A stretch of 64,000 nucleotides of DNA from Gimesia maris. Lineage in GTDB: Bacteria > Planctomycetota > Planctomycetia > Planctomycetales > Planctomycetaceae. Positions 1 through 64,000 of this stretch are shown piece after piece; positions within the stretch are counted from its first letter, which is position 1; every line of letters begins with the position of its first letter. The position numbers were made by a program, and so were the translations under genes. Location: positions 5,905,001 to 5,969,000 of the forward strand of contig NZ_CP042910.1 in the NCBI RefSeq assembly GCF_008298035.1. Direction: 5' to 3'. The notes beneath the pieces were generated by a model. It did not search any database. It saw only the letters and a list, made by a program, of their open reading frames with translations, and had not been told where the DNA came from.

Positions 1-146
1 CTTATGAAGCTCTGGCCCGCGCTGCTTCGATCTCCAATAAACCGGAAGAAGTAGCAACTTATGTAGAACAGGCTAAAAAAATCGCAGAATCAGATCTGAA
101 AGGCGATGAAAAACAGCAATTACTGGATGATCTGAATACAATATAA
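1..146 (+). CDS. C-terminal fragment of a small helical protein (partial at left edge)
   Basis: Only the last 47 residues are present, read from base 3 to the TAA at 144-146; the start lies outside the window. The fragment reads YEALARAASISNKPEE, then a helix rich in Ala, Lys and Glu, and ends LLDDLNTI. The YEALARA opening and the D-L-x-T-I ending resemble the C-terminus of a small TPR-like protein family I have met in several phyla as an uncharacterised protein. That match is from memory and unverified. No catalytic motif is visible. It lies 73 bases upstream of the VWA gene on the same strand, so co-transcription is possible. Confidence 0.6.
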   Translation, partial: YEALARAASISNKPEEVATYVEQAKKIAESDLKGDEKQQLLDDLNTI

Positions 147-219
147 GCAGTCGATTCGCTGTCAGTCACTTCGATCAACAGACTACCTGCAGTCCTGTCA
201 CGATACATTTGCACAAACC

Positions 220-2634
220 ATGGATAAACTGAAACAACTCCTGGAATCCTATTTCGAGATCCCCGCTGCGGGTCCCGGCCAGGGTTCCGCCTGGAATTTT
301 CAGTGGAATTCTCCCTGGCCTGGCTGGTTACCTGACTGGGCGGTACTCCTGCTGGGCAGTGGGATCGTTTTTTTGCTGATCTATGCATACCTGAAAGATA
401 CCGCTCACCTGAATGTAAATAAACGTCTGGTTCTGATTGGAATTCGACTGACACTGTTTGCCATCGTTATCCTGTTCCTTACGCGGTTCACCTTAACCAT
501 TCATAGAACCGGACTGCCATTCGTCGCCGTACTCATTGATGATTCTGCCAGTATGGGACTCGAAGATGATTACGCGGAATTATCCTCCAGCAGTATGAGC
601 AAACCATTCCTGCAGGAGAGTCGGGGAAAAAACCGACTGGAACTGGTAAAAGATCTCCTGCTGCAAAATGAAGCCCGTTTTTTGACGGAACTTCAGAATA
701 AACACAAACTGAGACTTTATCATTTTTCCGACGAATGCCTGCCTCTGGGCGAACAGGGGCTGATCGATCTCCAGAATTACCAGCGGACACAGGAAGTCTT
801 AAAACAGCTGGAACCGGTGGGAAAAGAAACGCGTCCGTTTCATGCAGTCCAAAAAGTTCTCAATGATTTTCGGGGAACCCCACCGACGGCCATCATTGTA
901 CTCAGTGACGGCATCTCCAGTACCGGTGACCTTGACCTCCTCTCCCGCGCCGGGACACTGGCAAAATCCAAGCTGGTTCCCCTCTTTCCCGTCGGTGTCG
1001 GCAGCGAACAGCCGGTGAAAGACCTGCAATTGTATGACCTGCTGGTTGATGATGTTGCCTTCATCAACGACCCCGTCACCGTCTCTGCGAAAGTAAAATT
1101 CTTTGGTATTCAATCCGGTAACATGAAAGTCAGTCTCAGGGAAGCACACACCGGCAGTCCCCTGGCGTCGCGGCAGTTCCCGATCAATGCCCAGAAAGAT
1201 TATCAGAAAATCGAGCTGACATTCACTCCCACGAAACCCGGATTACTCGAATATGTCATCGCCGTCGAACCGGTAAAAGGAGAAGTCAATCTCAAGAATA
1301 ATCAGCAGACGAGTCAGATTTCTGTACTCGATCAGAAAATCCGTGTCCTGCTCGTCGATTCGGTTCCCCGATATGAATACCGCTATCTCAAACATCTGCT
1401 GGAACGGGATAAAACGATCGAGCTTCGCAGTATTCTGCAGGAATCAGATCTGGAATATTCATCAGAGGATGCCACTGCCCTCGATTATTTTCCGGTCAAA
1501 AAAGAAGATCTGTACCAATATGATGTCGTCATCCTGGGTGATGCCGATCCGGCCTACTTCAGCCAGGCCGTATTTGAGAACCTGGACCAGTTCGTTCGGG
1601 AAAAAGGTGGCGGGCTGATTATGGTGGCCGGTCCCCGTTTTTCTCCCCACGCTTATTTAAACACCGATCTGGAAGCATTGCTGCCGGTCGAGATTTCCAA
1701 TAACAGGCAACCTGCAGAATACAAACCGGTGATCGAAGGTTTTCAGCCGGAGTTGACCACGGAAGGACAGTTCAGCACCTCCATTTTTCGATTTGCTGAC
1801 AATGCTGAAGAAAGCCAGTTGATCTGGAATCAGCTGCCTGAGCTGTACTGGTTCTATGCAGCAGATGAGATCAAACCGGGCGCCTCCGTCTTCGCAGTGC
1901 ATCCTACGCAAAAGGGAAAAAAAGGTCAGAGAATTCCCATTATCTCGACCCAGCGAGTCGGTGCCGGCAAAGTCATTTTCAACGCCACGGATGACCTGTG
2001 GCGCTGGCGGGACCTGGTAGGAGACCTTTACTATTCGCGATTCTGGGTGCAAACGATTCGCTATCTGAGTCGGTCCAAACTCTTAAACCAGGAACAGGCT
2101 GTGGAGCTGACGCTGGATAGAAAGACCTACCAACAGGCCGATACCGTACAGTTTCGTGTCAAATTCCTCGATGAACAGTTGATTCCCACAGATTCAAAAA
2201 GCGTTACGGTCATGCTCGAACGACAGGGCGAAGCTTCGAAGCCGGTGAAATTAACGCCTCTGGAAAACTCACCCGGAATTTTTGAAGGCAGTGTCTCGAA
2301 TATCCCGGAAGGCGCCTATCACACCTGGGTCTCACAGCCCATTCTTCAGGGAACGCCGCCTGCGGTGGATTTTCGCGTCGAAATTTCTCAACGCGAACTG
2401 GTCAACCGCGATATGAATCAGAGTGATATGAAAAAAACGGCCCGTGAATCGCGTGGAAAATATTTTCCCATTTATGCAGCAGAACAGCTTCCCCAGACCA
2501 TACCGGCGGGCCATCCCGTTCCACTGGAAAATGAAGAACCCATCCCTCTCTGGAATCGCTGGGAATTCCTGATACTGTTTACTTTACTGATCTCAGCAGA
2601 ATGGCTGTTAAGAAAACGTTTTCGCTTAGTATAA
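220..2634 (+). CDS. VWA-domain membrane protein with GATase1-like central domain
   Basis: 804 residues. Two membrane segments come early (about 41-58 and 70-90). A von Willebrand A domain follows, with an intact MIDAS signature D107-x-S109-x-S111 and a later LSDG motif near residue 230. Residues about 375-600 (RVLLVDSVPRYEYRYL, then VVILGDADP and GGGLIMVAGP) resemble the class I glutamine-amidotransferase-like fold found in this planctomycete protein type; I see no clear catalytic triad. An Ig-like stretch follows (about 625-720), and a last membrane helix sits near the C-terminus (WEFLILFTLLISAEW). The layout is that of the BatA/VWA proteins usually found with MoxR ATPases and DUF58 proteins. 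No MoxR gene is visible, but the window starts just upstream. The next gene begins 52 bases downstream. Biochemical role unknown; a membrane-anchored complex with the next two genes is an inference. Confidence 0.85.
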   Translation: MDKLKQLLESYFEIPAAGPGQGSAWNFQWNSPWPGWLPDWAVLLLGSGIVFLLIYAYLKDTAHLNVNKRLVLIGIRLTLFAIVILFLTRFTLTIHRTGLPFVAVLIDDSASMGLEDDYAELSSSSMSKPFLQESRGKNRLELVKDLLLQNEARFLTELQNKHKLRLYHFSDECLPLGEQGLIDLQNYQRTQEVLKQLEPVGKETRPFHAVQKVLNDFRGTPPTAIIVLSDGISSTGDLDLLSRAGTLAKSKLVPLFPVGVGSEQPVKDLQLYDLLVDDVAFINDPVTVSAKVKFFGIQSGNMKVSLREAHTGSPLASRQFPINAQKDYQKIELTFTPTKPGLLEYVIAVEPVKGEVNLKNNQQTSQISVLDQKIRVLLVDSVPRYEYRYLKHLLERDKTIELRSILQESDLEYSSEDATALDYFPVKKEDLYQYDVVILGDADPAYFSQAVFENLDQFVREKGGGLIMVAGPRFSPHAYLNTDLEALLPVEISNNRQPAEYKPVIEGFQPELTTEGQFSTSIFRFADNAEESQLIWNQLPELYWFYAADEIKPGASVFAVHPTQKGKKGQRIPIISTQRVGAGKVIFNATDDLWRWRDLVGDLYYSRFWVQTIRYLSRSKLLNQEQAVELTLDRKTYQQADTVQFRVKFLDEQLIPTDSKSVTVMLERQGEASKPVKLTPLENSPGIFEGSVSNIPEGAYHTWVSQPILQGTPPAVDFRVEISQRELVNRDMNQSDMKKTARESRGKYFPIYAAEQLPQTIPAGHPVPLENEEPIPLWNRWEFLILFTLLISAEWLLRKRFRLV

Positions 2635-2686
2635 TAAACCATAGTCACTTTTTGGGGCATCAATCAGTTTTCCTGAAACCGGTATC

Positions 2687-5600
2687 ATGCAACATTCCAT
2701 TCGAGCACAACTGGAACAACTGCATCACAAGATTCGCCAGCTCATCTGGCTGAATGGATTGTGCTGGGGACTGACCCTGTTTCTCGGGCTCGCAGCATTG
2801 ATCATCAGTCTGGACTGGATGCTGAATATTTCAGATCCCGCCAGCAGACTCCTGCTCGGTCTTGCAGCAGGTTCCAGTGTGATCTGGATCCTCTGGAAAC
2901 ATCTCATCATCCCGTTAAAAACCCCTCTGACCGATTTAGACCTGGCGCTCAAAATTGAACGTCGCTACCCGACATTGCGAGACAGTTTTTCCAGCAGCAT
3001 TCAGTTTGATCACCAGTCCAACACTCAGTTTGCCGGTTCAACACAGATGCGTCAGGCTGTGATCGAAGATGCCTATCAACGTGCCTCTCAGATTAATTTT
3101 CTGGAACTGATTGATACACACCCCCTCAGAAAGATTATGTTTTCTGCTACTCTGCTCTGTCTGATCACAGCCTTCTTAACCCTGCTGCATCCGCAGGTAG
3201 TGATCCTGGGGCTTCACCGCCTGATACTCCCTTTCTCGGCACCGGACTGGCCTCAACGGGTTGAACTGCTGATCCTGGACGAAAAACTGGTTCCCATCGA
3301 AACCGGGCCAGACAATCCCTACCAGGTAGTCGAAGGACAGACATTTCAGTTTTTTGTTGAAAACCGCAAAGGCACTCCTCCCGACGATCTTCGTCTCGAA
3401 TATCAGTCCCGTCAGAAAGAACAGTCTGCGGGTAAAATTTATTCTGACCCCCTGCGTATTGTATCGGTTCCCGATAATTCGGGAGTCACACATGATCTGG
3501 GCACAGGTTCTTTAGTCATCACAAACAAACTGCTCAAACTGCGCGCAGTTGGCGGTGATGATACCCACATGCCCTGGCTCAATATTGTCTCGGTCCCTCC
3601 CACCATGATTCGTCTGAAGCAGGTCAGACTTATTCCTCCCGCTTACTCGCAGCTTTCCGAAGAAATCCTCCCCACCGGAATAGGCAACTTCAAAGCGCTG
3701 GTCGGCACGCGTGTTGAGTTTAAAGCCAGTTCTAACAAACTGTTGAAAACGGTAGACCTGCGGATTAAAAACAGCGAACCTGTATCCCTTAAATTACAAC
3801 CGGATCGTAAACATTTTTCAGGTACCTTTGTTGTCAATGCGCCGGGAACCTATTCCTACTGGTTCGAAGCGGAAAATGATCAGGGATTTAAACCACCCAC
3901 TCCCGATCATTTTGAAATCACTGCAATCAGCGATGACGTACCGGAAATTTTTCTGGAAGTTCCCGATACCGACCTGCAAGTGACACCCACTGCTCAAATC
4001 CCTCTCAAAGTCGTTGTTCATGATGACCTGGGGATCGAAGATGTTCTCATCCGCTATCAGAAATCTTCCAGCCAGGAGACTCTCTCGCGCGCCCTGCGTA
4101 CAGACCGTGAAAACTTTTCTTTTCGCCTGCCATTTCCCCCGGAGCCGGCAGCAAACCAGCGGCAAAACCAGTTGAAGGACCTGACGCTGACAGACAACTG
4201 GAAGCTCTCTGAACTGGCGCTTAAAGAAGGGGATCGGATTATTTTTCGGGCCGAAGCCCGTGATCTATTCCAGGACAGTTCCGCAACCAGTTCACAGGAA
4301 GCGCAACCTGCAGACTCCCATACAGGAACCAGTATTTCTCGAGTTTTGACCATTGTCAGCCCGCAGTTCAAAGCCAATGAACTGGCGAATCGTCAGGCAA
4401 ACCTGCTGGAAGAACTCGCCCGTATCCTGAAAGACCAGAGACTGCTGCGAACGGAAATCAAAGACGTTCAGCATCAACTGCAGCGCGTAGGCCAGGCACG
4501 TACCGAAGAAATTGATACAATCAAACAGGTGGAAATGGATCAGAAGCGGATTGCATCGCAACTCCACAGCCCCCGGACTGGTCTGGAGCAACGCTCCAGT
4601 GAACTGCTGCAGGAACTGGAATGGAATGGCATTGAAGATCCGGCCATGCAGCAACGACTCGCAGAACTCAACACGGAACTTTCCCAGTTGAATCAGCAGG
4701 TCTTCCCGGAGATCCAGGAGCAGATCACACAGGCTCGAAAAAAAATGCTGGCTAAAGTGGATACACAACCATCCCGGGAGCCGGGCACAACATCATCCAG
4801 CAAAGAAACTAAGTCTACCGCTGCTGAAGAGAACAAGAGCACAAAAGATGGAGCGGAAACAACACCCCTGGAATCATTAACCATCGCGGGGAATGGTCAA
4901 CAGCGTGTGATTGAAAGGCTGGATCATGTCTTAAAATCACTGGCGCAGTGGCAGCAGACCAGGGATCTGGTTTCCGAACTGGATGAACAGATCCAGCAGC
5001 AGGCAGACATTCAAAATCAGACAGAAAAGCTGGCCAGGAAAACGATTACCAAAACCTTTGGGAAGCTGAAACTGCAGGAACAGGCAGACCTGGAAAAACT
5101 TGCTCATCGCCAGGAGCAACAGGCCGATCAGTTTAAAGCCTTCCGCAACCTGCTTGATACATTAAACGACCAGGAACAGGAAATCGCCCATTCCGAACGG
5201 CAGCGAAACCAGGAAGCAATCGACTTCCTGCGGAAAAATTCGATTCCCGAAGTCATGAAACAGACCGCAGACAGAATAAAACAGAATCAGGTGGGGCAGG
5301 CATTACAGGAACAGCAGCAACTTCAGGAATCGATGCAGAAATTAAAAAATATTTTCGAAAACCAACCCGTCAATTCGACTGCAGAATTGTTAAATCAATT
5401 GATAAAAAGTGAGCAGGAATTAAACCTGATCAAACAGAAACAGGAGGAAATATTACAAAAACTGAAGAAAGCGGAGAATGCACCTGATAGTGAAGAAAAA
5501 GAGGCCGAACTGCAGAAGTTAAGAAAACAGGAGCAGGAACTGAAACAGCAGATGCAACAGCTGGAACTGAAACTGCAGCGACTCAGCCTCAATAAAGCAG

Positions 5601-6430
5601 CGGATTCGATGCAGCGCAGCGGCCGGCGAACATCGCAGATCGACAATGCATTACAACAGGGAAATACGGAAGAAGCACAGGAACAGATCCAGGAATCGCT
5701 TGATGATCTGGAGCAGGCACAACGTGAACTGGCAGCCCGTCGCAACGAGCTGGAGGAATCTCTGGCCTTTGAAGAATTCATCAAGCTGGAATCAGAAATC
5801 AAAGGACTGATTGAACGGCAGCAGTCGGTAATTGAAGAGACCGTCCGGCTGGAACAGGAACGCATTTCACGTGGTCGCTGGTCTCGGGGACAGTTGAAAT
5901 CTCTGAAACTGCTACAGCAGACCGAACAGGACCTGCAGCTGCAGTCCGTCAAAGTAGCAGAAAAACTGTCGAAAGCCCCTGTCTTTAAACTGGCGATGGA
6001 GAAAGCAATCGATCAACTGGAATTGGCTGTCGACCGCCTGGATCAGAGGCTGACGGACCAGCAGACGCTAAGCGCCGAACAGAATGCCCAATCCAGATTC
6101 AAAACTCTGCTGCAAGCCCTGAATGCCAAAACGGAACCAGTACAGACAGAACAGCAGCCAGGCGATGGCCAGCAGTTGATGCCCTCCGATCAGATTCCCA
6201 TCATCGCACAACTTCGTTTACTCAAGCTTCTGCAAGAGGATATTCTTGAGCGGACGACAGAGTTTAATGACACTCTGACTCCACAAAAACAATTAACGGC
6301 ACAGCAGCTTGAATTAAGAAAGCAACTTTCAAAAGAACAGGCTGATCTGGCAGAACTCTCTCAGAAAATATTAGAGCTCTTTAATCAACTCCTGCCGGAC
6401 AACCCGGAAGAAAATCTTGAGATCCAATAA
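2687..6430 (+). CDS. Large membrane-anchored Gln/Glu-rich coiled-coil protein (DUF4175-like)
   Basis: 1247 residues. Three hydrophobic segments near the N-terminus (about 21-40, 55-72, 153-170) are followed by a beta-rich extracytoplasmic part up to about residue 540. The rest, roughly 555-1240, is almost continuous coiled coil rich in Gln, Glu and Leu, with strings such as QLQESMQKLKNIFENQ. The plan (short membrane anchor, Ig-like region, very long Q/E coiled coil) matches proteins labelled DUF4175 or hypothetical beside VWA proteins in planctomycetes and other bacteria. Its TAA shares one base with the ATG of the next gene, so translation is probably coupled. No enzymatic motif is visible. 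A structural or scaffold role is inferred. Confidence 0.75.
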   Translation: MQHSIRAQLEQLHHKIRQLIWLNGLCWGLTLFLGLAALIISLDWMLNISDPASRLLLGLAAGSSVIWILWKHLIIPLKTPLTDLDLALKIERRYPTLRDSFSSSIQFDHQSNTQFAGSTQMRQAVIEDAYQRASQINFLELIDTHPLRKIMFSATLLCLITAFLTLLHPQVVILGLHRLILPFSAPDWPQRVELLILDEKLVPIETGPDNPYQVVEGQTFQFFVENRKGTPPDDLRLEYQSRQKEQSAGKIYSDPLRIVSVPDNSGVTHDLGTGSLVITNKLLKLRAVGGDDTHMPWLNIVSVPPTMIRLKQVRLIPPAYSQLSEEILPTGIGNFKALVGTRVEFKASSNKLLKTVDLRIKNSEPVSLKLQPDRKHFSGTFVVNAPGTYSYWFEAENDQGFKPPTPDHFEITAISDDVPEIFLEVPDTDLQVTPTAQIPLKVVVHDDLGIEDVLIRYQKSSSQETLSRALRTDRENFSFRLPFPPEPAANQRQNQLKDLTLTDNWKLSELALKEGDRIIFRAEARDLFQDSSATSSQEAQPADSHTGTSISRVLTIVSPQFKANELANRQANLLEELARILKDQRLLRTEIKDVQHQLQRVGQARTEEIDTIKQVEMDQKRIASQLHSPRTGLEQRSSELLQELEWNGIEDPAMQQRLAELNTELSQLNQQVFPEIQEQITQARKKMLAKVDTQPSREPGTTSSSKETKSTAAEENKSTKDGAETTPLESLTIAGNGQQRVIERLDHVLKSLAQWQQTRDLVSELDEQIQQQADIQNQTEKLARKTITKTFGKLKLQEQADLEKLAHRQEQQADQFKAFRNLLDTLNDQEQEIAHSERQRNQEAIDFLRKNSIPEVMKQTADRIKQNQVGQALQEQQQLQESMQKLKNIFENQPVNSTAELLNQLIKSEQELNLIKQKQEEILQKLKKAENAPDSEEKEAELQKLRKQEQELKQQMQQLELKLQRLSLNKAADSMQRSGRRTSQIDNALQQGNTEEAQEQIQESLDDLEQAQRELAARRNELEESLAFEEFIKLESEIKGLIERQQSVIEETVRLEQERISRGRWSRGQLKSLKLLQQTEQDLQLQSVKVAEKLSKAPVFKLAMEKAIDQLELAVDRLDQRLTDQQTLSAEQNAQSRFKTLLQALNAKTEPVQTEQQPGDGQQLMPSDQIPIIAQLRLLKLLQEDILERTTEFNDTLTPQKQLTAQQLELRKQLSKEQADLAELSQKILELFNQLLPDNPEENLEIQ

Positions 6431-7149
6431 TGCAGATGAGAAACTCAAAATCAATACCGTTCCTGTATCTGCTGGCGATCAGTACGACCATCGTCTTTAC
6501 TGTCTTAGAACAGCCGACGAACGCAGATGAAAGTTCTGAAAAAAAAGAACCCGTCAAAACTCAGAGAGCAGAGTCAGAACCGGACGAACCTGCCGACAAA
6601 ATCCAACCGGACAAAGACCAGTCTGATAAGCAGGTAGAAAAGCTCAAAAAATGGGCTCAAAAAAATCAATTACCGATTGAACCCATCATTAAAGAGATGG
6701 AACGTGCCGGCAAACTGATTGAAAAGCAGGATGGCGGGAAAGAAGTGCAACAGGTTCAGAAACAGGTTGTGGAAGACCTGGAAAAACTGATTCGCCTGGT
6801 CGAACAGGCACCCAAAACTTCGATGCGTCTGCAAAATCAGAATAATCAGCAGCAACAGGAACAGCAGCAGAAACGACAGGATCGTGAAGGGATGCAGAAA
6901 CAGAACAATGAGAATCAGCTCTCTCAAGGACCTGCGCGGCAGTCCACCGACCGCCAGAATGAAGGCCAGGTAACTCCCGGCAACCTGAATGCAAAAAGCA
7001 ACTATGCCAAAGATGCGTGGGGACATCTGCCACCCGCGATGAGACAGCAGTTATTGAACATCTACACCGAGAAATTTCTTCCCCAGTACGAAGATCAGGT
7101 GCGACGTTATTATGAGGCTCTGGCAGAAAAGAAAAAACGTACTCCCTGA
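6430..7149 (+). CDS. Secreted Gln-rich protein of the VWA/coiled-coil operon
   Basis: 239 residues. The start overlaps the previous stop (TAATG); an alternative ATG lies two codons in. The N-terminus carries a Sec-type signal sequence (FLYLLAISTTIVFTVLEQ), followed by an acidic, Lys-rich stretch, a helical part (about 60-125), a Gln/Asn-rich low-complexity segment (about 137-165) and a more ordered C-terminus containing WGHLPPAMRQQLLNIYTEKF and YYEALAEKKK. A W-G-x-L-P ... Y..FLP ending of this sort recurs in proteins encoded next to VWA genes, which suggests a conserved C-terminal module; this is from memory. The final codons lie inside the terminator stem. Function unknown. Confidence 0.75.
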   Translation: MQMRNSKSIPFLYLLAISTTIVFTVLEQPTNADESSEKKEPVKTQRAESEPDEPADKIQPDKDQSDKQVEKLKKWAQKNQLPIEPIIKEMERAGKLIEKQDGGKEVQQVQKQVVEDLEKLIRLVEQAPKTSMRLQNQNNQQQQEQQQKRQDREGMQKQNNENQLSQGPARQSTDRQNEGQVTPGNLNAKSNYAKDAWGHLPPAMRQQLLNIYTEKFLPQYEDQVRRYYEALAEKKKRTP

Positions 7150-7180
7150 CTGTTTCGGGAAAGCCAGGGAAGTACGTTTT
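7136..7180 (+). terminator. Rho-independent terminator overlapping the stop codon
   Basis: Left arm AACGTACTCCCTG (7136-7148) pairs with CAGGGAAGTACGTT (7165-7178) with one bulged A, a 16-base loop and a short T run. The TGA stop at 7147-7149 lies in the left arm and loop edge, so the hairpin closes the operon with no 3' spacer. Confidence 0.75.
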
Positions 7181-7217
7181 CAGAGAGCAAAATTAGTCAG
7201 GCATATCAGACTAATGA

Positions 7218-7559
7218 TCAGGGGGCGACGACATTGAATGTATCACTTCGATAAATCGTCGTATCATAGCTGTTTCCACTATACAGACGCACGTAATTCC
7301 AGCGACGGGCTCCCCGTAAAGCGAATCCGGGAGTTGTCGCCAGTTCTGGTGTGCGATAAGCAGAACGACTTTCCGGGCGAGGATAACGGGCAGCGACCTC
7401 TGGTGGCAACTCATGGCTGTAATAGGAACGGCCGAATGTCCAGTTTTCTGCTTCTGCAGACTGAGTTCCGCTGCCAATGCTCAGAGTGGCTGTTAAGATT
7501 CCAAGCATCAATAATCGTGTGGTTGACTTTCCGATTTTTGCAGAGTGTTGGAATTTCAT
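7218..7559 (-). CDS. Small exported protein of unknown function
   Basis: 113 residues from the ATG at 7559, preceded by AGAGGTGAG, a good ribosome site. A longer reading frame adds 31 residues that break the signal peptide layout, so I reject that start. The N-terminus has Lys/Arg residues, a hydrophobic core (RLLMLGILTATLSIGSG) and a likely cleavage after AEA. The mature part is about 75 residues, rich in Arg, Tyr, Pro and Ser, with the string RRWNYVRLYSGNSYDTTIYRS near the end; no Cys and no known motif. It converges on the VWA operon. The upstream region carries three overlapping or nearby palindromes listed separately. Probably a secreted or surface protein; function unknown. Confidence 0.7.
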   Translation of the reverse strand: MKFQHSAKIGKSTTRLLMLGILTATLSIGSGTQSAEAENWTFGRSYYSHELPPEVAARYPRPESRSAYRTPELATTPGFALRGARRWNYVRLYSGNSYDTTIYRSDTFNVVAP

Positions 7560-7575
7560 AAGACTCACCTCTTCA

Positions 7576-7650
7576 ATGTTGTTCAACATGTTGATTTTTT
7601 GCAACACGCTGATACTGTTTTGAAACGAATGTTGAATCGAATCAACATTC
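7576..7650 (-). promoter_or_regulatory. Cluster of ATGTTG/CAACAT inverted repeats upstream of the small exported protein
   Basis: Three palindromes share one half-site: ATGTTG-TT-CAACAT at 7576-7589, the overlapping perfect palindrome CAACATGTTG at 7584-7593, and GAATGTTGA (7627-7635) with TCAACATTC (7642-7650), a perfect 9-base pair of arms with a 6-base spacer. They lie 17 to 91 bases upstream of the start at 7559, where operators or leader hairpins are expected. The regulator is not identified. Confidence 0.45.
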
Positions 7651-7714
7651 ACTCTTCAATTCAGGGGATGAAGAAGTAAGACGCAGATTGTATGCCAGTC
7701 ACGAACCAAATCAC

Positions 7715-8308
7715 TCAGTCGAGCGGAATACCTGCTTTCTTATAGAGCTCTGCTTTTTTCCTGTTATCCTGGAGAACCAGGATATTTCCGGACTCTGCAT
7801 CGTAGCCATACATTTTGTAAGGCGGGAGTTCTGCGAATTCGATGCGATTCTCTTTCATCATCTGCATATATTCATCGTAAGTGGGGAATCGGTCATTCAG
7901 CGCTTTGTGCGCTTTAATCGCCTGCTGCATTCCCAATGTGCTGACCCGGGACGCCATGGAAACATAAGCACTGCCAGCCTGGGTGAAAGGGTCGCCCCCT
8001 TTGATTTTGCCATCCACAACTTCAATATCCGGATTTTCCAATGCTTTTTTTGCATCCACTACAACAGCGGTGGTCTTGTGGATAATACTTTTCTTGTCTT
8101 CATTTGCATTGCCTCCCTGTTCGTCGGCAGCCGCATTTTCTGCTACCGGTTCTTGAGGCGCTTTGCTTTGCGGTTTATCTTCGATTGTTTCTCCCTGTTG
8201 ACGGGCGATTTCTTTTGGATCCTTACATCCATTACCTGCCAGCATGACCATCACTGCTGCTAACAGCAGGCTGGTCGCATCAAACATTCTTCGGGTCTTT
8301 TTTTTCAT
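7715..8308 (-). CDS. Putative lipoprotein, planctomycete conserved
   Basis: 197 residues from the ATG at 8308. The longer frame from 8416 would put 36 residues in front of an evident signal sequence, so I reject it. The N-terminus (KKKTRR, then LLLAAVMVMLAGNGC) looks like a lipoprotein signal, although Gly at position -3 makes the lipobox imperfect. An acidic, Glu/Ala/Gln-rich linker (about 30-75) leads to an ordered C-terminal domain of about 110 residues with IKGGDPFTQAGSAYVSM, FPTYDEYMQMM and YKMYGYDAESGNILVLQD. The FPTYDEYM and YGYD..SG strings recall a conserved planctomycete domain of unknown function. It is followed by the small exported protein gene on the same strand. Function unknown. 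Confidence 0.7.
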   Translation of the reverse strand: MKKKTRRMFDATSLLLAAVMVMLAGNGCKDPKEIARQQGETIEDKPQSKAPQEPVAENAAADEQGGNANEDKKSIIHKTTAVVVDAKKALENPDIEVVDGKIKGGDPFTQAGSAYVSMASRVSTLGMQQAIKAHKALNDRFPTYDEYMQMMKENRIEFAELPPYKMYGYDAESGNILVLQDNRKKAELYKKAGIPLD

Positions 8309-8719
8309 CGGACACACTCGTTTATTTTTTAATGCTGAGATACTGGAAACGACACGCTCTGAACTGACAGAGTACCATAACCAGATAATTGTTTCATCCA
8401 AATCCTGGCGATTCAAGCAAGGGAAATAGCAGTAGAATCCAGAAGTAAATTCGCTGGTTTCCGAATTCCAGTGAGGATTTTACATATTTCGCAATTTTAT
8501 ATGGTAAATGTCATTGGTTTGAGAACAAGTTTCAATAAGCAGGCAGAATTTTACTGACAATATACTAACCATTTGTATTGATAATGACATAAGAATTGGC
8601 GAAGATTTCCGTTCTAAAGCAAAGTTTGCTTCTATTTAATTTTAATGGCCCTTTGATTTCATTATGATTAAACGATTGCAAATCGCCAAAGCCTCTTACG
8701 AACGGAGTTCCCGACTTTT
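8309..8719. other. Non-coding gap between divergent lipoprotein and sigma-factor genes
   Basis: 411 AT-rich bases with no convincing reading frame. It must hold the divergent promoters of the lipoprotein and sigma-factor genes. A perfect inverted repeat, AAGCAAA-G-TTTGCTT (8617-8631), lies about 90 bases upstream of the sigma-factor start and could be an operator. Nothing else was recognised. Confidence 0.4.
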
Positions 8720-9265
8720 ATGTCGACTTCCACATCGTCTTTACATCCAGATACAAGGGGTTTGTTTACATCTTTACTGAGTAAAGATCGTTTACGGATT
8801 TTCGGTTATATCCGAACACTCGTCCCCAATAATTCAGATGCAGAAGATGTTTATCAGCATGTCTGTTTAACACTGTGGAATAAGTTCGATGAATTTGATC
8901 AGGACCGGGACTTTTTCTCCTGGGCCTGTGGAGTCGCTTTTTTTACTGTTTGCAATTATCGAAGAAGTATTGGAAGAGATCGACATTTTTTCAATCAGGA
9001 ACTCATTGAAACCATGTCCCATGAACGTGAAGAACATTTAAACAACCACGATATTCGCCTCGATTTTCTGCAGGACTGCATGCAGAACTTGAATTCCTCA
9101 GACCAGCAGTTACTAAAAAATGCAGTATACGAAAATCAGTCGGTGAAAGAGATCGCCAAAACTGCAGGAAAAACAATCCAAACCCTTTATAACCGCCTCT
9201 CACTCCTCAGACGTGAACTGGCGGCTTGTATATCCCGTAAGCTTCAAAGTGAGCGTCAACAATAA
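8720..9265 (+). CDS. ECF-type RNA polymerase sigma factor (Rhodopirellula/Verrucomicrobium family)
   Basis: 181 residues, a normal ECF sigma length. Region 2 covers about 25-95: RLRIFGYIRTLVPNNSDAED, then DVYQHVCLTLWNKFDEFD and FFSWACGVAF, the core- and -10-binding part. Region 4 covers about 118-178, with the helix-turn-helix around SVKEIAKTAGKTIQTLYNRL. The sequence fits the planctomycete/verrucomicrobial sigma-70 subfamily (TIGR02989 type). Its TAA overlaps the ATG of the next gene by one base (TAATG), the usual arrangement with a FecR-type membrane partner. It probably redirects RNA polymerase in response to a signal relayed by that partner. Target promoters unknown. Confidence 0.9.
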   Translation: MSTSTSSLHPDTRGLFTSLLSKDRLRIFGYIRTLVPNNSDAEDVYQHVCLTLWNKFDEFDQDRDFFSWACGVAFFTVCNYRRSIGRDRHFFNQELIETMSHEREEHLNNHDIRLDFLQDCMQNLNSSDQQLLKNAVYENQSVKEIAKTAGKTIQTLYNRLSLLRRELAACISRKLQSERQQ

Positions 9266-10935
9266 TGTCGGTACAGGAAATTCCCCCGGAATTCGAAGAA
9301 TTGTTGAATCGGCTACTCGATAGCCCGGAGGGAGAGTTTTCACCTACCGAGTTCGAAGCATTTCAAAACATTCTGAAAAGCAGCCCCGATGCGATGCACC
9401 AGTATTTTGAGTACATCGACATCAATACCGGTATCAAATCAGACTGGAACGAACGACTCCAGTCCCTTGAACAGATCGTGACGCGAGAAACTCCAGTTTC
9501 TGTGCGTTCCCCTTCCGTTGCACAGATTCACGCACCAGGCCCACGACGTTCCCAATACATAAACTACGCGCTGGTGGCTGCTGCATCCATGATGGTCTTC
9601 CTGCTCATGGAATGGTTGGTTTCGGGACACTTCTTCTGGGATCAGCCCCAGATCGCTCAGACAGAAACCGCTGTTGTCAACCTCCCCTATATCGCGACGC
9701 TCACACGTGCCACCGATTGTGTCTGGGGAGGAGACGCTCCTCCTAAATTTTCAGGACAGCGACTGTTATCACAAGACCTCTTCCTTGAAGAAGGATATGC
9801 AGAATTTCGCTTCGATACCGGCGTCCGCCTTGTGATCGAAGGCCCGACCAAAATCAAAATGGATTCTGCCTGCTGTGCCACCGTTTCCTCCGGGAAGGTT
9901 GTCCTGCATGGGTACGAAGCAGCTCCGGAATTTGCATTAATCACACCCCAACTGACGTTTCACGATATTGGAACAGAATACGGCGCTAAAATCGACGCCG
10001 ATGGCGAAGTCGATCTGCACGTATTCGAAGGGGCTGTACGCGTTGATCCCAATCAGGACAATCAAATGTTCGTTGCATCCATCATTATCAAAGAGGGTCA
10101 GGCAAAACAGCTCAAAGAGGACCGGATCGACGATATTCAGATCAAACCGGAAGATTTTAAACGCGAAGTCCCCACCAATCCCAAAAACATTCAGGCGATT
10201 CGAGAAGAAACCAGGGCCTACGACAGCTTTCACCCTGCCATCATCAGTGATCCGGAAAGTTTTTCAGACTGGAGAAATGCCGGAATGGGCTGGAAGAACC
10301 CCTGGCGAAACAAGTTGAATGGCGGAGAACCGGCCCACGGTGACAGCCAGCCCCTTAACTCACTGACGGGTTCGAAACTGGCCGAGGATCAACTGGGGCT
10401 CGTTGAACTGAGAAAAGGGAATACCGCCTGGCGCACCCTGGAAAAGCCGGTCCGCATGAATAAAGATGCGATCTACTACTTAAGCTTCTACATGCAGAAA
10501 CAGAATTCCGGAAAAGCATCAGATAAGCAATATGGGAACCTCTCCCTGATGACATTTACACCGGCACAATCTCAGAATAAAATATTAATCGGCATGAGTT
10601 CCCACAATTTCTCCACCCTGCAGGCAGGAATGCAGGTCATCGAGAACGCTCCACCGTTACAGACGAATAAGAATTATTTCTTTGTCGCCAAGATTGTTGC
10701 CAGCGAGAATGCTTCAGATCAGATTTTCATGCGTGCTTTCGCGCCGGAAGAAACGATCCCCGGCCATGAGCCCCCCGTCTGGACTTGTGCATCGGATCCA
10801 TTCAAGGACTCCTCCGTGTACGATCAGGTCAGACTGCACGCCGCCCGCAATGCAGAATTTCTGTTTGACGAACTACGCATCGGCACCACCTGGGATTCGG
10901 TAATCAATACTCAATCTCCAGAACTCGCTCCCTGA
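9265..10935 (+). CDS. FecR-domain transmembrane partner of the ECF sigma factor
   Basis: 556 residues. The cytoplasmic N-terminus (about 1-92: EFEELLNRLLDSPEGE, MHQYFEYIDI) is of the type that precedes FecR domains in planctomycetes and probably binds the sigma factor. One membrane helix spans about 93-113 (YALVAAASMMVFLLMEWLV). A FecR-like domain follows (about 170-275), with YAEFRFDTGVRLVIEGP, VSSGKVVLHG, FHDIGTEYGAKI and VHVFEGAVRV-type strings. The C-terminal 230 residues look like a beta-sandwich of carbohydrate-binding character but no named domain is certain. Translationally coupled to the sigma factor. Role inferred: sensing of an extracytoplasmic signal and control of the sigma factor. 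Confidence 0.82.
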   Translation: MSVQEIPPEFEELLNRLLDSPEGEFSPTEFEAFQNILKSSPDAMHQYFEYIDINTGIKSDWNERLQSLEQIVTRETPVSVRSPSVAQIHAPGPRRSQYINYALVAAASMMVFLLMEWLVSGHFFWDQPQIAQTETAVVNLPYIATLTRATDCVWGGDAPPKFSGQRLLSQDLFLEEGYAEFRFDTGVRLVIEGPTKIKMDSACCATVSSGKVVLHGYEAAPEFALITPQLTFHDIGTEYGAKIDADGEVDLHVFEGAVRVDPNQDNQMFVASIIIKEGQAKQLKEDRIDDIQIKPEDFKREVPTNPKNIQAIREETRAYDSFHPAIISDPESFSDWRNAGMGWKNPWRNKLNGGEPAHGDSQPLNSLTGSKLAEDQLGLVELRKGNTAWRTLEKPVRMNKDAIYYLSFYMQKQNSGKASDKQYGNLSLMTFTPAQSQNKILIGMSSHNFSTLQAGMQVIENAPPLQTNKNYFFVAKIVASENASDQIFMRAFAPEETIPGHEPPVWTCASDPFKDSSVYDQVRLHAARNAEFLFDELRIGTTWDSVINTQSPELAP

Positions 10936-10950
10936 GAGTCAGCCCGAATC

Positions 10951-11013
10951 AGATTCGCCTGTTTTTTTTGCCCGAGCGTCCTGCGAACTGGTGACGCTTC
11001 AACAGGCGAATCT
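10951..11013. repeat. Two-tier stem-loop downstream of the FecR gene
   Basis: Perfect 13-base arms AGATTCGCCTGTT (10951-10963) and AACAGGCGAATCT (11001-11013) enclose a second perfect pair, AGCGTC (10975-10980) and GACGCT (10993-10998). The left arm is followed by a T run inside the loop. Right after the right arm there is no T run, so it is not a textbook terminator on the plus strand. Possible roles are 3' end protection or a structured RNA. Confidence 0.6.
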
Positions 11014-11199
11014 CCGTTCCAGACGATACGGGATTCACCTCATATATCGCGATTTCACGATAAATTTATTTTTCTCAGCTTTTTGGTAGTAAAAATTGAA
11101 TCTCGACAGACAATCTCTTTACAGCAGGCGACCCTTGATTGTGAGCAGGCATAATTCACCTGATTTTCAGGTATTTTAATCATCTAGTCCCTGAACGGT

Positions 11200-11233
11200 G
11201 GGGCTTGAGTATTTTGCTCAAGCCCCATTTTTA
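11200..11233 (+). terminator. Strong terminator hairpin
   Basis: GGGGCTTGAG (11200-11209) and CTCAAGCCCC (11217-11226) form a perfect 10-base stem with a 7-base loop, followed by ATTTTTATT. The T-rich side faces the plus strand, so it would end transcription from the sigma/FecR operon, 265 bases after its last codon. It adjoins the stop codon of the convergent regulator gene and may also serve that side weakly. Confidence 0.75.
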
Positions 11234-11941
11234 TTCTGGTTGAACTTCTGAAACAAGCCCCTGGAACTGCATTCGGATCATCACACGCGCATGCTCCAGA
11301 TCACGATTGCGAATCGCAGCTGCCAGCTCTGAATGTTCCCAGATAATCCGCGATTTCTGGTCTGAACTGGAATGACCGGTTCCAGAAATGTTCCGAAAAT
11401 ACTTTGCCAGAATCTGCTGCATGCCCGCCACATAGACAGAATTTGTCATTTCCAGTACCAGTGAATGAAATGCCAGATCAAGTTCTATTTCCTGTTCCCA
11501 ATCTTCCTGCTCCAGATATTGCTCCATCTCTGCAACGATCAGATCCAGTCGGTCCAGTTGATCCTCAGTCGCATACTTGACCGCCAGTTCGATGGCACCA
11601 ATCTCCAATACATAGCGCAACATTCCCAGTTCACGTTGCTCCTGCTCAGAGACAGCCAGTAAGGGAATGCTGTCCGAAAGCAACTGCATCAAGTCAGGAC
11701 GTTGTACAACCAGCCCTTTCCGTTGCCTGACATCCAGAATGCCCAGGGCACGTAACCGGCTGACCGCTTCCCTGACAATGGGCCTGGAAACCTGGTATTC
11801 CTCTGCCAACTGCCCCTCGGTCATGAAAACATGGCCTTCAGGCAACTGTTCTTTCATGATCCTTCGACGGATTTTCTCCGCCAGTACTGTCGCCATCGAA
11901 TTTTGTAGTGGTTCGGCCATATTGCAGATATTATCATACAT
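11231..11941 (-). CDS. GntR-type (FadR/FCD subfamily) transcriptional regulator
   Basis: 236 residues. The N-terminal winged helix-turn-helix (about 12-80) has MTEGQLAEEYQVSRPIVREA and SRLRALGILDVRQRKGLVV, the GntR DNA-binding signature. The C-terminal all-helical domain (about 95-230) has the FCD layout, including ELDLAFHSLVLEMT and HSELAAAIRNRD, where Asp/His side chains normally bind a metal and the effector. No clear ribosome site precedes either ATG (11941 or 11920), so the start is uncertain. It diverges from the aldolase/fusion operon. FadR-type regulators usually repress a neighbouring sugar-acid or amino-acid catabolic operon until its substrate appears; that role is inferred here. 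Confidence 0.88.
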   Translation of the reverse strand: MYDNICNMAEPLQNSMATVLAEKIRRRIMKEQLPEGHVFMTEGQLAEEYQVSRPIVREAVSRLRALGILDVRQRKGLVVQRPDLMQLLSDSIPLLAVSEQEQRELGMLRYVLEIGAIELAVKYATEDQLDRLDLIVAEMEQYLEQEDWEQEIELDLAFHSLVLEMTNSVYVAGMQQILAKYFRNISGTGHSSSDQKSRIIWEHSELAAAIRNRDLEHARVMIRMQFQGLVSEVQPE

Positions 11942-12049
11942 TTAAGCAATAGCTGTCAATTTCCAGATATAAAATTCCACGCGAAACAACAGCCTTAACG
12001 CAACAATTAATAGCTTAACTTAATATTTCCGCCATCACACTTGCAGTCT

Positions 12050-12066
12050 TTATTATCATATAATAA
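12050..12066. promoter_or_regulatory. Candidate FadR-type operator
   Basis: TTATTAT-CAT-ATAATAA is a perfect 7-base inverted repeat with a 3-base centre, about 55 bases before the aldolase start. It contains TATAAT (12059-12064), which could be the -10 box of the aldolase promoter. Its left part, TATTATCATA (12051-12060), recurs exactly at 11929-11938 over the regulator's own start. Shared sites at both divergent genes suggest control of the operon and autoregulation. Confidence 0.5.
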
Positions 12067-12121
12067 CGTAATATCTTGAAATATTCTCACTCCTCTAAAA
12101 TCCAGAAACAGGAATGACTCG

Positions 12122-12952
12122 ATGAGAGCCAGCCGCATCAAACACAAGCTCAGCCAGAACGAACCGGTCCTGATTACTCAATTGCATCTGCTGGACCCTT
12201 CACTGTTTGAGCTCACCAGCCTGATGGGCTTTGATGGTATCTGGATGGACATGGAGCACCATACCTATAGCCTGGAGACAGCCACACAACTGATGCGGGC
12301 GGCACGCATCGGCTCCTCAGATATTCTTGCCCGGCCTGCGAATGGGGAATTCATGAGAATCGGTCGCATGCTCGAGGCCGGTGCGCAAGGCATCATGTAC
12401 CCTCGCTGCAGCAATGCAGCGGAAGCAGCAGAAGTCGTAAAATGGTCCAAGTTCGCTCCACTGGGGAAACGAGGCTTCGATGGTTCAGGAGCGGACATGC
12501 CTTATTGCACCATGCCTGTCTCAGACTATGTGCAACAGGCGAATGAAAACACTTTCATCACCATCCAACTCGAAGAACAGTCCGCCGTCGACCAGGCGGA
12601 AGAAATCGCCGCGGTTCCCGGCGTCGACGCGTTAATGCTGGGCCCTGCCGATTTTTCAATACTCGAAGGTTTCCCCGGTCAGTTCAATCATCCACAAATG
12701 CAGACTGCCATCGAGACGATTGCCACCGCTGCAGCCAATCAGGGAAAACACTGGGGCATGCCCACTTTTAACCTGGAACATGCCCAGCAGCTTCTGCAGC
12801 GGGGCGCCAGAATGCTGTACCACATGGCTGATATCATTTTCGTGAAAAATGGCCTTGAACAGATGCAGCAGCAATTCAGCCAGATCGGATTTACATTCGA
12901 AAATCAACTGAAAGATTCAGCCACTCACTACACGCAGGGAAAGAAATCATGA
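12122..12952 (+). CDS. HpcH/HpaI-family aldolase
   Basis: 276 residues, slightly longer than the usual 250-265. Class II pyruvate-type aldolase fold: FDGIWMDMEHHTYSLE near the N-terminus, ARPANGE, then GAQGIMYPRCSNAAEA with the conserved GAxGI.xP pattern, the metal-ligand Glu region ITIQLEEQSAV and the metal-ligand Asp in MLGPADFS. Family members cleave 4-hydroxy-2-oxo acids, or 2-keto-3-deoxy sugar acids, into pyruvate and an aldehyde. A ribosome site AGGA stands 9 bases before the ATG. Its last four bases (ATGA) overlap the start of the fusion gene. Substrate unknown; the divergent FadR regulator suggests an inducible catabolic route. Confidence 0.88.
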   Translation: MRASRIKHKLSQNEPVLITQLHLLDPSLFELTSLMGFDGIWMDMEHHTYSLETATQLMRAARIGSSDILARPANGEFMRIGRMLEAGAQGIMYPRCSNAAEAAEVVKWSKFAPLGKRGFDGSGADMPYCTMPVSDYVQQANENTFITIQLEEQSAVDQAEEIAAVPGVDALMLGPADFSILEGFPGQFNHPQMQTAIETIATAAANQGKHWGMPTFNLEHAQQLLQRGARMLYHMADIIFVKNGLEQMQQQFSQIGFTFENQLKDSATHYTQGKKS

Positions 12953-15285
12953 CTGAGTTTTTACCCGACGATCAGGAACTGTTTGCCAGCCAGCTCAAAG
13001 ACTTTGTTCCCCCTGACAGCTTTGACGCCCATGCCCACCTCTACCGGCCACAGGATGCCATCTCCGCCCTGCCCCCCGCAGCAGAAAACGAACAGGGCTT
13101 TTCAGGCTGGAACGAATACTGTGAGAACCTGGAACTCTGGATGGGCTCACTGCGTCCTTCAGCCGGACTGTTTTTTGCCATCCCGAAGCCTACCCTGGAT
13201 CGCAAGCCGGCGAATCAGTTCATTCTGAGCGAGTTAGCAGATCAGCCTGGCTGTCGAGCACTTCTGCTGGTCACTCCTGAAGATTCGCCCGAAGAAGTCG
13301 AAGCACAAATTCTCGCAGGCAAGTATAGCGGCTTTAAAGTTTACCACGTCTATGCCAATCGAAAAGATACCCTGCAGGCAGAACCCCAGGAGTACATTCC
13401 GGAATGGGTCTGGGAACTTTCAAACCGTTACAGCCTGGCCATCATGCTTCACATGGTTCGCGCCCGGGCGATGGCAGACCCCATCAATCAGTCCTACATC
13501 CGTGAACACTGTCTGCAATACCCGGATGCGAAACTCATTCTCGCACATGCCGCCCGGGGGTTCTGTGGAAACCATACCACGGAAGGCATCGCATCACTCC
13601 GTGGGATCGACAATGTCTTCTTCGACACTTCTGCCATTTGTGAACCACAGCCTTTCGAAGCCATCCTGCGAGAATTTGGTACCAGCCGCCTGCTGTTCGG
13701 AACCGATTTTTCTGTCAGCGAAATTTTTGGCCGCTGCGTGAGCATTGGCGATGGTTTCTTCTGGCTGGGCGAAGAGAATGTGAACTGGGAATCGACGACC
13801 TTCGCTAAACCGGTTCGCGTGGGACTGGAATCGCTACTGGCAATCAAACAGGCCTGCCATACACTGCGACTGAACGACGCGGACATCGAACGTATCTTCT
13901 GCTTTAATGCCCGTGCCATGCTGGGGATTGAAACGAGCTCAACCAAAAACAAAACCCAGGAAACCTACAAACGGGCCAAACAGTTAATTCCCGGCGGTAC
14001 CCAGTTGCTGAGCAAGCGGCCTGAAATGTTTGCCCCGGACTGCTGGCCTGCTTACTTCCGGGAAGCGAATGGCTGCGAAGTCATCGACCTCGACGGAAAA
14101 ACCTATCACGACCTGGCAACCTCGGGCATCGGGTCCTGCCTGCTCGGCTATCGGGACCTCGATGTGACCGACGCCGTTGTCCGCCGTGTTCAACTGGGCT
14201 CGATGAGCTCGCTGAATTCACCAGAAGAAGTGGAACTCGCCGAGTTGCTGACCAGCCTCCACCCCTGGTCTGACCAGGCCCGCTTCTGCCGGACCGGCGG
14301 AGAATCGATGGCCATCGCTGTCCGTATTGCCCGCGCGAAAACCGGACGCGATGAAATTGCCTTGTGTGGCTATCATGGCTGGAGCGACTGGTACCTCGCG
14401 ACAAACCTGCCTCGCAAATCGAACGAGTCTGGAACCTCTCTCGATAAACATCTCCTGCCGGGCCTGGATCCGTCCGGGGTTCCTTCTGGCTTGTCTGAAA
14501 CCACGCATCCCTTTACCTACAATGACATCGACGGCCTGAGAAAGATTATTCAAGAACGGGGCTCAAAACTGGCAGCGGTCGTTATGGAGCCGACTCGTTT
14601 CATTCACCCCGACCCCGGCTTTCTGGAAGCAGTTCGCGAACTCTGTGATGAATGCGGCGCGGTTTTCGTGATTGATGAAATCACAACAGGCTGGCGTCTC
14701 GCGATGGGGGGCGCTCACCTGCACTATGGAATTGAACCGGACATCGCCGTTTTCGCCAAAGCGTTAGGAAACGGGCATCCGGTCGCAGCCATCATCGGCA
14801 GGCGTTCCGTGATGGATGCAGCCGAAACGTCATTCATCTCCAGCACCTACTGGACCGAAGGCGTGGGCTCAACGGCTGCATTGGCCACCATTCAGAAAAT
14901 GCAGACTGTCAACGTCCGCGAACACATTCAGCAGACTGGTGAGGCCTTCCGCTCAGGCTGGCTGGAGCTCGGCCGGCAACACGACATACCGGTGAAAGCC
15001 GTCGGACATGCCGCTCTGCTGCACCATCAGTTTGACCATCCCCAGGCAGCCGAACTGGGAACGCTGTTTACCATTCGCATGCTGGAAAAAGGTTTCCTGA
15101 CCGGCAGTGGCTTTTACCCCACGCTCGCCCATCAGCCACGCCACATCCAGAATTATTTTGCTGCTGCTGACCCGGTTTTTGCGGAACTCGCAGCGGCACT
15201 TTCATCTGGTGACTTATCCAGCCGGCTCAAAACGCCCGTCAGACATTCCGGTTTCGCCCGACTGACGCCGAGCCCGAAAACATAA
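12949..15285 (+). CDS. Fusion of amidohydrolase (TIM barrel) and class III PLP aminotransferase
   Basis: 778 residues, about twice the length of either family. Residues 1 to about 325 form an amidohydrolase-2-type barrel: metal-binding H28-x-H30 in FDAHAHLYRP, ILAHAARGFCGNHTT with further His residues, and LLFGTDFS with D253 as the likely catalytic Asp. A short linker (about 327-335) leads to a class III aminotransferase resembling glutamate-1-semialdehyde aminomutase: LIPGGTQLLSKRPE, GGESMAIAVRIARA, GYHGWSD, VFVIDEITTGWR with the cofactor-binding Asp, and the PLP lysine K604 in FAKALGNGHP. Both halves look complete and the frame is open throughout. It is translationally coupled to the aldolase. 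Inferred role: hydrolysis of a lactone or amide followed by amino transfer or migration in one pathway. Substrate unknown. Confidence 0.85.
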   Translation: MTEFLPDDQELFASQLKDFVPPDSFDAHAHLYRPQDAISALPPAAENEQGFSGWNEYCENLELWMGSLRPSAGLFFAIPKPTLDRKPANQFILSELADQPGCRALLLVTPEDSPEEVEAQILAGKYSGFKVYHVYANRKDTLQAEPQEYIPEWVWELSNRYSLAIMLHMVRARAMADPINQSYIREHCLQYPDAKLILAHAARGFCGNHTTEGIASLRGIDNVFFDTSAICEPQPFEAILREFGTSRLLFGTDFSVSEIFGRCVSIGDGFFWLGEENVNWESTTFAKPVRVGLESLLAIKQACHTLRLNDADIERIFCFNARAMLGIETSSTKNKTQETYKRAKQLIPGGTQLLSKRPEMFAPDCWPAYFREANGCEVIDLDGKTYHDLATSGIGSCLLGYRDLDVTDAVVRRVQLGSMSSLNSPEEVELAELLTSLHPWSDQARFCRTGGESMAIAVRIARAKTGRDEIALCGYHGWSDWYLATNLPRKSNESGTSLDKHLLPGLDPSGVPSGLSETTHPFTYNDIDGLRKIIQERGSKLAAVVMEPTRFIHPDPGFLEAVRELCDECGAVFVIDEITTGWRLAMGGAHLHYGIEPDIAVFAKALGNGHPVAAIIGRRSVMDAAETSFISSTYWTEGVGSTAALATIQKMQTVNVREHIQQTGEAFRSGWLELGRQHDIPVKAVGHAALLHHQFDHPQAAELGTLFTIRMLEKGFLTGSGFYPTLAHQPRHIQNYFAAADPVFAELAAALSSGDLSSRLKTPVRHSGFARLTPSPKT

Positions 15286-15299
15286 CTGCCGGTCTTATT

Positions 15300-16238
15300 T
15301 TAAGCACCTGACGAACCCGTATTCACCACCGGCTGTGTATGACGGTCACTGCATAAGACAACCAGCAGATTGGAGACCAGTGCTGCGCGACGGTCTTCAT
15401 TCAGTTCCACAATTTTCCCCGCAGACAAGTGCTGCAGTGCCATGTCCACCATTCCAACAGCCCCCTCTACGATTTTGGTCCGGGCTGCCACGACGGCCTG
15501 CGCCTGCTGTCGCTGCAACATCGCAGCGGCAATCTCCTGTGCATAAGCCAGATGACTGATCCGGGCCTCTATGACTTCCACACCTGCTTTATCCAGCCGC
15601 TCCTGAATATCCACCATCAGTTGATCACAGATATCCTGCGTATTACCTCTTAACGAGAGTTCATGGTCCTCACTGTCATAAGGATGACGACTGGCCAGGT
15701 TTCGTAACGCTGCTTCGCTTTGCACCGAGACAAAATCCTCGTAATCATCCACTTCGAACATTGCCTCTGCAGTATTCACCACCCGCCAGACCACAACCGC
15801 TGAAATATCAATCGGATTCCCGTCCCGGTCATTCACTTTGGAAGGACGCCCGCCTGACCTCGTTTTGTGCTGGATGATATTTCCCGCCTGATCTTTCTGC
15901 TCTGGCGTGGAAACCGAGCCCGTTTCAAAATTCCGGATCCGCAGGGAAATCTTCTTCTTGGAGTAAAACGGATTGACCCAGAAGAATCCGGACTGCATGA
16001 CGGAGCCTTTATACTCTCCAAACAGCAGCAGAACCCGCGCCTGATTGGGGGCAATCGCCATGCAACCAAATAACCCGACCAGACAGGCAGGGCCAGTCAT
16101 GACTCCCAGCAAAATCAGCAGCCCGCTCTCTGAAACAGCTCCAGCAACAAAAAGAAGCCCCGCTGCCAATATACCTGCGAGACAAACGGTCAGCGGAAAC
16201 CAGCCCGACATTGGATGATAGACACGTTCTTCAGCCAT
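15300..16238 (-). CDS. SPFH/band 7 domain membrane protein
   Basis: 312 residues. Two or three hydrophobic segments lie at the N-terminus (about 13-32, 35-62), then the SPFH domain: NQARVLLLFGEYKGSVMQSG, FFWVNPFYSKKKISLRI, NFETGSVSTPEQKDQAGN, DGNPIDISAVVVWRV, SEAALRNLASRHPYD and LDKAGVEVIEARISHLAYA. A helical tail (about 235-285) contains MLQRQQAQAVVAARTKIVEG, where family members oligomerise. Such proteins build membrane-microdomain scaffolds and are often linked to protein quality control. It converges with the fusion gene, 14 bases apart. The iron-transport genes lie upstream on the same strand, but more than 200 bases intervene, so it is probably separately transcribed. Confidence 0.9.
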   Translation of the reverse strand: MAEERVYHPMSGWFPLTVCLAGILAAGLLFVAGAVSESGLLILLGVMTGPACLVGLFGCMAIAPNQARVLLLFGEYKGSVMQSGFFWVNPFYSKKKISLRIRNFETGSVSTPEQKDQAGNIIQHKTRSGGRPSKVNDRDGNPIDISAVVVWRVVNTAEAMFEVDDYEDFVSVQSEAALRNLASRHPYDSEDHELSLRGNTQDICDQLMVDIQERLDKAGVEVIEARISHLAYAQEIAAAMLQRQQAQAVVAARTKIVEGAVGMVDMALQHLSAGKIVELNEDRRAALVSNLLVVLCSDRHTQPVVNTGSSGA

Positions 16239-16451
16239 TTTTACTCTCCCGGAATGAATTGTCTCGTTTCAGTGTGATATCCAGTGAAACGGACTCAAAT
16301 CAAAAAAGGATTAAAAATAATCTCATCCCTGAAAAACAGCCTGTATGTGTATCTGGTTTTGTCTCACCAGAAGAAGGAGCACCTTCCCGGTACTGAAAAT
16401 CAAGGGACTGAGTACCAGAGAGAGAGATCGCATGTACGGGAAAGCCAGAAG

Positions 16452-16646
16452 CTACTTCGTCTGTTTCAACTGATCCAGTGAAATAAAATTGGCAGGCTCC
16501 CGGGAAGACGAAGGGCAACCGGAGCAGGAACCGCCGACGCAACCCGAACGTTGTTTAAAAAAACGGATACTGCGCCGTACCAGAAACAGAACCGCAGCGG
16601 CGATAAAGAACACAGTAACCACCATTTGCCAGTCAATCTGATTCAT
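16452..16646 (-). CDS. FeoB-associated Cys-rich membrane protein
   Basis: 64 residues from the second of two consecutive ATGs (16646), which sits better behind AAGGGGGG than the first at 16649. One membrane helix (about 7-23) is followed by a basic stretch RRSIRFFKQR and a Cys motif, C-x4-C-x2-C (GCVGGSCSGCPSS). This is the layout of the small Cys-rich proteins encoded right after feoB in many bacteria. It begins 51 bases after the feoB stop. It may help move ferrous iron through FeoB; the exact function is not established. Confidence 0.85.
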   Translation of the reverse strand: MNQIDWQMVVTVFFIAAAVLFLVRRSIRFFKQRSGCVGGSCSGCPSSSREPANFISLDQLKQTK

Positions 16647-16697
16647 CATTCCCCCCTTTCCTGCCAGAACAGTATTTCAAACCCCGAAACTTCTGAT

Positions 16698-19001
16698 TCA
16701 GATAAACAGCATACCAACCTGGTAAGAAACCAGGGCGCCCAGATAAGCCAGCGTTGTCATGTAAGTAAAGGATACAATGGGCCAGACCCAGCTGTTCGTT
16801 TCCCGTCGCATCACCATCAAAGTCGCAGCGCACTGGGCACATAACGCAAAAAAGACCATGATCGAAATCGCCACGGGAATATTAAACACCTTCCGACCAT
16901 CCGGCCAGGTCGCTGAACGAATCGAGCCGATCAATCCTTCGCTCTCTTCGTCCACATCTCCTCCCAGACTGTAGATCGTTCCCAGTGTCGAAATGATGAC
17001 CTCCCGGGCAGGAAAAGAGGCAATCACGCCCACTCCGATTTTCCAGTCCCAGCCCAAAGGCCTCACTGCCGGCTCAATCAGATGACCGGCTTTCCCGAGA
17101 TAACTGTTTTCGATCAGTTGGCCACTGACATGGTTCTGTCTTTCGTACAGCAACGATTGAGTTGACTCCAGATTATTCAACTGAACCTCCAGACTTTCCA
17201 CTTTTTCCGGCGTCTCTATTTTCGCAGCTTCCAGTTGTGCTTCTGTTTTCTCTACCGAAGCATCTACTGTCTCAATCTGCTCCTGCAGTGTGAACTGCTC
17301 GCTGTGATCCCCGGGAAAATAGCCCGCAGCCCAGATCACGATCGAGGTTGCAAAAATCAGTGTTCCGGCTTTCACCACGAATGATTTTCCCCGGTTATAC
17401 ACGCGGTAAATCACATTTCGTGGCGAAGGCCATTTATACCCGGGCAGTTCCATCACAAAAGGAGCCACATCCCCTTTAAAGCAGACTCGCTTCAGGAACC
17501 AGGCCACGGGAATCGCGATCACGGCACCGATTGAGGACATCGCAAACAGCACAATGCCCTGCAGCGAAACGAAGGTCACTTCACCCAGTGAGAAATAAAT
17601 GACATTGGGAATAAAAGCAGCGATGAACAGTGTATAAACGGGCCAGCGTGCCGAACAACTCATCAACGGTGCCACCAGGATTGTGGTCAGGCGTTCGTGA
17701 CGATTTTCAATCACCCGCGTCGCCATAATGCCGGGGACAGCACAGGCATAGGATGACATGAGGGGAATAAACGATTTTCCACTCAGCCCCAGGCTTCGCA
17801 TTAAGCGGTCCATAATATAAGCAGCGCGTGCCATATACCCGCTATCTTCCAGAACGGCGATGAAGAAATACAATATCACAATCTGAGGCAGGAAGATCAG
17901 CACGCCTCCTACTCCGGCAATCACACCATCGACCAGTAGACTTCGCAGAGGACCGGGAGCGATCAGCGACTCGATCGCTCCTCCCACCGCTGTCTGGGCG
18001 GCTTCGACCTGATCCATCAGCGGCCCGGCCCAGGTAAATACAGACTGAAACACAAAGAACATCAATACGATAAAGAAGATAAAACCGAAAGCCGGATGGG
18101 TCAGCCAGCGATCAATTTTATCCGAAGTCGTTTCCTGTTGAATTTCCGGTTGCTGAATCACTCCCTGTAATAATTCACGTGTCCAGCCGTAACGGACCCG
18201 GGCTTCGGTTGCAGGGACCGCACATCCCGCCTCTTTCAGACGCAGACGTGCCTGATGCAGATGCTCGATCAGACCGTTGTGGGTATGATGTTCAAAGTAA
18301 GATTCAACGTACCCACCCACATCCAGCAACAGACGGTCGACGAGAAAATCAGGAGGACTTTCATCCTGGTTTGACTCCAGCTTTTCCCGCAATTGTGCAC
18401 GTTCTGTATAAAATGACTCCGGGAATAACTGCTGAACTTCATGCCGACTGCCCGGATCGATCTTCAGAATCGCCGCCTTAAGTTCTTTGATCCCTTTCCC
18501 ATGATGGGCCTCGGTACAGACCACGGGCTGACCAAGTCGTTCGGACAAAGCAGTCGCATCAATCTCGATACCACGGGATCGCGCCAGGTCACACATATTC
18601 AAGACGAGCACTACCGGTGTCGAAAGATCAAGAATCTGGCTGAACAGATACAGGTTTCGTTCCAGGTTGGATGCATCCGCAATACAGATAATCGCATCAG
18701 GCCGCGGAACACCTTTCTGCCTGCCCAGCAGCACATCCACCGCCAGCATTTCATCGATTGATCTCGGTGCCAGACTGTAAGTACCAGGCAGGTCGACCAG
18801 GTCGATCTTGCGCCCCTCCCATGTCACGCTACCCACTTTCTTTTCAACCGTCACGCCGGGGAAATTGCCAATATGGGCGTGGCCGCCTGAAAGCTGGTTG
18901 AACAGCGTGCTCTTGCCCGTATTTGGATTGCCAATAATGGCAATCGTCATTTTCTGTTGTTGCACAGTTTGCTGCTTCGGAACGGTGGAAGGGTTGGTCA
19001 T
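16698..19001 (-). CDS. feoB: Ferrous iron transport protein B (GTPase-coupled permease)
   Basis: 767 residues, normal for FeoB. The N-terminal G domain has G1 GNPNTGKST (residues 24-32), a G2 threonine in GVTVEKK, G3 DLPGTYSL (about 72) and G4 NMCD (about 134). A helical GDI-like segment follows, then the membrane core with two Gate-type repeats (GGVLIFLPQIVILYFFIAVL, DSGYMARAAYIMDRLM, SFIPLMSSYACAVPGIMATR and CSARWPVYTLFIAAFIP). A coiled-coil insert of about 65 residues (EQIETVDASVEKTEAQLEAA) lies in a late loop and is longer than in enteric FeoB. The start is either the first ATG or M18; no ribosome site decides. Encoded between feoA and the Cys-rich protein gene. Confidence 0.96.
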   Translation of the reverse strand: MTNPSTVPKQQTVQQQKMTIAIIGNPNTGKSTLFNQLSGGHAHIGNFPGVTVEKKVGSVTWEGRKIDLVDLPGTYSLAPRSIDEMLAVDVLLGRQKGVPRPDAIICIADASNLERNLYLFSQILDLSTPVVLVLNMCDLARSRGIEIDATALSERLGQPVVCTEAHHGKGIKELKAAILKIDPGSRHEVQQLFPESFYTERAQLREKLESNQDESPPDFLVDRLLLDVGGYVESYFEHHTHNGLIEHLHQARLRLKEAGCAVPATEARVRYGWTRELLQGVIQQPEIQQETTSDKIDRWLTHPAFGFIFFIVLMFFVFQSVFTWAGPLMDQVEAAQTAVGGAIESLIAPGPLRSLLVDGVIAGVGGVLIFLPQIVILYFFIAVLEDSGYMARAAYIMDRLMRSLGLSGKSFIPLMSSYACAVPGIMATRVIENRHERLTTILVAPLMSCSARWPVYTLFIAAFIPNVIYFSLGEVTFVSLQGIVLFAMSSIGAVIAIPVAWFLKRVCFKGDVAPFVMELPGYKWPSPRNVIYRVYNRGKSFVVKAGTLIFATSIVIWAAGYFPGDHSEQFTLQEQIETVDASVEKTEAQLEAAKIETPEKVESLEVQLNNLESTQSLLYERQNHVSGQLIENSYLGKAGHLIEPAVRPLGWDWKIGVGVIASFPAREVIISTLGTIYSLGGDVDEESEGLIGSIRSATWPDGRKVFNIPVAISIMVFFALCAQCAATLMVMRRETNSWVWPIVSFTYMTTLAYLGALVSYQVGMLFI

Positions 19002-19049
19002 GGATTTTGAAATCTGAAAGCATGCTTTCGTCAGGAAGGACAGGCAGGA

Positions 19050-19066
19050 CCCTCTGATTCAGAGGG
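19050..19066. repeat. Perfect hairpin between feoA and feoB
   Basis: CCCTCTGA-T-TCAGAGGG is a perfect 8-base inverted repeat in the 73-base gap after the feoA stop (19075). There is no T run on the minus-strand side, so it is more likely a processing or stability element, or an operator, than a full terminator. Confidence 0.5.
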
Positions 19067-19074
19067 GAGGGATT

Positions 19075-19299
19075 TTACACAATCTCGACTTCAACACACT
19101 TGGCCTCGTTTAAACGCAGGGATAACCGGTACCCTCGTACCGCATATTCCAGCGGGTCACCCAGTGGTGCTTTCCCCAGCAACTGAATCTGTTCTCCATC
19201 AATGAGCCCCATTTCCATCAGGCGAATGGAAATGGCGTCTTCACCTTTGATCTGTGTGATCCGTGCCACTTGACCTTTGATAAGTTGATTTAATGTCAT
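19075..19299 (-). CDS. feoA: Ferrous iron transport protein A (SH3-like domain)
   Basis: 74 residues from the ATG at 19299, the usual FeoA size. A longer frame from 19371 would start inside the leader hairpin and add 24 residues with no family resemblance. The domain shows TLNQLIKGQVARITQI, the ISIRLMEMGLIDGEQIQLLG core (family pattern R-L-x-x-M-G) and DPLEYAVRGYRLSLRLNEA. FeoA is a small cytosolic partner of FeoB. The promoter and a Fur-like site are readable upstream. No strong ribosome site precedes this ATG. Confidence 0.93.
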   Translation of the reverse strand: MTLNQLIKGQVARITQIKGEDAISIRLMEMGLIDGEQIQLLGKAPLGDPLEYAVRGYRLSLRLNEAKCVEVEIV

Positions 19300-19351
19300 C
19301 ACAGTTAAGTAACTCAACACAATAGAAGTCGGAGGGTGGATATCATCTCGT

Positions 19352-19371
19352 GTGCTCTCAGCAGAGAGCAC
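19352..19371 (-). promoter_or_regulatory. Leader hairpin of the feo mRNA
   Basis: GTGCTCTC (19352-19359) and GAGAGCAC (19364-19371) form a perfect 8-base stem with a 4-base loop. It begins just after the predicted -10 box, so the transcript would start in or next to this stem. It could stabilise the 5' end or take part in regulation. Confidence 0.5.
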
Positions 19372-19374
19372 TCC

Positions 19375-19403
19375 AATATAAGGAAATTGAGACTCAGTTT
19401 CAA
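19375..19403 (-). promoter_or_regulatory. feoA: Predicted feoA promoter (sigma-70 type)
   Basis: On the minus strand TTGAAA (19403-19398) and TATATT (19380-19375) stand 17 bases apart, which is the ideal spacing. The expected start of transcription is near 19368, about 70 bases before the feoA ATG. Confidence 0.6.
19388..19402 (-). promoter_or_regulatory. Candidate Fur-like box over the feoA promoter
   Basis: TGAGACT-C-AGTTTCA fits the 7-1-7 shape of Fur-family sites: outer TGA/TCA triplets and A5/T7/A9/T11 positions agree, with one mismatch between arms. It covers the -35 box and most of the spacer, where a bound repressor would block polymerase. No fur gene is in the window. Confidence 0.45.
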
Positions 19404-19959
19404 CTAAGATCTGATATTTATCAATGGCTGAAATAGATGTAACCCTTTGCCCTGCTGAAGCAAATGTAATTTGAGATTATGCGGATTCTTCCGGGTTTCC
19501 ACTAAGACGACCTGAGAAAAGAGCCGCACCGTGACATGTACAGAACAGGAATCTCTTTCCGATCAGTTATGGCGTTCCATTCGATATACATGCACATAAA
19601 AACATACTGTGATCATTAATTATGATGGTCTCATAAAGTTTTCGAGAAACCAGTGATTGTCTCTCCTCATGCAGACTTCTAAAATCCTGTGTGGTCTTAA
19701 CCTGTTATCGATACTCATTTTTGCTCAACATAAACAGGTAATGACCTCCCCCTGAATCTGTATTTCCGCAAATGCCAGAGTAAGTTCTTTCAGGCTGGCA
19801 CAATTATTAATTATACAGGAGGGCTCCGGCGCTCAACTGATTTCTCATCGTTACACATACTGTTTTATTACGCTCAAAGAATAATATAGATAGGATGCAG
19901 ACTCTATTTTGTCGACAATTATGGTCGACGTCTTTTTCAACTTTTCAGGAGTTCAAGTA
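19404..19959. other. Non-coding gap between feo promoter and first pseudopilin gene
   Basis: About 555 bases, AT-rich. No reading frame with family resemblance. Right before the pseudopilin start stands CAGGAG with 8 bases to the ATG. The stretch 19795-19822 contains TTATTAATTATA and AGGAGGG, but no gene starts nearby; I could not assign it. Confidence 0.4.
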
Positions 19960-20886
19960 ATGGAAAAAATGTTGCTCACAAGAAAGCGTGGTTTCACGCT
20001 TATCGAACTGCTGGTCGTGATTGCCATCATCGCGATTCTTATTGCATTATTATTGCCAGCAGTTCAACAGGCGCGTGAAGCCGCCCGTCGCTCGACATGC
20101 AAGAACAATCTCAAACAGATTGGTCTCGCATTGCACAACTATCACGACAACTTCAATATGTTTCCTCCGGGCGATGTCCGCAGAACTTATGGTTCCGGAG
20201 TTCAGTCATGGACGACCAGTCAACTGGGCTGGATTCCTCGCATTCTCCCTTTTCTCGATCAGGCTGTAATCTATAACCAGATCAACTTCGAGATGGAACA
20301 CGGAGTCAGCGCTGCTCCTAACAACAGTCTCCGTGCGGAAAAAATTCCTGCCGTTCGCTGCCCCAGTGACTCTTCACGTCAGCCCTCTTCATCTTATGGT
20401 CCCACCAACTACCTGGCCTGTCGTGGTAATAATACTACCACCACAAGTAACAAAGGGACTTCCATGTTCTGGAACAACAGTGACGTCAGAATCCGCGACG
20501 TCGAAGACGGTACTTCGAATACCATGATGGTTTCAGAAACATTTGCCAGCGCTGACCTGTGTACGGAACAACCTTCAGGCGGCGTCTGTCCTGCCACATG
20601 TACGAAGTATACCGGAGGAGCACAACAGGGATACTCCTGGATGTATGCTTCATTATATGAAGCCGCCTACTACGGAACTGTTTACACCCCCAATAATAAA
20701 CAACCAGACTGTGGTGGCAGTTCCAGCTCTCAGGCAGCACATCTGTCTGCTCGCAGTAAGCACACAGGTGGGGCTCATGTCCTGCTCGGCGACGGCTCCG
20801 TTCGCTTTGCCGGAGACAACATCGACACAACCATCTGGAGAAACCTCGGCAACCCCGCTGATGGAAATGTGCTGGGTGAGTGGTAA
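19960..20886 (+). CDS. DUF1559 pseudopilin-like protein, copy 1
   Basis: 308 residues from the ATG at 19960, which has CAGGAG 8 bases upstream; the frame from 19909 adds an unlikely leader. The N-terminus is a type IV pilin/pseudopilin signal: KKR-like positive charge, then G-F-T-L-I-E-L-L with the conserved E five residues after cleavage at Gly11, and a long hydrophobic helix ending [15 protein letters not shown]1559 body follows ([36 protein letters not shown]), ending with the H-X9-DG motif ([16 protein letters not shown]). Six or more Cys residues suggest disulfides outside the cytoplasm. These proteins are greatly expanded in planctomycetes and probably processed by a prepilin peptidase; function unknown. 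Confidence 0.92.
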
Positions 20887-20921
20887 GCTTATCGCTTAAA
20901 TCTGAAAAGCAGAATTTTCTC

Positions 20922-20959
20922 AACGCCACTTGATTCAAGAATCAGGTGGCGTTATTTTT
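20922..20959 (+). terminator. Terminator after pseudopilin copy 1
   Basis: AACGCCACTTGATTC (20922-20936) pairs with GAATCAGGTGGCGTT (20939-20953) with one G-T wobble, followed by ATTTTTA. Confidence 0.8.
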
Positions 20960-21050
20960 AAAACAGTTATATTGATTATACCGGATCTCTCAGATGCGAT
21001 TTCTGTAAGATCTTTCTTCGTTTCTCATAGCATAAAGAATTGAAACTATC

Positions 21051-21215
21051 ATGATGCGCTACATTCTATCTATCCTGATTCTGACCTGTGTGACGACGTT
21101 CCTGCAAGGATGTGGAGGAGAAGAAGCTCCGCCGGAAGAAACCTTTAACGAAATGGATCAACTTGATCCCGCTGAAGAAGCTGCTGCCCAAAAGAAAGCA
21201 ATGCAGGAAAACTGA
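21051..21215 (+). CDS. Tiny lipoprotein following pseudopilin copy 1
   Basis: 54 residues. A hydrophobic signal (YILSILILTCVTTFLQ) ends at a lipobox-like L-Q-G-C21; the mature part begins CGGEEAPPEE and is strongly acidic, ending in an Ala/Lys/Gln-rich helix (EEAAAQKKAMQEN). It resembles the 53-residue protein at 24242-24403 in length, the C-G-x-E-E-x-P opening and the helical tail. Small lipoproteins of this kind often follow DUF1559 genes in planctomycetes. No obvious ribosome site, and a terminator lies between it and the pseudopilin, so it may depend on read-through or its own promoter. Function unknown. Confidence 0.75.
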   Translation: MMRYILSILILTCVTTFLQGCGGEEAPPEETFNEMDQLDPAEEAAAQKKAMQEN

Positions 21216-21247
21216 GACTTTAAATTTATCAGGTTTAGACTGATCCA

Positions 21248-21293
21248 GACTGCAACGTCTCTGAATTGCCAGAGACCTTGCAGTCTTTTTTTA
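21248..21293 (+). terminator. Terminator after the first tiny lipoprotein
   Basis: GACTGCAACGTCTCTG (21248-21263) pairs with CAGAGACCTTGCAGTC (21270-21285) with a single mismatch, followed by TTTTTTTATA. Confidence 0.88.
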
Positions 21294-21707
21294 TAAGCAA
21301 TCCTGAACCGCAGCTGAAAATTGCTTTCCCGTAATACAGAGACAGCTTTTTTAAGAACTCTCAGTATTGTTCACCACTCTAAACCAACTGTACACAATCA
21401 CTTAGATCAATTATTTCTGTTTCCTTTCAGCAGAATACACTGGATTTTTCCGTCTGATTCCACTATAGTAAGACAATCTATTTTACTGGTAATTTCATGT
21501 AGATTTCACATGCAATCGGCCAGAGAGAGGCTTCAAATCATTCACATTCGCGTGTTAACTCACAAACCGAAGCCTGAATTCAATTTCAAATATCTCTAAT
21601 CTCAATTGAAAATTTATTGCTGCCCCAGAAGTTATCAATCTGGCAATGCGTTCGCACATCCATAAATTTACCCTACAAAATTTTCTCGTTTCATTTTCTA
21701 TATTTTG
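21294..21707. other. Non-coding gap before pseudopilin copy 2
   Basis: About 414 AT-rich bases with no supported gene. It ends in the ribosome site of copy 2. The motif TGCGTTCGCACAT (21647-21659) recurs with one change upstream of copy 3 (22992-23004) and may be a shared promoter element. Confidence 0.4.
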
Positions 21708-21719
21708 GGAGTTCAAGTA

Positions 21720-22646
21720 ATGGAAAAAATGTTGCTCACAAGAAAGCGTGGTTTCACGCTTATCGAACTGCTGGTCGTGATTGCCATCATCGCGATTCTT
21801 ATTGCATTATTATTGCCAGCAGTTCAACAGGCGCGTGAAGCCGCCCGTCGCTCGACATGTAAGAACAATCTCAAACAGATTGGTCTCGCATTGCACAACT
21901 ATCACGACAACTTCAATATGTTTCCTCCAGGAGATGTCCGCAGAACTTATGGTTCCGGAGTTCAGTCATGGACGACCAGTCAACTGGGCTGGATTCCCCG
22001 CATTCTCCCTTTTCTCGATCAGGCTGTGATCTACAATCAGATCAACTGGGAAATGGAACACGGAGTCAGCGCTGCTCCTAACAACAGTCTCCGTGCGGAA
22101 AAAATTCCTGCCGTTCGCTGCCCCAGTGACTCTTCACGTCAGCCCTCTTCATCTTATGGTCCGACCAATTACCTGGCCTGTCGTGGTAATAATACTACCA
22201 CCACAAGTAACAAAGGGACTTCCATGTTCTGGAACAACAGTGACGTCAGAATTCGCGACGTCGAAGACGGTACTTCGAATACCATGATGGTTTCAGAAAC
22301 ATTTGCCAGCGCTGACCTGTGTACGGAACAACCTTCAGGCGGCGTCTGTCCTGCCACATGTACGAAATATACCGGAGGAGCACAACAGGGATACTCCTGG
22401 ATGTATGCTTCATTATATGAAGCCGCCTACTACGGAACTGTTTACACCCCCAATAATAAACAACCAGACTGTGGTGGCAGTTCCAGCTCTCAGGCAGCAC
22501 ATCTGTCTGCTCGCAGTAAACACACAGGTGGGGCTCATGTTCTGCTCGGCGACGGTTCCGTTCGCTTTGCCGGAGACAACATCGACACAACCATCTGGAG
22601 AAACCTCGGCAACCCCGCTGATGGAAATGTGCTGGGTGAGTGGTAA
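21720..22646 (+). CDS. DUF1559 pseudopilin-like protein, copy 2
   Basis: 308 residues, identical to copy 1 apart from residue 110, where Phe becomes Trp (INF to INW). The start at 21720 has GGGAG 8 bases before it; a TTG 15 bases upstream is in frame but less likely. All family marks are kept: GFTLIELL prepilin cleavage site, N-terminal helix, Cys residues and the H-X9-DG ending. It has its own terminator but, unlike copies 1 and 3, no small lipoprotein gene after it. Very recent duplication or ongoing gene conversion explains the match. Confidence 0.92.
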
Positions 22647-22688
22647 GCTTATCGCTTAAATCTGAAAAGCAGAATTTTCTAATTATGA

Positions 22689-22723
22689 AACGCCATCCGG
22701 TCTTTTGATCGGGTGGCGTTTTT
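22689..22723 (+). terminator. Terminator after pseudopilin copy 2
   Basis: AACGCCATCCGGTC (22689-22702) pairs with GATCGGGTGGCGTT (22707-22720) through two G-T wobbles, followed by TTTGC. It is related to, but not a copy of, the terminator of copy 1, which lies outside the duplicated unit. Confidence 0.7.
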
Positions 22724-22765
22724 GCTTAAGGGTTTTCCCTGAAATTGGTTTATCATCAATCCATC

Positions 22766-22803
22766 ACTCCCTTGTTAAACGACGGTCTGCAAGGGAGTTT
22801 TAA
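22766..22803 (+). terminator. Second hairpin downstream of pseudopilin copy 2
   Basis: ACTCCCTTG (22766-22774) and CAAGGGAGT (22790-22798) are perfect 9-base arms with a 15-base loop, followed by TTTAACAAT. A back-up terminator is the simplest reading; no gene lies between this hairpin and the one before it. Confidence 0.5.
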
Positions 22804-23147
22804 CAATATTTTGAAACCGTACCGTGGAGGGAAACCCTGTTTTTCAGTTTGTTTCTATTAAATCAACTGGAAAATATTACAAGCCCCGCTAAGATTCAAT
22901 AGACCGATTTGTTTCGTAACTCCATGTATTCTCTTCATGCAGTCTCATCAAATCAAATCACTCAGCGGCTTCAAACTTTCTCATTTTCCAGTGCATTCGC
23001 ACATTTTGAAGCTCTGTTCCTAATTGAACACTGATACCAACTCAACCTGAGTTTTAATACAGAAATTCAAGCGGTGATGCTTTGCGCCTCATCGTCATTA
23101 TTCCGTTCTACGTTATCCGTTTCATTTTATTATCAGGAGTTCAAGCA
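22804..23147. other. Non-coding gap before pseudopilin copy 3
   Basis: 344 bases without a supported gene. It holds the TGCATTCGCACAT motif (22992-23004) shared with copy 2, and ends with CAGGAG before the copy 3 start. Confidence 0.4.
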
Positions 23148-24080
23148 ATGAAAAAAATGTTGCTCACCAAGAAGCGCGGTTTCACGCTCATCGAATTGCT
23201 GGTCGTGATTGCCATCATCGCGATTCTCATTGCATTATTATTGCCAGCCGTTCAACAAGCCCGTGAAGCGGCCCGTCGCTCGCAATGTAAAAACAATCTC
23301 AAGCAGATTGGACTCGCCTTGCACAACTATCACGACAACTTCAAGACGTTTCCTCCTGGTGATGTTCGAGACACCTATAGTGGTCTTAATTCATGGTCCA
23401 CCAGCCAGATCACCTGGATTGGCCGGATTCTCCCGTTCCTCGATCAGGGACCGCTGTATAATCAGATTAACTTTGAGCGGGCTCCTGGCAATGGAGGCTC
23501 AAATGCCGACGTCAGAGTTGTGAATTTAACGGTAGTCCGCTGCCCCAGTGACTCTTCACGTCGTCCTAACAACAGTTACGCCCAGACCAGCTATCTGGCT
23601 TGCCGTGGTACGGAAACAAGCTCTGGAAATGACAGAACCAATTCGATGTTCAGTATTAATAGCCGCGTCGCAATCCGCGATATCGAAGATGGCACCTCTA
23701 ACACGATGATGGTTTCGGAAACTTTTGCCAGTGCACCTTTCTGTGATGATCAACCTGCCAGTGGCGTTTGTCCTGCCAGTTGTCTGACAAAAGCACCTTA
23801 CACGGGTAGTAATCAGCAAGGTTATTCCTGGTTCTATGGAACGCATTACGAGTCTCATTATTACGGGACTGTTTATAATCCGAATAACAAGGACATGCCG
23901 GACTGTGGTGCTGGTTCCAGTACAACGTCTGCCCTGCTGGCGGCGCGCAGCAAGCACACGGGTGGTGTCCACGCTCTCATTGCCGATGGTGCAGTAAGAT
24001 TTGCCTCCGATAACATTGACAATACTATCTGGAGAAATCTGGGGAACCCTCAAGACGGAAACGTACTGGGTGAATGGTAA
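23148..24080 (+). CDS. DUF1559 pseudopilin-like protein, copy 3 (diverged)
   Basis: 310 residues from the ATG at 23148, with CAGGAG 8 bases upstream. Same layout as copies 1 and 2: [18 protein letters not shown] signal, hydrophobic helix, [42 protein letters not shown] and SKHTGGVHALIADGAVRF at the end, where H-X9-DG is kept. The N-terminal 65 residues are nearly the same as the other copies, while the middle and C-terminus have diverged, for example DTYSGLNSWSTSQITW. This is the older duplication. A terminator and the second tiny lipoprotein gene follow. Confidence 0.92.
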   Translation: MKKMLLTKKRGFTLIELLVVIAIIAILIALLLPAVQQAREAARRSQCKNNLKQIGLALHNYHDNFKTFPPGDVRDTYSGLNSWSTSQITWIGRILPFLDQGPLYNQINFERAPGNGGSNADVRVVNLTVVRCPSDSSRRPNNSYAQTSYLACRGTETSSGNDRTNSMFSINSRVAIRDIEDGTSNTMMVSETFASAPFCDDQPASGVCPASCLTKAPYTGSNQQGYSWFYGTHYESHYYGTVYNPNNKDMPDCGAGSSTTSALLAARSKHTGGVHALIADGAVRFASDNIDNTIWRNLGNPQDGNVLGEW

Positions 24081-24106
24081 ACCTGCCTTAACTGTGAAAT
24101 GAAGCA

Positions 24107-24141
24107 AACCTCGCCACGTAGCTCAGGTGGCGAGGTTTCTG
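24107..24141 (+). terminator. Terminator after pseudopilin copy 3
   Basis: AACCTCGCCAC (24107-24117) and GTGGCGAGGTT (24127-24137) form a perfect 11-base stem with a 9-base loop, followed by TCTGCTT; the T run is weak. Confidence 0.65.
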
Positions 24142-24241
24142 CTTAGCATTTGTTTCATTACTGGATATAGCACTGACTGCGATCGATGTCACTCTTCAGA
24201 TCACATCGCAGCGACTATCAGCAAAGGTTAAATAATTCGCT

Positions 24242-24403
24242 ATGAATCGATACCTGTTTTCGTTCCTGTTAATGTTCTGTCTGGCTCCTTTTCAGTTCGG
24301 TTGTGGTAATGAAGAACCGCCAGCTTCAACTGGAAATGATGAGGACATCCTTAGTGAAACCTCCCCGGAACAGGAAGCTGAAGACATGAAAAAATTACAA
24401 TAG
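24242..24403 (+). CDS. Tiny lipoprotein following pseudopilin copy 3
   Basis: 53 residues. Signal segment RYLFSFLLMFCLAPFQFG ends before C21; the mature part starts CGNEEPPAS and is acidic, ending in EQEAEDMKKLQ. It is the counterpart of the 54-residue protein at 21051-21215: same size, the Cys at the same residue (21), C-G-x-E-E-x-P opening and short charged helix at the end. No known domain. Its position after a DUF1559 gene suggests that the two act at the same site; that is an inference. Confidence 0.75.
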   Translation: MNRYLFSFLLMFCLAPFQFGCGNEEPPASTGNDEDILSETSPEQEAEDMKKLQ

Positions 24404-24440
24404 GCTTGCAGGCAGGAAACGTCCGTTTTGCAACGGCATG

Positions 24441-25139
24441 TCATATTGAAATCGCGGGAAGTTTCAACCTGGTCCGGCAGGTATCCAGAATAACGCGAGT
24501 GGCGCTGGCCCCGACGCGGCTCACTCCCAGATCACGAACTTCAAGAAGCTGATCCAGCGTTCGGATGCCGCCTGCCGCTTTGATCTGCACCCGATCTGGA
24601 CTGTGTTCCCGCATCAACTTCAAATCATCTAATGTCGCGCCTCCGGTACCATAACCGGTCGAGGTTTTCACCCAGTCCGCCCCCAGGCCCGCACAGATAC
24701 GACACAGCTCGATCTTCTGATCATTGGTCAGGTAACAGTTCTCAAAAATCACTTTGATTTTCTGGCCTGCCTGGTGCGCAACTCTGGTAATCGCTCCAAT
24801 TTCGTTCTCGACGTATTTCCAGTCACCGCTGAGTACCCGCGAAAGATTGACGACCATGTCCAGTTCTTCACAACCATCCTCAATCGCCTGTTCTGCTTCT
24901 CGCTGTTTCATAATCAGCGTATGTCCGCCATGCGGAAAGCCAATGGTCGTGCTGGGATGGACAGTAGAGTGCTCCAGTATCTCGGCACACCGCTTAAGGT
25001 AAAAAGGCATAATACACACACTCGCCACATCATAAGCCAGTGCCAGCTGACAGCCTGCTTCCAGCTCCGGAACCGTCAATATGGGACTCAACAGCGAGTG
25101 ATCGATCATCTTTGAAATTTTTTTGAACTGGTCTTCCAT
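24441..25139 (-). CDS. deoC: Deoxyribose-phosphate aldolase
   Basis: 232 residues from the ATG at 25139, the family length; the frame from 25253 adds 38 non-homologous residues that run into the upstream gene. TIM barrel with MIDHSLLSPILTVPELE at the start, the ASVCIMPFYLKR strand, TTIGFPHGG, and the Schiff-base lysine in DWVKTSTGYGTGGAT, followed by IKAAGGIRTLDQLLE for phosphate binding. It cleaves 2-deoxyribose 5-phosphate to glyceraldehyde 3-phosphate and acetaldehyde in deoxynucleoside breakdown. The start is 11 bases after the stop of the TIM-barrel gene, so the two form an operon. Confidence 0.94.
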   Translation of the reverse strand: MEDQFKKISKMIDHSLLSPILTVPELEAGCQLALAYDVASVCIMPFYLKRCAEILEHSTVHPSTTIGFPHGGHTLIMKQREAEQAIEDGCEELDMVVNLSRVLSGDWKYVENEIGAITRVAHQAGQKIKVIFENCYLTNDQKIELCRICAGLGADWVKTSTGYGTGGATLDDLKLMREHSPDRVQIKAAGGIRTLDQLLEVRDLGVSRVGASATRVILDTCRTRLKLPAISI

Positions 25140-25150
25140 GAGCTTTACTC

Positions 25151-26068
25151 TCAACAGGGAATATAATTTCGCAGGTAAGTATGACACTGTCTCAACGCAG
25201 CCAGGCACGATTCTGTGGAACCTTCGTAGGCGCGATCTTCCACTTCGACGCACACCGGTCCCTGATAACCAATTTCATTCAGTTGTGAAAAAAAACTGCC
25301 CCAGTCAACCTGGCCCAGCCCCGGTAACTTGGGGGTATGATATTCCAGGGGACAGGCCATAATTCCCACCTGGTTCAGCCGATGCTGATCGACGCGGACA
25401 TCTTTTGCATGCACATGGAAGATCCGATCGGCAAAGTCACGAATGGGAGCCACATAATCCATCTGCATCCACACCAGATGGGAAGGATCATAATTCAGAC
25501 CGAAATACTCGCTTGGAATATCCGCATACATCCGCCGCCAGATGGCAGGTGTGCAGGCCAGGTTTTTCCCGCCCGGCCATTCATCCTGGGTAAATGACAT
25601 GGGACAGTTTTCGATTCCAACGCGCACCTGCTGCTGTTCGGCATGTTGAATTATCTCAGGCCAGGTTTGCAGAAAACGAGGCCAGTTCTCATCGACCGAC
25701 TTTTTCCAGTCTCGCCCGATGAAAGTATTCATGCGATTGATTCCCAGTTTTTCCGAGGCGGTAATCACCTTTTGAATATGCTCCACATACTTACCGGCTA
25801 CTTCCAGATCGGGACAGAGAGGATTCGGATAATAGCCCAGCGCACTGATCTCGATTCCGAATTCGTCGGAGAGCTGTGAAATCGTCTCGACATCCGAATC
25901 GGTAAACTGCTCTGCAGAAATATGTGTAATTCCTGCATAGCGACGGGAATCGTTTCCCTCAGGCCAGCACATGACTTCAACACAGTCATAGCCAATCTCT
26001 GCAGCCGCCTGAAATACCCCGCGCAGATCATAATCTGGTAAAATAGCCGTCACAAAACCCAGTTGCAT
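25151..26068 (-). CDS. Sugar phosphate isomerase/epimerase family TIM-barrel protein
   Basis: 305 residues from the ATG at 26068, where the barrel begins ([15 protein letters not shown]) behind a purine-rich GGGAGAAACAGAG; the longer frame adds 25 residues without family support. Xylose-isomerase-like AP-endonuclease-2 fold: [47 protein letters not shown] with a metal-ligand Glu, [13 protein letters not shown] with Asp/His, [12 protein letters not shown] and [13 protein letters not shown]. The usual Glu-Asp/His-His-Glu metal set is therefore present. Operon with deoC. Likely a sugar or polyol isomerase; the substrate cannot be told from sequence. Confidence 0.85.
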
Positions 26069-26251
26069 TCTCTGTTTCTCCCTGCTGCTCCTGTGATATG
26101 TCATTTCGGAAGTTTCCTGCTCCGAGACTGATATCATAAGCAACTAAGGAGAACAGGTCTACAACCGGAAACAGAAACGGCCAGGCCTGTTGCGACTGGA
26201 ACGGGACGGGTGGAAGGTTTCATGGCTGAATCAAGCGAACAGCAGGCGAGC

Positions 26252-26674
26252 TTACCAGATCTCTTTCAGGTTGAATTCGTAAGCCTGCATACGACGTCCC
26301 GCTTCGAATTCTTCCGGGGCTTCCGCCAAAACGCGGACCCAGACGCGCTCGCCTTCATACATCCCTTCGATGGAGATATGACAACCCAACTGATCATCAT
26401 AGTCGACGGGCAATGCCTGCCAGTATAAAGACTCGACTTCCTCAAATATTTCACCCAGTTTGAGGATATTGAAGCAGAACTTGGAAGGTGCCAGTACACC
26501 ATCCCATTCACCACCGACAATCTCAGTACTGGAAGCAAATAATGTCACTTCCCACTCGTTGCGACTGCCGTTGTGGAAAAAATGACATCCGATCGGCGAA
26601 AGCATATCGACATCGTACATCAGAGATGCCACTTGATTTGCCATTGTTTTCAGCCATGAAGGTGGGGCAGGCAT
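26252..26674 (-). CDS. Conserved hypothetical protein
   Basis: 140 residues; M11 (26644) is an alternative start and no ribosome site favours either. No signal peptide or membrane helix, so probably cytosolic. It reads SPIGCHFFHNGSRNEWEVTLFA, VGGEWDGVLAPSKFCFNI, ESLYWQALPVDYDDQLGCHI, SIEGMYEGERVWVRVLAEAP. The mix of aromatic and acidic residues suggests a compact alpha/beta domain. I have seen similar proteins only as planctomycete hypotheticals. It stands alone, with over 150 bases on each side. Function unknown. Confidence 0.65.
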   Translation of the reverse strand: MPAPPSWLKTMANQVASLMYDVDMLSPIGCHFFHNGSRNEWEVTLFASSTEIVGGEWDGVLAPSKFCFNILKLGEIFEEVESLYWQALPVDYDDQLGCHISIEGMYEGERVWVRVLAEAPEEFEAGRRMQAYEFNLKEIW

Positions 26675-27138
26675 CTGAAGTATTCAATCTAGTAACTGGT
26701 CTGGAAGTTGGGAGAATCATTTTAACTGCGCTGTAAATCAATTGACACAGGAACTAAGACAATGCCAGATCATGCGAATTTTACACGACTATCTGCTTCC
26801 CGGTATCAGTGCAACTGATTTCTAATTGATTGAGGTGCCTTGCCCGTGGCTGCATCAGAGTCAGCCTGTATTTCATTCTGCAAGACGGCAATCAAGCGAA
26901 GATTCAATAGTGAGTGATTACGGCTAAAGACGTACAGAAACACTTTCGAATATCCGATTCCCCAACCAATGACGCAAAAAAAGTGCCAAATTGAGTCAGC
27001 TAACCGGATTAGTGATTTATACTGATTTGAGAATCAATATTATTTCAATATAGGGCAGCTTTAGTTCTGAATGTGTTTTATCTCACAAGAGATTTATCAA
27101 GTAAATAAGCAGTAAACCCGACACGTGAGATAGTGTGT
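26675..27138. other. Non-coding gap
   Basis: About 460 AT-rich bases upstream of the hypothetical gene and downstream of the tad operon. No reading frame, tRNA or repeat was recognised apart from the tad terminator that starts at 27139. Confidence 0.4.
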
Positions 27139-27184
27139 AAAAAAAATAAACACCTTTGATTTACAGAATGTTCAAAGGTGTTTA
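27139..27184 (-). terminator. Terminator of the tad operon
   Basis: TAAACACCTTTGA (27147-27159) and TCAAAGGTGTTTA (27172-27184) form a perfect 13-base stem with a 12-base loop. On the minus strand it is followed by a run of eight T residues, a textbook terminator after tadC. Confidence 0.92.
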
Positions 27185-27223
27185 CGTTTTGATGTTTTCA
27201 GGAAACAGTTCTGAAGATGCAGT

Positions 27224-28150
27224 TCAACTTGTCAGCAGGCCATTGATCATCATAATCGCGGCGGGCCCGACCAGGACCACAAAGATACCCGGAAAAATAA
27301 ACAATACCAGCGGAAAGATCATCTTAACGGCAGTCATCGCAGCCTGCTCTTCGGCCAGTTGACTTCGTTTCACTCGCATACTGTCCGACTGCACGCGTAA
27401 AGCCTGGGCAATCGACGAACCGAATTTGTCGGCCTGGATCAGAATCGCCGCCAAAGCCCGCATATCATCGACCCCACTGCGAATCCCCAGATCATGCAGC
27501 ACTTCCCTGCGGGGGCGCCCCATCTGTAACTGCAGATTACACAAGGCAAACTCACTGCACACATCAGGTGCGGTTTCTTCCAGTTCCTCAGAAACCCGTC
27601 GCATCGCAGCGTCCAGTCCCAGCCCCGCCTCCACACATACCACCAGCAGGTCCAGCGCATCGGGCAGAGACAGAAAAATGCGTTCGACACGCCCTTTAAT
27701 CAACAGACGCAACGCAATCTCCGGGAGATAAAAGCCGATCCCCCCGGCAATCACCAGCGAAGTCCAGCCATTTTGAGTCATCCCAAAGTTATAAAAACCG
27801 TAACCCGAGCCCAGCACCACCCCCAGGAGACCTAATGCGACTTTTAACGAGAGAAAGATCGAAGGAGCCGCTTCTGAATTATAACCGGCGTTCGCCAGTC
27901 GCACTTTTAACTGATTTTCTTCCAGTTCTGATTTTGGTGTTAATGCCTTCGAAAGCGCAGGAGCCGCTTTTTCAAATAACGAACTGGCGGAATTCGCATC
28001 CTCGGGATTATTTCGCAGATGGGGATTCCGTAATTCATCCAGCCGCGCATTGGCACGTGAATGATCGAAATTCAGTTTGTTGATCAGGGCAATCACACCC
28101 ACAATCACCATTCCGAAAATAGCCCATGGTAATAATTGAACAAAATCCAT
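27224..28150 (-). CDS. tadC: Tad/type II secretion inner-membrane platform protein TadC
   Basis: 308 residues from the second ATG (28150), which has CTGGAG 10 bases ahead; the first ATG at 28171 is less well placed. A first helix (about 4-22) precedes a cytoplasmic part; helices follow at about 100-120 and 127-150. The T2SF domain contains LSLPDALDLLVVCVEAGLGL, where the acidic pair is conserved, DVCSEFALCNLQLQMGRPRR, GVDDMRALAAILIQADKFGS and AEEQAAMTAVKMIFPLVLFI. TadC and TadB form the platform that the TadA ATPase drives to assemble pilin-like filaments. Last gene of tadA-tadB-tadC. Confidence 0.9.
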   Translation of the reverse strand: MDFVQLLPWAIFGMVIVGVIALINKLNFDHSRANARLDELRNPHLRNNPEDANSASSLFEKAAPALSKALTPKSELEENQLKVRLANAGYNSEAAPSIFLSLKVALGLLGVVLGSGYGFYNFGMTQNGWTSLVIAGGIGFYLPEIALRLLIKGRVERIFLSLPDALDLLVVCVEAGLGLDAAMRRVSEELEETAPDVCSEFALCNLQLQMGRPRREVLHDLGIRSGVDDMRALAAILIQADKFGSSIAQALRVQSDSMRVKRSQLAEEQAAMTAVKMIFPLVLFIFPGIFVVLVGPAAIMMINGLLTS

Positions 28151-28242
28151 GTTTAAATCTCCAGCATTCAACGAAGCAAAACAGTATTCACATTATTTCA
28201 GAAATCAATTTACGAGGTACATCCCGAGGTATCTCTGCCTGG

Positions 28243-29214
28243 TCAGATTTTGATGTTGACAATCTTCTTAATCCACAATGCACCCAGTACCTGCAGGACG
28301 ATACCACCGGCAATCATTTTTCGTCCCAGTTCATCTGTAAACAGGAGCATCACATAATCAGGGTTCAGGTAATACACAGCAAAGAACAACGCGATAGGCA
28401 AAGCCATCAGCACAACTCCACTGATACGACCTTCCCCGGTCAAAGCCTGGACCTGACCCATAATCTTAAAGCGCTGCCTGATGATGTAACCGATTTTGTC
28501 CAGAATTTCAGCCAGGTCTCCCCCGGCCTGTCTCTGGATGACAACGGCTGTTACGAAAAATTTCAAATCCAGGTTTGGCATTCGCGTGAGCATGTTTTTC
28601 AATGCTTCTCCAATGGGAATCCCCAGATTCTGTTCTTCATAAGCTAATGCGAATTCCGTTGAAATCGGTGGCGGCATTTCCTGAACCACAACACTGAGCC
28701 CGGAGGAAAGGCTGTGCCCGGAACGTAACGCACGCCCTACCAGTTCCAGTGCATCAGGTAACTGTTGACCAAATTTTTTGAATCGCCGGTTGCGACGGAA
28801 CAGCAGCCACATAAACGGTAATACCCCGGTGCCCAATGCAGCCACAGGGCAAAAAGGACCAGGTGCATTCGTAAACCAGGCAGCAGCAAAACCCATTGAA
28901 CCGGTAACAGCGGTCATTAATAGAAATGTATCTGCTTTAAAAGGCGCTTCTGCCTGTTCCAGCAGCAACTTGATATTTCCAAACTTATCAAATAAGTGTG
29001 CGACCTGATCAGACAGGCTGTTTAAGCCTCCCTTCACAAATTCTTCTTTGAGTAACGAGGCTGATTCTTCCGACGATTTCTTTTTACCGGTTATGACAGC
29101 CAGTCGATCTTCTGCCTTGCTGGACGAAAAATCCTTGATGACAAAGATGACGGCTCCTGCAAAAGCCATCATTCCCAGAAATGCAGCGATGGAGATGATA
29201 AGTGTCTGATCCAT
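28243..29214 (-). CDS. tadB: Tad/type II secretion inner-membrane platform protein TadB
   Basis: 323 residues. The ATG follows AAGGT with a 9-base spacer. One membrane helix at the N-terminus (about 3-28), two in the middle (about 92-110, 116-135), and two at the end (about 265-285, 298-318). The T2SF domain has QQLPDALELVGRALRSGHSL, STEFALAYEEQNLGIPIGEA, LDLKFFVTAVVIQRQAGGDL and ILDKIGYIIRQRFKI, all typical of TadB. It lies between tadA (61 bases upstream) and tadC (92 bases downstream). Confidence 0.92.
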   Translation of the reverse strand: MDQTLIISIAAFLGMMAFAGAVIFVIKDFSSSKAEDRLAVITGKKKSSEESASLLKEEFVKGGLNSLSDQVAHLFDKFGNIKLLLEQAEAPFKADTFLLMTAVTGSMGFAAAWFTNAPGPFCPVAALGTGVLPFMWLLFRRNRRFKKFGQQLPDALELVGRALRSGHSLSSGLSVVVQEMPPPISTEFALAYEEQNLGIPIGEALKNMLTRMPNLDLKFFVTAVVIQRQAGGDLAEILDKIGYIIRQRFKIMGQVQALTGEGRISGVVLMALPIALFFAVYYLNPDYVMLLFTDELGRKMIAGGIVLQVLGALWIKKIVNIKI

Positions 29215-29275
29215 CTCGGATTACCTTTATCGTTTGAAAAGTCGTGTTTTAAGTCTTATCGAAACAGAATTGATA

Positions 29276-30583
29276 TCAGCCCTGTAATACGCGATTGGCA
29301 AACAGATTCCCTGGCAGTCGAATTCCGGCAGCCTCCAGTCGATCCATGAAAGCAGGTCGTACACCGGTCGCTTCAAAATGACCATAGGCTCTGCCGTCCG
29401 CGTCAATACCATCCTGTACGAACAGAAATATATCCTGCATAATCACGGTGTCCTGCTCCATGTTCAGCACCTCTGTCACGTGGGTTACCTTTCGCGGCCC
29501 CCCCTGCAGACGGTTAACCTGAATGATCAGATCCACTGCGGAAGCAAACTGTTGCCTTAATGCTTTGAGAGGCAGTTCCACTCCGCCCATCGTAATCATG
29601 GTCTCCAGACGGGAAACAGCATCACGAGGAGAGTTGGCGTGAATCGTCGTTAATGAACCTTCGTGACCGGTATTCATTGCCTGCAACATGTCCAGCGATT
29701 CGCCGCCACGACATTCCCCGATGATGATCCGGTCCGGTCGCATACGCAATGCGTTTTTCACCAGGTCCGTTGCGGATATCGCACCACGGCCTTCGATATT
29801 GGGAGGCCGGGTTTCCAGGCGTAAAATATGTTCCTGTTGCAATTGAAGTTCCGCCGCGTCTTCAATCGTAATCACGCGATGGTCACTCTGGATAAATCCG
29901 GATAATGTATTTAACAGTGTCGTTTTACCGGAACCGGTACCACCACTGATGATCGTATTGATTCGCGCTTTAATCGCACCTTCCAGCAGCATGGCGATTT
30001 CCGGTGTGAACGCACCAAACCGCAGCAGATCTTCCAGCCCCAGTGGATTCGATCCGAATTTACGAATCGTTAATGACGGGCCATCCAGAGCCAGCGGAGG
30101 GATGACGGCGTTTAAACGCGAGCCATCAGGCAGGCGGGCGTCGACCAGCGGAGACGTTTCATCGACGCGTCGTCCCACTTTGGAGACGATCCGGTCCAGG
30201 ATCTGCAGCAGATGCTGATTATCGCGGAATACGACACTGGACCGTTCAATCCGACCGTTCTTTTCCACGAAGACATGCTTGGGACCGTTGATCATGATGT
30301 CCGCGATATCCTGATCTTTAAGCAGCAGTTCGAGTGGCCCGAAACCAAAAGTCTCGTCCAGAATCTCTTCGATCAACCGCTCCCGTTCAGAACGGTTTAA
30401 CAGTGGATTTTCGGTATCGCACAAGTGCTCGATGACCAGTCGAATTTCGCGACGCAGTGAATCACCTTCCAGATCACCCACGCGTGACAGGTCCAGTTTC
30501 TCAACCAGTTTGCCATGAATCAGTCGTTTCAGATCATCAAATGCCATATTAGAATCGGCGTGCGAAAAGCCTGTAGCTGCCAT
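29276..30583 (-). CDS. tadA: Tad/CpaF-type secretion ATPase
   Basis: 435 residues from the ATG at 30583, which has AAGGAG 11 bases upstream; a longer frame begins at 30661 without a ribosome site. N-terminal helical region (FDDLKRLIHGKLVEKLDLS), then the ATPase: FGFGPLELLLKDQDIADIMINGP, Walker A GGTGSGKTT, the Asp box VITIEDAAELQL, Walker B-type RPDRIIIGECRGGE and the His box TGHEGSLTTIHAN. This hexameric motor powers Tad pilus assembly. No tadZ, rcpA or pilin gene of Flp type lies in the window, so those parts must be elsewhere or replaced. Confidence 0.95.
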   Translation of the reverse strand: MAATGFSHADSNMAFDDLKRLIHGKLVEKLDLSRVGDLEGDSLRREIRLVIEHLCDTENPLLNRSERERLIEEILDETFGFGPLELLLKDQDIADIMINGPKHVFVEKNGRIERSSVVFRDNQHLLQILDRIVSKVGRRVDETSPLVDARLPDGSRLNAVIPPLALDGPSLTIRKFGSNPLGLEDLLRFGAFTPEIAMLLEGAIKARINTIISGGTGSGKTTLLNTLSGFIQSDHRVITIEDAAELQLQQEHILRLETRPPNIEGRGAISATDLVKNALRMRPDRIIIGECRGGESLDMLQAMNTGHEGSLTTIHANSPRDAVSRLETMITMGGVELPLKALRQQFASAVDLIIQVNRLQGGPRKVTHVTEVLNMEQDTVIMQDIFLFVQDGIDADGRAYGHFEATGVRPAFMDRLEAAGIRLPGNLFANRVLQG

Positions 30584-31031
30584 CTTATTCAAAACTCCTT
30601 GAAGTTGTGTCTTTAATTTAAAAACCAGAATGTTCTGTCCGACTTCGACATCCGTAATCACACCAGCGGTTCAGGCAGGTGTGACAGGGTTTTCAGCTTA
30701 AATTTAGTTCATAAAATGACAGCAAGTCGCCTGAAGAATAAAATGATGCAAAAAAGCAGCATCTCTGCATCAGCCAAAAGCGGACATGCATAACGGTTCT
30801 GTCGATGATGTCCGGTTTAAGCTCTATGACGGTCAATCCGGTTGATCTCATCGCAAACATGATGGAGAATGAGATTGCAGGATTCATCGGCTTTTCCTCC
30901 CTGTGAGGTGGCTTTTCATCAGTGTAAGAGCTGAAAATCAGATTCACCCTGCATACTGTCTGCCGCTCACTGAAAACCAGCAGCAAACATCTCCAGCCGC
31001 ATTACCGCTACAATCCTGAAAAGTAAAAACA
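30584..31031. other. Non-coding gap between divergent tadA and glycosyltransferase genes
   Basis: 448 bases. A 97-codon frame on the minus strand (30693-30986) has no family resemblance and an unlikely composition, so I do not call it. The gap must hold the tad promoter and that of the glycosyltransferase gene; no clear boxes were picked. Confidence 0.4.
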
Positions 31032-32171
31032 TTGCTGCAATTATCAATTATTGTTCCTACTTATTGCGAAGCTGAAAATCTGACGGTCCTCATCCCGCGC
31101 GTAAACCGCGTTCTCACTGAAGCCGAACTGGATGCGGAAATCATTGTAGTCGATGACGACAGCCCGGATGAGACGATACAGGTGTGTGAGAAACTGGCCG
31201 AAAACTGTCCCCTGCGGCTGATTACCCGCAAAAATGAGCGAGGACTCTCGACTGCTGTGATTGCAGGACTGAATGCTGCCTCGGGCGGTATCCTGCTGGT
31301 CATGGATGCAGACCTCTCCCATCCTCCTGAAAAAATACCCGAACTGGTTTCCGCGCTCAATCAGCGGCAGGCGGATTTTGTGATTGGCAGTCGCTATGTC
31401 GAGGGAGGCACAACCGACCAGAGCTGGGGCTGGTTCAGAAAGTGGAATTCCCGGGTGGCCACCTGGTTATCCCGTCCTTTCACCAGTGCTCGAGACCCCC
31501 TGGCCGGTTTCTTCGCGATCAAGAGGCAAACTTACCTGAAGGCTCACCAGATCCTGAATCCCGTCGGGTATAAAATCGGGTTGGAACTCATCGTCAAATG
31601 CCGCTGTCGAAACGTGGTTGAAATTCCGATTGAATTTACAGATCGAGTCGCAGGCTCGAGTAAACTTTCATTCAAAGAGCAACTGCGTTATCTGAAACAT
31701 CTCAAACGACTGTTTGATTTCAAATATCAGAACTATGCCTATTTCACGCAATTCGCACTGATTGGGCTGACGGGTGTCTTCGTGAATCTGCAGATGCTCG
31801 CCCTGCTCTCAAACTGGATGATATCCCCGATCGCAGTGGCATTGGCAATCTGGACCTCCATGAGTACCAACTTCCTGCTCAACCGGAACATCACCTTCTC
31901 ATACGCCAGACATAAACCGTTCCTGAAACAGTACCTGAGCTATTGTGGCAGTTGCCTGACCGGGGCCGTCTTTAACTGGCTGACGACAATGGTCCTGAGC
32001 CGGTCCTTCCAGTTCTTTGAGAAGCGGATCCTGCTGGCGGCATTCATTGGAATTCTGGTCGGCATGGGCTTCAATTTTCTGCTCTGCCGCTATCTGGTTT
32101 TCTCCAAACACAAACCAGAAGCAGAGACAGATACAGCAGCGACCGATAAAGAACTCAGGCGCACAGAGTAA
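31032..32171 (+). CDS. GT2 glycosyltransferase fused to GtrA-type membrane domain (dolichol-phosphate-mannose-synthase-like)
   Basis: 379 residues. The start must be TTG at 31032: an in-frame TGA lies at 31017-31019 and the next ATG falls near residue 90, inside the catalytic domain. GT2 domain, about 1-230: LSIIVPTYCEAENL, IIVVDDDSPDET with the nucleotide-binding Asp, LLVMDADLSHPPE with the metal-binding DAD, FVIGSRYVEGG and SWGWFRKWNSR. A GtrA domain (about 235-360) supplies four membrane helices. Such fusions add sugars from nucleotide donors to polyprenyl phosphate and hand them over the membrane for glycan or glycoprotein synthesis. Acceptor and sugar unknown. Confidence 0.9.
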   Translation: MLQLSIIVPTYCEAENLTVLIPRVNRVLTEAELDAEIIVVDDDSPDETIQVCEKLAENCPLRLITRKNERGLSTAVIAGLNAASGGILLVMDADLSHPPEKIPELVSALNQRQADFVIGSRYVEGGTTDQSWGWFRKWNSRVATWLSRPFTSARDPLAGFFAIKRQTYLKAHQILNPVGYKIGLELIVKCRCRNVVEIPIEFTDRVAGSSKLSFKEQLRYLKHLKRLFDFKYQNYAYFTQFALIGLTGVFVNLQMLALLSNWMISPIAVALAIWTSMSTNFLLNRNITFSYARHKPFLKQYLSYCGSCLTGAVFNWLTTMVLSRSFQFFEKRILLAAFIGILVGMGFNFLLCRYLVFSKHKPEAETDTAATDKELRRTE

Positions 32172-32213
32172 ATACTCCCGTTTCGCAAGAGATGCTTTCC
32201 AGACCGGTCCCTG

Positions 32214-33035
32214 TCAGTCGGGCAGGTCATCCTGCTGTGGAGGCTGACGTTTCTGCTGCTGGGCGACTTTTCTCTGAAACTGCTCAAAGGAATGCGTCAG
32301 CGAATCCAGCAGGCGGGGAATATTCGGTGCTGCCAGATGGACGCGGGCAGACACGCAGGAACGGGGAAAAAACGTTGTGATGAAATCGAACGAAAATTCT
32401 GTTGCCGAGTGTCCAATCCGTACCGCATTCGCATACGTGCCGGACAGCATTTCATCGGGCAGTTTCAATTCATCATACAGTTCTTCCGCTGACGGCGGTT
32501 TCTGGGCAGATTGTACCGGGCTGATTTTGGTTTCCGATGTCTCTTCATTACCGGACTCCGGGGTTCTCGTTTCTCCGACCACTCCTGCCCCGCCAGCAGC
32601 GGCCCCCGATACTGAATCGGCTGTCGGGGAAACAGACTGCTCCGTTTCAGGAGTTTCGATACCTGCCCCGACGTTGATGGATTCAGAGGATCCAGTAACC
32701 GCGGGAGGCAATGGAGTCGGGATGACAGGAGTCCCAAACCGATTTTCATAGTTTGTGAGATTATCGCGGAGTGCGCGTATCATCTGCGGAACGACTCCAA
32801 TCGGGAGCACGACCCGTGCGACGACCTGCTGCGGCGTGGAAATCCGCAACAGAAAATCAAGGATGAATTCATGGCCTCCCTGAAGCACAACAGCGCCCGT
32901 ACTGAAAACGCCGCGTGAGACGCCTTCCGGTACCCGGGCACTGACCTGGGAATGCCTGATTTCCTGCGTATGGCGTTCCGGATTGAATTCGGAAGAATCA
33001 TCATTATTGTCTGCTGGCGTCGGATTATCACTCAT
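32214..33035 (-). CDS. Protein with two DUF3467 domains
   Basis: 273 residues. The first half (about 27-103) reads HSQVSARVPEGVSRGV, GGHEFILDFLLRISTPQQV and ARVVLPIGVVPQMIRALRDN; the second (about 200-258) reads GTYANAVRIGHSATEFSFDF, VSARVHLAAPNIPRLLDSLT. Both follow the DUF3467 pattern (x-E-F-x-x-D-F ... V-x-A-R-V-x-L-x-P). A linker of about 95 residues rich in Ser, Glu, Thr and Pro joins them, and a Gln-rich tail ends the protein. DUF3467 is normally a single domain of about 100 residues of unknown function. No membrane segment. Converges with the glycosyltransferase gene, 42 bases apart. Confidence 0.8.
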   Translation of the reverse strand: MSDNPTPADNNDDSSEFNPERHTQEIRHSQVSARVPEGVSRGVFSTGAVVLQGGHEFILDFLLRISTPQQVVARVVLPIGVVPQMIRALRDNLTNYENRFGTPVIPTPLPPAVTGSSESINVGAGIETPETEQSVSPTADSVSGAAAGGAGVVGETRTPESGNEETSETKISPVQSAQKPPSAEELYDELKLPDEMLSGTYANAVRIGHSATEFSFDFITTFFPRSCVSARVHLAAPNIPRLLDSLTHSFEQFQRKVAQQQKRQPPQQDDLPD

Positions 33036-33170
33036 GGCTACTGTTTCATTCTTTCAGGTTGCTTGACGGTCTCGCGACTCAAAGATCTTGGTTGACAATA
33101 ATCATAGCAGGTTCCGGACGACACTCAGCAAACCAGACAGAGCATTTTGATCATTTCATGCGATCTGATA

Positions 33171-34103
33171 CTACGTCTGAATAGCCCGTAATTCTTTGGG
33201 CAGGGGAAATCGAACTGACTCCTTGCGGACAATCGCATTTTCGACTTCCGCCTGGTAGTTATCTTCCAGAAATTGAATCAGTTCCTGCACGACGACTTCG
33301 GGGGCACTGGCGCCCGCTGTGATCAGAATGGTTTCTGCCTGGTCGAACCATTCCGGTAAGACCTCTTCCACCCCGTCGATCAGAAAGGCGGGCTTGCCGG
33401 CCGTCTTACCAATTTCCATTAAGCGTTTGCTGTTAGAGCTGTTCTGACTGCCAAGGACAAGTACCAGGTCGACTCGAGAGACCAGTTCAGAGACCGCCTC
33501 CTGTCGATTTGTGGTGGCATAACAGATATCTTCCTTCGGTGGACTTTCAATGGCAGGATATTTTTCCTTGAGGCTGCGAATCACGCGGCCCGCTTCTTCT
33601 ACACTTAAAGTGGTCTGAGTCAGAAAAGCCAGTCGCGCCCCTTCAGGAAATTCCAGGGCGGCCACTTCTTCCGGAGTTTCGATCAACGTTATGCTTTCCG
33701 GAGCTTCCCCCATCGTACCGATGACTTCGTCATGCCCTTCATGGCCAATCAAAATGATATGATACCCGGCGTCGGCATATTTGATGGCTTCGGTATGTAC
33801 CTTGGTCACCAGCGGACAAGTTGCATCAATCGTGCGAATATTTCGTTCTCGCGCCTGGTTACGAATCACCGGGGACACCCCATGAGCACTGAAGACCAGA
33901 ATGGAATTTTCCGGTACTTCACTGACTGCTTCGACAAAGGTGACCCCCTGGTTCGTAAAACGATTCACGACATATTTATTATGTACGATCTCATGATAGA
34001 CATACACATTACTGCCAAAAATGCGAATGACTTCTTCAAGACACTCGATTGCCATATTCACACCCGCACAGAAACCGCGGGGATTCGCCAGAATTACTTT
34101 CAT
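33171..34103 (-). CDS. ispH: 4-Hydroxy-3-methylbut-2-enyl diphosphate reductase
   Basis: 310 residues from the ATG at 34103; the frame from 34205 adds 34 residues of no family meaning. The three iron-sulphur cysteines are C12 (GFCAGV), C96 (DATCPLVTKVH) and C194 (DICYATTNRQ), close to the E. coli positions 12, 96 and 197. Other signatures are HEIVHNKYVV, GHEGHDEVIGTMGE, the catalytic Glu region, TQTTLSVEE and GSQNSSNSKRL. It makes IPP and DMAPP in the last step of the MEP pathway, so the organism builds isoprenoids by that route. Standalone gene, with stem-loops upstream. Confidence 0.96.
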   Translation of the reverse strand: MKVILANPRGFCAGVNMAIECLEEVIRIFGSNVYVYHEIVHNKYVVNRFTNQGVTFVEAVSEVPENSILVFSAHGVSPVIRNQARERNIRTIDATCPLVTKVHTEAIKYADAGYHIILIGHEGHDEVIGTMGEAPESITLIETPEEVAALEFPEGARLAFLTQTTLSVEEAGRVIRSLKEKYPAIESPPKEDICYATTNRQEAVSELVSRVDLVLVLGSQNSSNSKRLMEIGKTAGKPAFLIDGVEEVLPEWFDQAETILITAGASAPEVVVQELIQFLEDNYQAEVENAIVRKESVRFPLPKELRAIQT

Positions 34104-34206
34104 TGTTTTTGTTCCAGTAGCACAGAAATGCAATTTCTTATTTCTGTTGAGGGGCGTCGTATCCCATTCCCCTGAAAAGGTGCAGGGGTAATGTCCCGTC
34201 TGCAAT

Positions 34207-34248
34207 GATTTGAAGCGTCAAATCCGTCAGAAGTAATCTCTCTGACGG
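34207..34248. repeat. Two adjacent stem-loops between glmS and ispH
   Basis: GATTTGA-AGCG-TCAAATC (34207-34224) is directly followed by CCGTCAGA (34224-34231) and TCTGACGG (34241-34248), each pair perfect and sharing one base. They lie 104 to 145 bases before ispH and after the glmS stop on the same strand. No T run is evident. They could end glmS transcription or shape the ispH leader. The remaining bases of the 334-base gap show nothing. Confidence 0.5.
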
Positions 34249-34437
34249 TCTCAGCTACTATTCTATGCTGATCATCAGGCGAAACCAGATCCGGGAAGTT
34301 GATTTTTCCCACTTTCAACAAAGGAAAACCAGTTTTCAGCTTATTTCGGGCGATAAACTGATCGATTCATCAACAGTCGCCAGACAGACACGCGCAGCGA
34401 CACACACTGGTGGAACCAGATCAAGAGGTCGTCGGTC

Positions 34438-36300
34438 TTATTCGACTGTCACACTTTTTGCCAGATTCCGTGGCCGGTCGACATTGCAGCCGCGCAAAAC
34501 CGCAATATGGTACGAAAGCAGCTGCAATGGAATCGCCGTGACAAGAGGCTGAAGAAAATCGTCGACGTCGGGAACATAAATCACATCGTCGGCAATATCC
34601 GCAATCTTATCATCCCCTTCGCAGGCGATGGCGATGACGGGGCCTTTACGTGCTTTGACCTCTTCCAGATTGCTCATAACTTTGGGATAAATCTGTCCGC
34701 GGGGCACCACAAACACACTGGGAGTGGCTTCATCCACCAGGGCAATTGGACCATGCTTCATTTCAGCAGCCGGGTATCCCTCGGCATGAATGTAGCTGAT
34801 CTCTTTGAGCTTCAACGCCCCTTCCAGAGCACCGGGAAAATTATACAGGCGTCCCAGATAAAGAAAGTTATTAAAGTTGCAGTACTTCAACGCAATGTCT
34901 TTCACCTGCTCATTGCATTCCAGGCACTTACGGATCTGGTCGGGAACTTTATGAATGGCATCGATGATTCTGCGCCCCGCCGGATACGACAAGTGACGCA
35001 TCCGTCCCAGAAACAGTGCTAACTGGATTAAGACCATGACCTGAGAAGTGAAAGCTTTTGTCGATGCCACTCCTACTTCCTGTCCGGCGTGCAGATAAAT
35101 CCCGCCATCCGCTTCACGGGCGATCGTCGATCCGACCACATTACAGATCGCCAGTGTTGGATGGCCTTTTCGTTTGCATTCGCGCATCGCTGCCAGTGTG
35201 TCCGCAGTTTCACCACTTTGAGTAATCGCGAAAATCATGGTACTGTTTGAGATCGGGGGATTGCGATAGCGTAATTCACTCGCATACTCCACCTCCGTCG
35301 GAATCCGGGCAAACTCTTCCAGCAGATATTCACCCACCAGTCCGGAATGCCAGCTGGTTCCACATGCTGTCAGCACGACGCGATCAATTTTTCGCAGTTG
35401 TTGTGCACTCAGATTCAAACCACCAAATTTGGCAGTCGCTTCATCTTCATCCAGGCGACCACGCATGGCGTTTTCCAGAGCCTGGGGCTGCTCGAATATT
35501 TCCTTCAGCATATAATGTTCAAATTCACCCAGTTCCGCTTCGACACTCACCTGATCCAGGGTCTGAATCGAAAGCTTCTGCTGACCTTCATCACGGTGAA
35601 AGATTTCGATTTCATCGCGTGTGATCACAGCCATTTCATGATCAGCAAGGTAAATCACTTCGTCGGTATACCCCGCCAGCGGGGTGGCATCACTGGCGAT
35701 AAAATGTTCGCCTTTGCCGACACCTAACACCAGCGGACTCCCCAGTCGTGCAGCGATCATCACGTCGGGCAGATCCCGAAACATCACAACCAGGCCATAA
35801 GTTCCCTTGAGTTTCGTCAGGGTGATTTCTACCGCTTTCAGATAGGTGGCCAACTCTTCCGGGTCAGAACCAAATTTAATTTGTTCTTCGAGATGATGTG
35901 ACAGCAGATGCGCCACTGACTCGGTATCAGTCGTTGTACGAAAAACGTATCCCAATCCCTGCAGTTGCTTTCGCAGCGAAGTATAGTTTTCGATCACTCC
36001 ATTATGGACGATGACAACATCAGCGTTTCCCCCCACATGGGGATGCGAGTTCTGATCGTTGGTTTCGCCATGCGTCGCCCAGCGTGTGTGTCCTATGCCT
36101 GCCGTACCGGAAACCGGATTCGACTTGTAGAGGGACGCCATCTCCATGACACGTCCTTTTTTCTTGCGAATCTGGATCGCATCACCATCGTGGACTGCCA
36201 CCCCGGCACTGTCATAGCCACGATATTCCAGTTTCTGCAGCCCCTTGATCAAAATGGGTCCGGCCTGTCGATGACCGATATATCCGACTATACCACACAT
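34438..36300 (-). CDS. glmS: Glutamine-fructose-6-phosphate aminotransferase (isomerizing)
   Basis: 620 residues, normal length. After Met, Cys2 begins the class II glutamine amidotransferase domain (CGIVGYIGHRQA, LEYRGYDSAGVA, GIGHTRWATHGETNDQNSHPH). Two SIS domains follow (about 290-610), with TACGTSWHSGLVGEYLLEE, ITQSGETADTLAAMRECK, VGSTIAREAD, GVASTKAFTSQV and, at the end, LLSYHIAVLRGCNVDRPRNLAKSVTVE, the conserved C-terminal active-site loop. It makes glucosamine 6-phosphate for amino-sugar and envelope synthesis. Runs alone. The leader shows a hairpin but nothing like the glmS ribozyme. Confidence 0.97.
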   Translation of the reverse strand: MCGIVGYIGHRQAGPILIKGLQKLEYRGYDSAGVAVHDGDAIQIRKKKGRVMEMASLYKSNPVSGTAGIGHTRWATHGETNDQNSHPHVGGNADVVIVHNGVIENYTSLRKQLQGLGYVFRTTTDTESVAHLLSHHLEEQIKFGSDPEELATYLKAVEITLTKLKGTYGLVVMFRDLPDVMIAARLGSPLVLGVGKGEHFIASDATPLAGYTDEVIYLADHEMAVITRDEIEIFHRDEGQQKLSIQTLDQVSVEAELGEFEHYMLKEIFEQPQALENAMRGRLDEDEATAKFGGLNLSAQQLRKIDRVVLTACGTSWHSGLVGEYLLEEFARIPTEVEYASELRYRNPPISNSTMIFAITQSGETADTLAAMRECKRKGHPTLAICNVVGSTIAREADGGIYLHAGQEVGVASTKAFTSQVMVLIQLALFLGRMRHLSYPAGRRIIDAIHKVPDQIRKCLECNEQVKDIALKYCNFNNFLYLGRLYNFPGALEGALKLKEISYIHAEGYPAAEMKHGPIALVDEATPSVFVVPRGQIYPKVMSNLEEVKARKGPVIAIACEGDDKIADIADDVIYVPDVDDFLQPLVTAIPLQLLSYHIAVLRGCNVDRPRNLAKSVTVE

Positions 36301-36366
36301 GTTTCGCGCTCCATCGCTGGATGAGGGTAAAAATATATTTTGAGTGCTCAGCGCAATTCCCCATCA

Positions 36367-36403
36367 TTCTGGTAGCCTGTCATCCTTGTTCAAGTTACCA
36401 GAA
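36367..36403 (-). promoter_or_regulatory. Stem-loop in the glmS leader
   Basis: TTCTGGTA (36367-36374) and TACCAGAA (36396-36403) are perfect 8-base arms around a 21-base loop, about 67-103 bases before glmS. The glmS ribozyme core is not visible. The role is open. A second AT-rich inverted repeat, ACTGTAA/TTACAGT, lies at 36545-36577. Confidence 0.4.
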
Positions 36404-36590
36404 CTTAGAAATGAAAGGGGGAAGCTCGTGAGTCTTGATTTTGTCTGTTGGGAACAGTTTCAAGTGCGGGAAGATACCACAAGATTCGAAAATAAGTCAA
36501 CTACGATTCCGTATGAATCGTTTGGACACATACTCATTAAACTACTGTAAATTATAAACTTATATAAACTTACAGTCAGGATTCTTAATC

Positions 36591-37628
36591 TCACCCGTTA
36601 TCCCCGCGGGAGATCTGAACCCGTTCTGCTGCCAGTCGCGCGACGGCAAAAGCACAGGCAGCGTCTGATATGGATCGATCAAATATCTCAGCAACATTCG
36701 TGATCATTGCCTGAGCAAGTTGCGGATGGGAGCGAGCGATTTTTTCTGCAAGGAACACGGAACTGCCACTGATTAAAACCGTCTGGGGATGTTCATCCAT
36801 ACGGCTCAGGACCTGATTGAGTGCCTCGGTAATCTGTGCCTGCTGTCGTGCAACCAGCCAGCCTGCCATCTCGATCGCTTCTGTTTCGCTCAGTTCATTG
36901 ATGTCACAACAGACAGAACGGGCAATTCGGGCAAATGCATTCGCCCGTGTCGCAGGTCTGCCGTCCGCCGTATCGACATCTTCGGGAGATTCGGGCACTT
37001 CTTCCAGCAGCAGATAGAGATCTGCCGTCGTCGCAAAAGATTCCGCCGCCAGGGGACAGTCCTGTCCCCGTAATGGTACACGTTTCTCCAGCATCGCCAG
37101 TGGGGTCCGACGACCACCGGTATAAACCAGTTCTCCTGACAGTAATCGTTCGACATCCGTTAATCCCTCGGAAACCGGTAATCCGTTTTTGAGTGGAATC
37201 AGATCGGTTGTCGTTGAGCCGATATCGATCAACAGGCCATGCTGATCGGGAATCATCCGTCCCAGCCAGGTTGCCAGCGCATGCCAGTTGGCGGCAGCCG
37301 CCAATAGAGGAAATTCCCGTGCGATCTCTGTGGGCAGAAATTCGGCTCCGGTCTGCCAGACCAGCACGGGCACACCGGGTACAGCCTGTTCGACGGCGGT
37401 CAGAATATGATCCACCCCGTCTGCTTTGGTTGAAAAGCAGTCTGCCAGTTCCCCAGTCATCGTCACCGCAACCAGATCGGGACGCTGGAACGAGGTCAAT
37501 AACTCCTGTAATGCTGACTGTAGTAATTCGGGAGTTTTCCAGAGTTCAAACGACATCGACCGGGCGGCACCATCGCTGTCTGCCGCCTTGAGGTTCGCAC
37601 CGCCGATATCCAGGCCAATGACATACAT
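36591..37628 (-). CDS. MfnF-like H4MPT-linked C1 transfer protein (ASKHA fold)
   Basis: 345 residues. Hydantoinase/ASKHA-type fold: N-terminal GLDIGGANLKAAD phosphate loop, VTMTGELADCF, PVLVWQTGAEF, GLLIDIGSTTTDLIPLKNG (second phosphate loop), YTGGRRTPLAM and VLISGSSVFLAEKIA. The GGANLKAA, MTGELADCF and DIGSTTTDL strings mark the family of H4MPT-linked C1 transfer proteins. The archaeal member, MfnF, joins a phosphorylated furan to gamma-glutamyltyramine in methanofuran synthesis. It starts 2 bases after the stop of the ATP-grasp gene, a combination that fits methanofuran-type cofactor synthesis. Planctomycetes are known to carry H4MPT-dependent C1 genes; the precise step here is inferred. 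Confidence 0.85.
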   Translation of the reverse strand: MYVIGLDIGGANLKAADSDGAARSMSFELWKTPELLQSALQELLTSFQRPDLVAVTMTGELADCFSTKADGVDHILTAVEQAVPGVPVLVWQTGAEFLPTEIAREFPLLAAAANWHALATWLGRMIPDQHGLLIDIGSTTTDLIPLKNGLPVSEGLTDVERLLSGELVYTGGRRTPLAMLEKRVPLRGQDCPLAAESFATTADLYLLLEEVPESPEDVDTADGRPATRANAFARIARSVCCDINELSETEAIEMAGWLVARQQAQITEALNQVLSRMDEHPQTVLISGSSVFLAEKIARSHPQLAQAMITNVAEIFDRSISDAACAFAVARLAAERVQISRGDNG

Positions 37629-37630
37629 GT

Positions 37631-38701
37631 TCAGTTTCTCGATTCAGATTGTGGTAACAGTGTAGAACTTCCATCTGGTTGAAACCGAATCATTTCTCCC
37701 TGCTTCCATTTAATGTCGGGGAAATCGGTATCCGGATCGATGAGTCGGGCTGCCAGATTATCAAACGTCAGCCTGCGATAACCAGTGTAACTGGTCGTCA
37801 GTCTCGGATTGATTTCCACCAGCACGGGTTCGTGCGGCGCGTCTTCTGGTAAGAGAATATCAAAGCCCACATATCCCGCAAGTCCCGGCAGTAAATCACA
37901 GACACGATTCAGTAAATCAGAAATGGCCGGGAGCACACGGGCATCGACGTCCGCGGGAATGGTTCCTCCCTGATACCGAAAGCCCTGCTTCCAGCTGATC
38001 TGCTGCTCCCCCACCGGAAAAAATTCCCGTCCCCCTGCTCTGATCAGTGCCACGGTCGAAAGGGCTTTTCCTGGCAGTAAAGGTTGCATCAGAAACTGTT
38101 CCTCGGATGATCTCAGTTGATTCCTTCGTTTCTGCAAACAGTCATCATTTTGAAACGTTTCTAATCCCAGACCTCCTGCGCCGAAACGATGTTTGATCAG
38201 ACAGGGAAACGAAACCGCAGACCGAAGCAACTCACCTGAAAACTGCCAGGTTGGAATCGTGGGGATTGAGGATTCCTGCATCAATTCAAACAATCGCCAC
38301 TTATCGGCTGTTAACTGAATTGCTTTGAGAGCAGAGCCGGCGACTGTCGCGCCACAATCCAAAGCCAGCTGCGTTCGACTGGACAGCAGATCCTCGAACT
38401 CGGGTGCGATGACCATCACACAATCGGCTAAGCGACAGGCTGTTTTAAAGTTCTCACGTTCCTGCTGTGATGTGGCGGCGCGGAAGATTTGCAACCGTCC
38501 GGTTTGGAGCGCTTCCACTATGAGCGGTGATTTCAGAGAGAGCGTCTGCTGCAGGACTGTCATCACGCGAAAGTGAGGAAGCGCAAGCAGATCAGTCATG
38601 ACCGCTTCCAGCATTGCGGTTCCCTCTTTGAGTAAACCGGATTCTGCATCGGTAAGGTCCCAGGCACCACTACAGAGATATTCAGACACAAAGATGTTCA
38701 A
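37631..38701 (-). CDS. ATP-grasp ligase, MfnD-like
   Basis: 356 residues. N-terminal domain (FVSEYLCSGAWDLTDAESGL, LLKEGTAMLEAVMTDL, CVMVIAPEFEDLL) followed by the ATP-grasp fold: ADKWRLFELMQESSIPTIPT, PCLIKHRFGAGGLGLETF with the ATP-binding Lys and Gly loop, FLMQPLLPGKALSTVALI, GYVGFDILLPEDAPHEPVLV and EINPRLTTSYTGYR with the metal-binding Glu/Asn. The EINPRLTTSY ending is typical of the archaeal tyramine-glutamate ligase (MfnD) group. First gene of the pair, with an upstream gap of 409 bases. Substrate not proven. Confidence 0.82.
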   Translation of the reverse strand: MNIFVSEYLCSGAWDLTDAESGLLKEGTAMLEAVMTDLLALPHFRVMTVLQQTLSLKSPLIVEALQTGRLQIFRAATSQQERENFKTACRLADCVMVIAPEFEDLLSSRTQLALDCGATVAGSALKAIQLTADKWRLFELMQESSIPTIPTWQFSGELLRSAVSFPCLIKHRFGAGGLGLETFQNDDCLQKRRNQLRSSEEQFLMQPLLPGKALSTVALIRAGGREFFPVGEQQISWKQGFRYQGGTIPADVDARVLPAISDLLNRVCDLLPGLAGYVGFDILLPEDAPHEPVLVEINPRLTTSYTGYRRLTFDNLAARLIDPDTDFPDIKWKQGEMIRFQPDGSSTLLPQSESRN

Positions 38702-39110
38702 AGCCGATCCTTGCCACGTTTTGTTACTGAAACAGGCTGCGTTGACTTCGCCTGTCGGTATTAAATTCAGTACCGCCTGTATTTTTCATACAACACTTCA
38801 AGCAGGTTCAGTCTAGAAACTCCACTATGCTTTGTTAATTGCCCTGACGAATCATCTCAAGTTTTTCAGACTGTTTTTCATAAGCTTCCTGCCATGCCCC
38901 TCCTGTACGGATTCTGCCGAATGGAACGCACTTAATACTGTTAGAATTCATAGAGTCACCATAATCGAGATAATGCAGATAAACACGTGTTTTCCAGCTG
39001 GATTCGCGCAATTACTATTCTCAATTTCCTGCAAATCTCTCCCTGTTACACTCAAGTTTTCGTGATAAACTTTCAGTGTATAGTTTTGTTTTAACCAACG
39101 GGGATTATTC
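38702..39110. other. Non-coding gap between divergent genes
   Basis: 409 bases between the ATP-grasp gene and the DUF11-type lipoprotein gene. No supported reading frame. CGGGGATTATTC before 39111 serves as the ribosome site of the plus-strand gene. No clear promoter boxes or repeats were picked. Confidence 0.35.
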
Positions 39111-40622
39111 ATGCCGGGTAGCAGAATTCGACCCTCATCAGGAGTCATATCATTCCTGCTGCTGCTGTTGACACTCTCGACAGCAGCCTGCTCAGCCCTT
39201 GCGCCCAGTCAACGCTCCTCCTGGAAACTGACTGATCCGCCCCCTCTGGACCCCCAGAATCAGCCATTGAACGGTCCCGTTCCGCAGGCATCTCCCCAGT
39301 CACGTGAAACGCAACGTGTCAATCCTTTAAGTCAGCCACGAACAAATCCCCAGACGATTCCGCAAAGACAGCCGACTTCGCCCCAACCCAAAGAAGATCT
39401 GTTTGCCGTACCGGAATCGCTCAAACAGAATCAGCCTCCTCAACCGCGAGACCTGCCTGAGCAGGTGATGCCGCGTCCCCAGTTGAATGTACCCGATATC
39501 CAAAGCAGATCGAAGCCGGAACCTTTATCAAAACAGCCATCAGGCCCCATGATGACTGCACCTGCGACCGCTGGACCGCTGGAGATGACGGTGGACGTCA
39601 TTCCCAAACGCCAGCTGGGAAGTGGCGCCACATTCTATCTGATCATCAAAAATGCGAGTGATCGCTCCGTCAGAAATGTTCTGCTGGAATGTGAGTTTGA
39701 TGCCGCCCTGATGTTCCCGGGTCGCCGCGAAAAGAAAATCGGACAGCGTCTGGGCACACTGCAGCCCGGCGAATCAAAAGAGATTTCTCTGACACTCTTC
39801 AGTGATGTTCTAGGCAGTCACTGTTGTCGTTTCCGGGCATTGGCTGACGGAGATGAACTGGTCTGGAAATCGGTCTGTGTGGAATATGAAAAGAAGCAAC
39901 TGGATCTGTCTGTGGTTGGCCCCTCTTCCCGCAGCATCGGCAGCCGGGCAGAATACAACCTGAAACTTTCCAATGTGGCAGACGTCGATCTGAATAACAT
40001 CCAGGTGGCAGTCACATACGATTCGGCCCTGATCCCTCGCGAAGCATCCATCGGTTCCACCAGGGAATCCGATCGGTTGACATGGACCCTGGATACGATT
40101 CGTGTTGGTGAAGGGGTGCAGCTGCAGGTGGAATTCGAATGCGAAGTTGCCGCCGAGCATGCCTGCATGCGAGTCAACGTGACCAGCCCGGACCTGCCCA
40201 ACGAACAGGTTTCGGCCTGTCTCAAAGTCACCCCTGCACAAGGCGTGCTGGATGTGCAGGTCCGCGACACCAAAGATCCGATTGCCCGCGGCGAAGAGAC
40301 GGTTTACGAAGTCAGCATCGAAAATCGAGGGCTGCAGCCGGCTAAAGACATCGTCCTTCAGGCAAAAATCCCGCGTATGTTTCGCGTCGTGTCTGTCGAA
40401 GCGCACCAGGGAAACCAGAAGCTCAATCTCAGGCCGGAAGTCAATCAGGATATCCTGCGTGTCTCTCCGGTACGTGAACTTCCTGCCGATGCCTTTCTAA
40501 AATACACGATTCTGGTCAAAGCGATTGGCTCGGGTGACGGCGAATTTAATGTCACGATTTCCGGTGCGGATGCGGAAAAGCTGGAAACCCAGGTAACCGA
40601 AATCACAACGGTAAACCGTTAA
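39111..40622 (+). CDS. Putative lipoprotein with DUF11/CARDB-type beta-sandwich repeats
   Basis: 503 residues. The hydrophobic signal (VISFLLLLLTLSTAA) ends at C27, a lipobox-like site with a non-ideal -3 residue. Residues about 30-155 are Pro/Gln/Ser-rich and disordered. After residue about 158, three or more Ig-like repeats follow: MTVDVIPKRQLGSGATFYLI, VVGPSSRSIGSRAEYNLKLS, VQVRDTKDPIARGEETVYEV, each followed by N-x-G/S-D and later LEVRxx-type strands as in DUF11 (conserved repeat) domains. Such proteins sit at the cell surface or outer membrane in planctomycetes. Binding partner unknown. Confidence 0.75.
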   Translation: MPGSRIRPSSGVISFLLLLLTLSTAACSALAPSQRSSWKLTDPPPLDPQNQPLNGPVPQASPQSRETQRVNPLSQPRTNPQTIPQRQPTSPQPKEDLFAVPESLKQNQPPQPRDLPEQVMPRPQLNVPDIQSRSKPEPLSKQPSGPMMTAPATAGPLEMTVDVIPKRQLGSGATFYLIIKNASDRSVRNVLLECEFDAALMFPGRREKKIGQRLGTLQPGESKEISLTLFSDVLGSHCCRFRALADGDELVWKSVCVEYEKKQLDLSVVGPSSRSIGSRAEYNLKLSNVADVDLNNIQVAVTYDSALIPREASIGSTRESDRLTWTLDTIRVGEGVQLQVEFECEVAAEHACMRVNVTSPDLPNEQVSACLKVTPAQGVLDVQVRDTKDPIARGEETVYEVSIENRGLQPAKDIVLQAKIPRMFRVVSVEAHQGNQKLNLRPEVNQDILRVSPVRELPADAFLKYTILVKAIGSGDGEFNVTISGADAEKLETQVTEITTVNR

Positions 40623-40637
40623 TCAGCACCGCTACCC

Positions 40638-41540
40638 TTATTTCTGTTTTACCTGCTCAGGAAAATCGCGTTCGTAGCGTTTCACCAGTGCCTCCATGTC
40701 GGCGGGAACGATATAGATTTTCCCGCGAATGGTTTTTTTCTCTCCCGGTTGCAGTCCGCCCAGACGAAAATCAGCGTGCAGACAGCGAATCACGCCCTGA
40801 AACAGTTCCTGATACGGTTCGAACGCAGTGGCGAAGATCCACTCTCCATCGCCGCTGTAACAGCCGATCAGGCCATTACTGGGAACTTCACTGTTTAACG
40901 GACGGGGATTCACATCGGTGCGAGGCACATTCTGCGGACACCAGACCTGACCGGGTACATAACGTGCTTTTGTAGCCCAGTTGCGGGTCGGCATGAAGGC
41001 TGGCTTGCCATCCAGAAAGACAAATGATTTTTTGATGTAGGCATATTTATCATCTGTCGTGGAGGCGCCCAGGCCGGCAAATTCACCTACACGGATACAG
41101 GGTTGTGCCCAATGGACTTCAGACCGTCGATCGGTCGGATTGTGGGCCACCAGTTGAAAGTCGATCTCATCCCCCTGCGCGGTAATTGTATGCTGCACCG
41201 TTACACCATCGGCTACCGTGCATTTCAGTTTCAGAACGGTCTGGTCTTTGTTCAGGGAGAGCGTCTGTGTTTCGTGTTTGACCACCGTATGCTTTCCCCA
41301 GTCGGCATCAGTCGAATTCGCGCGACAGTAAGCTTCCAGATAATTGATGGGGATCTTTCCCCCCGGAATATGATCGCCGTGAATATACAGCATGTTTTTT
41401 TCACGCGAGAGCGTCAGACGCGGTTTCGCTTGTGTCTGGCTGGCTGATTTTTCATTACCCCGGCACGTGGCAGCGGCATCATACAGGCAGGTCCCTGCCA
41501 CAACTCCCAGCAGTAAAAGCGAATTCGCGAGCGAATTCAT
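40638..41540 (-). CDS. Secreted protein of unknown function
   Basis: 300 residues from the ATG at 41540, which has GGAGG 7 bases before it; the ATG at 41564 lacks one. Sec signal: SLANSLLLLGVVAGTCLYDAA. The mature part looks all-beta: LTLSREKNMLYIHGDHIPGG, HETQTLSLNKDQTVLKLK, VQHTITAQGDEIDFQLVAHN, HWAQPCIRVGEFAGLG, YAYIKKSFVFLDGKPAFMPT, IFATAFEPYQELFQGVIRCL, CLHADFRLGGLQPGEKKTIR. The last string has the form of the end of a galactose-mutarotase-like or carbohydrate-active beta domain, but I cannot name the family. Convergent with the lipoprotein gene. It may serve sugar use along with the genes upstream. Confidence 0.75.
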   Translation of the reverse strand: MNSLANSLLLLGVVAGTCLYDAAATCRGNEKSASQTQAKPRLTLSREKNMLYIHGDHIPGGKIPINYLEAYCRANSTDADWGKHTVVKHETQTLSLNKDQTVLKLKCTVADGVTVQHTITAQGDEIDFQLVAHNPTDRRSEVHWAQPCIRVGEFAGLGASTTDDKYAYIKKSFVFLDGKPAFMPTRNWATKARYVPGQVWCPQNVPRTDVNPRPLNSEVPSNGLIGCYSGDGEWIFATAFEPYQELFQGVIRCLHADFRLGGLQPGEKKTIRGKIYIVPADMEALVKRYERDFPEQVKQK

Positions 41541-41660
41541 CACTTCCTCCGGTTTCATTTTCAATTTGTAAAACTGATCCTTTTGATATCACGGTAGAAA
41601 AACAACCGAAGTGCGAATCACACTCCGGTTGTTGAATCAAATTCGATTTGTCGACTCTGT

Positions 41661-42962
41661 TCATACGAAGGGAGTCACACCGGGTGTCGCCACTTTGGGT
41701 TCGGGCAGCGACATGGTCATGTCGTATTTCTCGGGAGAAAGATCTTCTTTGGAATTCATGGCTTCTTCCCAAGTGAGCGTCTTGCCCGTATAGGCAGACA
41801 TACGGGCGATAATTCCCATCATGGAACTGTTCGCCATGTACTCGCCATTATTGATCACTTCACCATTTCTGAGGGCTTTGTACATCTCATTATGTTCCAG
41901 CTGATGCATGTTGGTGCGACGACGAGCGCCTTTCCAGGGATTCTTACCTTCGATCTGGTATTTCATCAGCGTGGCAGTCCCCTCGGTCCCTGACACGGTA
42001 TCCACAAACATGGAACTGCAGCCCAGTTGATGACGGGTGGACGCGACAAACTTCGCCCCGTTGGCATACTCGTACACCGTACTGAAGTGATCAAATATTT
42101 GTCCGTAATCTTCACCGGTTCGGGTCTGACGTCCGCCTGTGCTGTAGCAGCGGACAGGATATTCTCCCATGACCCAGGACTGCTTATCCAGCTCATGCAC
42201 GAACTGTTCGGTATTGAAGTCACCCGACAACCAGGTGTAGTAATACCAGTTTCGCATCTGGTATTCCATGTCTGACCATTCCGGCTTGCGTTTCACCATT
42301 TTGGCAACTCCGCCCAGATAGCGGGTGCTGTGCATGGCGATGATATCACCAATGCCACCATTATGAATTTTATCGACCATCTCCTGCATCCCCGTCTCAT
42401 ACCGCCAGCAGAGACCGGAAACGATCGTGAGGTTTTTCTTTTTCGCTTCAGCAGTTGTTTTCAGTACAGAGCGAATCCCGGGTGCATCCACGGCGACCGG
42501 TTTTTCACAGAACACATGCTTGCCGGCATCGATACATGCCTGCAGATGCTGTGGACGGAAATGAGGAGGTGTTGCCAGAATAACCAGATCCACATCAGAA
42601 TCAATCAGTTTCTGAAAGGCATCAAAACCGACAAATTTATGGTCCGCGTCGACTTTGATGCGATCCTGAACTTCCGTTTTTTTCAGGTTCTGATAACTCT
42701 GCTCCAGCTGATCGCCAAATGCATCCGCCAGTGCGACCAGTTCGACATTCGAATCCGCCCGCAGGGTCTGTGCTGCCGCTCCTGTTCCACGACCGCCACA
42801 ACCAACCAGTCCGACTTTAATCAATTCGGTACTGGCAGCAAAAGCACCAGAAGTTAATGCCGGATTTACAACCAGCCCCGTTGTTGCCAGCGTGGTCAGA
42901 GACTGTTTCATAAATTTACGGCGACTCTGGTTCGGCTGTTGTTCAGATGCTTTTTCGGACAT
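41661..42962 (-). CDS. Tat-exported Gfo/Idh/MocA family oxidoreductase
   Basis: 433 residues from the second ATG (42962), 9 bases after AAAGG. A twin-arginine signal (QSRRKFMKQSLTTLATTG) leads to the NAD(P)-binding domain with VGLVGCGGRGTGAAAQTL, VDLVILATPPHFRPQHLQAC and the GKHVFCEKPVAVDAPG motif, in which the EKP lysine is the catalytic residue. The C-terminal beta-sheet domain has DIIAMHSTRYLGG, WYYYTWLSGDF and VHELDKQSWVMGEYPVRCYS. Planctomycetes encode many such secreted or periplasmic sugar oxidoreductases. The next gene upstream is another Tat-exported sugar enzyme, about 150 bases away. Substrate unknown. Confidence 0.92.
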   Translation of the reverse strand: MSEKASEQQPNQSRRKFMKQSLTTLATTGLVVNPALTSGAFAASTELIKVGLVGCGGRGTGAAAQTLRADSNVELVALADAFGDQLEQSYQNLKKTEVQDRIKVDADHKFVGFDAFQKLIDSDVDLVILATPPHFRPQHLQACIDAGKHVFCEKPVAVDAPGIRSVLKTTAEAKKKNLTIVSGLCWRYETGMQEMVDKIHNGGIGDIIAMHSTRYLGGVAKMVKRKPEWSDMEYQMRNWYYYTWLSGDFNTEQFVHELDKQSWVMGEYPVRCYSTGGRQTRTGEDYGQIFDHFSTVYEYANGAKFVASTRHQLGCSSMFVDTVSGTEGTATLMKYQIEGKNPWKGARRRTNMHQLEHNEMYKALRNGEVINNGEYMANSSMMGIIARMSAYTGKTLTWEEAMNSKEDLSPEKYDMTMSLPEPKVATPGVTPFV

Positions 42963-43116
42963 GGAAAAACCTTTCATTCAGATGGTAGACAGGGTTCTTA
43001 ATCTGTATCTACTACGCAAATAATTGTTGAAGAGCTAACTACAGGCAGGATTAATATGAGGACGGTCATCTGACAGCATGGCTACTAAATGACCTTAATT
43101 TATTATCAACTCTGTC

Positions 43117-44022
43117 TCAGGCAAGATCAAGTGCACGATCCATGCGTTCCGAAATATCCTGCAATCTCTGGCGATCCCCTCCTTTGACTTCCGCTGTCGC
43201 CCAGCCTTGTGTGTAACCTATGTCTGCCAGGGCTTTACGCACTTCAGACCAGTTGCAGTCCCCTTCCGTAATCTCAACCTGAAAACCTTTCCAGAGTCCT
43301 TCGTCGACCTGTTTCTTGCGACTGTATTCCTTGATATCCAGTTTGACAATCCGGGGGCCCAGGATGCGAATCCACTGTTCGGGCCAGCCGAACCGAACGA
43401 CATTTCCAACATCGAAATACACGCCTGCCGCGGGACTCTCCAGTTCATCAATGAAACGCGCCATCTCCAGCGGACTTAACAGAAAATTGTTCCAGACATT
43501 TTCCACCAGCAGTTTTATGCCCTGCTGCTCGGCATAAGGCAGATGCTTTCTCAGCTTGGCCTGCTGCTGTTGATACACCACATCATACGGATGGCTGTTA
43601 TCCACGCGGCCGGCGACGACCAGCACACTCGTACCGCCGTAATATTTTGCCTGATCGATGGAATCTTTCAGTTCGTCGCGACTGCTGTTCAGAAACCCGT
43701 GAACCTGCACTCCCGTTTCATCAATGGCCCGTCGCACTTCTTTGGGATCCACCTTGGAACGATAATGAATTTCCGTCCCGTCAAAGCCGAGATCCTTCAG
43801 CATTTTGAATTTATCGAGCACTGAAACGGGTTCCGTAATCATCTGATACTTCACCGCTTTTTTGATACCCGGTTTTGGTTTTACCGGCGCAGTCTCAGCA
43901 GCAAGCGAGACACCTGTTTGCGTCATAGTTCCTGCCAGCAGTGCGGCGGTAGACTGTTTCAGAAACAATCTACGGGATGCCTGATGTGATAATGCCAGGT
44001 TTTCCAGATTCTGATTTAACAT
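43117..44022 (-). CDS. Tat-exported sugar phosphate isomerase/epimerase family protein
   Basis: 301 residues from the ATG at 44022, with AGAGGAG 8 bases upstream; the 13 extra residues of the longer frame are not supported. Tat signal: SHQASRRLFLKQSTAALLAG. TIM barrel: VSVLDKFKMLKDLGFDGTEI, VQVHGFLNSSRDELKD, ASVLVVAGR-type strand (TSVLVVAGRVDN), IKLLVENVWNNF with metal-ligand Glu, GVYFDVGNVVRFGWPEQWIR with Asp, IVKLDIKEYSRKK and WATAEVKGGD with the last Glu. Probably works outside the cytoplasm with the neighbouring oxidoreductase. Substrate unknown. Confidence 0.9.
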   Translation of the reverse strand: MLNQNLENLALSHQASRRLFLKQSTAALLAGTMTQTGVSLAAETAPVKPKPGIKKAVKYQMITEPVSVLDKFKMLKDLGFDGTEIHYRSKVDPKEVRRAIDETGVQVHGFLNSSRDELKDSIDQAKYYGGTSVLVVAGRVDNSHPYDVVYQQQQAKLRKHLPYAEQQGIKLLVENVWNNFLLSPLEMARFIDELESPAAGVYFDVGNVVRFGWPEQWIRILGPRIVKLDIKEYSRKKQVDEGLWKGFQVEITEGDCNWSEVRKALADIGYTQGWATAEVKGGDRQRLQDISERMDRALDLA

Positions 44023-44106
44023 ACTGCCGCTCCTCTGTATCGGATTAAAGCTGATGATCACGCATCAACAAAGAATATCGGTTCTGTCTGCAACGTACCA
44101 ATCCGT

Positions 44107-45672
44107 TTATCTGTCCGAATCATCTCCAGTGGTCGGCTTTGACTTTCGCTGCAGTGTGACTTCTACTTCCCCCCTGTTATCCGCCAGTGAATTCCAGGCA
44201 TCGTTCAAGCGAAAATAAACGGTACCGCTCACGGGAGCCATCCAGCTGGCATGGGCACCAAGCGGGTATTCTTTTAAGATCGAATTGGGATGGGTCAGCT
44301 TCATATCCGGATCCGGTTGAATCATCATGATCAACCGCCCCAATGGCTGTCCTTTGAAATACTGAAAACTGATTCCGTCCGCAGTACTCTCCCACGGCTT
44401 TGGTTTCTGAGCCAGCGTAAATCGCCCCGTAGCACTGACTTCATATACAATTCCCTGCTCGACATGAATTCCACTTGACTGCCAGCCTTTTTGACTGTTT
44501 ACCACTGCCGTCGCGCTGCTATCAGGCCGCAAAGATTCACCTGAAGCAAACGTCACTGCCGCATTCTGGAAATCGTAGCCCGGTTGCAGATTGCGGGCGA
44601 ACAGCATCCAGTCATCATTCACTTTGGCATAATCATCGCCCAGCATTTCCTGAATTTTTTTAGAGAACCCGTCTCCATGCATATGCTGAGCCAGTTCGCG
44701 AAATGGGCTTCCATAGACAGGATGCTTATCAAAAAACTGACATAAGGCCCAGGACCAGGCATATTCTTCATTGTTATATAAAAAGTTTGCCGGATGAAAC
44801 TGCATGATCTCCTGAATCGACCTGGGGGGAGCCTGTTCCACTGCATCTTCAATCAGAGTGATTCGTCCCAGGCCACCAAAATCATTTTTATTATGAGGCA
44901 TCACATTTAAGTGAATCTTACCGTCTGCGTCCGTGGTATGGGTTGCCATTGACTCTGCAATGCCCTCCAGATACCAGACCGGAGCACCAATGTCCCCCAT
45001 GATCATGCTATAGCAATGCGTGTATTCATGCAGCATCAGATGTTTGAGGTAATAAGGCTGACTCTGTGCGTCCATCCAGAACTGAGCCCCCTGATGCCGA
45101 CCGTTCACAATTGCCGGAAGTGAATCCAGAATCACCCCCGCTTCCCTGAACAGGGCCCGGTTCTGCATGATGTAACCGGTGACCTGAAATTCCGTTCCTT
45201 CACGATCGGGAGGCAGCGGACCAAAATAGTCGGCCAGCGAAGCATAAGCCTGATCGATCACCGCCGGTAGCGTGACTGCAATTTTGGGATCAATATCTGT
45301 GTACAGTTTCAGCCGCGGAGATTCGTAACATTTAATCCCCAAAAGTTCCAGTCGCTGATTATTATGGACGGGCCTCTGATCACTGGGGCGGTAGATCGTC
45401 TGATCCGGTTTCGAAGCTTCGGGAGCGGCCGTGGATGACGTGGCCGGAGTTTTTTCAGGCTGAGGCGTATTTTGCCTGACGTTCTGTGGCGGAACAGTTT
45501 TTTCACTTCCCGCTGTTTCGACGGGAGCATCAGCGACAATCACCACGGATTCTTCAGCTGCTTGCGGCGATTTTTTTTCAGAGCTACACGCGGCGAGCAG
45601 ACAGAAACAGATTGCCAGTGAAAAAGATACAGGGCCTCTGAGACAGTCCAGGTTGGGAGCAAGTCTATTCAT
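44107..45672 (-). CDS. Putative gluzincin metallopeptidase lipoprotein (DUF1570-like)
   Basis: 521 residues from the ATG at 45672; the longer frame adds 43 residues ahead of a clear lipoprotein signal. The lipobox L-A-A-C29 follows VSFSLAICFCL. A Glu/Pro/Thr-rich linker follows. The zinc motif H-E-Y-T-H lies in YLKHLMLHEYTHCYSMIMGD, with the downstream VWYLEGIAESMATHTT providing the third-ligand Glu as in HExxH...E gluzincins. C-terminal domain: VYEVSATGRFTLAQKP, GTVYFRLNDAWNSLADNRGE, a sugar-binding-like jelly-roll. The protein is probably attached to a membrane facing the periplasm. Peptide substrate unknown. Confidence 0.82.
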   Translation of the reverse strand: MNRLAPNLDCLRGPVSFSLAICFCLLAACSSEKKSPQAAEESVVIVADAPVETAGSEKTVPPQNVRQNTPQPEKTPATSSTAAPEASKPDQTIYRPSDQRPVHNNQRLELLGIKCYESPRLKLYTDIDPKIAVTLPAVIDQAYASLADYFGPLPPDREGTEFQVTGYIMQNRALFREAGVILDSLPAIVNGRHQGAQFWMDAQSQPYYLKHLMLHEYTHCYSMIMGDIGAPVWYLEGIAESMATHTTDADGKIHLNVMPHNKNDFGGLGRITLIEDAVEQAPPRSIQEIMQFHPANFLYNNEEYAWSWALCQFFDKHPVYGSPFRELAQHMHGDGFSKKIQEMLGDDYAKVNDDWMLFARNLQPGYDFQNAAVTFASGESLRPDSSATAVVNSQKGWQSSGIHVEQGIVYEVSATGRFTLAQKPKPWESTADGISFQYFKGQPLGRLIMMIQPDPDMKLTHPNSILKEYPLGAHASWMAPVSGTVYFRLNDAWNSLADNRGEVEVTLQRKSKPTTGDDSDR

Positions 45673-45922
45673 ATCATCTACAGTGTTCAGTTTATGTACT
45701 GGATTTGAATCAACGCTGATCGACCTGACTATTGTGACTGATTGAGCGGCTGGAGTCGAGGAACCTTTCGGGTGAGTGCCTGAGTTGATCAATTCGATCA
45801 ATTATTGCAGAATGATCAGATCAGTTGCTGATGGCAGAAACAGTAGCCGTATCTTATTCTTACGTAAGATCAGTGCCGAATGCTGAATCATTTCTTCGTT
45901 TTTGTTTTAGAGGATCCGCTCT

Positions 45923-46738
45923 ATGAGTGCTTTTCGTTACAGCCTGAATGCCAGTACAATCCGTACCACTCCTCTGCTTGAAAAAATCAGCGTGACGGCG
46001 GAAGCCGGCTACGAAGGCATTGAGCTGTGGTTTGATGAAATCGAAGCATATCTGGAGGCAGGAGGAACACTGGAGACAATTTCTGCGGCAATTCAGAAAT
46101 CCGGCCTGGCCATTCCCACCATGATCATGCTGCGAGACTGGTGGTCCGCATCAGAAGAAGAGTACCCGACTGTGTTTGAGATCTGTCTGAAACGCATCAA
46201 AATCGCTGCCGAACTGGGGGCGGAATATGTCATCGCCTGTCCGCATCGTGAAGTCCCCGATTATGATCTGGGCGGCAAACGCTATCGGGAACTGCTTGAA
46301 GCCGGCATTGAAGCAGGGGCCAAACCGGCAGTCGAATTCCTGGGCTTCGTCGAAGCCGTCACAAAAATCGAAGACGCACTGCAGGTCGTCGAGAAATCGG
46401 CACATCCCCAGGCGACGTTAGTCCTCGATCCGTTTCATGTCTTCCGCGGCGGAGGCAGCATGGAAACGATCGCGCAGCTGAAACCAGCTCAGATCGCGAT
46501 TTCCCATTTCAACGACGCCGTCGATACGATTCCCCGCGAACAGCAGATGGATCCGGATCGTGTGCTTCCTGGCGACGGGCACCTCGACCTGACCCGCTAT
46601 TGCCGGCTCTTAAAACAGATTGGTTACAACAGCTGGCTTTCACTGGAACTGTTTCGCGACGACCTCTGGCAGCAGGACCCGCTCAGTGTTGCCCGGCTCG
46701 GCCTGGAACGTATGCGGTCGATTGCAGAAAATGCCTGA
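45923..46738 (+). CDS. Sugar phosphate isomerase/epimerase family protein
   Basis: 271 residues, cytosolic (no signal). Ribosome site AGAGGA 9 bases before the ATG. Barrel: MSAFRYSLNASTIRTTPLLE, TAEAGYEGIELWFDEIEAYL, LAIPTMIMLRDWW, AAELGAEYVIACPH, KPAVEFLGFVEAVT with metal-ligand Glu, ATLVLDPFHVFRGGG with Asp/His, IAISHFNDAVD with His and WLSLELFRDDLW with Glu. The usual Glu-Asp/His-His-Glu metal set can thus be followed. It lies divergent from the peptidase lipoprotein and next to the pectate lyase. A role in sugar acid catabolism is likely but not proven. Confidence 0.88.
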   Translation: MSAFRYSLNASTIRTTPLLEKISVTAEAGYEGIELWFDEIEAYLEAGGTLETISAAIQKSGLAIPTMIMLRDWWSASEEEYPTVFEICLKRIKIAAELGAEYVIACPHREVPDYDLGGKRYRELLEAGIEAGAKPAVEFLGFVEAVTKIEDALQVVEKSAHPQATLVLDPFHVFRGGGSMETIAQLKPAQIAISHFNDAVDTIPREQQMDPDRVLPGDGHLDLTRYCRLLKQIGYNSWLSLELFRDDLWQQDPLSVARLGLERMRSIAENA

Positions 46739-46773
46739 TCTGTCTTGCTACTCTATTTCACGATACGACTTGA

Positions 46774-48231
46774 TTAGTCCTTTTGTTTTGCAGCGACAAA
46801 ATCAGCCAAAGTGTTCAGATTCCGGATGAAGACACGGGTATCAATCGTGCGCAAATTTTCTTTGCCCGATGCATTAAGATCGCCCTGTTTCAACCAGGCA
46901 CCTTCGGAGTTCAGGGACTCGATGGCAGATTTCGCCTTCGCTGTCAACGAAGGAGTCAAACGGACCCGATGTGTGGGAAACCGCATGGAAGCCAGTTTCT
47001 CAGGTGAATCATCCAGCAGTCTACGATAACGACCCTCCAGAGAATCGACACCGGATTTAATAATGAAGCCGTAATGTGTGGGGAGGTCATTGTCGTTGTA
47101 GGTCAACTGATACTTTTTCGTAAAGTACAGGGGACGATTGGTTTTCAACTCATAAAACCGGGCCAGCTTTCCATCAGGCAGTTCCGACTTTTTTAAATAC
47201 GCCAGGGCAGGTGGAATCGGTTTCAGATATTTTTTATCACCAGAATAAATATAGATCTGCATCAGCGTTTTGATAATGCCTTGCGACTCGCCACCGGTCA
47301 CGGCAGGGGGTTCGAACTTGCGAGCCCAGGCTGGTTGCATCTGGCTGTTATACTGCTGTGCCCAGGCTGGCTGTGGTTCGGGCATTTGGGCCAGAATGAT
47401 GAAGTCTCCCGCTTTCAATGCAGCCTGCTGATAGCGCTCATCCTGATACACGTGATGTGCCAGAAACATCACGTCTACCAGATCTTCAATCAGATTGTCG
47501 TTAAAGGTGTAGTAATTGAGATACTTTTTCTTAGGAAACTCGCGCGGCCAGCTTTCCGGATAATTCGCTTTGATCACAGGATACTCTTGGGGATCGGGTG
47601 GACTGTCAAAGCGTTGCGGCCAGCCTCCATTGGGATACTGGGCTTTCAGTAATGCGTTTAATGCATACATGGCTGCTTCGTGAATTGATTGATCCTGAAA
47701 CTTCAGTTCCTGATCCATCAGAATCAGGAACTGTAATGCGGCCTGAGTCGTATTATCATCCAGTGTGGTTGTATTGCGTGCCTTGGGACCGCCGCCATTC
47801 ACACGATACTGATAAGATTTGCGATCTTCATAATCGATGTAGTAATTCCAGCCACCCGATTTCAGTTGTCCGTTGACCAGAGCATAGGCGGCAGATTTCG
47901 CTGCTTTCAGTAAATAAGGCTCACCGGTTTTCTGATAAGCTCTCAGATACGCTTCGCCCACACTGGGGGTTCCCGGAGGCTGAACCCAGACACGCGAAGC
48001 AGGCGCCTGATTTTCCCCTTCCCGTTCTTTGAGATCCTGACTGTACAGCCAGAGATAACCGCCTTCGGTGGAAACCTGGCTGGTAAAATAATTCGTTGCC
48101 TTCTGCATGGCCTGTCGCGCCGCTGCGTCCGTCACATCGGCACCGGGAAGATCATCGGCGATGACACAGAAGAAAACAAAGCTGATACAGAACAAAAAAC
48201 ACATTCTCATCAAGGGGCGCGTTTCCGACAT
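46774..48231 (-). CDS. Pectate lyase, PL10 family
   Basis: 485 residues from the ATG at 48231 behind AAGGATC; the frame from 48282 adds 17 residues. Signal: MRMCFLFCISFVFFCVIADD. The body is all helical toroid: ATNYFTSQVSTEGGYLWLYS, VQPPGTPSVGEAYLRAYQKT, GGWNYYIDYEDRKSYQYRVN, NTTTLDDNTTQAALQFLILM, AQYPNGGWPQRFDSPPDPQE, LNYYTFNDNLIEDLVDVM. YPNGGWPQ and TFNDN are characteristic of family 10 pectic acid lyases, which cut polygalacturonate by beta-elimination. Exported. It lies on the opposite strand from the GntP permease, with divergent promoters between. The pair suggests pectin-derived sugar-acid use. Confidence 0.85.
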   Translation of the reverse strand: MSETRPLMRMCFLFCISFVFFCVIADDLPGADVTDAAARQAMQKATNYFTSQVSTEGGYLWLYSQDLKEREGENQAPASRVWVQPPGTPSVGEAYLRAYQKTGEPYLLKAAKSAAYALVNGQLKSGGWNYYIDYEDRKSYQYRVNGGGPKARNTTTLDDNTTQAALQFLILMDQELKFQDQSIHEAAMYALNALLKAQYPNGGWPQRFDSPPDPQEYPVIKANYPESWPREFPKKKYLNYYTFNDNLIEDLVDVMFLAHHVYQDERYQQAALKAGDFIILAQMPEPQPAWAQQYNSQMQPAWARKFEPPAVTGGESQGIIKTLMQIYIYSGDKKYLKPIPPALAYLKKSELPDGKLARFYELKTNRPLYFTKKYQLTYNDNDLPTHYGFIIKSGVDSLEGRYRRLLDDSPEKLASMRFPTHRVRLTPSLTAKAKSAIESLNSEGAWLKQGDLNASGKENLRTIDTRVFIRNLNTLADFVAAKQKD

Positions 48232-48446
48232 GAGCCACAGATCCTTTTCGCAATAGTTGTATGACAGGCAACAGAGAATCATCGTACTGCAAACAGATTT
48301 TAAACGGAAGCATCACCTTTTCTTAATTTACTTCAGTAATAGAGGCCTCAATTTCTACGGCGCGGTGGGTTGCGTCAGCGACAATTCTATGTAATGCTCG
48401 TACCCATTCATGAAGATTCATCTAAGATTTTCCCGGAGAAGCGCTT

Positions 48447-49904
48447 ATGTTGGAAAACAGTCCATTTATCCTATCAGCGATCCGCTTCAATAAATTGTTC
48501 AGCTATCTGGACGAGCCATTCGTCATATTGGCGATCGGTATCTCCATAGTCATCGGGATGATTATCTTTCTCCGGATTAATGCTTTTCTGGCATTGATCA
48601 CTGCTGCCATGGTAGTCAGTCTGCTGGGTCCCGAATCTGCCGAGGGAATTAATCGCATGAAACGGGTCGCGATCGCCTTTGGTGACTCGGTCTCCGGGAT
48701 CGGTATCGTCATTGCGCTGGCTGCGATCATCGGTAAATGCATGATGGATAGTGGTGCAGCGGACAGAATTGTGCGCACTTTTCTCAAGGCATTAGGTGAA
48801 AAGAATGCATCGTTTGCGCTGATGGGAAGTGGCTTTGTCCTCGCTGTGCCGGTCTTTTTTGATACGGTCTTCTACCTGTTGATCCCATTGGCACGTTCAC
48901 TGTACCGCAGCACGCATCGTAACTACCTGTTATATATCATGGCGATCGCCGCCGGTGGCGCCATTACTCACACACTGGTTCCTCCGACTCCCGGTCCTCT
49001 GGCGATGGCAGAATACCTGGGTGTTGACCTGGGAAAAATGATCTTTGTCGGCGTGCTGGTTGCTTTACCGGCTGCACTGGTTGGCATCCTGTATGGAAAG
49101 TTTTCCAATCACATGATGGATATTCCCATGCGGGACGTCGCCGAACATAAAGAACCTGATCCGCTTGAAGAGCACGAGCTCCCTTCGCTGTTTGTTTCAT
49201 TGCTCCCGATTGTCCTCCCGGTGCTGATGATTACCGCCAATACACTCGTCAATTCACTTGTCGATGCCAACATTGGCCCCCAGAAACTTCTCACCAATAT
49301 CGCTCCTTATACTACGATCATTGGTGATGCCAACTTCGCACTCCTGGTTGCGACAGCGATCTCTCTGATCATCCTGCTGAGACAACGCAGCATGACTCTA
49401 TTACAGTTGAGTGCCACCGTTGAACAGGCATTGATGAGTGGCGGCGTGATCATTCTGATTACTGCAGGCGGAGGAGCCTTTGGTAAAATGCTGACCGTGG
49501 CCAAAATCGGTCCCGCCATTCAGGAGATGTTCAGCAACGAGTCTGGTGGAACGGGGTTGAGCTTTCTGTTCCTGGGATTTGGAATCGCCGCCCTGTTGAA
49601 AGTGGCACAAGGCTCCAGTACGGTCGCGATGATTACAACTTCGGCAATGCTGTCAGCCATGCTGACTACAAACACTGTTAATCCAATCTCCCTCGGATTT
49701 GATCCCGTTTACCTGGCAACAGCGATTGGTGCCGGCTCTTTGATTGGTTCCTGGATGAATGACAGTGGTTTCTGGATTTTCTGTAAGATGAGTGGCCTGA
49801 CCGAGGCGGAAGCCCTTAAATCCTGGACCCCCCTGCTGTTTGTGATGGGATGTACGAGTATGGCGACGACCATCCTGCTTTCCATCGTCTGGCCAATGTC
49901 ATAA
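48447..49904 (+). CDS. GntP-family sugar-acid permease
   Basis: 485 residues, about 12 membrane helices. Motifs of the gluconate/H+ symporter family: FLRINAFLALITAAMVVSLL, VSGIGIVIALAAIIGKCMMD, SGAADRIVRTFLKALGEKN, AVPVFFDTVFYLLIPLARSL, THTLVPPTPGPLAMAEYLG, ITAGGGAFGKMLTVAKIGPA, LKVAQGSSTVAMITTSAMLS and GAGSLIGSWMNDSGFWIFCK. The AQGSSTVA and NDSGFW strings are conserved throughout the family. It imports gluconate or a related sugar acid by proton symport. Ribosome site CCGGAG is 9 bases before the ATG. Upstream lies the pectate lyase gene, divergent. Confidence 0.93.
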   Translation: MLENSPFILSAIRFNKLFSYLDEPFVILAIGISIVIGMIIFLRINAFLALITAAMVVSLLGPESAEGINRMKRVAIAFGDSVSGIGIVIALAAIIGKCMMDSGAADRIVRTFLKALGEKNASFALMGSGFVLAVPVFFDTVFYLLIPLARSLYRSTHRNYLLYIMAIAAGGAITHTLVPPTPGPLAMAEYLGVDLGKMIFVGVLVALPAALVGILYGKFSNHMMDIPMRDVAEHKEPDPLEEHELPSLFVSLLPIVLPVLMITANTLVNSLVDANIGPQKLLTNIAPYTTIIGDANFALLVATAISLIILLRQRSMTLLQLSATVEQALMSGGVIILITAGGGAFGKMLTVAKIGPAIQEMFSNESGGTGLSFLFLGFGIAALLKVAQGSSTVAMITTSAMLSAMLTTNTVNPISLGFDPVYLATAIGAGSLIGSWMNDSGFWIFCKMSGLTEAEALKSWTPLLFVMGCTSMATTILLSIVWPMS

Positions 49905-50009
49905 CTCTTTTCCGGATGTCAGCTTTACATTGCTGAAATCAGGGTCTACTCTGAATCGAGGTCCCGATACACACCTGACGTATGCTTTCCGCTTGAGAGG
50001 AGTCCGGAG

Positions 50010-50945
50010 ATGAGCGCCCTTTTTCCGCAATGCCAGATTGTTCCTCAGCCCGAATCTCAATTCTCGTTTCGAATTCAGGGCAAGGAACGGTTGCGCTGGC
50101 ATCATGCAACCCATTATTCACGCCCTTTTTTCTATCCGCTGACCGGGCCGTCCGGCATCCCGTTAACTCGCATTGGACATCCCGGGGCTCCCAATCATGA
50201 CCATCATCGTTCGGTCTGGTTCGCGCACCACCAGGTACTGGGAATCAACTTCTGGGCAGAAAATACGGAAGCGACCATCGCACAGAAACGCTGGCTTTCC
50301 CTCGATGAAGCAGACGACGAAGCAATCCTGGCAGTGGAACTGGAATGGCGGGATGGACATGACCCACAGCCTTTACTGCGCCAGGAACTGATTTCTGCAA
50401 TACGTACGAATCAAAAACAGGAACTGTTTCTGGAACTGCAAACCACATTTTATCCGATGGCAGAATCCCTGGAGTTTCAGAAAACGAATTTCGGTTTTCT
50501 GGCGGTGCGGGTCGCGAAATCCATCTCCAGTTTTTTCGGTGCAGGAAAAATCACGAACAGTCGCCAGCAGTCGGGTGAAAAAGAGATCTTTGGTAAACCG
50601 GCTGAATGGATGGATTATTCAGGTCCTGTTGCACCTGAAATCACAGAGGGAATCACCTATTTTTATCATCCCGAAAATCCCGTGGCAGCATCAGAGGATT
50701 CTGTATCGTGGCATGTTCGGGAAGATGGCTGGATGGGAGCATCTCCCTGCATGCACGGATCTCTGGAAACAACTCGAAAGACGCCGTTGACATTTCGATT
50801 TCTACTGCATGCCCATGCCGGCGAAATCAATCATGACCAGGCAAGCAGGGTCTATCAGCAATTTTCGGAGAGTCTGCGTTATCAGTTGCGTAAGCCGGAA
50901 AAGAAGCACACCAGCGCATCGGTCAGTCGAAGAACTTCTCAGTAA
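50010..50945 (+). CDS. DUF6807 (PmoA-like) family protein
   Basis: 311 residues, no signal peptide. Ribosome site GAGAGGAG ahead of the ATG. The family core is NHDHHRSVWFAHHQVLGINF, followed by ELEWRDGHDPQPLLRQELIS, LELQTTFYPM, FGFLAVRVAKSISSF and EGITYFYHPENP. The DHHRSxWFAH motif defines DUF6807, often misnamed methane oxygenase PmoA; the fold is probably a sugar-mutarotase-like beta-sandwich and members lie beside Gfo/Idh and sugar-isomerase genes in planctomycetes. It follows the permease by 105 bases on the same strand, possibly co-transcribed. Function unknown; not methane monooxygenase. Confidence 0.85.
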   Translation: MSALFPQCQIVPQPESQFSFRIQGKERLRWHHATHYSRPFFYPLTGPSGIPLTRIGHPGAPNHDHHRSVWFAHHQVLGINFWAENTEATIAQKRWLSLDEADDEAILAVELEWRDGHDPQPLLRQELISAIRTNQKQELFLELQTTFYPMAESLEFQKTNFGFLAVRVAKSISSFFGAGKITNSRQQSGEKEIFGKPAEWMDYSGPVAPEITEGITYFYHPENPVAASEDSVSWHVREDGWMGASPCMHGSLETTRKTPLTFRFLLHAHAGEINHDQASRVYQQFSESLRYQLRKPEKKHTSASVSRRTSQ

Positions 50946-50951
50946 GTAGAT

Positions 50952-52259
50952 TTACCAGACAAGTTCAATCCCGCCGGTAATACCATCGGCAGAGAACTTG
51001 GAGTGCTCCTGGCGGACTTTCGTACCAGTTGCCGGATTTGAAGAAGACCGGTCTTCATTGTAGTCAATGATATCGTAAGCACGCGAGACCTGACCAATAA
51101 ACAGGTAATCGTACCCGACGAAACAGCGAAGATGTTCAGTCACATTCAGTTTGGCATACAAGGAAAGCTGGAATGTAGGAGAAAACTCATTGTTTTTCTG
51201 TACGGAAACAATTGTCGGGTCGGTGGCTTCAAACAGTTGATCTGTTCGCACCTGATCGGTATCCCGATTGAACCCGAAGGTAAATTTGGGTTCTGCCCCA
51301 ATTGTAAAGCGACTGTGTCGGTATTCTGCCCGGGCACCAATGCTGGGGCCGAACACACGGTTTTCGACTTTTGAATAGATGGTTGTAGTACGAGGTGTTC
51401 CGATTCCCCCACCTGAATCCACGCCTACCTGGTTCATTGTTTCCCGCAGACTGATGAAACGAAAACCGAACAGAGGCTGCATCCGAAATCCTTCGCCGGG
51501 GAGGTAGGGATCCAAGATATAATTCACCCCGGTACCGAACATCTCAGTGTTCAGGTTCACGCTATAGCTCGTATCGTACACGTTTGTATTGGAAGCCAGA
51601 GCTCCATTGATATTGAAGTTGGTCACAACGACCAGGTCATCATCGGGAATGGAATTCGACTGAGTTGCGTAAATGGAATCAGTAGGACGAGTCGATTTAT
51701 TCTTGAAAATCCCCCAGGCATTCCACTCGATTGCTCCATCCTGTATGGGAAACGCTAATGTAGCCCGCATCCCGTTCGTATCCATGGTACGGTCGATATA
51801 ATTCAAAGCGACACCATCACCTCGGGCAATACCGGTCGAACGGTCAAATACAGGTGTTGGCTCAGTTGGATCCGGAACCCCCAGGATTGGTGCACTCAAT
51901 AATATGTTATCAGGTCCTTCCAGGGACCAGTGCAGATACTCCAGTTTGAGAGTTGTCGAACCAAACATGCTTTTGATCGACTTATCAATGGGAGAGTCGT
52001 AGGTCCATCCCCGATCGACGGGCAACTGCCGAACCAGAGATCGGGAATAGGTATTGACGCCTGAGAACAGGCCTGATTCATTAACAATTTCTTCATCCAC
52101 CATGTCGGCATCACCGTGCATGACAAATTCGGTTGTGCCATCATCGGCTGCTGCTACTTTATGCATCCCGACAGGTAAGCCGGTCGAGCACAGCAACACC
52201 AGTAGTGCACTCAGTCTGAATGGAGTAATCATCATTACTTTCCAGGATGTGCGACTCAT
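50952..52259 (-). CDS. BBP7-like outer-membrane beta-barrel protein
   Basis: 435 residues. AAGG stands 11 bases before the ATG. Signal: ITPFRLSALLVLLCSTGLPV. The mature protein alternates hydrophobic and polar residues as in a barrel, with LKLEYLHWSLEGPDNILLSA, VALNYIDRTMDTNGMRATLA, LFGFRFISLRETMNQVGV, IGARAEYRHSRFTIGAEPKF, LYAKLNVTEHLRCFVGYDYL and a final ITGGIELVW, i.e. ending in an aromatic residue as outer-membrane barrels do. The EYLHW start and GFRF..LRE string resemble the BBP7 family of planctomycetes. It follows the inverse-autotransporter gene by 74 bases on the same strand. Function unknown; a pore or surface anchor is plausible. Confidence 0.7.
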   Translation of the reverse strand: MSRTSWKVMMITPFRLSALLVLLCSTGLPVGMHKVAAADDGTTEFVMHGDADMVDEEIVNESGLFSGVNTYSRSLVRQLPVDRGWTYDSPIDKSIKSMFGSTTLKLEYLHWSLEGPDNILLSAPILGVPDPTEPTPVFDRSTGIARGDGVALNYIDRTMDTNGMRATLAFPIQDGAIEWNAWGIFKNKSTRPTDSIYATQSNSIPDDDLVVVTNFNINGALASNTNVYDTSYSVNLNTEMFGTGVNYILDPYLPGEGFRMQPLFGFRFISLRETMNQVGVDSGGGIGTPRTTTIYSKVENRVFGPSIGARAEYRHSRFTIGAEPKFTFGFNRDTDQVRTDQLFEATDPTIVSVQKNNEFSPTFQLSLYAKLNVTEHLRCFVGYDYLFIGQVSRAYDIIDYNEDRSSSNPATGTKVRQEHSKFSADGITGGIELVW

Positions 52260-52333
52260 CGATTAAAACCTTGAATTTTTGGATTAAAACACACGAACGT
52301 GCTCTTAAACATGAAACTGACTCAGGTATGGCT

Positions 52334-55300
52334 TTACGGCAGCAGGAATCCGTTCAGGCTGATCTGGCCATCGAATGTACCACCACCAGGATTGAACAGG
52401 ATGAAACTGTTGTTATTACCGACCGTTGTTACATTCACAATATTATTGATTCCAGTTCCCAGTTGCAGCGGACCATTGAGCATCGCGTTGAAGCCAACTG
52501 CTGTTTCGTTATCATCAAAACCGCCATCGAATAAACCAATCAGGTTGTTATCAATGACAACAGAAGAACTTGTGGCATCAATCAGATCAAAGAAAATGGC
52601 GTCGCCGCCTATTGCAGACATATTGATAATATTTGTATCGATTTGTACTGAGGAGTTAGCAGCTAAATCCAGAAATCGCAGACCGGTCGAGTCTTCACCC
52701 GCCATGACAAAGCCCTGATCGATATTATTGGCGATCAGGATGTTGGAAGGTCCTTCTGTAGTAACCTGAATCCCTTCACTGTTTGTTCCTGCGATTGTAA
52801 AGTTGTTATTATTGGTGACGGTCAATGTCATCAGGTCTTCCAGGTCACTGCTGGTGGCCTCGATATCAATCCCCTGATTATTTGTAGCCCCGGTTCCAAA
52901 GAACTGGTTCCCATTGGTAACCGTAATATCCATCGGACCTTCCCAGATCACACTCAGTCCAGCGGTGTTGGAGATACTGTTTGTAATATTGTTGCCTTCC
53001 ATCGATACGGTCAGCAGGGAATCGTCAAGTAATCCACCGGATTGAATACGAATGGCATCTGCACTGTCGTCAGTAATGGTATTGTTCTGCAAGATGATGG
53101 CAAACACATCATCGTCGGTATCGTCCAGTTCAATATTGGCCAGGTAGTCAATCGAATGCTCAGTATTATCAGTACCGTTATCCAGTAATTCGGAATCGAC
53201 CATCTGGAATGTGCGACCATTGACAATTCGGACACCATCGCCCAGCGAATCTTCGACTCGTACACGTGTGAGGTTCACGCGTGGGCCATCGTCAACATCT
53301 GTCTCATGCCACTCGATACCGGAAACCGTCGGGATCTGAATTTCCAGTCCATCCAGGTTGACGCGACCAATGTCTTCCATCCAGACACCGTGAGTGGTTG
53401 CAGTGATTGTTCCACCAGCATCGATGGTGGCACCATCACCGGCGATGGAGAATAGTCCGGGGGTACGCACCAGGCGAATACCGGCACTGTTCAGATAAAA
53501 GGCGTTATCTCCGGCGCTATTGACTGTGTTTAAGTCAGGCCCGTTTGAGGGTCCCGCGGTGACCGAGGTGAGATTCAAAGAGAGACTGGAGTCTTCGATA
53601 TCAATCGCTGCCGCATCGGTTACCGTAATGATACCACCTGTGGAGCTTAATGTTCCTGCATTATCATTCGCAATCAATGCCAGGTTATCAACCGCGGTGA
53701 TATTCAAGTCGCCGAAATTAACATTACCCGGGTTATCATGCACATAGACGCCAACTGGTGGATCGACAACCGGTAATACTACTGGTGCTACATAAGCGAT
53801 ACTGTTGGCTGTCACATTAAGAGAACCAAAGCTTACGATAGGAGTTGTATTCAGAATATGAACGACTGGCACAGCGGCATTCGTTGTTCCGGTGACGGTC
53901 GTGTTATTAAAGGATACAGAACCCGCGGTTCCTCCCTGTCCGGCATTGTCGATCAACAACACAGAGCTGGTAGTACTGCTGTTGGAAAGTACCATGTTCC
54001 CCATGCGAATAATGGGACTGTCATCGAGAACGATAAAGGCTTCATTTGCGGTACCGGAAACCGTGGTTGTCCCTGAGACGCTGAAGGTACCAGTGTTACC
54101 ACCCGTATTGAACGAGATCCCTTCGCCGGCACTACCTGTAACACCGACATTCCCGCCAAACGAAATATTTCCAGAAGTATTATTGATATCAATACCATGT
54201 TCAGTCGCCAGGGAGACTCCATCAGAGATTGTGGTGTTCCCTACGACAGACATGTTACCGGTTAAGTTTTCAACCAGGATACCGGTACCATTTCGGTTCA
54301 GGATATCGATATCCTGCATCTGAAAGACGCCCGGGTAATCCTCAACGAAAATGCTCGCATCGGTGGCAGAATCAATGATGGTGGCCGCCTGGGCGGTATT
54401 TCTGATTGTGACCACGGCATTGGCAGAACCGCCAGTCACATGAATCCCTTCATTCGTACTGCCTGTAATCGTAACATTATCCAATACGGCTCCACCGCCG
54501 ATATTGTTAATCAGGACCCCCTGACTGTTGGTATCACTGATCCTTGAGCCTGTCATATTCACGGAACCACCCGTGGTATTCTGAACCAACACGGCGCGAC
54601 CTGCTCCCGTGTTCGTGATCGTACCCGTTTCGTAGCGGATCAATGGATTACCGCCATCAACGACAAAGGCATCTCCCGCCGAGTTCGTTACATTTGTGGT
54701 TTCAAAGGTCAGGGTGCCGGAGGTACTGTTCAGATAGATTCCCTCGCCAACGGCATTGTTGACATCAACATTATTCACAACGGTTTCTGAAACTCCAATG
54801 CCGACAATACCACGCCCTGTCGCATTATTCAGGATGAAACCGGAAAATTCACTGTTTGATGCCAGGATCGCACCATCGCCGACGGTATCGTTAAACGTAG
54901 GTCTGATGAGACTGTTGGGCCTGAGTGGACTTCCATAGAGGGGTGAGTTAGGTAGTAACTTTGATCCAAATCCCTGAATATTGATGAAATGATCTACTCC
55001 CTGTCCTTCACCCAGAATCCGGTCACCGGCAACCAGAGTGATTGGTGCAGCATTACTATATTCGCTGCCAGCATGAGTAAAGATAATGTCCCGGGATACG
55101 CCTGCCTGTGCCTCCGGGATGGTCTGGTAAGGATCGAGAACGCTTCCGGTTCCACCAGCTCCCGCATAAGAGTCCACATGAGAAATGGTCCAGGGTAAAC
55201 CGGTTTCCGGGTTAATTGCCACCAGGCCGGAATCGACAACCTTACTCTGTTCGACAACAACGTTATAGTTTTTGCGAACCCGTTCCGCCATACGATACAT

Positions 55301-56230
55301 CTGGGTGGATTTTTCCATCTGGTTCCACTCAGGACGACCGGCGAAGGTCCAGGTAACATTGAAAAAGACATTAGTATTAAAAGTGTCATCGCTCGTGATG
55401 CTGAGTTCTGTCAGTACATTAGGCAGAGGATAAGCCTGCAGACGACCACGCCAGCCCCAGACATCTGCACTTTCTGACGCCTGGAATCCATACGTACCTG
55501 CGTAAGCGCGTGCCTGAAACTGTTGTGCCAGTTCACCCCAGATGGGAACCCCGATTTCCGCATCGAACCCCCGCATCGATTTTCCGATGGTCCGCGTTTG
55601 ATCGTACAGTACATTAAATCCAGAGAATCTCTGGCTGCCATCATTAAACTCCAGGTTCAACTGCTGTTCACGATTTCCGATTGGCAGATAAAAGTTTCCG
55701 TTTGCATCCCAGTAGCGTCCCATGGTCTCGACGTTCAATGCCAACTGCTGGAATATTTTATCCGTCGAATCATCACGGTCGTAATAAAAACTGGTACCGA
55801 AGATCCGGTCTGTGTCGTAATTGTAGAAACGATAGCCCAGGCCTGCGCCACCACCAAGGTTACCGCGATTGGTTCGCCACAGGCGAAAGTTACCAAACAT
55901 CATCCCGGCATCATCCGGGTTTTTGGTATGAGTAAACAGATAGGGCATGGCCTCGATGTGAGAGATGGATTCGCCCAGACCAACGGTTTTACCCGCCTGG
56001 TGACCTGCCCGAAAGAGTGTTCCCATTCCGTTACCCGGCACGACTGATGAAATTCCATCAAGCGTATCTGTTGCCTCTGATCCGTCAGCAATGATCGTCG
56101 AAAATTCGACTTCATCCTCGGCTAATAATGTTCCTGACATGGCGGAGATCGCCAGAACGATTACGCCGGCAATCAGGCGAAATGCAATTTTCATAAATCG
56201 TCCAGAATAGCTTGATGTCAACACAGGCAT
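52334..56230 (-). CDS. Inverse autotransporter with beta-helix passenger
   Basis: 1298 residues from the ATG at 56230, preceded by GAGGTGA, the best ribosome site; a later ATG (56194) would also leave a signal peptide (KIAFRLIAGVIVLAISAMSG), and the frame from 56347 is too long. Residues about 50-310 form an intimin/invasin-type barrel: GMGTLFRAGHQAGKTVGLG, GGGAGLGYRFYNYDTDRIFG, YYDRDDSTDKIFQQLALNVE and ending NVFFNVTWTFAGRPEW. After a linker, residues from about 370 to the end form repeats of a right-handed parallel beta-helix, rich in Asn, Thr, Gly, Val and Ile (NNVDVNNAVGEGIYLNSTSG). The frame shows no break. It would be anchored in the outer membrane and display the helix outside; the binding target is unknown. 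Confidence 0.85.
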   Translation of the reverse strand: MPVLTSSYSGRFMKIAFRLIAGVIVLAISAMSGTLLAEDEVEFSTIIADGSEATDTLDGISSVVPGNGMGTLFRAGHQAGKTVGLGESISHIEAMPYLFTHTKNPDDAGMMFGNFRLWRTNRGNLGGGAGLGYRFYNYDTDRIFGTSFYYDRDDSTDKIFQQLALNVETMGRYWDANGNFYLPIGNREQQLNLEFNDGSQRFSGFNVLYDQTRTIGKSMRGFDAEIGVPIWGELAQQFQARAYAGTYGFQASESADVWGWRGRLQAYPLPNVLTELSITSDDTFNTNVFFNVTWTFAGRPEWNQMEKSTQMYRMAERVRKNYNVVVEQSKVVDSGLVAINPETGLPWTISHVDSYAGAGGTGSVLDPYQTIPEAQAGVSRDIIFTHAGSEYSNAAPITLVAGDRILGEGQGVDHFINIQGFGSKLLPNSPLYGSPLRPNSLIRPTFNDTVGDGAILASNSEFSGFILNNATGRGIVGIGVSETVVNNVDVNNAVGEGIYLNSTSGTLTFETTNVTNSAGDAFVVDGGNPLIRYETGTITNTGAGRAVLVQNTTGGSVNMTGSRISDTNSQGVLINNIGGGAVLDNVTITGSTNEGIHVTGGSANAVVTIRNTAQAATIIDSATDASIFVEDYPGVFQMQDIDILNRNGTGILVENLTGNMSVVGNTTISDGVSLATEHGIDINNTSGNISFGGNVGVTGSAGEGISFNTGGNTGTFSVSGTTTVSGTANEAFIVLDDSPIIRMGNMVLSNSSTTSSVLLIDNAGQGGTAGSVSFNNTTVTGTTNAAVPVVHILNTTPIVSFGSLNVTANSIAYVAPVVLPVVDPPVGVYVHDNPGNVNFGDLNITAVDNLALIANDNAGTLSSTGGIITVTDAAAIDIEDSSLSLNLTSVTAGPSNGPDLNTVNSAGDNAFYLNSAGIRLVRTPGLFSIAGDGATIDAGGTITATTHGVWMEDIGRVNLDGLEIQIPTVSGIEWHETDVDDGPRVNLTRVRVEDSLGDGVRIVNGRTFQMVDSELLDNGTDNTEHSIDYLANIELDDTDDDVFAIILQNNTITDDSADAIRIQSGGLLDDSLLTVSMEGNNITNSISNTAGLSVIWEGPMDITVTNGNQFFGTGATNNQGIDIEATSSDLEDLMTLTVTNNNNFTIAGTNSEGIQVTTEGPSNILIANNIDQGFVMAGEDSTGLRFLDLAANSSVQIDTNIINMSAIGGDAIFFDLIDATSSSVVIDNNLIGLFDGGFDDNETAVGFNAMLNGPLQLGTGINNIVNVTTVGNNNSFILFNPGGGTFDGQISLNGFLLP

Positions 56231-57011
56231 CTGTTTCACCTCGGCAAAGCACGCTGAGTGCATTTTGGCGTTTTCGTCCCGGTTTGTTCTATTTTGATCT
56301 GTCATGAATTTGTTTTGATCTATGACAATATTTTCAGGAAAATCCATGAGATTATCTCAACAAGAAATCTTCTGAATTCGGTAATGAGCCAGGGAGAATT
56401 CTCCACAGACTCGATTATTCAAGTCGTATCTACGTTACGCGCACATTCGATGACAGATGATTCCACCACAGGCAGAAACACTCGCAGATGGAGACACATC
56501 TGTTATTGAATGTCTATTTAAATTGATTGATTGATTTACTGGAGTGGGTTCAGTTTGACCGGTGAATCAAGATCAAGAGAGAGGCTGTGATCATGACGGT
56601 TTCCTCAAATGAGGCACTGGTCATCCTGATATTGGATATGTTGTGACACGAACCGGGAAAAAGCAGCTTTTTCACGGAAACATGTTACGGTGATTTGATT
56701 AGTTTACTGGTTGTTTTTAATGTGAATTGTAGCTCGGAAGAATCGTGGATCCGTCTGAAGATCAGACAAAACCGGTTAGACAGTAAAATAAGAGAGTTCC
56801 GAATGGTTTACTTGTTTTACAGTCTGGAGAGAGAATGATTCTTTGAGTTTTAGAGATGTTGGGCGGGAACATATTCTAAATTCTGATCCGACGAAAGACG
56901 AATTTGACATTTCCCACGAGAATTTTTTGACAATTTTAAAAATAGTCCAGCGAAAAACAGCTTCAAATACTGCCTGTCATCTGGTTTTTCCGCTTAAGGC
57001 CCGCATTTTTT
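56231..57011. other. Non-coding gap upstream of two divergent genes
   Basis: About 780 bases, rich in A and T, between the inverse autotransporter and the prenyltransferase-fold gene. Several short frames lack family resemblance. A perfect inverted repeat, AAAAAGC-A-GCTTTTT, lies at 56658-56672. A short TTGATTGATTGATTTA run lies near 56525. No RNA gene recognised. Confidence 0.4.
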
Positions 57012-57944
57012 ATGAATCACCAGCCCTATTTACTGAATCTGGCACTTCGCCTGGCGGAGGGTCTGGAAAAGTGGCCAGCAACTTCTCTGGAAAAACATCG
57101 CCAGTTTATTTTATCGCAACAACAGCCCGACGGGGGGTTTTCCGGCAGAGAAGGGGGATCAGACCTCTATTATACAGGTTTTGCAGTCCGTAGCCTGGGA
57201 ATCTTAGGCGGAGTGAAACCTGACGAATGCGAGAAGATCAGTGACTATCTCAGACAGTTTCAAATTGAAAAACTGTCTACCATTGACCTGTTAAGCTGGC
57301 TCTACTGCGCGTTGATTGTTCAAGCATCCGGTGGAGAAGACCTGCTGCAAACAGCGCCAGCCAACTGGAATTCAGAAATATCCTGTTCGCTGGAACGCCT
57401 GCGAACCGCAGATGGAGGCTATGCCAAGTCGGAACAGGGAGCACTGGGAAGCACTTATCATAGCTTTTTAGTCATTCTGATTTACCAGTTGATCGGCCTG
57501 GATCTGCCTGATCCGAACAATCTGATCCAATTTCTGTACGACAGACAACGCGACGATGGTGGTTTTGTCGAAATCTCGCCCATGAAACGGAGTGGCACAA
57601 ACCCTACCGCGGCAGCAGTGGCAACATTGATAATATTGAATAGCATGGATGACGAACTCAAAAATGATGTTCAGGACTTCCTGAAACAGGTCAAAAGTTC
57701 CGAAGGAGGCTTCCAGGCTAATACCAGAATCCCATTTGCTGATGGTCTCTCTACCTTCACAGGCTTGTTGACCGCACAGGATCTGGAGCTGGAGACATTG
57801 ATCGACCCGGAACAGGTACAAAAATTTATGACCGAGTGGCTGGAGTTTCCCACGGGTGGATTTCGAGGAGCCAGCTGGGATGAACAGGCAGACGTGGAAT
57901 ACACGTTTTACGGGCTGGGAGTACTCGCTCTGCTGGGACGCTGA
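57012..57944 (+). CDS. Prenyltransferase/squalene-cyclase-fold repeat protein
   Basis: 310 residues, no signal. At least five internal repeats of the alpha-alpha toroid: PDGGFSGREGGSDLYYTGFA, ADGGYAKSEQGALGSTYHSF, DDGGFVEISPMKRSGTNPTA, EGGFQANTRIPFADGLSTFT and TGGFRGASWDEQADVEYTFY. They align with beta subunits of geranylgeranyl and farnesyl transferases. The zinc site of those enzymes is not intact: the D-x-C motif reads ADGL and the later His corresponds to Tyr in VEYTFYG. So protein prenyl transfer with the usual metal is unlikely. Related proteins occur widely in planctomycetes. Monocistronic by position. Function unknown. Confidence 0.85.
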   Translation: MNHQPYLLNLALRLAEGLEKWPATSLEKHRQFILSQQQPDGGFSGREGGSDLYYTGFAVRSLGILGGVKPDECEKISDYLRQFQIEKLSTIDLLSWLYCALIVQASGGEDLLQTAPANWNSEISCSLERLRTADGGYAKSEQGALGSTYHSFLVILIYQLIGLDLPDPNNLIQFLYDRQRDDGGFVEISPMKRSGTNPTAAAVATLIILNSMDDELKNDVQDFLKQVKSSEGGFQANTRIPFADGLSTFTGLLTAQDLELETLIDPEQVQKFMTEWLEFPTGGFRGASWDEQADVEYTFYGLGVLALLGR

Positions 57945-58089
57945 TTTCTGAGGAAAAGACTGGACCGGTCCAGTTTTACTGTCGCGTCTCCAAAGCGGTT
58001 TGGGCCGAATATAATAGATCGACAGACGCTATGCGTACATGCGATCTGCTCGCGAAGTGATGCGCTCTCGTTGAAAACCCGTGCTGTGA

Positions 58090-58800
58090 TTATTCGGAAG
58101 CATCTTCCATATACAGCAGCCGCCCACAAGACTTACAGAATACAAGTCGACCTGAATTCAACTCGACGCGCAACTGAGGCTCAATCATTACATTACAGGC
58201 AGAGCAGAATTTGCCGGCTACAAAAGCCAGGGCCCCCGCTCCATGTGTTCGCACGAGTCGTTCAAATTGTACTTTAATGCTGTCAGGAATGATCTGCTCT
58301 GCATCTGCGATCGCCGCGTTACACTCTTTGATCTCTTCATCCAGAGAGTTGCGCATCGACTCAAAATCCTGTTCCATTTTTTTGGCTTCGGCGTGCGCTG
58401 TGTCTTTTTTCCTGACCCACTCCTGAACTTCCGTTTCAGTCGCGTCAATTTTATCCATCAGTTCCAGAATTTCATCTTCCAGCACACTGTTGGCCATCTG
58501 GTCAGCTTCAATCTGGCCTTTGATGATGTCGAATTCTTTGTTTGACGAAGCGGTATTCAGTTTTCCTTTGAGGCTGAGGATTTTTGCTTCATTGGTCTGC
58601 AGATCCAGGTTTTTCTGGTGGACCTGCTTCTTCAGCTGAGTGACCTGATCCTGCACCGCTTTGAGCTTGTCTTCCTGCACCAATGCGAACTGTTCCTTCA
58701 GTTTAATTCGCTTGGGCCCCTGTTCTAATTTCTGATTCACATCATGCAGTCTCAGATACAAATGATGTAAAGCTTTCAAACTGGCAGCAGTCGTCGACAT
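58090..58800 (-). CDS. Coiled-coil protein with C4 zinc ribbon
   Basis: 236 residues. Residues about 10-165 form a long coiled coil (LVQEDKLKAVQDQVTQLKKQ, VLEDEILELMDKIDATETEV). The C-terminus (about 190-232) carries C-x2-C ... C-x2-C: GKFCSACNVMIEPQL and LVFCKSCGRLLYMED. This is the layout of the bacterial zinc-ribbon/helical-hairpin family (C4-type zinc ribbon, sometimes called CdsZ in chlamydiae). In other phyla the gene sits next to Nif3-like and RNase H genes; here it sits alone between the prenyltransferase-fold gene and rpoD. Function uncertain; nucleic-acid or protein binding is likely. Confidence 0.88.
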   Translation of the reverse strand: MSTTAASLKALHHLYLRLHDVNQKLEQGPKRIKLKEQFALVQEDKLKAVQDQVTQLKKQVHQKNLDLQTNEAKILSLKGKLNTASSNKEFDIIKGQIEADQMANSVLEDEILELMDKIDATETEVQEWVRKKDTAHAEAKKMEQDFESMRNSLDEEIKECNAAIADAEQIIPDSIKVQFERLVRTHGAGALAFVAGKFCSACNVMIEPQLRVELNSGRLVFCKSCGRLLYMEDASE

Positions 58801-58966
58801 GTTAAAGAACTCCGGAAACGCTCATATTTGAGGCAATTAAGGCAGCGCCTCAGTGCTTTTACCTTGTTATAAAGATTTTCGTACCAAATAGCCAGACATA
58901 CGCTGTAAAACTGACCGATCTTCTCAGCCTCTCCCGGGAAAACTCGGTTTCAGTACTGTTTTGATC

Positions 58967-59000
58967 ATAAAAAAAACGCCGATCAGAATTGATCGGCGTT
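58967..59000 (-). terminator. Terminator of the dnaG-rpoD operon
   Basis: AACGCCGATCA (58975-58985) and TGATCGGCGTT (58990-59000) form a perfect 11-base stem with a 4-base loop. On the minus strand it is followed by eight T residues. It starts 8 bases after the rpoD stop. Confidence 0.93.
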
Positions 59001-59007
59001 TTGAATT

Positions 59008-60693
59008 TCAGATACTGGCTGATGCTGTGGCATCCGCCGTCTCTTCTTCGGTTTCGGCCTGTCCCCATTCAGGAACCAGGCCTTCTATGAAACCCTGCAG
59101 CTGTTTACTGCGAACAGGATGCTGTAATTTCCTGACCGCTTTGGCTTCGATCTGTCGTACACGTTCTCGAGTCACTTTAAAAATCCGACCGACTTCTTCC
59201 AGGGTGTAGGTGTAACCATCCCCCAGACCAAATCTAAGTTTAATGATTTCACGTTCGCGATAGGTCAGTGTTTTGAGGACATGATCAATTTTATCTTTGA
59301 GCATTTCCTGACTGGCGGTATTCACCGGGCTGTCTGAATCTGAATCTTCAATGAAATCACCGAAGTAGCTGTCTTCACTTTCACCAACGGGTCGATCCAG
59401 ACTGATGGGATGTCGCGAAATCTTGAGTACGCGTCGCGTCTCTTCCAGGCTGATGCCGGCCACTTCCGCAGTTTCTTCCAGGGTAGGCTCGCGGCCATTT
59501 TCCTGCAGCAACTGCTTACTGACCTTTCGTAATTTCGACATGGTCTCGATCATATGCACCGGAATCCGGATCGTACGAGCCTGATCGGCAATGGCACGGG
59601 TAATGGCCTGGCGAATCCACCAGGTCGCATAGGTCGAGAATTTATAACCCCGCCGATACTCATACTTATCAACAGCACGCATCAGACCGGTATTACCTTC
59701 CTGAATCAAGTCCAGAAAGCTTAAGCCACGATTGCGATATTTCTTGGCAATCGAAACCACCAGTCGCAGGTTACCGCCGGAAAGTTCCCGCATTGCCGTT
59801 TCATAGTCCAGGTAACGCTGCTTGACGGCTTTGATGCGTTCCCGCAGTGTTTCGGGAGTTTCCATGGTCATGGCCACCAGGTCCTGCAGCTCTCGCTCCA
59901 GGTTGGCTCGGTCATCTTTGGAGTTTTTGATTCGCATATCACTCATGTCGCGAATCTGATCTTCCAGTTCCGTCATCCGTTGGGAAATCTGCTCCAGGCG
60001 TTTCATACCAATCTGCAGACGTTGTGTCCTCAGGCTTAATTCTTCAATCAGAGTGGCCATCTTACGACGACGTTTCTGTAGTGAAGCATAAGCTTCCATT
60101 CGCTGGCTTTTGGTCAGTTCCGGATTGACGAACTGCTGAAAATCACTGGCATTTTTATTACTCAGGAATTCGAGCGTCTTGAGATTGTGTGGCATCCGCC
60201 CCAGAATCTGATTCTTCTCGAGGCCTTCCGTGACGGAAACCTTAATGGTCCGGTCAAAGGGAAGCTCGGATTTATGTACTTTATCCAGGATTTCAATCGC
60301 CTGACGCATTGCATAGTCGCTGCTCAATAATTCACGACGGAAGCGACGGCGGGTGATTTCAATCTTCTTCGCCAGACGAATTTCTTCATCTCGCGTCAGG
60401 AGTGGAATTTCTCCCATCTGCGTCAGATACATCCGCACGGGATCATCAATCCTACGGGAGAGATCATCGGAAGTGCGGGAGCGTCCCTTGGGCTTCTCCG
60501 GCTGTAAGATCGTAATGATCTGATCCGGAATGATGTCTAACTCAATCTCCTCAATCGTCAGCAGGAGATTATCCAGCTTTTCGGGATTCAGCGCTTCATC
60601 AGGCAGATAGGCGCTGACCTGATCGTAGGTCAGGTAACCCTGCTTTTTGCCATTTTCAATTAGTTCATTCAATCGGGCGTCGAGTCGGTGCAC
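59008..60693 (-). CDS. rpoD: RNA polymerase primary sigma factor
   Basis: 561 residues from a GTG at 60693 preceded by GGGAG. Region 1.1 is present ([20 protein letters not shown]). Region 1.2 reads [21 protein letters not shown] non-conserved region with helical, charged sequence (about 190-270) follows. Regions 2.1-2.4 contain [40 protein letters not shown] and [20 protein letters not shown]; region 3 follows; region 4 has [20 protein letters not shown] preceded by [20 protein letters not shown]. This is the housekeeping sigma factor. It lies 32 bases after dnaG. Confidence 0.96.
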
Positions 60694-60725
60694 GTTGCTT
60701 CTCCCAATCAGTCTGGTTAGATTCT

Positions 60726-62636
60726 CTAGTGAATTTTTTTAATGTTTCGTTTTTGATGAAATTCAGATGCTTTTCTTAACAGTTCTTTTGCATCCGAATT
60801 TAAACTCTGGTTCTGGGCATTCTGGAACAGCAGCCCTTTGGTTTTTTCATGGTGTTCCCGTTCTTCCCGCCATTTGAGATTCTTGATGGAATGTTTCAGA
60901 AAATGTGGAATTCCCTCAAGTGGAGCCGGATCATCAAGCAGTTTGGCGTGAACTGCTTTTTCGCGGGCATGGGCGTCTATTTTGACAACCAGCTGTTTCA
61001 GATCTGGATCAGCGATGCGATCCAAAATGCGATTGATATCCAGTACCAGTCCCTCTTCAGTCAAATCAACACATAACTGATACAGGAATCGTAACTGGGG
61101 ATTTTTCAGGTTTTCGGGGGAGATAAGCTGTTGAATACGAGTGACACATTCGGGATACACAAAAATGATTTCAAGAAGTTCGCTCTCAAGTTGATTGTCT
61201 TTCGTTGAATTGTCTGCTTCCTGGAAGTTACCGGAAGTGTCAGTCGGTCTCGGAGTCGAGTAGGATTCGCTGGAGGAGAGGTTCGTATTAAGACTCGGGC
61301 TTTTTTTTTGTTTCACTTCACTCAGTCGTTTTCGGACAACTGATTCGTTTAAACCCAGTCGATCTGCCAACTTTCTTAATATGATGTCTTCACGAATTTT
61401 GCCGGTTAGGTTAGGGCTTGACGCCAGTAACTCCAGCATCTCTTCTAAAATTCGGTGTTGACCGTCAATAGACTCCAGTCCAAATTTCTGGACACAGACA
61501 TTCAATTTAAAATTCCAGGCTTCAGGAGCATCCGCGATCAACTGCTTCAACTGCTCTGCTCCCTGTTCTTCTAAAAATTCAGCAGGATCTTTACCTGCAG
61601 GCAGTGTTAAAATTCGTAAATCAACTTCCTGGGCAATAAATTTAGTTAAAGATCGCTCTGCAGCCTGTTGCCCCGCAGTATCTCCATCAAAAACTAATAC
61701 GACTTTTCGCGCCAGACGTTTGAGATAAGAAACATGAGTTTCTGTCAAAGCTGTCCCTAATGTCGCCACCGCATTCGTCACACCAAACTGATGTGCTGTA
61801 ATGCAATCAGTGTACCCTTCCACGACAACGACCGTTTCCGTTTCGCGAATGGTCTGGCGGGATTCATCCAAACCAAATAACAGCTTACTCTTAGTGAAAA
61901 TAATGCTTTCAGGGCTGTTAAAGTATTTTGCGATTCCCTCCGCCGCGGAGCCAGGCAGGATCCGTCCCCCAAATGCAACAACCCGTTTCCGTTCGTCGCG
62001 AACGGGAAACATGACCCGATTTACGAAATAATCGGAATAGCGGGAATGACCTTCCTTTTTAAAGATCAATCTGGCTTCTGACAACAGGCTCTCCGGATAA
62101 TGTCCCCGTGACCGGTTGACCAGCCATTGCCAGTCATTCGGATGAAAGCCCAGTCGGAACTGCTGAATGGTTTCTTCGGTATAGCCCCGGTCTTCCATCA
62201 GATAACGGCGGGCCATTTCTCCTTCGCGTGTATTCATCAGACAGTCATGAAACTGCTGTTCCGCCCATTTCATCACATCGAATAATGATGTTTTTTCAAC
62301 AATATTTGATCGTGGCGCGCCGTTTGACTGCCGCGCTAACTGGGGCATTTCCAGATGAGCACGCTCGGCCAGAATCTTCAAAGCTTCGAAAAACTCGACA
62401 TCATCGTACTTCTGGACCCACTCAAAACAGTCTCCCCCGGTGTTACACACCCAGCAGCGCCAGGTTTCGCGATCGGGATAGACAACCAGTGAGGGGTTAT
62501 GATCGTTATGAAAAGGGCAAAGGCACTTGAAATCCCGCCCGTTGGGAATCAGCTGGACTGACTCGGAAACCAACTCGACCAGACTCGTTCTCTGGCGGAC
62601 CAGTTCTTTGAAATTTTGATCAAATCCTGGCGACAC
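60726..62636 (-). CDS. dnaG: DNA primase
   Basis: 636 residues from a GTG at 62636, with AGGAG 6 bases upstream. The CHC2 zinc finger is C40-x2-H43-x17-C61-x2-C64. The core primase domain has [20 protein letters not shown] and [20 protein letters not shown]; the TOPRIM domain has [18 protein letters not shown] with the catalytic Glu and [17 protein letters not shown] with the DxD pair. The C-terminus (about 440-630) should bind the replicative helicase and is helical. Primase makes RNA primers for replication. Operon with rpoD, as in the classical macromolecular synthesis operon, but without rpsU nearby. Confidence 0.96.
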
Positions 62637-63020
62637 CAGTTTCTCCTGAACAGTTCAAAAAGCGGCCCCTCGATGTCACTTTTCGTCTCAGAATGAAAAG
62701 TGAACATACAAACACAGTACAAGAGTGCTTCCCTGCTCAACTTGGCGTACTTTAATTCTACTCCATAGATCGAGTGGGTCAAGAATTTCCCCTTCACGAT
62801 TCCCAACTCTGATCGTCTCTTAAGCTCAAAATTTGTATAACGTTACAAAAATACCTAACCATCCAGGTGAGCTTAAAACCATAAAGCAAACCATGCTTCT
62901 TTCGCTTGCGTAACCGGAATCTTCAGTGACTGTCAACTCCCGTACGCAGACAAGTCTGGACAGTTGGTTTATATGAATTAAACATATTATAGCCGTCCGT
63001 CCGGCGTCTGCAATCACCGC
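62637..63020. other. Non-coding gap upstream of dnaG
   Basis: 384 bases that must contain the dnaG promoter. No clear -35/-10 pair, tRNA or known leader RNA was recognised. Short frames present are not supported. Confidence 0.35.
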
Positions 63021-63050
63021 ACAATAAAATTCCCCCGCTGCGCGCAGTGG
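63021..63050 (-). terminator. Probable terminator after the right-edge gene
   Basis: CCGCTGC (63035-63041) and GCAGTGG (63044-63050) form a stem with one A-C mismatch, followed on the minus strand by GGGAATTTTATTG. It stands 41 bases after the stop at 63091. Confidence 0.45.
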
Positions 63051-63090
63051 TGGTTTGTTTCAACGATTGAGGAAACGCCGTACCTTTCAC

Positions 63091-64000
63091 CTATTCGGCA
63101 GCAGCTTCTGCAGGCACTTCTGTTTTTGCGAGCTGGTAGAGTGAGATATTGCCGAATTTCTCATTGCATTTCGGGCACTTGGTTTTGGCAATCCCTTTGC
63201 CAGTCTTGCCCCCGATTCGCTCCTTTTTTCGGGAATCTTCACTGACAATCAACTGACATCCCTGACATTGTCTGCCCGCCAGAGTCAGTTCGATTTCAGG
63301 ATCTGCCTCATAAAATTCCAGATTTTCGTTATCCAGAACTTCAAACGATTCCTCGCTGTAATGGCAGGTTACCTGCTGCATCTGATCAGTCAGAGGAATT
63401 CCTGAATCCTGTCCCAGTTGATCAATGCCGAAGAATTCTGAAAGTGCTTCAGTCAGTTTGCGATATTCGCTCAACGAGAAAGTGAGATACTGATTTTCCT
63501 TTGAATCTTCCTGTTTTGGCAGGGCTATCGCAATCCGGCCTTTACCAAACACGGGAACTCCTGCAAACACGGACTCATGATCGTACATCGTCGGGAAAAC
63601 CACGCGCAATTTGGAAATCTGCTCGGCTGTGACCGTCTGTACGCTGGCTGCTGGAATTTCGGCTTCCTCTTTTTCTTCCCTGAGATGGGCTGCAATTTCC
63701 GCTCTGGCTTTATCCAGTTTGTCTTTCGAACCACCGCCGAGCAAACCGGCTTTGGCCACAACCAGAACCAGCATTTTTTCCGGAGAAATCGCCAGATCGA
63801 CTGTGGTAAATGCCTTTTCCAGACTGTTCGGTTTCAGCTTCAGCTTGGTCGGGTCAATTGCATGCAGTTTGATCCCTTTCAGCCAGTGTGAGTACGCACC
63901 AGCGTCGAATCCATCCGAACCCTCTGTTACCTCCTGCCCCTCGGCAGCCTCAGGCTGTTCAGCTTGCTGCTCGCTGGGAACCGCCCTGGGAACCAGGTAC
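63091..64000 (-). CDS. Zinc-ribbon protein of unknown function (partial at right edge)
   Basis: The frame is open to the window edge, so the start lies beyond it; about 302 residues are visible. The visible N-terminal part is Glu/Gln/Ala-rich and disordered (VPSEQQAEQPEAAEG), followed by HWLKGIKLHAIDPTKLKLKP, NSLEKAFTTVDLAISPEKML, KARAEIAAHLREEKEEAEIP and an ordered middle (RVVFPTMYDHESVFAGVPVF, GKGRIAIALPKQEDSKENQY, FSLSEYRKLTEALSEFFGID). A C4 zinc ribbon comes near the end: QCQGCQLIV and KTKCPKCNEKFGNI, 2+2 cysteines. No family name comes to mind. The Met at 63774 lies inside the frame and is not the likely start. Function unknown. Confidence 0.7.
   Translation of the reverse strand, partial: YLVPRAVPSEQQAEQPEAAEGQEVTEGSDGFDAGAYSHWLKGIKLHAIDPTKLKLKPNSLEKAFTTVDLAISPEKMLVLVVAKAGLLGGGSKDKLDKARAEIAAHLREEKEEAEIPAASVQTVTAEQISKLRVVFPTMYDHESVFAGVPVFGKGRIAIALPKQEDSKENQYLTFSLSEYRKLTEALSEFFGIDQLGQDSGIPLTDQMQQVTCHYSEESFEVLDNENLEFYEADPEIELTLAGRQCQGCQLIVSEDSRKKERIGGKTGKGIAKTKCPKCNEKFGNISLYQLAKTEVPAEAAAE

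Follow-up and report, generated by a model that had tools for sequence, protein, structure and literature searches.

The window analysed here, a stretch of 64,000 nucleotides from the genome of Gimesia maris, carries on its forward strand a gene of 778 codons (12949..15285) that contains no internal stop and encodes two enzyme domains in a single polypeptide of 778 amino acids. The N-terminal half is an amidohydrolase (AH; residues 26–327, 13024..13929), matched by Amidohydro_2 (PF04909) at 45.2 bits against a Pfam gathering cut-off of 26.4, and the C-terminal half is a class III aminotransferase (AT; residues about 333–763, 13945..15237), in which Aminotran_3 (PF00202) spans residues 369–718 at 157.1 bits against a cut-off of 30.5. 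The amidohydrolase match recurs at E 1e-3 in 29 of 29 fusions, and in all 29 aligned fusions residues H28, H30, K130, H168, H200, R203, D253, D576 and K604 are invariant. In the metal sites of amidohydrolases, strand 1 is followed by HxH, strands 5 and 6 each by His, and strand 8 by Asp. In the predicted structure the AH half forms a TIM barrel with H28, H30, H168, H200 and D253 at strand ends in this pattern, and its fourth strand ends at K130. The AT half, besides its Pfam match, has the PLP aspartate (D576) and the Schiff-base lysine (K604) of class III enzymes. The AH half would bind metal and the AT half PLP.

A sequence-only reading of this DNA had described one continuous frame joining two complete enzymes with catalytic residues H28/H30, D253 and K604, and the domain matches and invariant residues bear this out; no metal or PLP residue is lost, and neither a frameshift nor a stop was seen near 13920–13960. 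That reading also proposed that an intermediate is passed between the two sites. The full-length prediction that it called for is of moderate overall confidence (pTM 0.72) and was therefore not used to propose a channel from one active site to the other. The passing of an intermediate is at most a conjecture, and AT halves are also found on their own.

Directly upstream in the same operon is a gene for an HpcH/HpaI-family aldolase of 276 amino acids (12122..12952, forward strand), which scores above the PF03328 cut-off (92.3 against 25 bits) but below the NCBIfam equivalog cut-offs for HpaI (TIGR02311, 132.5 against 368.8) and GarL (TIGR03239, 126.5 against 406.75). Its stop and the start of the fusion share the four bases ATGA (12949..12952, forward strand); this overlap, pointed out earlier, is present, and it suggests that the two genes may be translationally coupled. 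Divergent from them is a regulator of the GntR/FCD group (11231..11941, reverse strand) of up to 236 amino acids, for which Met8 or a later codon is a possible start. Its FCD domain scores 73.5 against a Pfam cut-off of 24.3. The best NCBIfam model is NanR (PRK03837; 75.7 bits, below the cut-off of 260), while FadR (TIGR02812) gives a weak 20.6 bits against 249.2, so that the earlier label of a divergent FadR-type regulator is right about the orientation but fits only when taken loosely, for FCD regulators as a whole. Two sites, ATTATCATACA (11930..11940, forward strand) and ATTATCATATA (12052..12062, forward strand), are tentative candidates for operator boxes. The fusion and the aldolase are probably expressed together under this regulator.

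Distribution and origin of the fusion

The same full-length frame is present in 15 of 16 genomes of the genus, the sole exception being a genome (G015) that is 74% complete, and in 4 of the 42 other genomes searched, which argues that the fusion is more than chance or a frameshift. Both domains occur in 119 of 120 homologues among the matches listed. The two-domain architecture recurs in fetched loci, mostly from Planctomycetota and Verrucomicrobiota: 72 of 80 carry a single-frame fusion, a count made up of 70 checked directly and two (L069, L081) with stop-free stretches of 788–789 codons. The open reading frame caller was crude, taking the longest frame, and missed the target in L021, L092, L093, L098 and L110. 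A frameshifted or chimaeric gene was ruled out by the frame in the 15 of 16 genomes and in most fetched loci, and close relatives in which the halves exist solely as unlinked genes were not seen.

The two halves do not appear to share one history. AT halves that are 65–67% identical are joined to AH halves that are merely 26–27% identical, and each AH type has separate unfused kin of its own, suggesting that the fusion arose, or the AH was replaced, more than once. For the sampled sequences, the AH tree also rejected a single ancient fusion (difference in log-likelihood 206, AU p 4.7e-69). This p-value is not to be read literally, because the group was chosen after a quick tree had been viewed and long branches are present; the identity contrast is the plainer evidence. 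In the AT tree, too, the fused sequences fail to form a single clade (difference 221), a result that AT-only sequences nested among fused ones through loss of the AH could explain.

Partners of the two halves

In five loci the two halves are separate genes that lie close together, in four of them with a PhyH dioxygenase gene between or near them. The order is AT-PhyH-AH in L022 and L023, PhyH-AT-AH in L167, AH-AT in L115 and, all on one strand, SSS-propeller-HpcH-Gfo/Idh-PhyH-HEAT-SDR-AT-AH in L160; in L038 and L039 the fusion itself is immediately preceded by a PhyH gene. Among 244 sampled genomes the core AH was found in 13 and the AT in 16, with both in 13 (unfused in three). These unfused neighbours, together with the presence of the AT in 13 of 13 core-AH genomes, support the view that the halves are functionally coupled. 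With less strict cut-offs, 6 of 19 AH genomes are without the AT and 13 of 26 AT genomes without the AH. AT halves are also found alone; of the 11 AT-only genomes seven have an AH elsewhere, which speaks for a joint route, and in four none was detected. These four, the solitary AT halves and the counts at less strict cut-offs weigh against it.

The aldolase is a looser associate. Across the 16 fusion-bearing genomes of the genus it is adjacent in ten, nearby but inverted in three and on another contig in one, and two are without an orthologue, so we regard it as optional. An orthologue is absent from five AT-bearing genomes (G013, G016, G019, G020 and G034), which weighs against the route favoured below and rules out an obligatory aldolase partner. 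The pathway first suggested is thus supported in part: its sugar-acid-like setting with a 2-oxo-acid aldolase holds, the aldolase as a constant component does not, and its lactone or amide opening and 1,2-amino shift are possibilities.

Four neighbour families, defined from the test loci themselves, were counted in 70 loci including other phyla and in a small control of 19 windows from Planctomycetota only: SSS (24 against 0), SDR (22 against 0), HpcH (19 against 0) and PhyH (18 against 0). A joined frame brought part of a propeller protein into the Gfo/Idh family, and the count of 15 in 70 for this family is therefore an upper value. The nearest solved SDR structures are gluconate 5-dehydrogenases, the nearest Gfo/Idh proteins include scyllo-inositol/L-glucose dehydrogenase, and relatives of PhyH include SnoK and EvdO2, which we take to act on sugars. 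The genome of the window has a second locus, at 1.71 Mb, with the order propeller-Gfo/Idh-SDR. The SDR type of this locus occurs in all 16 AT-bearing genomes tested and in 3 of 16 without the AT; 12 of those 16 AT-bearing genomes belong to one genus, and by genus the figures are 5 of 5 against 3 of 16. BNR matches of the secreted propellers were weak and sub-threshold, and a sialidase reading was not used as proof; a SASA esterase reading of family 18 was set aside on a sub-threshold score.

A possible route for amino sugars

Relatives of the AT include GenB3 and GenB4, and with a midpoint root its nearest relatives outside the fused clade lie in nonulosonate-biosynthesis clusters (L186–L189). 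Together with the kin of the SDR, Gfo/Idh and PhyH proteins, they point to a sugar-related function. The reading we favour, tentatively and at somewhat less than even odds, is amino-sugar-acid catabolism, in which the AH half would open an amide (or lactone) by hydrolysis and the AT half, assumed to be a transaminase and neither a mutase nor a lyase, would then take off the freed amine. In genomes that have the HpcH/HpaI aldolase, the deaminated sugar acid could pass on to it for cleavage with release of pyruvate. The SDR and Gfo/Idh dehydrogenase of the second locus may act earlier or later. Our leading guess for the substrate is a sialic-acid-like or related amino sugar. An amide rather than a lactone is favoured by a creatininase adjoining the AT in L123 and PIG-L de-N-acetylases adjoining it in L186 and L187. 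The PhyH dioxygenase has no clear role in this scheme and counts against it.

The logic resembles that of caprolactam degradation by a caprolactamase and an omega-aminotransferase, where, as reported (PMC6061476), a ring amide is opened and the freed amine transaminated; that route differs in its unrelated 5-oxoprolinase-like hydrolase, its separate genes and its non-sugar substrate.

By fold, the AH half is matched best by a protein of cog3618, to which it may be closer than to other Amidohydro_2 groups; this weighs against an amidase, as cog3618 is known for lactonases of sugars and is not known for amidases. It is possible, though less probable than the favoured scheme, that a dehydrogenase makes an amino-sugar lactone which the AH opens, the AT acting on the acid before aldol cleavage, much as in the oxidative non-phosphorylating L-fucose route, except that an aminotransferase would stand where that route has a dehydratase. 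The cog3618 amidohydrolases 4do7 and 4dlf of Burkholderia multivorans, presumably L-fuconolactonases, are unfused and 15% identical to the AH, and are not among the A2 profile matches at E 1e-3.

An unlikely alternative makes the AT an aminomutase or PLP lyase that, like glutamate-1-semialdehyde aminomutase, would shift or eliminate the amine and need no keto-acid acceptor from outside. Foldseek places GSAM structures on top, and the top-scoring curated models are PRK06209 (229.1 bits) and hemL (TIGR00713, 204.3 bits), yet both fall below their equivalog cut-offs (486 and 527.3). HemL itself was ruled out, since the score stays below the hemL cut-off and a HemL-like gene is found elsewhere in the genome (32% identical, G000:C1:6173944). 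The AT is about 27% identical both to this aminomutase and to the FumI aminopentol aminotransferase (6hbv, 6hbs). More doubtful still is an AH acting as a decarboxylase or hydratase, like the ACMSD, gamma-resorcylate decarboxylase and LigJ branches of its Pfam family, as cog3618 proteins score 1.4–1.6 higher and the neighbour families are sugar-like, not aromatic. Least probable is a biosynthetic protein that supplies a surface glycan with an unusual amino sugar. In its favour, near relatives of the AT lie in nonulosonate-biosynthesis clusters, and the one in L186 also holds an Amidohydro_2 gene. Against it, genes around the fusions encode symporters, propeller proteins that are secreted, and aldolases for 2-oxo acids, a GntR/FCD regulator accompanies the operon in the window, and no NeuB or cytidylyltransferase is among the examined Pfam-named neighbour families. 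The nonulosonate-cluster ATs, by contrast, are without the AH fusion and in a biosynthetic setting, that of L188 being fused to a cytidylyltransferase. In gene setting they can be likened to Lp6_764 of Legionella serogroup 6, a possible member of their subfamily, which is reported (PMC3694923) to lie between PseG and an acylneuraminate cytidylyltransferase.

Returning to amino-sugar-acid catabolism, a bolder and rather improbable extension is that the fusion forms the core of an undescribed route for nonulosonic or related amino sugars of microbial surface glycans, with de-acylation and deamination in one polypeptide that was rejoined to different AHs because the steps must stay together. Planctomycetota and Verrucomicrobiota are known for glycan turnover. 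Neither the fusion nor the operon was described in a full-text literature search, most subscription papers being outside its reach. Among the matches listed, databases label the fusion only as an aminotransferase or a 'glutamate-1-semialdehyde 2,1-aminomutase', and stand-alone AH relatives also bear the aminomutase label, to which it seems to have spread from the fusion. If our reading is true, it would put a name to the central enzyme of a degradation route for amino sugars and correct the aminomutase annotation, and the recurrent joining of these domains would be a clean case of fusion pointing to a coupled pair of reactions.

The fusion gene and its operon

The gene at 12949-15285 on the forward strand is a single frame of 778 codons, in which Amidohydro_2 (residues 26-327) and Aminotran_3 (residues 369-718) both lie above their Pfam cut-offs. 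The sequence-only reading that two enzymes share one continuous frame was thus borne out, as were its four-base overlap with an HpcH/HpaI aldolase and its diverging regulator: an ATGA joins the amidohydrolase-aminotransferase (AH-AT) gene to an upstream HpcH/HpaI-family aldolase gene, and a GntR/FCD regulator gene is divergent from the pair. NanR was the top-scoring curated model for this regulator, with a score under the NanR cut-off.

ATTATCATAYA matches the window exactly at two places only, 11930-11940 and 12052-12062; these boxes lie on either side of the stretch between the regulator and aldolase genes and are a candidate operator. With one mismatch allowed three matches were observed, a number reached in 15 of 100 shuffles. 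Two exact copies also occur in the related loci L001 and L002, and a single copy in several further relatives. The called start of the regulator (11918-11941) overlaps one box and Met8 better fits alignments with relatives, so the real start probably lies downstream of the called one.

Elsewhere in the window, an ECF-type sigma factor gene has a one-base overlap with a membrane-protein gene showing a weak FecR match (8720-10935). An SPFH/band 7 gene (15300-16238, reverse strand) has a FeoB-type ferrous iron transporter gene downstream of it (16698-19001, reverse strand). Two tandem, nearly identical prepilin-like genes of DUF1559 type lie at 19909-20886 and 21705-22646, and another copy sits near 23.0 kb.

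Distribution and origins of the fusion

The sequence-only reading had proposed looking for the same two-domain architecture in other genomes, and this search was positive. Among 59 genomes (the window's own, 16 of the same genus and 42 others), the full-length fusion was found in its own genome, in 15 of the 16 same-genus genomes, the single miss being the 74% complete G015, and in four of the 42 outside the genus (G019, G020, G030, G054). A protein search yielded 5252 proteins at E 1e-3 from 7998 scored candidates; among the 120 matches listed, 119 have both Pfam domains, the sole exception (P0119) being an AT alone. Of 201 named-genome loci 80 were kept, and 72 of these match both halves; seven match the AT only (L082, L106, L114, L116, L117, L121, L123), while in L115 AH and AT are adjacent genes, in that order. 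One frame spans the match in 70 of the 72, and in the other two, L069 and L081, 788 and 789 codons run without a stop. Directly 5' of the fusion these two carry an extra gene, judged by eye to be Amidohydro_2-like (L069:8656-9528, L081:8677-9528). Several stand-alone AHs of about 330 aa with no PLP domain (P0127, P0141, P0144 and others) bear the source name glutamate-1-semialdehyde 2,1-aminomutase, which was probably transferred from the fused protein.

The AT halves of the fusions in L059, L063, L065, L067 and L068 are 64.7-66.5% identical to that of the window, and their AH halves 26.3-27.2%. The L059 AH is 69% and 61% identical to unfused AHs of L164 (G177) and L034 (G036), and the window AH 43-44% identical to those of L160 and L167. 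In the AT tree the window group, the L059 group and the AT-only L082 fall together (support 99/92). The sampled rows require at least two fusion origins, or else the exchange of one AH for another in front of a fused AT. A single clade of all fused AHs was rejected by the AH tree.

Unfused relatives and neighbouring genes

Elsewhere the two halves are separate members of catabolic-looking operons, as seen from the orders AT-PhyH-AH (L022, L023), PhyH-AT-AH (L167) and AH-AT (L115), and from L160 (G248), where one strand carries an SSS symporter, a 771-aa propeller protein, an HpcH aldolase 57% identical to that of the window, Gfo/Idh, PhyH, a HEAT protein, SDR, AT and AH. Among solved structures, the L160 SDR is closest to gluconate 5-dehydrogenase, its PhyH protein to phytanoyl-CoA dioxygenase, SnoK and EvdO2, and its Gfo/Idh to an unnamed oxidoreductase and to scyllo-inositol/L-glucose dehydrogenase. 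In L038 and L039 a PhyH gene sits directly 5' of the fusion.

In profile searches of 244 sampled genomes of the phylum, AH was found in 19 at E 1e-50, with a core of 13 at or below 1e-110 set off by a clear gap (1e-115 to 1e-72), and AT in 26 at E 1e-90, 16 of them below 1e-160 (gap 1e-167 to 1e-118). At these tight cut-offs, chosen after the gaps were visible, all 13 core-AH genomes also have AT, 10 fused and three unfused (G034, G177, G248), and three genomes have AT without AH (G073, G121, G141). At the loose cut-offs AT is missing in 6 of 19 AH genomes and AH in 13 of 26 AT genomes. Where AT stands alone at the examined locus, AH is present elsewhere in 7 of 11 genomes.

Neighbour families were counted at 70 loci of 12 kb or more, with 19 same-class windows as controls. 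Near the loci, and in none of the controls, were SSS (24), SDR (22), HpcH (19), PhyH (18), the secreted families f7 (propeller) and f4 (16 each), Gfo/Idh (at most 15), PSCyt (14) and GntR (10); DUF1501 was near 19 loci versus one control, class IV aminotransferase 9 versus one, and DUF1559 8 versus two. For 77 fusion ORFs, the immediate 5' neighbour, at most 350 bases away and on the strand of the fusion, was f4 in 11, HpcH and SDR in five each, 3HCDH in three, PhyH in two, Gfo/Idh and SSS in one each, and something else in 23. A second locus of the window's genome (L173:1920-9545, at about 1.71 Mb) has a propeller of family f7, Gfo/Idh (56% to its family) and SDR (61% to that of L160) consecutively; opposite them lie a GntR-LacI regulator, an M14 peptidase and one more propeller protein. 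All 16 AT-bearing genomes tested, 12 of which belong to one genus, have this type of SDR, as against 3 of 16 without AT.

Outside the fused group, the ATs of L186 (a Lachnospiraceae-family genome) and L187-L189 lie in NeuB/cytidylyltransferase/PIG-L clusters; Pfam tests covered NeuB in L186 and L189 and the cytidylyltransferase in L186, L187 and L188, while PIG-L occurs in L186 and L187 and an Amidohydro_2 gene also in L186. These four ATs are not part of the 38-row clade of fused and AT-only rows (SH-aLRT 98); with a midpoint root they lie closer to that clade than the unfused L160-type clade does. In L188 (2954-5023), within a nonulosonate-type cluster, the AT relative and a cytidylyltransferase are fused, so that this family has another fusion. 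In the nonulosonate region of Legionella serogroup 6, PMC3694923 shows a gene named glutamate-1-semialdehyde 2,1-aminomutase with PseG on one side and a cytidylyltransferase on the other, and PMC7439481 assigns B. subtilis spsF to the legionaminic acid route as a putative cytidylyltransferase.

A predicted catabolic route

In L123, from another genome of the L186 family, the AT has a gene of the creatininase family and one for a propeller protein as neighbours. Because C-N-cutting hydrolases of three unrelated families adjoin this AT, we prefer an amide over a lactone as the likely bond cut by the AH, although the AH fold match points the opposite way. What the analysis shows is gene content, gene order, conservation and residues; in the scheme proposed here, an amino sugar, or an oxidised form of one, would be taken up and dehydrogenated by SDR and Gfo/Idh; the AH half would then hydrolyse it, the AT half would remove the amine, and the HpcH/HpaI enzyme, where present, would release pyruvate by aldol cleavage. 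The fusion may hold the freed amino compound close to the AT site. A fixed pathway is argued against, since the aldolase orthologue is missing in the same-genus G013 and G016 and in G019, G020 and G034, and the regulator-aldolase pair is inverted about 4 kb from the fusion in G002, G003 and G004.

Oxidative sugar-acid pathways use a similar enzyme set. The logic also resembles caprolactam degradation (PMC6061476), which pairs a ring-opening lactamase with an omega-aminotransferase that takes off the amine. Full-text literature searches found no description of the AH-AT fusion. Each domain is of a known kind, and the novelty lies in their combination and in the operons. The fusion is genuine and conserved and has been assembled repeatedly; its product is a bifunctional enzyme with a function that is predicted from sequence.
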